Under the pieces are notes generated by a model. The model was not told where the DNA came from. It made no database searches and saw only the letters and a list, made by a program, of their open reading frames with translations. DNA of 25,982 bases from a virus, in the IMG/VR virus record IMGVR_UViG_3300017706_002457, positions 1-25,982 of that record; one strand, given 5' to 3'. Shown here one piece after another: positions 1 to 25,982 of the stretch (positions are counted from its first letter, which is position 1; each line of letters begins with the position of its first letter). Both the position numbers and the translations under genes were made by a program.

Positions 1-34
1 ATTCTATCGCTTAACCGTGTTTATACTCACTTGA

Positions 35-241
35 CTAATCTGTTATAATGCTTCTAACTTGGCTAATATGAAAGCCGTTGATTGATCCCATGAATTCAAG
101 TTGAAACCATCCATTCGCATCCAATCGCTTGATAACACCTTCTGCGGAAAGGGATTCATCAATAGGATCAAATGGTTTGAGCGAGATGAAAACATGCTCA
201 CCTGAATCAATGTAATTTTTAATCATTTTTTCTTTTAACAT
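35..241 (-). CDS. Small hypothetical protein (68 aa)
   Basis: I do not recognise this protein. From the ATG at 241 it is 68 residues, starting MLKEKMIKNYIDSGE, with alternating hydrophobic residues in the second half (GVIKRLDANGWFQLEFMG) that suggest a small beta-rich fold. It has no signal peptide or membrane segment. The reading frame extends to a GTG at 274, but that start would overlap the upstream gene, which stops at 255. The ATG at 241, 13 bases after that stop, is preferred. No good ribosome binding site lies before it. It is probably cotranscribed with the 66-aa gene from the promoter at 490-518. Confidence 0.6.
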   Translation of the reverse strand: MLKEKMIKNYIDSGEHVFISLKPFDPIDESLSAEGVIKRLDANGWFQLEFMGSINGFHISQVRSIITD

Positions 242-254
242 AATTGTATCTACA

Positions 255-455
255 TTACACCTCGAGAAAGTCACTTAAATCGATGGTGTGAGTGATTGTG
301 CTTTCAGCTTTACGACGCATAAGATCTACATCAACTTTAAAATGCTCAGAGGCCTCTTTGACAAGCATGTGTAGCTCCTCACGTGGTGGAGGAAAGTTTA
401 GGAGATGTTCTTCAATCCAAGCTATTCCGTCCTCTAATTTTTTATTTTCTTTCAT
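255..455 (-). CDS. Small hypothetical protein (66 aa)
   Basis: This is a 66-aa charged, mostly helical protein (MKENKKLEDGIAWIEEHLL at the start, DLMRRKAEST later). It has no motif I can assign. It is the first gene after a sigma70-like promoter (-35 at 513-518, -10 at 490-495), so it probably begins a short early operon with the 68-aa gene at 35-241. A purine-rich AAGGAAG lies about 17 bases before the ATG, rather far for a Shine-Dalgarno. The coding call rests on an intact frame, the promoter and tight packing with the next gene. Confidence 0.6.
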   Translation of the reverse strand: MKENKKLEDGIAWIEEHLLNFPPPREELHMLVKEASEHFKVDVDLMRRKAESTITHTIDLSDFLEV

Positions 456-489
456 AATGTAATATACTTTCTTCCTTGATTCTGATTAT

Positions 490-518
490 ATTCTACCACA
501 GAAAATGGCCACTGTAAA
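490..518 (-). promoter_or_regulatory. Sigma70-like promoter for the 66-aa gene
   Basis: Read on the minus strand: TTTACA (518-513), 17 bases, then TAGAAT (495-490), preceded by TGG (extended -10 context). It matches six other sites in this window with the same spacing. Confidence 0.65.
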
Positions 519-590
519 TACTTTTTTACTAAATAATAGCACTTTTTTTTAATCTGTAATACAGATTTAAGTCATTTTTGTATAAAACTG

Positions 591-1529
591 CTAAAAAGAT
601 ACACTTTTGACTGCAAAATCTATGGCTCGAGCAGCTTCAAGTTTTACTGGTCTACCACGATACCACCCTCCATTTTCGTTGTCAATTTCTCTAACAAGTG
701 ATTCAACCTCGTTAGGTGTGATAGGATATTTTCTACGAATAGCATTAGCAGCAATACTCATCATTATTCGATACATGTGGTGATACCAACCAGATTCATT
801 AATTGTCATATACTCAGTAACAAGCTGCTTGTTAACAAAAGGACAATCACGATAAGATGTCCATTTAATACTTGTATTTGTTAACTTGCTTTCATAGTGC
901 TTTTTCAACTCTTTTTGAATTGCTTCAGGCAAATGGTCACTTAATGAATTTCCTGAATTTTCTACAAAATCATATTTTGCCATTAGTTTTACCGGATCAA
1001 GAAATGGTCCTTCATGTGTAAAAATAAAGTTATACGCATTAGGATATTGTGCTGGAACATAATACATACGTGAAAGATCTTTGGTTTGCGGATCACCAAG
1101 TGAATTGTATTCTTTGTTTAACGCAAACCAAAGATGTTTAATCTTATCAGCTTTTACTTCTTCTGTAAGCGGGAAGACAATTCTGAATTTTGGTTTTTCT
1201 TTCGATGAAGATGCAGAGCTATAGCACACGAATCGATGACCTTTAAAGGCTTCGATCGTTTCTTCGAACGTAGAATCATATTCATCAATGTCAAGGGCAA
1301 CCCAACTAGCCCACGAAATAACATTCCTATTAGCGCGAGTCGTGCCCCCATCATAGGTAGCTGGTGTAATAAGCGGCGAGCCATCTTTTCTTTCTCCTTT
1401 CTTTGGTTTATAACCAGGCTGTTTGCTCAAAGAATATAACAAGTCTTCAAAACCTTTCCAATTTTGGAAGGCCATTTTTCGATGTGTTTTATTATCGAAA
1501 ATAGAATTGAATATTGTGAGCGAATACAT
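591..1529 (-). CDS. Archaeo-eukaryotic primase (Prim-Pol)-like protein with PriCT-like C-terminus
   Basis: This 312-aa protein looks like the AEP / bifunctional primase-polymerase superfamily found in plasmid and phage replication proteins. The acidic metal-binding motif I is WVALDIDEYD (D80, D82). A motif II region ends in KFRIVFPL (114-121), and a third region is GDPQTKDLSRMYYVP (145-159). Residues about 215-310 (CPFVNKQ, then GWYHHMYRIMMSIA and GGWYRGRP) resemble the helical C-terminal domain of such primases. The usual SxH of motif II appears as S-S at 107-108, so the catalytic histidine seems to be missing. No helicase domain is fused. T4 itself uses the unrelated DnaG-type gp61. The gene starts one base after the MazG-like gene stops and is probably cotranscribed with it. 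Catalytic activity is uncertain. Confidence 0.65.
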   Translation of the reverse strand: MYSLTIFNSIFDNKTHRKMAFQNWKGFEDLLYSLSKQPGYKPKKGERKDGSPLITPATYDGGTTRANRNVISWASWVALDIDEYDSTFEETIEAFKGHRFVCYSSASSSKEKPKFRIVFPLTEEVKADKIKHLWFALNKEYNSLGDPQTKDLSRMYYVPAQYPNAYNFIFTHEGPFLDPVKLMAKYDFVENSGNSLSDHLPEAIQKELKKHYESKLTNTSIKWTSYRDCPFVNKQLVTEYMTINESGWYHHMYRIMMSIAANAIRRKYPITPNEVESLVREIDNENGGWYRGRPVKLEAARAIDFAVKSVSF

Positions 1530-1530
1530 C

Positions 1531-1947
1531 TTAGGAAATCTTTTTCAAATCGCCATGGTTACCTTCGTGAGATGGCGCTACCCATCCTTCAGGTTTAATC
1601 AGATCCGGTAGGCCGAGTGGATTCGGTCTACTTTCTTTAATCCCAACTTCTTTATTCATATTCGCTTCTAGAACTGCATCCCAGGCTTTATTTGCATCAA
1701 TACCAAACGCATCGAGTGTGCCAATAGCCACAACACAAAGGTCAATAAGGCCGTCGACTACTTCTTCTGCGTCGATATATCCAGCATTATTTGCCGCTAG
1801 TTTAGTTTCGTCTAATTCTTCATTAAGAAATTTTACTCGGAAATTCAGAAATGTGCGTAAGTCCAATCTAGTCATTTTTTCAACAACAGGACGTACGCCA
1901 TATTTCTCGTGCATATTATTGATATCTTGTACCCAATCTTTACTCAT
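1531..1947 (-). CDS. MazG / PRA-PH-like nucleoside triphosphate pyrophosphohydrolase
   Basis: This 138-aa all-alpha protein carries the MazG-type metal-binding pattern EExxE followed by ExxD: EELDE at residues 43-47 and EVVD at about 62-65, within DAEEVVDGLIDLCVVAIGTL. Enzymes of this superfamily hydrolyse nucleoside triphosphates to monophosphate and pyrophosphate; in phages they are thought to adjust nucleotide or alarmone pools. The C-terminal third (KESRPNPLGLPDLIKPEGW) is typical of the phage MazG-like/PRA-PH family. The substrate cannot be read from the sequence. It lies directly upstream of the primase-like gene. The upstream bases contain TATAAT but no matching -35. Confidence 0.7.
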   Translation of the reverse strand: MSKDWVQDINNMHEKYGVRPVVEKMTRLDLRTFLNFRVKFLNEELDETKLAANNAGYIDAEEVVDGLIDLCVVAIGTLDAFGIDANKAWDAVLEANMNKEVGIKESRPNPLGLPDLIKPEGWVAPSHEGNHGDLKKIS

Positions 1948-1983
1948 ATTTTTTGTTTGTTTATTATAATAGAATTCATTACC

Positions 1984-2181
1984 CTATAGCCTATAGTTTT
2001 TTGCCATAGCGTCTACATCCTTAATACTATATCTGTTGGATAGACCCATTAAAGTAGGAGCCCATAATCCGACAAAAATTCCATGCCATAAATTGACATT
2101 AGTATACAGATAAATTGAAGCCAGTACAGATACTAGCGATGCTACGAAAAAGATTTGTGATTTAATTTTATTAGTTATCAT
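1984..2181 (-). CDS. Small membrane protein with two transmembrane segments (65 aa)
   Basis: I do not recognise this 65-aa protein. It has two hydrophobic stretches, about residues 9-27 (IFFVASLVSVLASIYLYT) and 31-46 (WHGIFVGLWAPTLMGL), joined by a short loop, and a charged C-terminal tail. It is probably an inner-membrane hairpin protein. It lies 30 bases downstream of the polymerase stop codon. A TTTACA precedes it but lacks a -10 at the right spacing, so it is likely read through from gp43. Its role, perhaps host-membrane modification or lysis control, is unknown. Confidence 0.6.
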   Translation of the reverse strand: MITNKIKSQIFFVASLVSVLASIYLYTNVNLWHGIFVGLWAPTLMGLSNRYSIKDVDAMAKNYRL

Positions 2182-2211
2182 TTGGTTTATTGTATTGTAT
2201 TGTTGTAAATA

Positions 2212-4686
2212 TTAAAATAGAAATTGTTGAAGATCTGCTCTTGGTTCTGCTGACCAACCAATCGCATCGAGGATAATTTTGATTGGGTCAAGGAAAGTCT
2301 TTTGAAACTGAAGATCATAATTAATGTACTTATTTAGCTCGAGTTCTTCAGGCAAATGCCCTGGAAATGATATGACATTTTCTTGAATTGTATTTGGAAC
2401 ATGAAGATACAGAAATTTAATTTTATCGCCATTTTGGATAAGTTCATATTTTTTTTCCAAACCTAATGATTTTACTCGATTGTTGTAAAGAAGTGAACCC
2501 CGGGCGTGTATAGGTGTTCCTTTTGTGTAAACAGTAGAACGATTAGACCATTTAGTCATATCAGTCACGCCGCGAGGAAACGCAACTTGATCAGCAGGAA
2601 GAGATTTAAAATGATCTTTGAAAAGAGATATTGCTTTTTGTGTTTTGTCTTCGTCACCAGTCACAATGATTTTAAACATTTGGTTCATAGCTTCTCGGCA
2701 AGCTTGAGGAGTAGAAGATTTTACCGCTTCAATACCCATCATTTTAATTTTAGGTTCAGCGTATTGTACACCTTCGTTGTTATGTACATTAAGAATGTAA
2801 CGTTTTTTCGCAGTCCAAATACCTCGATCTGCGATAGCTTCTCGCTTCATAACCATACGATTTGTATAAGCATTTGTACTATCAGAAAACTCTTGGAAAG
2901 CTTTTTCAAGCATAGGTTCAATTGCTTTAGATCCAAACTCATCAAGGAATGCTATAGGATTCTTAGGTTCGAACTTTTCAATAATATCGTTAACTCCAAT
3001 GTAAAGAGAGTCAGTGTCCATTGCAATAACACGATCTTTACTTTCGCCGATGAACTTGTCCAAAAATGAATTTACATTTTTTTCGGCATGTTTAATAATA
3101 GCTTGGCCGGTCATAGTAATTCCAGAAGCAATACGAAGATCAAAGTAGCGGAAATACTTATTTCCCATAGCGCCATAAAGAGAGTTAAGAAGAATCTTGA
3201 TTGCTGTCTGAAGAGTTTCAAGGCGAGCAACTTGGCCAGAGGTTGATTGATACTCGCTGCGCTGACGTTTTGAAATTGTTTCAAGTTTGCTTTTAGCATC
3301 AAGCATTTCATTCTTAACAGTCACACGTTTTGCGTATAACTCTTCAACAATTTCGGGAATAATACCTTTTTTTGCTTTACTAAACACAGCGCCGTTTGAA
3401 GCTACAGCACCTTCTGCGCCTGGCATTCCTAAGATAGTTTCAGGCGACATATTGTATTGAACAATTATGTTTGGATAAAGTGAGTTAAGGTCAAAGGACA
3501 TTACCCAATCGTGCATACCTACATGAGGATCTTTTACATATCCACCTGGAAAGCTTTCTGAAGTTTTTTCGTCAGCTGGAATTGTAGCAATCTTCGAACG
3601 TGCTAGCCTTCTAAAAATAATGGAATCCCATATCGCACAGGTGCCTAGTGTGTCTTGGTAATTTACACCACCTAGGTATGCCATAGTCATAACAAGAGTA
3701 ATAAGACCAAGTTTTTCTTCCATTCGCTCGATAAGCTCGACATCTTTGATGTTGTAGTCTACAAACATTTGATAATCTGCATCATAAAGATCGCGCAAAG
3801 AACCAACTTCAGAATAATCGAGTTTTTTCTCGCCAAGTACTACACTTGAAATATGATTAAGGGAATAAGATTCTTGATTGCCATATGTGTAAGCAAACTT
3901 TTTAAACAATTCCATATAATCAAGATGCTGAATACCCATAATGTCAAATGTAGTTCGAACACTACCTTGAACACGAATATCTCTACGTTCAATCTTTCGC
4001 CATGGGGAAAGGCCTTTCACAATGTCTTCGCCGAGAAGAAAAACCATTCGAGAAATCATATATGGAATATCAAAAAAGCGGGTGTTCCAACCTGTAATAA
4101 TGTCAGGTGTATTTTCTGGCGTTGCCCAATATTCGACAAATGCTTCCAACATCGAAGCTTCGTCTGTAAACTGACGATATTCAATATTTAAAGAACGCAG
4201 CTGAGATGATTGTTCGTCATAGGGTTTTAAACCCCAAACGCGATAGGTGTCGTCTCTAGAACTTTTTAGCGCAATAGTAAGAATCTCATTAACTGGATTA
4301 TCAATTTCTGGAAAACCATCGCCAAACGATGTTTCAATGTCAAGAGAAGCGATGTCAATTAGTCGTCGATCATAAGGGATTTCATTTGGAAACTGCCCTT
4401 GAATAAAAGCTGGAATGTGTCGTTCGTTGCCATACAGCTTAAAGTCAGGAACATCGCGATAAGTTTTCTGAAATTCGCGAAGCTCTGACATTGAGCTAAA
4501 TTGAATAGGATCTACTGGAACACCATCAAGTGACTTCCAAGACGAATTCTGTTTTTTAGACTTAAGATAAAGCGTTGGCTTGTATTTGATACGATGAGAT
4601 ATTTTTTTGCCATCGTCATCGTAACCACGATAGAGAAGATTGTTTGCTAAACGTTCAACACTTGTATAGAATCCACCTAGTAACAT
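2212..4686 (-). CDS. 43: DNA polymerase, family B (T4 gp43-like)
   Basis: Replicative DNA polymerase with proofreading exonuclease, 824 aa against about 900 in T4. Exonuclease motifs: DIE (D116, E118), GWNTRFFDIPY (D206) and YNIKDVELI (Y311, D315). Polymerase motif A is FDLNSLYPN (D399), motif B is KILLNSLYGAMGNKY (497-511), motif C is MDTDS (D557, D559), and KKRY is also present. The last residues, DLQQFLF, resemble a clamp-binding peptide, consistent with tethering to gp45. The gene has its own sigma70-like promoter whose -10 ends six bases before the ATG, so the mRNA should be leaderless. It is shorter than T4 mainly between motifs A and B. Alternative identities are very unlikely. Confidence 0.97.
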   Translation of the reverse strand: MLLGGFYTSVERLANNLLYRGYDDDGKKISHRIKYKPTLYLKSKKQNSSWKSLDGVPVDPIQFSSMSELREFQKTYRDVPDFKLYGNERHIPAFIQGQFPNEIPYDRRLIDIASLDIETSFGDGFPEIDNPVNEILTIALKSSRDDTYRVWGLKPYDEQSSQLRSLNIEYRQFTDEASMLEAFVEYWATPENTPDIITGWNTRFFDIPYMISRMVFLLGEDIVKGLSPWRKIERRDIRVQGSVRTTFDIMGIQHLDYMELFKKFAYTYGNQESYSLNHISSVVLGEKKLDYSEVGSLRDLYDADYQMFVDYNIKDVELIERMEEKLGLITLVMTMAYLGGVNYQDTLGTCAIWDSIIFRRLARSKIATIPADEKTSESFPGGYVKDPHVGMHDWVMSFDLNSLYPNIIVQYNMSPETILGMPGAEGAVASNGAVFSKAKKGIIPEIVEELYAKRVTVKNEMLDAKSKLETISKRQRSEYQSTSGQVARLETLQTAIKILLNSLYGAMGNKYFRYFDLRIASGITMTGQAIIKHAEKNVNSFLDKFIGESKDRVIAMDTDSLYIGVNDIIEKFEPKNPIAFLDEFGSKAIEPMLEKAFQEFSDSTNAYTNRMVMKREAIADRGIWTAKKRYILNVHNNEGVQYAEPKIKMMGIEAVKSSTPQACREAMNQMFKIIVTGDEDKTQKAISLFKDHFKSLPADQVAFPRGVTDMTKWSNRSTVYTKGTPIHARGSLLYNNRVKSLGLEKKYELIQNGDKIKFLYLHVPNTIQENVISFPGHLPEELELNKYINYDLQFQKTFLDPIKIILDAIGWSAEPRADLQQFLF

Positions 4687-4692
4687 GTAAGT

Positions 4693-4721
4693 ATTATACC
4701 ATGTCTAAACATGATTGTAAA
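4693..4721 (-). promoter_or_regulatory. Sigma70-like promoter for gp43
   Basis: Minus strand TTTACA (4721-4716), 17 bases, then TATAAT (4698-4693), with TGG before the -10. The polymerase ATG begins at 4686, only six bases beyond the -10, about where transcription should start. Confidence 0.75.
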
Positions 4722-4905
4722 TAACAAAATTGTACCAATCTTGTAAGACTGATTTTTCTAAAATAGTAAATGATGAAACTGTGGTTTTTGGAAAAGCGTT
4801 AAACGTTTCAAAGAGGTTGCCTTTTTTATCATAGAACAATACATCATCATATTGCTGATTATTGTTAAAATTAAATGTTTGTGTTTTTCCATTATATATT
4901 GTCAT
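4705..4905 (-). CDS. Late hypothetical protein (66 aa)
   Basis: I do not recognise this protein. It is 66 residues, rich in Asn, Phe and Tyr (MTIYNGKTQTFNFNNNQ...) and probably beta-rich. The frame extends to an ATG at 4944, but that codon lies inside the terminator hairpin at 4923-4954. The ATG at 4905 is therefore preferred. An AATAAATA late-promoter octamer ends five bases before it and there is no Shine-Dalgarno, so a leaderless late mRNA is expected. Its stop codon overlaps the promoter region of gp43. Late control suggests a virion or assembly role, but that is inference. Confidence 0.6.
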   Translation of the reverse strand: MTIYNGKTQTFNFNNNQQYDDVLFYDKKGNLFETFNAFPKTTVSSFTILEKSVLQDWYNFVIYNHV

Positions 4906-4910
4906 AATAT

Positions 4911-4918
4911 TATTTATT
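4911..4918 (-). promoter_or_regulatory. Late promoter (AATAAATA) for the 66-aa gene
   Basis: AATAAATA on the minus strand fits the NATAAATA form of the T4-type late promoter recognised by gp55. It lies five bases before the ATG at 4905 and immediately after a terminator. Confidence 0.55.
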
Positions 4919-4922
4919 ATAA

Positions 4923-4954
4923 AAGCTCCCTTACACTTTTGCATAAGGGAGCTT
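4923..4954 (-). terminator. Intrinsic terminator after the small heat-shock gene
   Basis: An 11-bp perfect stem (AAGCTCCCTTA / TAAGGGAGCTT) with a 10-base loop, followed on the minus strand by TTATAATAAATA. It lies 29 bases past the stop of the Hsp20 gene. Confidence 0.75.
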
Positions 4955-4982
4955 AAGTTAACTTACATCGACTAATGTTTAA

Positions 4983-5390
4983 TTAATCACCAATTTTAAA
5001 CGATTTTGGCTTTTTATCTTCAGGGATTGATTTATCTAAAAACACAGATAGAATTCCATCAGTGAGAGATACTTTTGAAACTTCAATGTATTCACCTAAC
5101 GTAAATGTTTTATTGAATTTACGTGTTGCAATTCCTTTATGAATATATTCTTTATTGCCGTTTAAATCAACATCTTTAGATGCGACGGAAAGAACATTTT
5201 CATTTTGTTCAACGAATAAATCACCCTTACTAAATCCAGCGACTGCGATAGCAATTTCAAAGCTATCTTCATCGTGTTTTACCACGTTATGTGGTGGATA
5301 AGTTGGTTGTTTTGAACTTAATTTTTCGATTCGGTCAAAGACGGAATCGAACCCGACTGTCCACGCATGTGGAATATTATATGTTGTCAT
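4983..5390 (-). CDS. hsp20: Small heat-shock protein, Hsp20/IbpA-like (alpha-crystallin domain)
   Basis: ATP-independent holdase chaperone of 135 aa. The alpha-crystallin domain spans about residues 35-125: VVKHDEDSFEIAIAVAGFSKGDLFV, then ENVLSVASK, the FNKTFTLGEYIEV segment and the DGILSVFLDK strand typical of IbpA-type proteins. Such genes are common in marine T4-like phages, where they probably help fold or protect capsid and tail proteins. The gene has a late promoter at 5475-5482, a leader of about 80 bases, and a strong Shine-Dalgarno (AAGGAG, eight bases before the ATG). It ends in its own terminator. Unlike most genes here, its leader is long and folded, see the ROSE-like element at 5399-5471. 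Confidence 0.92.
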   Translation of the reverse strand: MTTYNIPHAWTVGFDSVFDRIEKLSSKQPTYPPHNVVKHDEDSFEIAIAVAGFSKGDLFVEQNENVLSVASKDVDLNGNKEYIHKGIATRKFNKTFTLGEYIEVSKVSLTDGILSVFLDKSIPEDKKPKSFKIGD

Positions 5391-5398
5391 TTTTTTAT

Positions 5399-5471
5399 CT
5401 CCTTATTTAAGCGAGTTAATATTGTGGACTCCTTTCGGACATCCGATTTGAAAAGCTTCGTGCTTTTCAAA
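5399..5471 (-). promoter_or_regulatory. Candidate ROSE-like RNA thermometer in the hsp20 leader
   Basis: Three hairpins can be drawn in the minus-strand leader. Hairpin 1 (5447-5471) has a 10-bp stem, loop ACGAA. Hairpin 2 (5426-5444) has UCC-GAAA-GGA closed by GGA/UCC. Hairpin 3 (5399-5415), CUCGCUUAAAUAAGGAG, pairs UCGCU with the Shine-Dalgarno AGGA and leaves one bulged G. UCGCU fits the UYGCU anti-Shine-Dalgarno motif of ROSE thermometers that control bacterial sHsp genes. The fold is drawn by eye. Confidence 0.45.
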
Positions 5472-5473
5472 AG

Positions 5474-5896
5474 TTATTTATACGATTTAATGTTACCAAT
5501 CGAATATTTTGATTCTAAATTCCATTCTTTTTTATCTTTATGAGAAATAATTTTAATTGCTCTTAAAGACGTTTTTGGATTTGCAGAGGAAGGTATTACG
5601 ATTTCAAGTAAACCCCAATCAGAAAGTAAAGTGGTAATTGTATTTCTACGAGCTAAATCGTCTTCTGTAAAGTTTGATGGTTTTCCATCTAATAAAAAAA
5701 GTTCTTTAAAATGTACAATAAAATAGCGGCCTTGTTTATGCAAAATATGACAACTTTGATAAAGTGTGTTATTTTCTTTTTTAGAAGATACACCAATTCT
5801 TGTAAGTGTTTCTTTTATTTTAAGAAAGTCGTCTGGTTCTTCAATCCGGACCTCAAGCATATTAGAAGGTTTCCATTCTGTAACATCTTCGTTCAT
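5474..5896 (-). CDS. regA: RegA-like translational repressor
   Basis: RNA-binding repressor that in T4 binds initiation regions of early mRNAs, including replication genes, and blocks ribosome loading. Residues 13 onward match T4 RegA closely in memory: MLEVRIEEPDDFLKIKETLTRIG, then LYQSCHILHKQGRYFIVHFKE, NTITTLLSDWGLLEIV and a C-terminal EWNLESKYSIGN. Full length is 140 aa against about 122 in T4. The T4 protein starts at the position of Met13 (ATG at 5860), so the first 12 residues may not be translated. A late octamer at 5902-5909 sits only five bases before the ATG at 5896, so that start would be leaderless, while 5860 would have a leader of about 36 bases but no clear Shine-Dalgarno. It lies in the conserved 44-62-regA order. 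Confidence 0.93.
   Translation of the reverse strand: MNEDVTEWKPSNMLEVRIEEPDDFLKIKETLTRIGVSSKKENNTLYQSCHILHKQGRYFIVHFKELFLLDGKPSNFTEDDLARRNTITTLLSDWGLLEIVIPSSANPKTSLRAIKIISHKDKKEWNLESKYSIGNIKSYK
5475..5482 (-). promoter_or_regulatory. Late promoter (TATAAATA) for hsp20
   Basis: An exact T4 late octamer. Its bases form the last codons and stop of regA (TAT AAA TAA), so promoter and coding end are interlocked. The start should fall near 5470, giving a leader of about 80 bases. Confidence 0.75.
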
Positions 5897-5901
5897 AGAA
5901 C

Positions 5902-5909
5902 TATTTATA
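5902..5909 (-). promoter_or_regulatory. Late promoter (TATAAATA) at regA
   Basis: An exact T4 late octamer on the minus strand, five bases before the ATG at 5896 and 41 bases before the alternative start at 5860. Confidence 0.6.
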
Positions 5910-5930
5910 GAATTTTAACCTTTGCCATAA

Positions 5931-6023
5931 TTACTTTTTATTTTTAAATTTACGGATAAGTAATTTAACAGAAAGCGCAGCTGCTGCTAATATACCAATT
6001 GTTTTTGTTTTTTTAAATTTCAT
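5931..6023 (-). CDS. 30-aa single-span membrane peptide
   Basis: A very short gene immediately after the gp62 stop (GGA AAA TAA ATG). A strong Shine-Dalgarno, GGGAGG, is formed by the last gp62 codons about six bases before the ATG. The 30-residue product has a basic start (MKFKKTKT), a hydrophobic core (IGILAAAALSV, then LL) and a very basic tail (IRKFKNKK), as in a small membrane-anchored peptide. An AATAAATA octamer inside gp62 (6059-6066) could give it a separate late transcript. Function is unknown; a holin-like or envelope-modifying role is possible but unsupported. Confidence 0.55.
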   Translation of the reverse strand: MKFKKTKTIGILAAAALSVKLLIRKFKNKK

Positions 6024-6458
6024 TTATTTTCCTCCCTTGTCGTGTTTCTTATAAAGAATATTTATTTGTTTGTTGTTGAAAAGAGGATAAACAGCTTCAG
6101 CTTTTTCTCGAGAATAACCATATTCTTTTTGAATTATTTCAATATCCTTTAACGCGTTTGCCTTTTTACCCCATTTCGAAAACCTTTTCTTTGCTGTAAC
6201 AATATTGCGGTAAAAATCATATTGCATTCGATTAGGCAAAGTGTGATTAATGTTCATTTCATTAGCAAAAAGAACGGTATCTTTAAAATAAGATAAACTT
6301 CGATTAATCACGAACGGCACATAAGCTTTATCCGGAGATTCAGGATTTGCCATCTCAAGAGATTGGTCGGCCTTACAATCTTCTAAGAGATGTTTATCTT
6401 TTCGTCCATTATTAATAGAATTAATAAATGTAAATGGTGTTACCTTTTTCATTTCCAT
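6024..6458 (-). CDS. 62: Clamp loader small subunit (T4 gp62-like)
   Basis: Small subunit of the sliding-clamp loader; with four gp44 subunits it opens and loads gp45 on primer-template DNA. It is 144 aa against 187 in T4. The call rests on position (between gp44 and regA, as in T4) and on family-like features: TPFTFINSINNGRKDKHLLED near the N-terminus, YVPFVINRSLSYFKDTVLFANEMN and LPNRMQYDFYRNIV in the middle. The end of gp44 overlaps its start: ATG at 6458 or the in-frame ATG at 6452, where ATGA joins start and gp44 stop. This suggests translational coupling to keep subunit ratios. Confidence 0.9.
   Translation of the reverse strand: MEMKKVTPFTFINSINNGRKDKHLLEDCKADQSLEMANPESPDKAYVPFVINRSLSYFKDTVLFANEMNINHTLPNRMQYDFYRNIVTAKKRFSKWGKKANALKDIEIIQKEYGYSREKAEAVYPLFNNKQINILYKKHDKGGK
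6059..6066 (-). promoter_or_regulatory. Possible internal late promoter (AATAAATA)
   Basis: AATAAATA on the minus strand within the 3' end of gp62, 35 bases before the ATG of the 30-aa peptide. It fits NATAAATA but lies in coding sequence, so it may be chance. Confidence 0.35.
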
Positions 6459-7390
6459 TCTGAAGATGCCATAATTTCAGTTAGACAAGCAACAGTGTTT
6501 AGTTCTTTATCAGCAACAAAACCCGCCTTATATTGATAATCAGCAAGAATTAGAATAATTGCAGGTATTGATTGCGGTTGTGCATAATCATAAAGTGTAT
6601 CATAAATACGTCTAAATATAACAGATGAATCAACATCTGTGTTATTAGTCACCCAGGACCTCATGTTTTTAAAGTTTTTTGTTTTAAGAAAACCAACAAG
6701 AGAAGCAATATTTTGATCTGACATACCAACAAGTATATCAGCTGTAATTTCACCAGAAGAAGAATATCGTTGAACTTCATTGATAACTCTACGCCAATCT
6801 GGCGCATATCTCATAATCAATTCAGCTAAAATCTTGTTATTAAATGAAACCTTTTCTGCTGTAAGGATATCCTGTAAGCGTTTCATAAATCCAGCTGCAA
6901 GTTCGGCAAGCTGCTTTTTAGTTGTATTAAACTCAATAACAGAACAACGAGAATGCAAAGGTTCAATAATACGATTCTTAAAGTTACATGTTAAAATAAA
7001 CCTGCAATTTTTACTGAACTCTTCAATGAAACCTCTGAGAGCTGGTTGCGTCGATTGAGCATTAAGATAATCAGCTTCATCAAGAATTACGACTTTAGTT
7101 CCTCCATTTAGAGAAACAGAAGAAGCAAATTGTTTAATCTTAGAACGAAGAACATCGATGCCGCTTTCTTCAGAAGCATTGATTACCATACAATCGAGGT
7201 TTAACTGGTGACACAAAGCTTTAGCGACTGTTGTTTTACCAAGACCAGCTGATCCTGTTAAAAGCATGTTGTGCATTTCGCCGGTGTCAACAATTTTTTG
7301 AAAAGTCTTCTTTAGACTTTCTGGAAGAATACAATCTTCGATGGTTTGTGGGCGATATTTTTCAACCCATAGGAATTCACTTTTACTCAT
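6449..7390 (-). CDS. 44: Clamp loader ATPase large subunit (T4 gp44-like)
   Basis: AAA+ ATPase of the clamp loader. From the ATG at 7390 (MSKSEFLWVEKYRP) it is 313 aa, close to T4 gp44 (319). Features, numbered from 7390: the RFC-like WVEKYRP start, Walker A GSAGLGKTT (46-54), Walker B ILDEADYL (DEAD about 104-107), sensor-1 ILTCNFKN and the arginine-finger motif SRC (about 147-149). A start two codons upstream at 7396 is possible but 7390 matches the family. Its own promoter (7401-7429) lies after the tRNA genes and leaves only about ten bases from -10 to ATG. It couples to gp62 by overlap. Confidence 0.96.
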   Translation of the reverse strand: MSKSEFLWVEKYRPQTIEDCILPESLKKTFQKIVDTGEMHNMLLTGSAGLGKTTVAKALCHQLNLDCMVINASEESGIDVLRSKIKQFASSVSLNGGTKVVILDEADYLNAQSTQPALRGFIEEFSKNCRFILTCNFKNRIIEPLHSRCSVIEFNTTKKQLAELAAGFMKRLQDILTAEKVSFNNKILAELIMRYAPDWRRVINEVQRYSSSGEITADILVGMSDQNIASLVGFLKTKNFKNMRSWVTNNTDVDSSVIFRRIYDTLYDYAQPQSIPAIILILADYQYKAGFVADKELNTVACLTEIMASSEWK

Positions 7391-7400
7391 AAACAAATAT

Positions 7401-7429
7401 ATTTTACACTAATTTTTACAGATTGTACA
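7401..7429 (-). promoter_or_regulatory. Sigma70-like promoter for gp44-gp62
   Basis: Minus strand TGTACA (7429-7424), 17 bases, then TAAAAT (7406-7401), ten bases before the gp44 ATG. No Shine-Dalgarno follows. Confidence 0.65.
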
Positions 7430-7437
7430 TACTAAAA

Positions 7438-7512
7438 TGGCTCCGAAGGTAGGGTTCGAACCTACGACCTAGTGGTTAACAGCCACCCGCTCTACCACTG
7501 AGCTACTTCGGA
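7438..7512 (-). tRNA. tRNA-Asn (anticodon GTT)
   Basis: A complete cloverleaf on the minus strand: acceptor TCCGAAG/CTTCGGA with encoded GCCA end, D arm GCTC/GAGC, anticodon stem GGTGG/CCACT (one G-T pair) with loop CTGTTAA, and T arm GTAGG-TTCGAAC-CCTAC. It reads AAC/AAU codons. Confidence 0.93.
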
Positions 7513-7518
7513 ATAAAT

Positions 7519-7596
7519 TGGCGGGGCAGCAAGATTCGAACTCACACATTGACACGTATTATATAACGCCGTCTCTACCAATTGGACTATGCACCC
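7519..7596 (-). tRNA. Degenerate or unusual tRNA-like gene, anticodon uncertain
   Basis: It keeps the encoded GCCA end, the GG of the D loop and the T loop TTCGAAT, and lies between two good tRNAs. Three arms show single-base length changes. The acceptor GGGTGCA faces TGCCCC, one base short. The D stem GTCC faces GAGAC, one extra A. The anticodon loop is eight bases (TATATAAT) on a four-pair stem. Either a decaying pseudo-tRNA or a tRNA with a non-standard anticodon loop. Confidence 0.55.
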
Positions 7597-7603
7597 TAAT
7601 AAA

Positions 7604-7679
7604 TGGAGCTCCGAGTCGGACTTGAACCGACGACCTGGTGATTACAAATCAACTGCTCTACCAACTGAGCTATCGGAGC
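7604..7679 (-). tRNA. tRNA-Thr (anticodon TGT)
   Basis: Acceptor GCTCCGA/TCGGAGC with encoded TCCA end, D arm GCTC/GAGC, loop TTTGTAA giving anticodon TGT (ACA codons), and T arm GTCGG-TTCAAGT-CCGAC. The anticodon stem GTTGA/TCACC has one T-C mismatch. Confidence 0.92.
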
Positions 7680-7686
7680 TTTTATC

Positions 7687-7971
7687 TTACTTAAAAATGC
7701 TAGCTAAACGAGAAAAAAGACATTTTCTTTTAGCTGCAACTTCAACGATTTTTTCTACAACAATTGGCTCTGGTTCAACAAATTCAACAGGTTGTATATC
7801 TTCTGGATTTTTGTGTGCGCGGTCTAAAGCTTTTTCCATATCTTTATGTGTAAAAAGATATGCTTCGCCATTCTCTGCAAACACGTGAAAGTATTTGTTC
7901 GAAGCGCTTGTGCGGGCTTTTTTATTTTTAATAAGCTTAATGTATGCTCTTTGTGTTTTTGCACCAGTCAT
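7687..7971 (-). CDS. Hypothetical protein (94 aa)
   Basis: I do not recognise this 94-aa protein. The N-terminal half is basic and may be beta-rich (RAYIKLIKNKKARTSASNKYFHVFAENGEAYLF). It is followed by an acidic, Pro/Glu/Val-rich stretch (PVEFVEPEPIVVEKIVEV) and a basic tail ending in LFSRLASIFK. It lies between the 82-aa gene and the tRNA cluster. It has no Shine-Dalgarno (ATATTATTATG) and no promoter of its own that I can see, so it is probably read from the gp45 promoter. Confidence 0.6.
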   Translation of the reverse strand: MTGAKTQRAYIKLIKNKKARTSASNKYFHVFAENGEAYLFTHKDMEKALDRAHKNPEDIQPVEFVEPEPIVVEKIVEVAAKRKCLFSRLASIFK

Positions 7972-8025
7972 AATAATATGTTTTTAGTGTTTGGCTAGTT
8001 TAACAACATAGCCAGGTTAGTTTTT

Positions 8026-8274
8026 TTATTTTGAAGCTTCAGCTGTTTCTTCAACAGAGTCTTCAGTTGATTCTTCGTTTGGTGTGTTTTGTTTAACAAA
8101 CTCTGCGAAGAGGTCACGCAACTGGCCAACGGATGAAAGTTCGGGGCCTTTGAAACCACCTCGCTCTGAAGCAGCATCGATGATTTGTGTTGCGAAAGAA
8201 ATGTGCTGAACATTCAATTGTACTTCTTGCACTTCGTTAGTTTCTACTGCGGTGTCTTTTTTATTCTCTGACAT
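8026..8274 (-). CDS. Small conserved-type phage protein with acidic tail (82 aa)
   Basis: An 82-aa acidic protein. The central segment (FATQIIDAASERGGFKGPELSSVGQLRDLFAEF) has a pattern I associate with small phage proteins of unknown function (RGxF, then EL, then VG). The last 18 residues are nearly all Glu, Ser, Thr and Ala. It sits 14 bases after the gp45 stop and should be cotranscribed with the clamp. No Shine-Dalgarno is visible. The position beside the clamp raises the idea of a replication or late-transcription accessory role, but there is no direct support. Confidence 0.6.
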   Translation of the reverse strand: MSENKKDTAVETNEVQEVQLNVQHISFATQIIDAASERGGFKGPELSSVGQLRDLFAEFVKQNTPNEESTEDSVEETAEASK

Positions 8275-8287
8275 AATATGTTTTTTG

Positions 8288-8959
8288 TTAGTTGTTAAAT
8301 GATGAATTTTTTTCTAAAGCAATCCAATACTTTGTTTTATTGTTAATACCATTCCATTGTGAAATAAGTTTAGAACTCACTAAAACTTCATAATCGTCTG
8401 GCAAAAGTTTTAAGTTAGAAATAAGAAATTGAAAGTCGTATGTTCTACTTTCGTTGTCGTCAATGATAAGTCGATAAGTATTAGCAGAAGAGTTATCCGG
8501 ATCTTTTACTTCTAAATAAACGTTATTGTCGTTATCGAGAGAGCAAATTGAAACAACAACATGACCAAGTGCACCTCCAGCTTTACGAATTTCGTTAATA
8601 ACGTTTGAAGTAATTTTAACTTTAAAATCAGCCTCAGGCATACTCACCTCTTTTTGTGGAGAAGTAAGGATAAGAGGATCTGAGTAACGATAATTAACTG
8701 ATGCCCTAGTATTATTAATAGAAACTGAATTTTCACCGAAGTTCAAATCGGGATCTTCAATAAGATTGAGAGCAGATAAGAATTCATTTAGATCATATAT
8801 TCCTACTTCAGAGTCAAAGGACTCTTGTACAACAACAGAAGCCATAATATTTTTAGCGTCTGCAATTGTTGATAAATTGTTACCCTCCTTGATTACAAGG
8901 TTAGGGTTAATTGCTGAAAAGTTCTTAAGAACTTCGATTGTTTCTTTGCTGATTTTCAT
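8288..8959 (-). CDS. 45: Sliding clamp (T4 gp45-like)
   Basis: Trimeric processivity clamp for gp43 and mobile enhancer of late transcription with gp55. The protein is 223 aa (T4: 228) from the ATG at 8959; MKISKETIEVLKNFSAINPN matches the T4 start. The frame reaches a TTG at 8965, which is rejected. Other family-like segments are VGIYDLNEFLSALNLIEDPDL, then FNFLISNLKLL-type FQFLISNLKLLPDDYEV and the C-terminal YWIALEKNS. A promoter at 8969-8997 ends nine bases before the ATG, with no Shine-Dalgarno, so the leader is about two or three bases. It is followed by the 82-aa and 94-aa genes and the tRNAs. Confidence 0.93.
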   Translation of the reverse strand: MKISKETIEVLKNFSAINPNLVIKEGNNLSTIADAKNIMASVVVQESFDSEVGIYDLNEFLSALNLIEDPDLNFGENSVSINNTRASVNYRYSDPLILTSPQKEVSMPEADFKVKITSNVINEIRKAGGALGHVVVSICSLDNDNNVYLEVKDPDNSSANTYRLIIDDNESRTYDFQFLISNLKLLPDDYEVLVSSKLISQWNGINNKTKYWIALEKNSSFNN

Positions 8960-8966
8960 AATCAAG

Positions 8967-9269
8967 TTATTCTACACTATTTTCAGAGGTTTGTAAATAA
9001 TAAAATTCCAATAAAAACATCATGCAACAAACCGCGTGTGCGGCGTGATGAATGCCGGTTTCCTCATCCAAAGTTTCACCGCGTTGAAGGGCCCACATAT
9101 GACGCTGCGCTGCAGCAAAATAACGACTATCAAGATTCTCGAGATATTGCCAATTGTTTCTATCATATTTCTGTGCTCCATGTGTTAATACTTTTACAAC
9201 ATCGTCTAGTGCGTTTGGTGGAACTAAACTATAGTCTGGTTTTTCTGAATCATATTTAATGCCTTCCAT
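8967..9269 (-). CDS. dATP/dGTP diphosphohydrolase-like protein (MazZ/DUF5664-type)
   Basis: A 100-aa protein with the pattern of the phage dATP/dGTP diphosphohydrolase N-terminal family: GIKYDSEKPDYSLVPPNALDDVVKVLTHGAQKYDRNNW, then RYFAAAQRHMWALQRGE and DEETGIHHAAHAVCCMMFLL. The conserved acidic (DEETG) and histidine residues (RH, HHxxH) are present. Relatives such as MazZ act on dATP and dGTP; in Z-genome phages this removes dATP. No PurZ is visible here, so a general nucleotide-pool role is more likely. It has its own promoter whose -10 ends 11 bases before the ATG. It lies between gp46 and gp45, where T4 has rpbA. Confidence 0.75.
   Translation of the reverse strand: MEGIKYDSEKPDYSLVPPNALDDVVKVLTHGAQKYDRNNWQYLENLDSRYFAAAQRHMWALQRGETLDEETGIHHAAHAVCCMMFLLEFYYLQTSENSVE
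8969..8997 (-). promoter_or_regulatory. Sigma70-like promoter for gp45
   Basis: Minus strand TTTACA (8997-8992), 17 bases, then TAGAAT (8974-8969). It overlaps the 3' end of the upstream gene and stops nine bases short of the gp45 ATG. Confidence 0.7.
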
Positions 9270-9280
9270 ATTGTTTAGAT

Positions 9281-9309
9281 ATTATACTACAATTTCGGCC
9301 GTTTGTAAA
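9281..9309 (-). promoter_or_regulatory. Sigma70-like promoter for the diphosphohydrolase gene
   Basis: Minus strand TTTACA (9309-9304), 17 bases, then TATAAT (9286-9281). It overlaps the last codons and stop of gp46. Confidence 0.75.
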
Positions 9310-11015
9310 CTACTTTTTTTCATTTGGCTAAAATTATTTACTTTTTCAAATTCAATCTTGCTAGGAAACTTGCCTTCTAATAAATCCTGTTTGTGTGAAA
9401 TTATAAAAACGTTTGTTTCTTTACCAAGTGTATTAAGAATTTTAAGAAGATTGTCAACACCATCTGCGTCCATACTTGAATCAAACGTTTCGTCAAGGAC
9501 CAAAAGATTAGTGTTTGCACTATTCTTCATTTTAGATATTTGTCTCCACGAAAACAATAAACTTAAATCAATTCTTTGTTTTTCACCTTCTGAAAAAGAT
9601 GCATATGTAAATTCATCGCGATGTCGTGATTTAATCGTTTCATTAAAAGAATCGTCAAGATGAAAAAGAACAAAGAAATCAAGTACTTGTAAATACTGGT
9701 TGATAAGCTTATTCATAATTGGAAGATATTGGCGAATAACTTTAGTTTTAATCCCAGTGTCTCTTAGTAGTTCACTAATAGCATCAAAGTAAGAGCTTTT
9801 TTGCGATTGTTTTAAACGTACTTCATTTAAATTTGCTCTTTTACTTCTATCGTTAGACAATGTTTTTTCAGCAACATTAGTGTCTTGAATATCTACATTT
9901 TTAGAAAGGCTTTGAATACGTTTTTTAAGAATATTAATTCGTGTTTGATTATTGAGCATACTAGAGTTAACCTCATTTAAATGAACAATTTTCTCGTTTA
10001 ATTCATTTACATTTTTTTCAACTATCTTTAATTCTTCTTTTGCTTTATAATAATCTTCATTTAAAGATTTAGCTTTTATTTTACAGTTGTGATTTTTAGA
10101 TTCTTTCAATTCTTTCGAAATGTCTTGCTCACAGGTAGGGCAACAATCATTTTTATCATAGAACATCGATTCTTTTACAACATCGTCCATCTTATGCTTA
10201 AGACTATTAATTTCCATAGCATAAGTGTTCATACTTTCTTTTTCTTTTTTATGTGATTCTACTGAAGTAATATAAAACTCTTCGTATTCATTTTGAAGAG
10301 ACGAATTACTATTAAGCAATTCTTCAACCTCTTCGTTTAAATTAGAAATTTCGTTTTTTCTTTTTTCTTCGTGAGAAGAATCAATCTTTTTTAATTCATC
10401 AATATGTTTTGCCTGAAGATCAATGCGTTCTTTAAGAATATTTAGTTCATTGTCTGTTTCGTTCATTTTATGGCGAAGAACAACAATTTTTTCTTTTAAA
10501 ACACCATTCATTTTTGTAAATATTCCAATATCAAGAAGATCTTCAATTACATTTCTTCTTTGGTGAGAAGGCAATTGCATGAATGGAATAAAATTAGATG
10601 ATCCTAAAACAACAACCTGATGAAATGACTTGTGATTAAGTTTAAGAATGTTTTGCTCAATGATTTTTTGGTAATCACGGCTATGTGATTCTTGATTTAG
10701 CAGTTCTCCATTTCGATAAACTTCAAAAACGTTAGGTTTAATTCCTCGAATAATTTTGTATTCAACAGATCCAACAGAAAATTCTACTGTAACAAGACAT
10801 TTTTTATTGTTTATAGAATTTACCAATTGCGGTTTGTTGATACTTCTATGAGGCTTTCCAAATAACGCAAATGATAAAGCATCAAGCATTGTTGATTTTC
10901 CTGCTCCATTTGAACCAACAATGAGTGTTGCTGAATCTTTGTTAAGGTAAATAGTTGTTTTTTTATCGCCTGTTGATAGAAAGTTTTTCCATGTGAGTTT
11001 CTTAAATATAATCAT
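9282..11015 (-). CDS. 46: Recombination endonuclease subunit, SbcC/Rad50-like (T4 gp46)
   Basis: ATPase subunit of the gp46/gp47 (Rad50/Mre11-type) complex that resects DNA ends for recombination-dependent replication and host DNA degradation. It is 577 aa (T4: 560). Walker A is GSNGAGKS (34-41), coiled coil runs about 180-400 with a zinc hook CPTC (292-295), the ABC signature is FSEGEKQ (474-480), Walker B is LLVLDE (504-509) with SSMD after it, and a late switch region VFIISHKQ lies near the end. It begins inside the gp47 stop (TAATG, one-base overlap), so the subunits are translationally coupled. Confidence 0.97.
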   Translation of the reverse strand: MIIFKKLTWKNFLSTGDKKTTIYLNKDSATLIVGSNGAGKSTMLDALSFALFGKPHRSINKPQLVNSINNKKCLVTVEFSVGSVEYKIIRGIKPNVFEVYRNGELLNQESHSRDYQKIIEQNILKLNHKSFHQVVVLGSSNFIPFMQLPSHQRRNVIEDLLDIGIFTKMNGVLKEKIVVLRHKMNETDNELNILKERIDLQAKHIDELKKIDSSHEEKRKNEISNLNEEVEELLNSNSSLQNEYEEFYITSVESHKKEKESMNTYAMEINSLKHKMDDVVKESMFYDKNDCCPTCEQDISKELKESKNHNCKIKAKSLNEDYYKAKEELKIVEKNVNELNEKIVHLNEVNSSMLNNQTRINILKKRIQSLSKNVDIQDTNVAEKTLSNDRSKRANLNEVRLKQSQKSSYFDAISELLRDTGIKTKVIRQYLPIMNKLINQYLQVLDFFVLFHLDDSFNETIKSRHRDEFTYASFSEGEKQRIDLSLLFSWRQISKMKNSANTNLLVLDETFDSSMDADGVDNLLKILNTLGKETNVFIISHKQDLLEGKFPSKIEFEKVNNFSQMKKSSLQTAEIVV

Positions 11016-12073
11016 TATATAGTATCTAAAGATTGTGCTTCAATTAAAAGTTCTTGCATCATTTTTTTAAGAACGTCCTGATTTAAATTTGTTTCTGTAG
11101 CATCAATGTAACTGTTTAGTAACGTTGAAGTATCATCAACTTTTACAGCATTATCATCAATGTTATCTCCTTCATATTCATCAAACGATTCAATAATTCT
11201 AAGTTCATAAGGATTAAAATCATAAAGCATATCCATGAATTTGTCAAAGATGTATAAATCAGTTTTATTAGTCACGATGACTTTAACAAAGGTGTTTTGA
11301 ATTTCATCTCGGGTTATCGCTTTAAGATTATCTTCATCATAATAAATTTTTTGAAATAAATATTGAGGATTTCTAATTGCTTCGACTTTTCGTGTTTCTG
11401 TATCGAGAATATGAAAATATTTTGGATCATGCGCATCAGACCACGTAAGCTCAAATTGAGTTCCAAGATATGTGATATTTCCTTGACTGCTTTTTGTATG
11501 ATAGTGACCAGAATAAACAGAGTCATAGCGATCAAATAAACTACTATCCATTCCGTGTGACTTAATGTCAGCATTTCCCATGTATTTAAATCCTCCTAAT
11601 TCTAGGTGGCCCATTAAAATAGATGCATCAGAATTTTTAATGAAATCCATACATTCATCATTGTTAGTTTCACACATCCATGGTAAAAAGCCGATTTTTA
11701 ATTCAGCGAATTTTTTTACGATAGGATTCATAGAAACATTAATCCTATCGCTATATTTGTTTAAAATTAATTCTAAAGAATTTAATTCGTTAGTGTTTTT
11801 ATAATAAACATCATGGTTTCCGGGGATTATATCCATGAACATATCATAATCATAAAGTTTTTTTATAAAATCATTATAATTTTGTTTTAAAACTTTGTAA
11901 TTTATGTATCTGCGATGATCAAAATAATCTCCTAAATGAATTATATCTTTAATGTTGTTTTCTAACAAATACGGAAAAAAGACATCATTATAAAAATTAG
12001 ATGAGTGATTCAAAAAAATATCTGAACCATTCTTAATTCCAGCGTGTGTATCATTAATAAGAGCTATTTTCAT
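11015..12073 (-). CDS. 47: Recombination endonuclease subunit, SbcD/Mre11-like (T4 gp47)
   Basis: Metallophosphoesterase nuclease partner of gp46, 352 aa (T4: 339). The calcineurin-like motifs are complete: D8-x-H10 in INDTHAG, GDYFDHR (48-54), GNHDVYY (85-91), GHLELGG (155-161) and GHYH (189-192). The C-terminal part is Asp/Glu-rich and likely contacts gp46. It starts one base after the gp55 stop and shares one base with gp46, forming a tight gp55-gp47-gp46 operon driven by the promoter at 12665-12693. Confidence 0.96.
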   Translation of the reverse strand: MKIALINDTHAGIKNGSDIFLNHSSNFYNDVFFPYLLENNIKDIIHLGDYFDHRRYINYKVLKQNYNDFIKKLYDYDMFMDIIPGNHDVYYKNTNELNSLELILNKYSDRINVSMNPIVKKFAELKIGFLPWMCETNNDECMDFIKNSDASILMGHLELGGFKYMGNADIKSHGMDSSLFDRYDSVYSGHYHTKSSQGNITYLGTQFELTWSDAHDPKYFHILDTETRKVEAIRNPQYLFQKIYYDEDNLKAITRDEIQNTFVKVIVTNKTDLYIFDKFMDMLYDFNPYELRIIESFDEYEGDNIDDNAVKVDDTSTLLNSYIDATETNLNQDVLKKMMQELLIEAQSLDTI

Positions 12074-12074
12074 A

Positions 12075-12653
12075 TTAAATAAAATCTTCTAACAGACCGG
12101 AAATTCTTTTTTTAGATCGCTTTTTCTTTTTTATTTTTTTGCCGAAGTTTTTAATTGCAGAATCGCGATCTCGAATAAGTTGTGATTTAAAACGTATACG
12201 TTCAACAATACCATCTGCACCTTTATGATCACCGACATCCATAAATCCTGCAGCATCAGCGTGTTCCATATATAGCTCTTTAATATCCTGGTGTTTCTTT
12301 TCTTTAGCGATTCTTCTTAAAAAAGCGTAATATGTAATCTGTGTAAAATACGCAAATGCATTAGGTAAACCAGTGCGAGTTGCTTTTTTTACATCATAAT
12401 TCATAATAGCCTTAATACAATTTTCGACTGCATCCATTACCATCTCTTCACGGTATGTGTATCCAGAAAAGTTAGGTTTGTGAGAAAGGCCTTCTGCAAT
12501 TTTAAGAAAGCACGTTCCAATGTATTCAGTGATCCGTGGTTCTTCAACGTCTTTTTCTCGGGCCTCTAAAACAGATTCAGTGTATTCTACAACTGCGGTT
12601 GAAAACTCCCTGTTATTTACGTAGTGAGGTTTATCTTTAGCTTTCTTTTTCAT
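12075..12653 (-). CDS. 55: Late-transcription sigma factor (T4 gp55-like)
   Basis: Small sigma factor that directs host RNA polymerase to TATAAATA late promoters. It is 192 aa (T4: 185). Matches to T4 gp55 from memory include the N-terminal KPHYVNNREF, IAEGLSHKPNFSGYTYREEMVMDAV, and NAFAYFTQITYYAFLRRIAKEKK. The C-terminus is a run of Lys/Arg followed by GLLEDFI, in the place of the T4 clamp-binding epitope. The presence of many NATAAATA octamers in the window fits this assignment. Its promoter has perfect TATAAT, and 11 bases separate it from the ATG. Confidence 0.93.
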   Translation of the reverse strand: MKKKAKDKPHYVNNREFSTAVVEYTESVLEAREKDVEEPRITEYIGTCFLKIAEGLSHKPNFSGYTYREEMVMDAVENCIKAIMNYDVKKATRTGLPNAFAYFTQITYYAFLRRIAKEKKHQDIKELYMEHADAAGFMDVGDHKGADGIVERIRFKSQLIRDRDSAIKNFGKKIKKKKRSKKRISGLLEDFI

Positions 12654-12664
12654 AGCATAGTTAT

Positions 12665-12693
12665 ATTATACAATATAAACTCTTAAATGTACA
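12665..12693 (-). promoter_or_regulatory. Sigma70-like promoter for gp55-gp47-gp46
   Basis: Minus strand TGTACA (12693-12688), 17 bases, then TATAAT (12670-12665), 11 bases before the gp55 ATG. It diverges from a plus-strand promoter 31 bases away. Confidence 0.75.
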
Positions 12694-12723
12694 TATTTAA
12701 TTGCAACCTTGTGCATTTTTTTA

Positions 12724-12752
12724 TGTACAGAATTATAAATTTGGTGTATAAT
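12724..12752 (+). promoter_or_regulatory. Plus-strand sigma70-like promoter with no plus-strand gene
   Basis: TGTACA (12724-12729), 17 bases, then TATAAT (12747-12752) on the plus strand, identical in both boxes and spacing to the gp55 promoter. Transcription would start near 12759 and run antisense to the 160-aa gene and uvsW. Confidence 0.6.
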
Positions 12753-12763
12753 ATTCTTAGAAA

Positions 12764-12792
12764 GGCAAAAAACATCTATGTTAATTTTTGCC
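12764..12792 (-). terminator. Hairpin at the end of the 160-aa gene, weak terminator
   Basis: GGCAAAAA pairs with TTTTTGCC, with an inner ACA/TGT stem. On the minus strand it is followed by TTTCT, a poor U-run. It covers the 160-aa gene's stop codon. It would also lie at the 5' end of an RNA made from the plus-strand promoter. Confidence 0.4.
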
Positions 12793-13263
12793 GTATGGAT
12801 TATCCCATTTACTTCTCCATTTAAAAGAAGATTGTGGATTATAGCAATCATCAATTTCCGTATCATCAATACCTCCATCAATATCTGTATGCATAAAATT
12901 ATCAACTGGATCATTAAACAATTGTTTTAAAACAGTATCAATCTCATTGTTAGTAAGATGGCCTTCTAAATTAGATTTTATTAAATACCTGTGGTATTGT
13001 ATTTGTACACTTTCCAAAGGAACTCCAGAAGATATAATTTGACTTTCCTTTATTTGTATAACATCGATGTCTTTAACTAGCATCCAGGGATTAAAAAATG
13101 ATTCGTTCTTTCCTAAGATTTGAATTTCTACAGCTCCAGTGAGGTGGAAGCTCCTTGTATCTCTGTCAAATCTTTCTTCGTTTGCTATTATGTGACTACC
13201 GTCGATTAGCCTATAAGTTACTATCTCAAACTGATTCAAGTAGTCTTTAAGATCTTTATTCAT
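12781..13263 (-). CDS. Hypothetical protein, possible Sm-like fold (160 aa)
   Basis: I cannot assign a named family. The first 85 residues look like a small beta-barrel of the Sm/LSm type: VTYRLIDGSHIIANEERFD, then FHLTGAVEIQI, FFNPWMLVKD and DIDVIQIKESQI, with strand lengths and the DG-x-x-I-x-A pattern of that fold. The rest is acidic and Asn/Asp-rich (NDPVDNFMHTDIDGGIDDTEIDD). The ATG overlaps the uvsW stop (ATGA), so it is translationally coupled to uvsW. An RNA-binding role beside an R-loop helicase would be consistent but is inference. Confidence 0.65.
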   Translation of the reverse strand: MNKDLKDYLNQFEIVTYRLIDGSHIIANEERFDRDTRSFHLTGAVEIQILGKNESFFNPWMLVKDIDVIQIKESQIISSGVPLESVQIQYHRYLIKSNLEGHLTNNEIDTVLKQLFNDPVDNFMHTDIDGGIDDTEIDDCYNPQSSFKWRSKWDNPYGKN

Positions 13264-14756
13264 ATCGGCACTTCGTGGATTTTGTAATTAAAGTTTTCTT
13301 TTGTATATATTTTTACACGTTCTATCGCGTGATTAAGTGTGTAATTCTTTTTTCTTTTCCATGATAAATCATCTGCCAAATCATAAATTATAGTGCCTCG
13401 TCCATCGTTAGTTTTTCTTAACCCTCTCCCAATCGATTGCAATACACGAATTTGTGACTTCGTAGGAGAGGCAAACACGATGTTGTGGAGGTTAACTATA
13501 TTTATACCTGTCGAAAAGGTGCCTACACTCGCTACGATAATCGCGTTTTTTTCTTTTTCTGTAATCTCACGAATTTTTTCTCTTTCTTCTGCGTTTACTG
13601 CACCTGACACAAAAAATACTTTTCGGTTAGTACCTTTAAGATTTTCAATAAACGCATCATAAAGAGGCTTTCCGTGTTTTTGCACTAAATTGTATAGAAC
13701 TAGTGAGTTGCCCTTTTGATCACACGTAAGATTAACAATAAATCTATTTCTTTTTTCGTGTGAAACAATGTGGTCAATTTCGTCTTGGTATTTAAGATTT
13801 TTACAAAGCTTTCTTTCTTCTTCAGAATACTTTAACACTAAACATTCAATCGATAGTTGTGCTAAAGTCTCTGATTCGATTAATTCTTTAGTAGATGTTA
13901 CTCTATACACAGGTCCAAAATTACCTTCAAGAGTCATCTGATTTGCAAGAGCATTATCAATCGTTCCTGTTGTGCCAATTCTAAAGCCTGCATTCACGAG
14001 CCTATTCATGATTGTGGTTAGTGATTTAGCTTTAAACGTATGTGCTTCATCACCTATAACCATTCCATATGGTTGAAACCATGATTGTGGCAGTTTAATT
14101 GCGCTTTGCCACGTTGTTACAACAACTGACGCGTCAAAACCGACTTTATCTTTACCTGAATAAATTTTATGCACATCTTCCTGCACATCAAATGAATCAT
14201 CTTTATGCGAGTATGATTCGAAATCTTTATACATTTGTTCAACTAGTGATGTAGTAGGAACAACGACTAACACCTTTTTATCCATTTCATGACTTAGATA
14301 ATGTCTCATCATCATGTATATGATTAATGATTTTCCTGATCCAGTCGGCGATATAAGTATTGCTCGTCTATTTTGTATACCATGTGTAAATGCGTCGAAC
14401 TGATAATCTCTCGGCTCAATCAATTTATCTCCAAGACTTATCGTAGAATCATTAATAAATTTTTCTAAATCGTTTTTTTCGAAAAACTTATTAGTTTTCA
14501 TCGACTCATCATACACAAGCTTATATCCTCGTTCTTGGCAAAACTCAGCTACACGTTTCATCAAACCAAATGGTATAGTCTGTGATCTAGAATCAAATAA
14601 ACGTATCTTACCATCCCATAGTTTATTTCTATAAGCAGGCATAAACTTATAGCCTTCTGCGTAAAAAGTAAAGTATTCAGACAATTCCATAAGAAGACCA
14701 GAATCATCTGATCTAAGAAAAGCTTTTGCTTCGTCTTTTTTATACGCGGTTATCAT
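13260..14756 (-). CDS. uvsW: UvsW-like DNA/RNA helicase
   Basis: Superfamily 2 helicase that in T4 unwinds R-loops and branched recombination intermediates and switches off origin replication. It is 498 aa (T4: 503). An N-terminal substrate-recognition domain (about 1-105, with YKFMPAYRNKLWDGKIRLFD) precedes motif I SPTGSGKS (136-143), motif II DEAH (236-239), motif III GTTGT, motif V GTFSTGINI and motif VI QSIGRGLRK. The start overlaps the uvsY stop by one base (TAATG). It overlaps the 160-aa gene by four bases downstream. Confidence 0.96.
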   Translation of the reverse strand: MITAYKKDEAKAFLRSDDSGLLMELSEYFTFYAEGYKFMPAYRNKLWDGKIRLFDSRSQTIPFGLMKRVAEFCQERGYKLVYDESMKTNKFFEKNDLEKFINDSTISLGDKLIEPRDYQFDAFTHGIQNRRAILISPTGSGKSLIIYMMMRHYLSHEMDKKVLVVVPTTSLVEQMYKDFESYSHKDDSFDVQEDVHKIYSGKDKVGFDASVVVTTWQSAIKLPQSWFQPYGMVIGDEAHTFKAKSLTTIMNRLVNAGFRIGTTGTIDNALANQMTLEGNFGPVYRVTSTKELIESETLAQLSIECLVLKYSEEERKLCKNLKYQDEIDHIVSHEKRNRFIVNLTCDQKGNSLVLYNLVQKHGKPLYDAFIENLKGTNRKVFFVSGAVNAEEREKIREITEKEKNAIIVASVGTFSTGINIVNLHNIVFASPTKSQIRVLQSIGRGLRKTNDGRGTIIYDLADDLSWKRKKNYTLNHAIERVKIYTKENFNYKIHEVPI

Positions 14757-15202
14757 TACATTCCAGACGTAAACTTCTTAAATTCTAAGATGTTTTTTAC
14801 GTGAGTATGTCTCCATCGGATATTTCCCATGATTTCTTCGAGAGTAGTAATGATCGTTTTTTGATAATCAATCTGTGCTTTTATTTTTACAAGATCGTTA
14901 TCAGTTGAGTAATACATATCCATATCAGATTTCATAGGTTTAGTCATACCATCAAATGGATCATATTTCCATTTGCGACTATCCATATCATCTTTAGTCA
15001 TTTTACCATTATAGTAGAGCCATTTGTCTTTTCTCATTGACTCATACTCCATTTCTTTTTTCTTTAGCATTAATTTTGCCATAGAAAAAAGCTCTAGATA
15101 TTTAGCGTGAAGCTTTGAAGATTTTAGTGTTTCTTCATCTAAACATACGTCATCAATAATAACGTCTTTTTTCCACATAGTTAAAATATCATTCAAATCC
15201 AT
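14756..15202 (-). CDS. uvsY: UvsY-like recombination mediator
   Basis: Mediator that loads the UvsX recombinase onto gp32-coated single-stranded DNA. It is 148 aa (T4: 137). It starts MDLNDILTMWKKDVIIDD, followed by helical segments with LHAKYLELF, YESMRKDKWLYYNGKMTKDDM, and the C-terminal IRWRHTHVKNILEFKKF, as in this family. The frame extends to a TTG at 15211, but the ATG at 15202 is preferred. A late octamer at 15215-15222 ends 12 bases before it, suggesting late expression from a very short leader. It is followed by uvsW with a one-base overlap. Confidence 0.9.
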   Translation of the reverse strand: MDLNDILTMWKKDVIIDDVCLDEETLKSSKLHAKYLELFSMAKLMLKKKEMEYESMRKDKWLYYNGKMTKDDMDSRKWKYDPFDGMTKPMKSDMDMYYSTDNDLVKIKAQIDYQKTIITTLEEIMGNIRWRHTHVKNILEFKKFTSGM

Positions 15203-15214
15203 AATGTACAAATT

Positions 15215-15222
15215 TATTTATA
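15215..15222 (-). promoter_or_regulatory. Late promoter (TATAAATA) for uvsY-uvsW
   Basis: An exact late octamer just after the TAG stop of the 155-aa gene and 12 bases before the uvsY ATG. Confidence 0.65.
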
Positions 15223-15223
15223 A

Positions 15224-15691
15224 CTATCTTATTATTAAAAATTCGTCGTATCTAAATGTAACTTCCCCTTGAACATATGTAACGTCATTAGCTTGCGTGT
15301 TAAACTCAACACCACTTAACGATGTTGGGAACGCATTTTTAAATTGAAATTGTTTATTAAGTGTGCTATGACTTGACATCACAGAAAGAATCATATCAGC
15401 TGCTTCATACTTTTCAGTGTTTTCTTTAATCCAATTATAAATTTCGGTGTAGTTTTTCATATCTTCATCAATAGCAAATCTAAGATTCAATGAACCAAAT
15501 TGGCGACTTTCACTTGATTGAAATGCTATTCCTCCACGAAACGCCATTGCAATTTCACCGGCGGTAATTTCAGGAATTGAAAAACTCGTAATAAAATATT
15601 CGGTGTTTGCGTATTTTTGTCTGTTAATCGTAAGCTTAAATCCTATAGGAGATAAAAGATTAGTGTTTGTAGTTAGATTATTTTCAGCCAT
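15224..15691 (-). CDS. Putative virion structural protein, tail-tube-like (155 aa)
   Basis: I do not recognise a named T4 counterpart. The protein is 155 aa and beta-rich, with FKLTINRQKYANTEYFITSFSIPEI near the start, FRGGIAFQSSESRQFGSLNLRFAIDED in the middle and VTYVQGEVTFRYDEFLIIR at the end. The layout (N-terminal strand, 'xxxIPEI', 'FGSLNLRFxIDEDM', central helix, final strand) is like gp19-type tail-tube folds, so a tail-tube-like or tail-completion protein is plausible. It is transcribed from a late promoter five bases before the ATG and after the gp23 terminator, supporting a late structural role. Confidence 0.65.
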   Translation of the reverse strand: MAENNLTTNTNLLSPIGFKLTINRQKYANTEYFITSFSIPEITAGEIAMAFRGGIAFQSSESRQFGSLNLRFAIDEDMKNYTEIYNWIKENTEKYEAADMILSVMSSHSTLNKQFQFKNAFPTSLSGVEFNTQANDVTYVQGEVTFRYDEFLIIR

Positions 15692-15696
15692 AATTC

Positions 15697-15704
15697 TATT
15701 TATA
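15697..15704 (-). promoter_or_regulatory. Late promoter (TATAAATA) for the 155-aa gene
   Basis: An exact late octamer, fused to the T-run of the gp23 terminator and five bases before the ATG at 15691. Confidence 0.7.
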
Positions 15705-15735
15705 AAAAAGAGGGCCCCCTTTCGAGGGCCCTCTT
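15705..15735 (-). terminator. Intrinsic terminator after gp23
   Basis: On the minus strand the 10-bp stem AAGAGGGCCC / GGGCCCTCTT is followed by a T-run that leads directly into TATAAATA. It lies 26 bases beyond the gp23 stop. Confidence 0.85.
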
Positions 15736-15760
15736 AAATTTAGGTTTTTAAACTGCCGAA

Positions 15761-17020
15761 TTAAGCTGCGTTAATGTTCTTAACGCGGAAGGTACGGAAG
15801 TATGGGTTAGTATTCTTAGCACCAAGTCCGTCCTGTGGGTTTGCAGCAACCATTGGGTTAGCAACAAGACCATAACGTGTCTTAAATGCGATCTTCGGCT
15901 GGAAGCTATTCTCTCCAACTGCACGAACCATAGTAAGAGGAACGTACGGGCAGTAGAACATACCAGCGTCATATGGATTAGCACCCCTATAACCAACAGT
16001 AGCGTAGTCAGATGTAGCATATGGATCAACATACACTTTCAGTTTTCCATTGAGTGTACCAGCAAATGTATTACCGGTAGCATCAACAGCAATTTCACCT
16101 TCTCCACCAAACTTAAGTTGACCACCAGCAGCAAGTGCAGAAGCAACGTTGCTTGAGCAGATAACGAAGTTACCCTTACCACGACGTGTGTCTAGTGCAA
16201 TTTGGTTGGCTTCCTGCTCGATCTGGAAGATCAAAGACTGGAATTTCTCAACAGCCCAACGGCCATCAGCTTGTGTCTTAAGGTCAAACTCGTGTTTAAC
16301 ACCAATACCAGCTTCCTTACCAGTAACAACGATGTTACGGATAACCTCACGGTTGATTTCCGCAAGGATCTCACCGGAAAGGATGTTAGCAAGCTCAGAC
16401 TCAGCATCAAGGCCGTGAACGGCTTTGAGGTCTTGAGCAAGCTCCATGGTGTACTCAGCTTTGAGCTGACGTGTTTTGGCAGTAACAGTCGCCTTTTCGA
16501 TGGTGAAACCCATTTCAGCAAGTGCTGATGAAGTTTCAGCCGTGTTAGTAGCGATACCAGTTCCTGTAGTGATAGCAGCAGGGGAATCAAAGAGTCCCTT
16601 AGCGCTTTGTGTACCAGCACCGGAGAAGTCTGTGTCAGCCTCATTGAAGAGAGCCTCAGCATCAGTTTTGATGATTGGTGTACCATCACCAACACGAGCC
16701 TTCATTGCGAAGATGAGGCCAGTAGGACCAGACATAGGCTGGACACCTGCGACATCATAAGCGATGAGGTTAGGCATTGCGCGACGAACCAATGAGATAA
16801 GCACTGGATCAGGGTTAGCAACTGCTGATGTATTTTGGTTACCATCGGCCTCGTTCAACGAAGTAAACGAAGATGCTTGAGCCTCCTCACGGAGAGCAAC
16901 TTCGGTGTTTTCGAGCAATTTGGCTGTAACAGCCTTCCGATAGCTATCAGTGATAGCGGGAGCGTCAGCGTGCTCAAGCACGGGAGCCCATTTTTGTAGT
17001 TCTTTTTCTGCGTTTAGCAT
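15761..17020 (-). CDS. 23: Major capsid protein (T4 gp23-like)
   Basis: HK97-fold major head protein, 419 aa (T4: 521), so it lacks part of the T4 insertion domain. It starts MLNAEKELQKWAPVLEHAD, followed by the helical N-arm and the family segments PNLIAYDVAGVQPMSGPTGLIFAMKAR, then EMGFTIEKATVTAKTRQLKAEYT and the C-terminal APYVPLTMVRA-like CPYVPLTMVRAVGENSFQP. The protease gp21 should cut after E57 (SLNE/AD), matching the (L/I)xE site of T4. Codon choice looks more GC-rich and uniform than in neighbours, as expected of a highly expressed gene. No promoter lies in the 33 bases before it, so it is read from upstream. It ends in a strong terminator. Confidence 0.96.
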   Translation of the reverse strand: MLNAEKELQKWAPVLEHADAPAITDSYRKAVTAKLLENTEVALREEAQASSFTSLNEADGNQNTSAVANPDPVLISLVRRAMPNLIAYDVAGVQPMSGPTGLIFAMKARVGDGTPIIKTDAEALFNEADTDFSGAGTQSAKGLFDSPAAITTGTGIATNTAETSSALAEMGFTIEKATVTAKTRQLKAEYTMELAQDLKAVHGLDAESELANILSGEILAEINREVIRNIVVTGKEAGIGVKHEFDLKTQADGRWAVEKFQSLIFQIEQEANQIALDTRRGKGNFVICSSNVASALAAGGQLKFGGEGEIAVDATGNTFAGTLNGKLKVYVDPYATSDYATVGYRGANPYDAGMFYCPYVPLTMVRAVGENSFQPKIAFKTRYGLVANPMVAANPQDGLGAKNTNPYFRTFRVKNINAA

Positions 17021-17053
17021 AATAGTTTTTCTTTCTTTTGTTGTTTGGTTGGG

Positions 17054-18454
17054 TTATTTGAAGCGAGAAAGAGTTGAAATATAGCGTTGCATGTCACCAG
17101 ACAACTTGCTATTAGGATCAATTTCTCCCTCGACGATTGTTTTTACGTTAGTTGAATCAGTTGATTCAGTAATGACTTCTTCTTCTTCTTTCGAATCAGA
17201 ATCTGAGAAGAATCCTTCTTTAATGACATCGACTTTTTCAGTAAATGTTTCAGCATCTACAAAATCGACATCTTCAAGAAGAGAGTTGAGTTTAGCAGCT
17301 TGAGTAGATGCTAAATCACCAGTAGCTTCAGAAACAATTTTCTCACGATAGAGTTTTTCAACTTCTTCAGAAAGAGAAATATTCTTTTCTTCAACTGTTG
17401 TGAGGGTTTCTTCAATGCTTTTCACTTCATCAGAAAGTTGATCAACAAGATCAACCTTAGAATCAGGTACTTCAATATAGTGCTCAGTGAACACACCTTG
17501 AAGAGCCTTCATGAAGTTTTCTGCGATTTCAGTGCGAAGCTTGTTATCAACAAACTCTTGGTTTTCTTCGATCCAAGTTTCGACAACATAAGAAAGATAA
17601 TCATCAATCTTAGTGACGAGAGACTCACGAATGTAGCCTACTTCTTCTTGAAGATCATTCTCATATTGAGCTTCAAGAGATTCTTTGATCTCGACAACAC
17701 GGTTTGCAATAGCACCTTCAAACAGAGTACCAACCTTAGCTTTAAAGCTTTCGGTTAATTCCTGCTCAGAGTCGGCAAGGATTTTGAGATCTTCAACATA
17801 GCTTTCAGTCTCAATTTCCTCATTAACATCTTCACAATGCGAATCTTGAATAGCCTTATAAGAGGCCATCAGCTGATCTTTTTTCATGGCCTTAAGTTGA
17901 CCATACATTGCGTTAATAATGTCTCCCTTTGTCTTTGGTACTTCTACTTCACCTTCATCTTCACTCACATTAATACCTTTATAGGCACTAACGAGCTGCG
18001 ATTTCTTCATTCCCTTAAGAGCATCAAAACTTGCAGCAAGATAACCTGCTTTAGTTTTAACATCTGGAAGATTAACTTCTTCTACTTCATCAGAGTCTTC
18101 GGCAGATTCTTCTACCTCTTCATCTTCTTCAGCAGCTTCTTCTACTTCTTCCTCTTTTTCAGGATCTTCTTCTTCAGTCTTGGCTTTAGCTTCTTCCACT
18201 TCCTCGGAATCATCTTCTTCGGTCTTGGCTTTAGCTTCTTCCATTTCTTCTTCTTCGTCTTTAGAATCGTCGTCATCTGACTCTTCTTCGGATTCATTCT
18301 TCTTAGCTTCGCCAAGAAGTGCGTCTACGACGGCTTGAGTTAAAGTTTGACTTGTGTCCTCAGCAACTTCTTCAGGAATATCCTGCACAAGCTCCTGGTT
18401 CTCAACAAGATCAGCTTCCTCGACGTCTTCGATAATTTGGTTTTCGTCTGACAT
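17054..18454 (-). CDS. 22: Prohead core scaffolding protein (T4 gp22-like)
   Basis: Internal scaffold that shapes the prohead and is later degraded by gp21. It is 466 aa, much longer than T4 gp22 (269). The N-terminal 130 residues are extremely acidic (Glu/Asp/Ser), with the segment EEAKAKTEE repeated twice. Residues 133-161 and 174-202 are two copies of a KTK...MKK(S/D)QL(V/M)..YK module. The rest (about 225-420) is a long coiled coil typical of gp22. Possible gp21 sites include LGE/AK after residue 49. It is placed between gp21 and gp23, as in T4. Confidence 0.9.
   Translation of the reverse strand: MSDENQIIEDVEEADLVENQELVQDIPEEVAEDTSQTLTQAVVDALLGEAKKNESEEESDDDDSKDEEEEMEEAKAKTEEDDSEEVEEAKAKTEEEDPEKEEEVEEAAEEDEEVEESAEDSDEVEEVNLPDVKTKAGYLAASFDALKGMKKSQLVSAYKGINVSEDEGEVEVPKTKGDIINAMYGQLKAMKKDQLMASYKAIQDSHCEDVNEEIETESYVEDLKILADSEQELTESFKAKVGTLFEGAIANRVVEIKESLEAQYENDLQEEVGYIRESLVTKIDDYLSYVVETWIEENQEFVDNKLRTEIAENFMKALQGVFTEHYIEVPDSKVDLVDQLSDEVKSIEETLTTVEEKNISLSEEVEKLYREKIVSEATGDLASTQAAKLNSLLEDVDFVDAETFTEKVDVIKEGFFSDSDSKEEEEVITESTDSTNVKTIVEGEIDPNSKLSGDMQRYISTLSRFK
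18177..18243. repeat. Two-copy 22-bp direct repeat in the gp22 acidic region
   Basis: The 22-bp word at 18177-18198 recurs at 18222-18243, a 45-bp period. It encodes the repeated EEAKAKTE segment in the acidic N-terminal region of gp22. Confidence 0.7.
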
Positions 18455-18471
18455 ATATTCTTATTTTGAAT

Positions 18472-19116
18472 TTAGAGTTTGGAGAGGAAATCATTGAAGA
18501 TCCGTTCCTGAGCTTCGCTTACGCGCCCAAGTGGAACTTTATTAATTTCAGTCTCATATTCTTCAATTTGCTGAGGTTTAAGAAGACCATTCTCCCAAAT
18601 CCATTCGACACCTTCCATAATACCTTCAACGAAGGCGGAAGGGGCAGAAGGATCTTGGACAATATCCACAGTAGAAAGAACGAAATCGTCCTTAACATAT
18701 GTTTTGCCTTCCTTTTGCTCAACAGTACCCATACCACGGCTAGAGACACCTAACTTGCATCCACCTTCAACGAGACCTTTCACGATTTTGCCCATTGGTG
18801 TATCAAGTACAAGTGCCTTTCCAACAACATTATTACCTTCCCATTTGAGTTCGGTAATTCTGTGTGAAACTTTATCTAAGTTAATTGCTGGTCCTTCGGG
18901 GTGATTCAACTCACCACAAGCACGACCTGTGTTAACTTGTTCTTTAACGTATCTTTCATACGCAGCTTTTAAAACTGCTTTAGGATAGATTCGTTTATTG
19001 CGGTTTTGTTGCTCCGCTTGCATAAAAATTCCTTCGATGAAAACGTTCTTTTCGCCGTCATCTTTCGCTTCAGTAGTATACTCAAGCTTATCTAAATGTT
19101 CCGTAATTAATTTCAT
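18472..19116 (-). CDS. 21: Prohead maturation protease (T4 gp21-like)
   Basis: Serine protease of the herpesvirus-assemblin-like fold that processes the prohead proteins at (L/I)xE sites. It is 214 aa (T4: 212). Catalytic segments: His in GELNHPEGP (H72) and Ser in LGVSSRGMG (S125/S126). Other family features are FIEGIFMQAEQQNRNKRIY near the N-terminus and VLDTPMGKIVKGLVEGG. Its gene lies between the prohead core region and gp22, exactly the T4 order. A GGAT/GAG purine run just before the ATG may serve as a weak ribosome binding site. Confidence 0.95.
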   Translation of the reverse strand: MKLITEHLDKLEYTTEAKDDGEKNVFIEGIFMQAEQQNRNKRIYPKAVLKAAYERYVKEQVNTGRACGELNHPEGPAINLDKVSHRITELKWEGNNVVGKALVLDTPMGKIVKGLVEGGCKLGVSSRGMGTVEQKEGKTYVKDDFVLSTVDIVQDPSAPSAFVEGIMEGVEWIWENGLLKPQQIEEYETEINKVPLGRVSEAQERIFNDFLSKL

Positions 19117-19122
19117 AGCTCT

Positions 19123-19410
19123 TTATCCGTAAAAACCTAATTTAGTAAATAGGACGTTAGTATTTGCACCAGTTCCTGCAGCTGCAGTAGATGCGAAAAT
19201 TTCGTCCGCGCTGTCTTTACGAACTATAATGTTACTTTTAGCAGGAACATAAAACGAAGCATAACGCGTTCCGCTTGTTCCTGTTTCTATATGTACGTAT
19301 GCCGCGGCAGTACCAATATTTTGTACTAGTACTTGTTGAGCTTCACTTACGTTTGATGCTCCAGCAGTAAGCGATGCAGCTGCTGCTATTGTTAATGGTT
19401 CGATTTTCAT
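19123..19410 (-). CDS. Small Ala-rich protein in the head module (95 aa)
   Basis: I do not recognise this 95-aa protein. It starts MKIEPLTIAAAASLTAGAS and then looks like a short beta-sandwich (QVLVQNIGTAAAYVHIETG, RYASFYVPAKSNIIVRKDS). It contains no membrane segment or signal peptide that I can trust. It lies between the gp67/68-like core protein and gp21, six bases before the gp21 start, so it is cotranscribed with head genes. A capsid accessory or decoration role is plausible. There is no Shine-Dalgarno; a run of A and T precedes the ATG. Confidence 0.6.
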   Translation of the reverse strand: MKIEPLTIAAAASLTAGASNVSEAQQVLVQNIGTAAAYVHIETGTSGTRYASFYVPAKSNIIVRKDSADEIFASTAAAGTGANTNVLFTKLGFYG

Positions 19411-19427
19411 TTTTTTTATTATTTTTT

Positions 19428-20183
19428 TTAGTCTTCCATCCCTATTGATAGTGTAGAGATAGCATCACGAAGATTGTCAAAATGTTCTACAGAATCTTTA
19501 CCTCCATCAAACTTAATTTTACCTTTGTCCAAACTAAATTCAATTTTAGAGCCACCAAAATCTACAACGTTACCTTTACGTTTTCCACCGTTTTTAGTTG
19601 CAAATTTTAAAACCTTTTCAACATCTCCTTTAGAAGCTTCTGCGATTTCAGTACTATCTTCTTGTAACTTAGCCAATTTGCTTTTTAGCATATCAACATA
19701 CTTAGTGCCACCACCATATTCCTTAACTCTACTAGGATCAGGATTCTTAATTAGCTTTTCAAGGTCCTTCACAAGGGCTTTATTTTTACTTGATTCTTCA
19801 AGATCAGTTGATTCGTATACTTTATACCCATCTTTTTTTAACTGTCCTGCTTCTTTATTTGTTGAAGGAACTAAAAATTTGCCATCATCGCCCACAAATA
19901 CTTGAGTTTTATATTTCTGCTTAGAAGCAGCACTCTTCGCGAGTTTAGGATCTGAAAATACAGATATATTAGAACTTGGTATTTTAGCTTCTTCAAGATC
20001 TACTGATTCTTCAACGACAGTTTCAGAGCTTGGAACTTGCTTGTTGTAAATATCTGCGGTAATACCGGCCCTACGAACATCCAGAGCTTGATCCATTTTT
20101 TGTTGTATTGCACTACCAAAATCTTCTTGTGAAGCCGTATCGGTAACAATACTTTTAAATAATTCTTTAGCAATATCACTCAT
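19428..20183 (-). CDS. Prohead core protein (T4 gp67/gp68-like position)
   Basis: A 251-aa, charged protein in the place where T4 has the small prohead core genes 67 and 68. The N-terminus ELFKSIVTDTASQEDFG...DQALDVRRAGITADIYN resembles the gp68-type core start. It contains several gp21-like cleavage sites: LEE/A after 65, LEE/S after 130, LQE/D after 175 and IAE/A after 182. Cleavage would cut it into small peptides, as expected for core proteins. The C-terminal part (VEKVLKFATKNGGKRKG...) looks like a small folded domain of unknown role. A late octamer lies 11 bases before the ATG. Confidence 0.75.
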   Translation of the reverse strand: MSDIAKELFKSIVTDTASQEDFGSAIQQKMDQALDVRRAGITADIYNKQVPSSETVVEESVDLEEAKIPSSNISVFSDPKLAKSAASKQKYKTQVFVGDDGKFLVPSTNKEAGQLKKDGYKVYESTDLEESSKNKALVKDLEKLIKNPDPSRVKEYGGGTKYVDMLKSKLAKLQEDSTEIAEASKGDVEKVLKFATKNGGKRKGNVVDFGGSKIEFSLDKGKIKFDGGKDSVEHFDNLRDAISTLSIGMED

Positions 20184-20194
20184 GTTATTAATAC

Positions 20195-20202
20195 TATTTA
20201 TA
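20195..20202 (-). promoter_or_regulatory. Late promoter (TATAAATA) for the head-core operon
   Basis: An exact late octamer, 11 bases before the ATG at 20183. No terminator or other promoter is seen until after gp23, so it may drive the core protein, the 95-aa protein, gp21, gp22 and gp23. Confidence 0.7.
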
Positions 20203-20221
20203 ATTTTTTTGTTTTAGAGAT

Positions 20222-21733
20222 TTAAATATCTTCATCTTCAAATTCATCACCTTCATCTCCTGAACCTTCTTCTTCAATTTCTTTATCAAGACGCATAATA
20301 TCTTCATCTGATTGTTTAAGTATGACTGTGCGTACATACTTATCAGAGATATACTTACCAACAATATCTTCAAGCATTTGCGACATTTCCAAACGTTCTC
20401 TAAGGATTTCAAATTCTTTTAGTTCAGCGAAATAGTTATCTTCAAGAAAGTTAATGTTAATAGATTCTTCAATGTCACCCCAATCTTTTTCGGTAATAAC
20501 ACCTTTAAGAATAAGTTGTATCCTCAAAGCGTCCATCAACATGAAAGAAAACTTCTTTCTTAAACGATCAATAAACTTTTGAAATTTAACTTCTTCTCTT
20601 GAAACTTCACTCGCACGACCAACACTAAATGCTGTATCTTGTTCTAACCGCGCAACGGGAACATTAAGCGCCCGGTATAGTTTACGTTGGAAAAACTGTA
20701 CGTCTTCAATCTGACCTAAGTTTTCTCCACCACCAAGTGTAGTAATCTCAGTTCCTCGTCCACCTTCTCGTCTAGGAAGATAAAAATCTTCAAGCATTGA
20801 CATGTGTCTACGATCATCGCTGATATTTCCGGTATTTGCATCATACACAAGCTTATTTCTATAACGAGAAACTACTTGTTGAACGTATTCTTCAGCCTTA
20901 CCTTTTGGAAGGTTACCAACATCAATATAAAAAATTCTTCTTTCCGGAGCTCGTGAAACACGATAAACAACCAAAGAATCTTCCATATAGCGAAGCTGAT
21001 TAACAAGCTTCATCGCTTTATGAAGATGGCCAACTGTTCGTATTTTATCAGGATCCATTATTCCAGAATTAACTTGAATAATTGCATCTGTAGCGAACTT
21101 AATCCCGTTTAATTTATCAACAGCGTTATTTCCAAGATCAGGAGAATAAACATAATATTCGTCTACGACCTTTTCATATTCTAATCCTGTTTTTTTGTCA
21201 GTTTCTTGTTTTACTTCTTTAACTTTATTGATGTGTGTTGATTCAACAGGCCGAAGTTCTACAATACCTTTCTGAGGATTATTAGGATCGATGATTACAT
21301 TAAAGTATGCTTTACCATCAATATACCAATTACGAAAATACTCTGAGGCATTTCTATTAAATTTATAGAGTTTCAACACTCGGTTAAACTCATTAATTAT
21401 TTGTTTCTTTACATTATTAGGTAGATCTAAATCGTGCATAGTCAAATCGACCGGAGCAGATTCTTCTGATGACGCAATAGCTCCATCTACAATGTCAGAA
21501 ACAGCAGCATCACATTCAGGTTGCATCGCTGCTTCACGATATTTGCGAATTAGTTCGTGGTCTGAAACTGTATCAGTATTTGAAAGATCTACATATTGAC
21601 CATAGTAACCTCCTCCAACTGCCACCGTTGATGCAGATTCATCGTTAGGTTTAGGTATAGGTGATACTGGTTCAACTTTTTGTTGTGCTGAAACCTTTTT
21701 ACTGATTTCAAATCCAAATAAATTTATCGCCAT
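20222..21733 (-). CDS. 20: Portal protein (T4 gp20-like)
   Basis: Dodecameric head vertex through which DNA is packaged. It is 503 aa (T4: 524). The central core closely resembles T4 gp20 from memory: SLVVYRVSRAPERRIFYIDVGNLP, then NKLVYDANTGN...MSMLEDFYLPRREGG, EITTLGGGENLGQIEDVQFF and YRALNVPVARL. The last 15 residues are acidic (EGSGDEGDEFEDEDI). The late octamer TATAAATA ends only seven bases before the ATG, without Shine-Dalgarno, so the mRNA should be leaderless or nearly so. It lies between the gp19 terminator and the core protein. Confidence 0.96.
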   Translation of the reverse strand: MAINLFGFEISKKVSAQQKVEPVSPIPKPNDESASTVAVGGGYYGQYVDLSNTDTVSDHELIRKYREAAMQPECDAAVSDIVDGAIASSEESAPVDLTMHDLDLPNNVKKQIINEFNRVLKLYKFNRNASEYFRNWYIDGKAYFNVIIDPNNPQKGIVELRPVESTHINKVKEVKQETDKKTGLEYEKVVDEYYVYSPDLGNNAVDKLNGIKFATDAIIQVNSGIMDPDKIRTVGHLHKAMKLVNQLRYMEDSLVVYRVSRAPERRIFYIDVGNLPKGKAEEYVQQVVSRYRNKLVYDANTGNISDDRRHMSMLEDFYLPRREGGRGTEITTLGGGENLGQIEDVQFFQRKLYRALNVPVARLEQDTAFSVGRASEVSREEVKFQKFIDRLRKKFSFMLMDALRIQLILKGVITEKDWGDIEESININFLEDNYFAELKEFEILRERLEMSQMLEDIVGKYISDKYVRTVILKQSDEDIMRLDKEIEEEGSGDEGDEFEDEDI

Positions 21734-21740
21734 AATATAT

Positions 21741-21748
21741 TATTTATA
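21741..21748 (-). promoter_or_regulatory. Late promoter (TATAAATA) for gp20
   Basis: An exact late octamer, seven bases before the ATG and two bases after the T-run of the gp19 terminator. Confidence 0.7.
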
Positions 21749-21750
21749 AT

Positions 21751-21782
21751 AAAAAACCAGGGAGGGCTTGGACCTCCCCGGC
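21751..21782 (-). terminator. Intrinsic terminator after gp19
   Basis: A nine-pair stem (CCGGGGAGG / CCTCCCTGG, one G-T pair) with a seven-base loop, followed by TTTTTT on the minus strand. It lies ten bases beyond the gp19 stop. Confidence 0.85.
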
Positions 21783-21791
21783 TTTATTGTT

Positions 21792-22313
21792 TTAAGTTGT
21801 AGTGTTTGACTCCCAATACTGATATGCAAATTCAACTGTGAATTCTTCAATAGTATCGGCGGATTCGTTACTTACATCAATTGCAGATACATTCACCGGC
21901 CAAGAGCCTCTGAAAACGTATGATTTGATTACATTACCTTCTTTATCAAGCTGATCAACAGCAAGATCTGTTTGGTAATCTGATGGGTTTGTTAAACCAC
22001 CATTTGATGTGTGTGTTCCAATGCCATTTTGCCAACGCTCCATTGCATCTCGAATTTCAAATCCTGTATCATTGATAATTGTTACTGACCAGTTTTCGTA
22101 TGTACGATCACCGGCTATTTTCATTTGACGTCCACGATATGGGACATCAATTTGACCAACAACGCTTGCAGGAAGTTGAGCTGCTTTACACATAAATTGC
22201 GCAAGCTCGCTATCTCCTCCAGCGTAAGCGGGGAACGTGATGGTAGCCTTAAATAGGTTTGCTCTCGCACCTCCACCAATAAGCTTTGCTTTAAAATCGT
22301 CTACTGTTGCCAT
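21792..22313 (-). CDS. 19: Tail tube protein (T4 gp19-like)
   Basis: Subunit of the inner tail tube, 173 aa (T4: 163). Segments like the T4 protein include NLFKATITFPAYAGGD, then FMCKAAQLPASVVGQIDVPYRGRQMKIAGDRTYENWSVTIINDTGFEIRDAMERWQNGI and the C-terminal RGSWPVNVSAIDVS...IEEFTVEFAYQYWES. It lies directly after the tail sheath gene, as in T4. An AATAAATA octamer overlapping the gp18 stop lies 19 bases before the ATG, and the gene is closed by a strong terminator, so it can be expressed as a single-gene late transcript. Confidence 0.96.
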   Translation of the reverse strand: MATVDDFKAKLIGGGARANLFKATITFPAYAGGDSELAQFMCKAAQLPASVVGQIDVPYRGRQMKIAGDRTYENWSVTIINDTGFEIRDAMERWQNGIGTHTSNGGLTNPSDYQTDLAVDQLDKEGNVIKSYVFRGSWPVNVSAIDVSNESADTIEEFTVEFAYQYWESNTTT

Positions 22314-22332
22314 AATTCTTTTTTCTATTTGT

Positions 22333-22340
22333 TATTTATT
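22333..22340 (-). promoter_or_regulatory. Late promoter (AATAAATA) for gp19
   Basis: AATAAATA on the minus strand, overlapping the gp18 stop codon (TAA TAA ATA) and 19 bases before the gp19 ATG. It fits NATAAATA. Confidence 0.55.
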
Positions 22341-24474
22341 AGTTTCCAGTTCCAACGATTTCAGAGAATTCAACTCCAGTTCTCGTAGCAATAAAGTTAA
22401 GAGTAATAAAGTTAATTGAGCGAGCAGGCTTAATGTAGATATCTGCAACAAACCTATTGCTATCAATGACTTCTCCGGTGTTGTTTGTTTCGTCACAAAC
22501 AACTAAAAAGTCAGTAATACCTCGCCGGCCTTTAACATCCCTGAGGAATGGTTCTGTCATGTTTCTAAACATTGCTCTTGTAAACTCGTCATTGAGCTCA
22601 AAGAGTTGGAATTTAGATGCTGTGGAGACTGCTTTTTGAAGAACAATAAACAATCTGCGAACATTAATACGATCAAATGCAGATGGTTTACTTTGTGCAG
22701 TCTTATCGCCGAAAAGGAGAATTCCTTGTCCTGGCTCAGAAATAATTGGATTAATTCCTGCTTTATACAGTTCGTCTCTCTGAGCTTTATTCGGGTTCCA
22801 CTTAAGCTTAGTTACTCCAAGAAGATTTCCTCGGTTATACCCAGCTGGCGAGAACCAAGGATCGTTAGTATCATCAGTCCTTGCACAAAGACCAGCAATG
22901 TGGCCATTTGCAGGAATGTAACGATAAGTATCATTATACTTATTATACACATAAACTGCAGAAGAATCTTGTACAATATAAGAACTATTGTAATCAAGAT
23001 TGGCTTTAACCTTAGAGGTATCATCAGATACTATATCTGGTGATACAAACCCAACACAATCTTTACGTGCAGTGCCTGCAATACGCACTATTTCGTTATG
23101 AATTGAACTATCGCTGTCTACGCCTTCAGCGAAAAGAAGACTAATGTCAATCTTTTCAGGATTAGAGAACTCGCCAAGAGCAGTAAGAATGTCACCAGCA
23201 GCTGGAGCACTAATTCCATCAGTTCCGTTATACAGCTCATAGTCAAATAAATTATTATTTGAAACTGTAGCAACTGTAACAACTAAACTTGAATCATTCC
23301 CCTCATCAGTTCCAGTCGGCCCGCCTAAGGCCTCTTCACTGAAAGTAATTGTATTGGTTGCAGCAAAACCAAAACCTCCATGGAGAAGAGTTACAGTTGC
23401 ATCAAACTCGTTTGGACCCGTAGAGGTTTGGGTTATTACGACTTTAAATTGAGCAGCTGCTCCGGAGCCAGTTTTTGTAACACCTGTCGATTCTGATGAT
23501 AAAAAATATGTTCCTGCAACAATATCATCAAGACCAGCTGTCGGGCCAAAATTGTTTTTGGCCGGGGTACCAATTGTCGCAATACCAGTTGAAACAACAA
23601 GCCCAGAAGAGCTGAATAAATGTCCTGCAGTAGCTGCGCTCCCTGGTACAGCATAAAGTGCACCACTTACATTAGCTCTAAATAAATTTTTAAACTCAGC
23701 TTCATTAATAAAAATATACTTAGAATCTCTATTAATAACTGTTTTATAGTAATTTGTTCCGCCATCCTTAGAAGCATCTGAGTATAAAGAAAGACCTTCA
23801 AATACTTCAAGAACTGTCCCTGGGACGCCGGTAAATAAACCATCTTGGTCAACTACTACAGCATGAATTTCATCTTTAGCGACGATGTCTGTATCAGTAT
23901 ATCCTAAAGCTGCATTTTTTGCAGCCCAATCACTTGTTCCTGCGACGTTATTTACGAGCGAATCGTATGCAGATTCTGAAAACTTTCCTGCAGTTTGGCT
24001 GGAAGTTGGTGCAAGAAGTGGAGAAGCAAGGAAAACCTTAAGGCTGTTACCTAGTTTACCAGGGCACCGTGCATGGATAACTCCATCCTTAGCACCAAAA
24101 TCCGCAAGCGCATCAAATGCATCTTGATTGTTAATTTTTACAACGTCTACTAATTCTCCGTACCGAGACGATCCCGCGGCGTTTCTAGCCGCGGTGTTAC
24201 ATGCACGAGAAATTCGCAATGCGTTTCCGTATTTTAAAAAGCTAGAAGCCTGTAAAAAAGAAGTGTAATTATCATATGAAGCCCCGCCAATTGTATCATT
24301 GGGTGTTCCATATTCTGCGGCAAGTTCCTTTTCAGAGGAAACTAGCTTAACTTCTTCTACAGGGCCCCAGCTGAAGTGACCTGCGAAAGCACCGATCGAT
24401 GTCGATACTGCGGGGATCACATTAGTCAAGTCTACTTCCTTGACTTCTACTCCGGGTGATACCTGAAATGCCAT
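22339..24474 (-). CDS. 18: Tail sheath protein (T4 gp18-like)
   Basis: Contractile sheath subunit, 711 aa (T4: 659). It starts MAFQVSPGVEVKEVDLTNVIP and continues GAFAGHFSWGPVEEVKLVSSEKEL, as in T4 gp18. The middle (about 200-430) holds Gly/Thr/Ala-rich beta domains that differ most among relatives. The conserved C-terminal domain contains FDRINVRRLFIVLQKAV, FNNDEFTRA-type ELNDEFTRAMFRNMTEPFLRDVKGRRGI and VADIYIKPARSINFITLNF. It has an exact late promoter 65 bases upstream and a proper Shine-Dalgarno (GAAAGGA), unlike most neighbours. Confidence 0.96.
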   Translation of the reverse strand: MAFQVSPGVEVKEVDLTNVIPAVSTSIGAFAGHFSWGPVEEVKLVSSEKELAAEYGTPNDTIGGASYDNYTSFLQASSFLKYGNALRISRACNTAARNAAGSSRYGELVDVVKINNQDAFDALADFGAKDGVIHARCPGKLGNSLKVFLASPLLAPTSSQTAGKFSESAYDSLVNNVAGTSDWAAKNAALGYTDTDIVAKDEIHAVVVDQDGLFTGVPGTVLEVFEGLSLYSDASKDGGTNYYKTVINRDSKYIFINEAEFKNLFRANVSGALYAVPGSAATAGHLFSSSGLVVSTGIATIGTPAKNNFGPTAGLDDIVAGTYFLSSESTGVTKTGSGAAAQFKVVITQTSTGPNEFDATVTLLHGGFGFAATNTITFSEEALGGPTGTDEGNDSSLVVTVATVSNNNLFDYELYNGTDGISAPAAGDILTALGEFSNPEKIDISLLFAEGVDSDSSIHNEIVRIAGTARKDCVGFVSPDIVSDDTSKVKANLDYNSSYIVQDSSAVYVYNKYNDTYRYIPANGHIAGLCARTDDTNDPWFSPAGYNRGNLLGVTKLKWNPNKAQRDELYKAGINPIISEPGQGILLFGDKTAQSKPSAFDRINVRRLFIVLQKAVSTASKFQLFELNDEFTRAMFRNMTEPFLRDVKGRRGITDFLVVCDETNNTGEVIDSNRFVADIYIKPARSINFITLNFIATRTGVEFSEIVGTGN

Positions 24475-24539
24475 ATTAGTTTTTTCCTTTCAATGTGTTA
24501 TTAATAAGTTTATTCATTACAAGATTGTTTCAATATTTC

Positions 24540-24547
24540 TATTTATA
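24540..24547 (-). promoter_or_regulatory. Late promoter (TATAAATA) for gp18
   Basis: An exact late octamer, 11 bases past the gp17 stop and 65 bases before the gp18 ATG, so this late gene has a conventional leader with a Shine-Dalgarno. Confidence 0.75.
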
Positions 24548-24558
24548 ATAAAATGTAT

Positions 24559-25982
24559 TTAGAGATCATGCCACGCACGCACCTCTTCTGCTATAGCCTC
24601 ATGCTTATTTTGAAATTCTCGACCGTCAGTTATAATTCCAAACGGAGGAACATCGTTTTCTATTTGATCCATCTTTTCTTTAAACAACATTTCTTTTAAG
24701 TCAACAGTTGATATATCACCAAATGCTTCAGAAGAAACAAACCATGCGAACATAACGAGATTCATAACTAAATCGTCATGGTTACCGGCAGATGCTTCGT
24801 AAGACGCGCCTTTAACTTCAAATGTTGAAAGCTCATTAATAGTATTTTCATCAATGACTGATAATTTACCAAGCTCAATTAAATCTTTTAAGTTTGAACA
24901 ACCAATTCTTTTAATTTTTTTCGTCATCATAACACCAATGCCATTTTTACGAACGCTCGACTCAACAAACATATTTTCGTATTCATGCTCATAATAAATG
25001 TCATTACAAACAACCATGCCTGCATCGTTATTTTCAACGATTAACATCGCTTCATTATATTCTCTACCTACTCTAACAATAATATCACCAAAAATCATAG
25101 GAGATATCATGTTATCTCTGTATGTAGCTACTTGTTTAAAATGTCCAAAGGTGACGTCTATAACTGTAAATGTTGAATAATCTTGCCCTCGCCCTTTAGA
25201 AACGTCTACGGTTATAATGTATTGGTGATCTAACTGTGGATCTTCATAATACTTAACTCCTCTAAAACGTTTATCAGGCGTGTGCATTTGCAATCCTAGA
25301 AGAGCATTAGATGAAATAAGTGTATTTGATGTTCCAATAAAACTATTTCCAAATTCTTGTTCAAATTGTAATTCAGAAGTATTAGCAATTGTCATTGCTT
25401 TCCACGCTTCATCCCGTCCAGGAACGTCATACCAGTCAACTCTAAAAGGTGAAAATTCGTTCTTCTTTTTCTGTGCGCCTTCCCACAATCCACAGAAAAT
25501 GTTGCCAATACCATTAGCAGTGGAAGTAATAATTACTTTTGTTTCTTTACCAGCAGAAACAACAGGATATGTAGATGTATAAAATTCGTTTGCATTTTCT
25601 ACAAACGCAAACTCATCAAGAAAAAGAAGGTTAACAGACAATCCTCGAATAGAACTACCTGATGTGGCCGAAGCAACAATTTTAGAATTATTTGAAAATT
25701 CAATTGATCCTTTATTAAGAGCTTTACAACCTGGTTGTAAAAAGAAAGGTAAGTTTTCTAGTGCAAGAGTAATACGACTTAGCATTTCTCTAGCAGTTGA
25801 TCCTTTGTTTGCTAAAATTGCTACAGTCTTTTCTGAATTGAAAATTACATACCACAAAATGTAGATCACTGATGAAATAGATTTTCCAGACTGCCGACAT
25901 GCAAGAACTATATTAAAGCGATTTTCGTTAAACTGTTTGAACATCTTTTTCTGATACTCATAAGGTTTAAATTGTACTAATC
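24559..25982 (-). CDS. 17: Terminase large subunit (T4 gp17-like), 5' end outside window
   Basis: DNA-packaging motor ATPase and headful nuclease. The frame is open to the right edge of the window, where LVQFKPYEYQKKM continues upstream of the Met at 25944, so the start is missing; at least 474 residues are present (T4: 610). Walker A is CRQSGKS, Walker B is LLFLDEFAF, the coupling motif is ITSTANG. The nuclease acidic residues lie in ITVDVSKGRGQDYS, IVENNDAG and NHDDLVM. It is followed by gp18 with a late promoter between them, the T4 order. Confidence 0.95.
   Translation of the reverse strand, partial: LVQFKPYEYQKKMFKQFNENRFNIVLACRQSGKSISSVIYILWYVIFNSEKTVAILANKGSTAREMLSRITLALENLPFFLQPGCKALNKGSIEFSNNSKIVASATSGSSIRGLSVNLLFLDEFAFVENANEFYTSTYPVVSAGKETKVIITSTANGIGNIFCGLWEGAQKKKNEFSPFRVDWYDVPGRDEAWKAMTIANTSELQFEQEFGNSFIGTSNTLISSNALLGLQMHTPDKRFRGVKYYEDPQLDHQYIITVDVSKGRGQDYSTFTVIDVTFGHFKQVATYRDNMISPMIFGDIIVRVGREYNEAMLIVENNDAGMVVCNDIYYEHEYENMFVESSVRKNGIGVMMTKKIKRIGCSNLKDLIELGKLSVIDENTINELSTFEVKGASYEASAGNHDDLVMNLVMFAWFVSSEAFGDISTVDLKEMLFKEKMDQIENDVPPFGIITDGREFQNKHEAIAEEVRAWHDL

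Follow-up and report, generated by a model that had tools for sequence, protein, structure and literature searches.

ROSE elements have been described from the heat-shock genes of proteobacteria and, lately, from ABC transporter genes. They are defined by a U(U/C)GCU motif paired with the Shine-Dalgarno (SD) sequence in the 3' hairpin, together with a bulged G, and small heat-shock genes are preceded by two to four such hairpins (PMC3669281, PMC11342760, PMC11182007). In phages, the RNA thermometers so far recorded are lambda cIII, the fourU element of SPbeta blyA and a Caudoviricetes sigma70 fourU (PMC10586365, PMC11182007); cIII is an alternative-structure switch and the others are fourU elements, so that none is of the ROSE type. 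None of them controls a chaperone gene. The cyanophage Hsp20 protein HspSP-ShM2 is an active chaperone in vitro, and the papers that describe it make no mention of a thermometer or of an untranslated leader (PMC3827213, PMC5028025). In the open-access papers searched, no phage was described as carrying a ROSE element. Here we describe the leader of a viral hsp20 gene, the product of which belongs to the same protein family as the cyanophage Hsp20, and suggest that this leader is likely to be a phage-borne ROSE-type RNA thermometer. Judged by anatomy, it and its counterparts in other marine phages form a new group of ROSE-like elements carried by viruses.

The window (the whole stretch of DNA that was analysed, 25,982 bases) is a virus record with a T4-like gene set, and its DNA polymerase is closest to that of Phage C48C1 (Kyanoviridae, 49% identity), with cyanophages next. 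The hsp20 leader was followed on the minus strand from 5482 to 5391 (Table 1). An earlier, sequence-only reading of this DNA had seen a 10-bp hairpin, a GNRA-capped hairpin and a third hairpin burying the SD, in that order after the late promoter, and both the coordinates and the fold agree with this. It was also right that the anti-SD strand contains a UCGCU which fits the UYGCU motif and pairs with AGGA, and that a G is bulged opposite the AGGA, this being G5412. Hairpin B has a weak extension (UUA/UAA) reaching 5419/5395. Hairpin A holds a second SD-like string, AAAGGAG (5435-5429, minus strand), with no ATG after it, and as GGG or GGA stands at this site in most leaders, both hairpins share a YGCY/RGG core with a bulged G, as if duplicated.

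Table 1. Features of the hsp20 leader and its setting, in window positions
Feature	Position	Strand	Basis
hsp20 (small heat-shock protein, 135 aa)	4983..5390	-	Pfam PF00011 E=1.1e-14; phrog_432 E=4e-38
regA (translational repressor), adjoining hsp20 on the upstream side	5474..5896	-	PF01818 E=8e-44; phrog_242
T4-type late promoter TATAAATA, overlapping the regA stop codon	5475..5482	-	sequence
Hairpin 1, 10 bp, TTTGAAAAGC-ACGAA-GCTTTTCAAA	5447..5471 (5471-5462/5456-5447)	-	fold
ROSE-like core, hairpins A and B	5397..5445	-	covariance model R1 (window clade left out of the model)
Hairpin A, GGAU-(bulged G5440)-UCC-GAAA-GGA-GUCC, GAAA loop at 5436-5433	5426..5444	-	fold
Hairpin B, SD-sequestering, CUC-(bulged G5412)-CUU-AAAU-AAG-GAG	5399..5415	-	folds
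Anti-SD strand CUCGCUU, with ROSE motif UCGCU (UYGCU) at 5414-5410	5409..5415	-	sequence
Shine-Dalgarno AAGGAG	5399..5404	-	sequence

Of the 18 listed leaders of the window clade, 17 have the late promoter, at -72 to -95 relative to the ATG, and L026 is without it. The stem of hairpin 1 is maintained through different sequences in L005, L012, L022, L004 and L018; among the window-clade leaders compared it is not present in L008, L011, L013 and L019, and we therefore place it outside the conserved core. Transcription from the usual T4-late start (predicted at ~5469) would cost this hairpin two of its ten pairs. A role for it as part of a sensor is unlikely, since it is missing in relatives at ~73% Hsp20 identity.

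Late promoter and start codon are separated by 84 nt for hsp20, compared to 5-65 for the other late promoters of the window and 5-12 nt for most other late genes. Relatives likewise have a promoter ~85 bases ahead of hsp20 and 5-7 ahead of several other genes, the short distances being seen in L001-L025. By this measure the leader is indeed the longest in the window, as had been claimed, but by intergenic gap it is not, as gaps of 127-290 nt are present. It was also called the most structured, and this is true when judged by how much energy is needed to open the SD (5.6 kcal/mol at 20°C, with the next at 2.2). Folding of the leader gave a minimum free energy of -21.4 kcal/mol compared to a mean of -10.4 for shuffled sequences (z=-4.5, none of 200 shuffles being equally stable), and the SD is paired in the predicted structure. 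Only hsp20 has an SD of the GGAG type in the window, where a recognisable SD is absent from nearly all genes. The 84-base leader and the strong, buried SD are thus exceptional in this virus, which points to regulation of hsp20 alone, and a thermometer would explain why hsp20, alone in the window, has a strong SD. Elsewhere on the minus strand, TATAAATA stands 5-12 nt ahead of start codons (at 5909, 15704, 21748, 20202 and 15222, for example as TATAAATAGAATTATG and TATAAATAGTTCTATG), and if transcription starts at the distance usual for T4, the mRNAs of several late genes, regA among them, are predicted to be leaderless or nearly so.

At the Rfam gathering thresholds the window yielded two tRNAs only and no ROSE element. 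A search with permissive settings on 181 bases around the leader (4227 families) returned ROSE_3 at 5385-5444 on the minus strand, over model positions 1-69 of 69, at 29.3 bits (E=1.4e-4) against a gathering cut-off of 43 bits, so that a ROSE model does match the site but the element is not filed under ROSE_3 (RF02523). ROSE_2 matched the leader at 12.1 bits and the original Rfam ROSE family gave no match to it. Three other phages scored 26.8-34.1 bits against ROSE_3, none at the cut-off; curated models would hence not annotate the phage elements, and they may have been overlooked for this reason.

ROSE_3 has a consensus fold of two hairpins, both with a bulged G, and the window leader shares it. 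Like the Pseudomonas ibpA element of that family (RF02523, PMC3669281), the leader has the UYGCU-SD pairing in the second hairpin, the AUG outside the helix and a small heat-shock gene downstream; apart from its score below the cut-off, it differs in its phage setting, in the T4-type late promoter ahead of it, in being richer in A/U, in its shorter hairpin A and in the optional extra 5' hairpin of its clade. With classical ROSE elements (ROSE1 of Bradyrhizobium hspA; ROSE_2, RF01832, of E. coli ibpA) it shares the SD/anti-SD module with its bulged G and, counting hairpin 1, a three-hairpin layout, but its hairpins are fewer and shorter. All the sequence features by which the literature defines ROSE are present, namely the motif imperfectly paired with the SD and the bulged G, and there are three hairpins, two of them conserved, with a PF00011 gene downstream. 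It is not a fourU element, as its anti-SD, CUCGCUU, is without four consecutive paired U.

For a wider comparison, hsp20 genes were gathered by protein similarity, blind to their leaders, from IMG/VR contigs, named phages and bacterial genomes (the bacterial set coming from an alignment query; a single-protein query gave no match). In scoring the SD helix the SD was fixed first and the best hairpin then sought, with or without a one-base bulge. A bulged G was found in the SD helix of 127 of 137 distinct viral leaders, and the bulged base of hairpin A, parsed separately, was G in 126 of 129, compared to 8-9% with upstream bases shuffled and 18% in shuffles respectively, the viral contigs being mutually related so that these counts overstate independence. 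The bacterial hsp20 leaders had the bulged G of the SD helix in 73 of 74 cases (8-9% in shuffles), and the ROSE motif of the anti-SD strand is conserved among phage and bacterial leaders. The helix itself varies while the module is kept, as GUC-G-CUU/AAG-GAC in S-CAM4 (GUCGCUU/AAGGAC) and CCAC-G-CUU/AAG-GUGG in cyanophage S-TIM5 (CCACGCUU/AAGGUGG), both with the bulged G kept, and as UUAGAU-G-CUU/GGA-GAUCUAA in DSL-LC02. Where UCGCU is lost in close relatives, with Hsp20s ~73% identical, the loss is compensated by CCUGCC/GGAGG, again with the bulged G kept (L004, L008, L010, L018). Vibrio phage PWH3a-P1 is without the element. A ROSE-like architecture thus stands ahead of almost every hsp20 gene sampled from abundant marine phages, cyanophages included.

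The base pairs covary in both hairpins. Among 83 distinct, model-aligned leaders 99.3% of cells were paired and double changes occurred in 9 of 13 pairs (153 double-change cells compared to 34 in shuffles, with slid controls 49-66% paired), and the covariation score lay above all 500 shuffles, in an alignment that was fitted to the structure and so leans towards it. For hairpin A in 25 cyanophage and other viral leaders (MAFFT alignment A4, with members partly selected for their ability to form the hairpin), 98.9% of cells were paired and five of seven pairs had changed on both sides, with covariation in the outer stem. Whole-leader MAFFT alignments (A2, A3, A5) were left out as variable loop lengths misplace the parts of the hairpins.

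A covariance model, R1, was built from 11 leaders with the window clade excluded, and it matched the window core at 35.9 bits (E=8.9e-11), the next match in the window being 10 bits. When 22 phage records were searched with R1, 18 had a match and the top match was the hsp20 leader in every one. Second matches in S-CAM8 and P-TIM40 are weak, lie inside the uvsX coding sequence and were taken as chance. On 701 kb of control viral contigs, which had been fetched for another reason, R1 found four loci with E<0.01, all of them hsp20 leaders. Scanning IMG/VR for the pattern CTCGCTT-N2..8-AAGGAG-N4..9-ATG with ORFs of at least 40 aa gave Hsp20 in 94 of 109 ORFs among the matches listed, and in 0 of 97 among the matches listed when the bulged G was changed to A, figures which are fractions and not totals. 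The ROSE-like architecture first proposed for this leader is therefore supported by the ROSE_3 match, conservation, covariation, an independent covariance model and a near-exclusive placement at hsp20. These same properties of conservation, covariation and hsp20 specificity exclude a chance hairpin. RegA binds translation starts, and regA adjoins hsp20 on the upstream side here and in several cyanophages, as would suit a RegA repressor site in the leader; however, bacterial chromosomes have the element too, as do phages whose hsp20 is not beside regA, and we give an explanation by chance or by RegA hardly any weight.

In a tree of Hsp20 proteins those of phages and proteobacteria are intermixed and the element is common to both, making it likely that it was inherited with the gene. 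The element is likewise present with the Hsp20s of the Pelagibacteraceae, which share up to 60% identity with the Hsp20 of phage HTVC008M; some of the bacterial records are metagenome bins which may hold phage contigs, while that of HIMB114 (L350) is on a 1.24-Mb contig. The element of the cyanophages was not taken from their present hosts, as the hsp20 genes of marine Synechococcus form a separate branch (100/100) and both the ROSE hairpin and the strong SD were absent from them in the 28 genomes read (four of which gave a distant chance match to a loose motif regular expression); an origin from these hosts is ruled out. A short contig (C143) of the metagenome-assembled genome Synechococcus sp. 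CPC35 does carry a phage-type Hsp20 with a ROSE leader (L402/L507), but an ordinary host hsp20 is found elsewhere in the same bin and the contig is probably a binned phage contig.

The intermixing of phage and proteobacterial Hsp20s and their shared element, together with the stability of sea temperatures, would agree with a fixed translation attenuator, in which the leader sets a constant low rate and the hairpin has been kept since hsp20 came with it from bacteria. Against this, the stem sequences turn over while the pairing and both bulged Gs are kept, which suggests continuing selection on a weak, imperfect helix and not plain repression, and we consider a fixed attenuator quite improbable.

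The preferred reading is that of a thermometer. Structure, conservation, covariation, hsp20 specificity and likeness to ROSE_3 are computed properties of the leader, and to them we would add the following course of events. Late in infection TATAAATA would drive transcription of hsp20. At low temperature AAGGAG would be paired with CUCGCUU in hairpin B, leaving G5412 bulged, and ribosomes would load poorly; the bulge would make the helix weak, so that on warming hairpin B would open and the output of Hsp20 would rise accordingly, with no need of further transcription or of a protein to sense the heat. Hairpin A, which has a bulged G as well, is a conserved companion and probably prevents misfolding and isolates hairpin B.

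The predicted energies fit such a course. The cost of opening the SD at 20 and 37°C is 5.5 and 3.2 kcal/mol for the window leader, compared to 4.4 and 3.1 for a Pseudomonas ibpA-type leader (L091, an unverified record) and 6.0 and 4.6 for a Mesorhizobium leader (the value of 0.0 for L350 was left out as a likely artefact). It is thus within the Pseudomonas-type to rhizobial range, which is compatible with a ROSE thermometer but no proof of one because ROSE helices have non-canonical contacts that the energy model does not take into account. ViennaRNA leaves the SD more than 90% paired up to ~42°C in the window leader and likewise in bacterial leaders of this family, with a median predicted half-opening at ~60°C in the viral as in the bacterial leaders, and so is no guide to the temperature at which ROSE elements switch, even the bacterial ones. 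In the L091 record (OQ572409.1, "Pseudomonas phage Y7") an ibpA-like gene follows a ROSE leader of the Pseudomonas type, so that this record may be bacterial and not phage DNA.

E. coli IbpA represses its own translation via its 5' UTR, and for this it depends on R93 and on having an aromatic residue as residue 34 (PMC10474464). The viral leader could similarly be in the main a binding site for phage Hsp20, with free chaperone blocking its own translation until unfolded or aggregating protein late in infection draws it off and releases synthesis, temperature being incidental. By motif match, the R93 equivalent is present in 60 of 71 phage Hsp20s and the aromatic residue in 70 of 71, the window protein having both (GIATRKF and TYPPHN), and the conservation of hairpin A, which is without an SD to mask, would be more easily explained by a binding partner. 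However, an arginine of the R93 type is common in alpha-crystallin domains generally, the window protein has Thr at the K98 equivalent, where Ala abolishes IbpA repression, and eight phage Hsp20s (L027, L029, L030, L033, L034, L040, L065, L098) have Lys at the R93 equivalent, a change by which IbpA likewise loses its self-repression, although the two-hairpin element is retained in those examined. We therefore rank the thermometer first and treat self-repression as an addition to it or a rival, and as the main function of the leader it seems to us unlikely. A combination of the two, in which a virus-wide ROSE family senses both heat and protein aggregation, its hairpins being also held shut by free phage Hsp20, is offered only tentatively, as less likely than not; if true, chaperone output would track the load of unfolded virion protein late in infection, and would do so in hosts as far apart as cyanobacteria and SAR11.

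If the leader is a thermometer, a lytic virus brings its own temperature-gated chaperone switch for which a ribosome is the sole requirement, and the folding of phage protein would be tied to ocean temperature. What a lytic phage would gain from this is uncertain, as marine hosts meet small and slow temperature changes. The phage leaders are a large natural set of covarying variants.

A two-hairpin element matched by R1 (19.5-45.3 bits) was also seen ahead of ORFs of 63-84 aa (L130, L196, L175, L113, L141, L181), some of them on contigs of 194-215 kb. These ORFs had no convincing match in Pfam or PHROGs and to the eye look helical and phasin-like; going by the element ahead of them, they may form a second ROSE-controlled family of phage genes.
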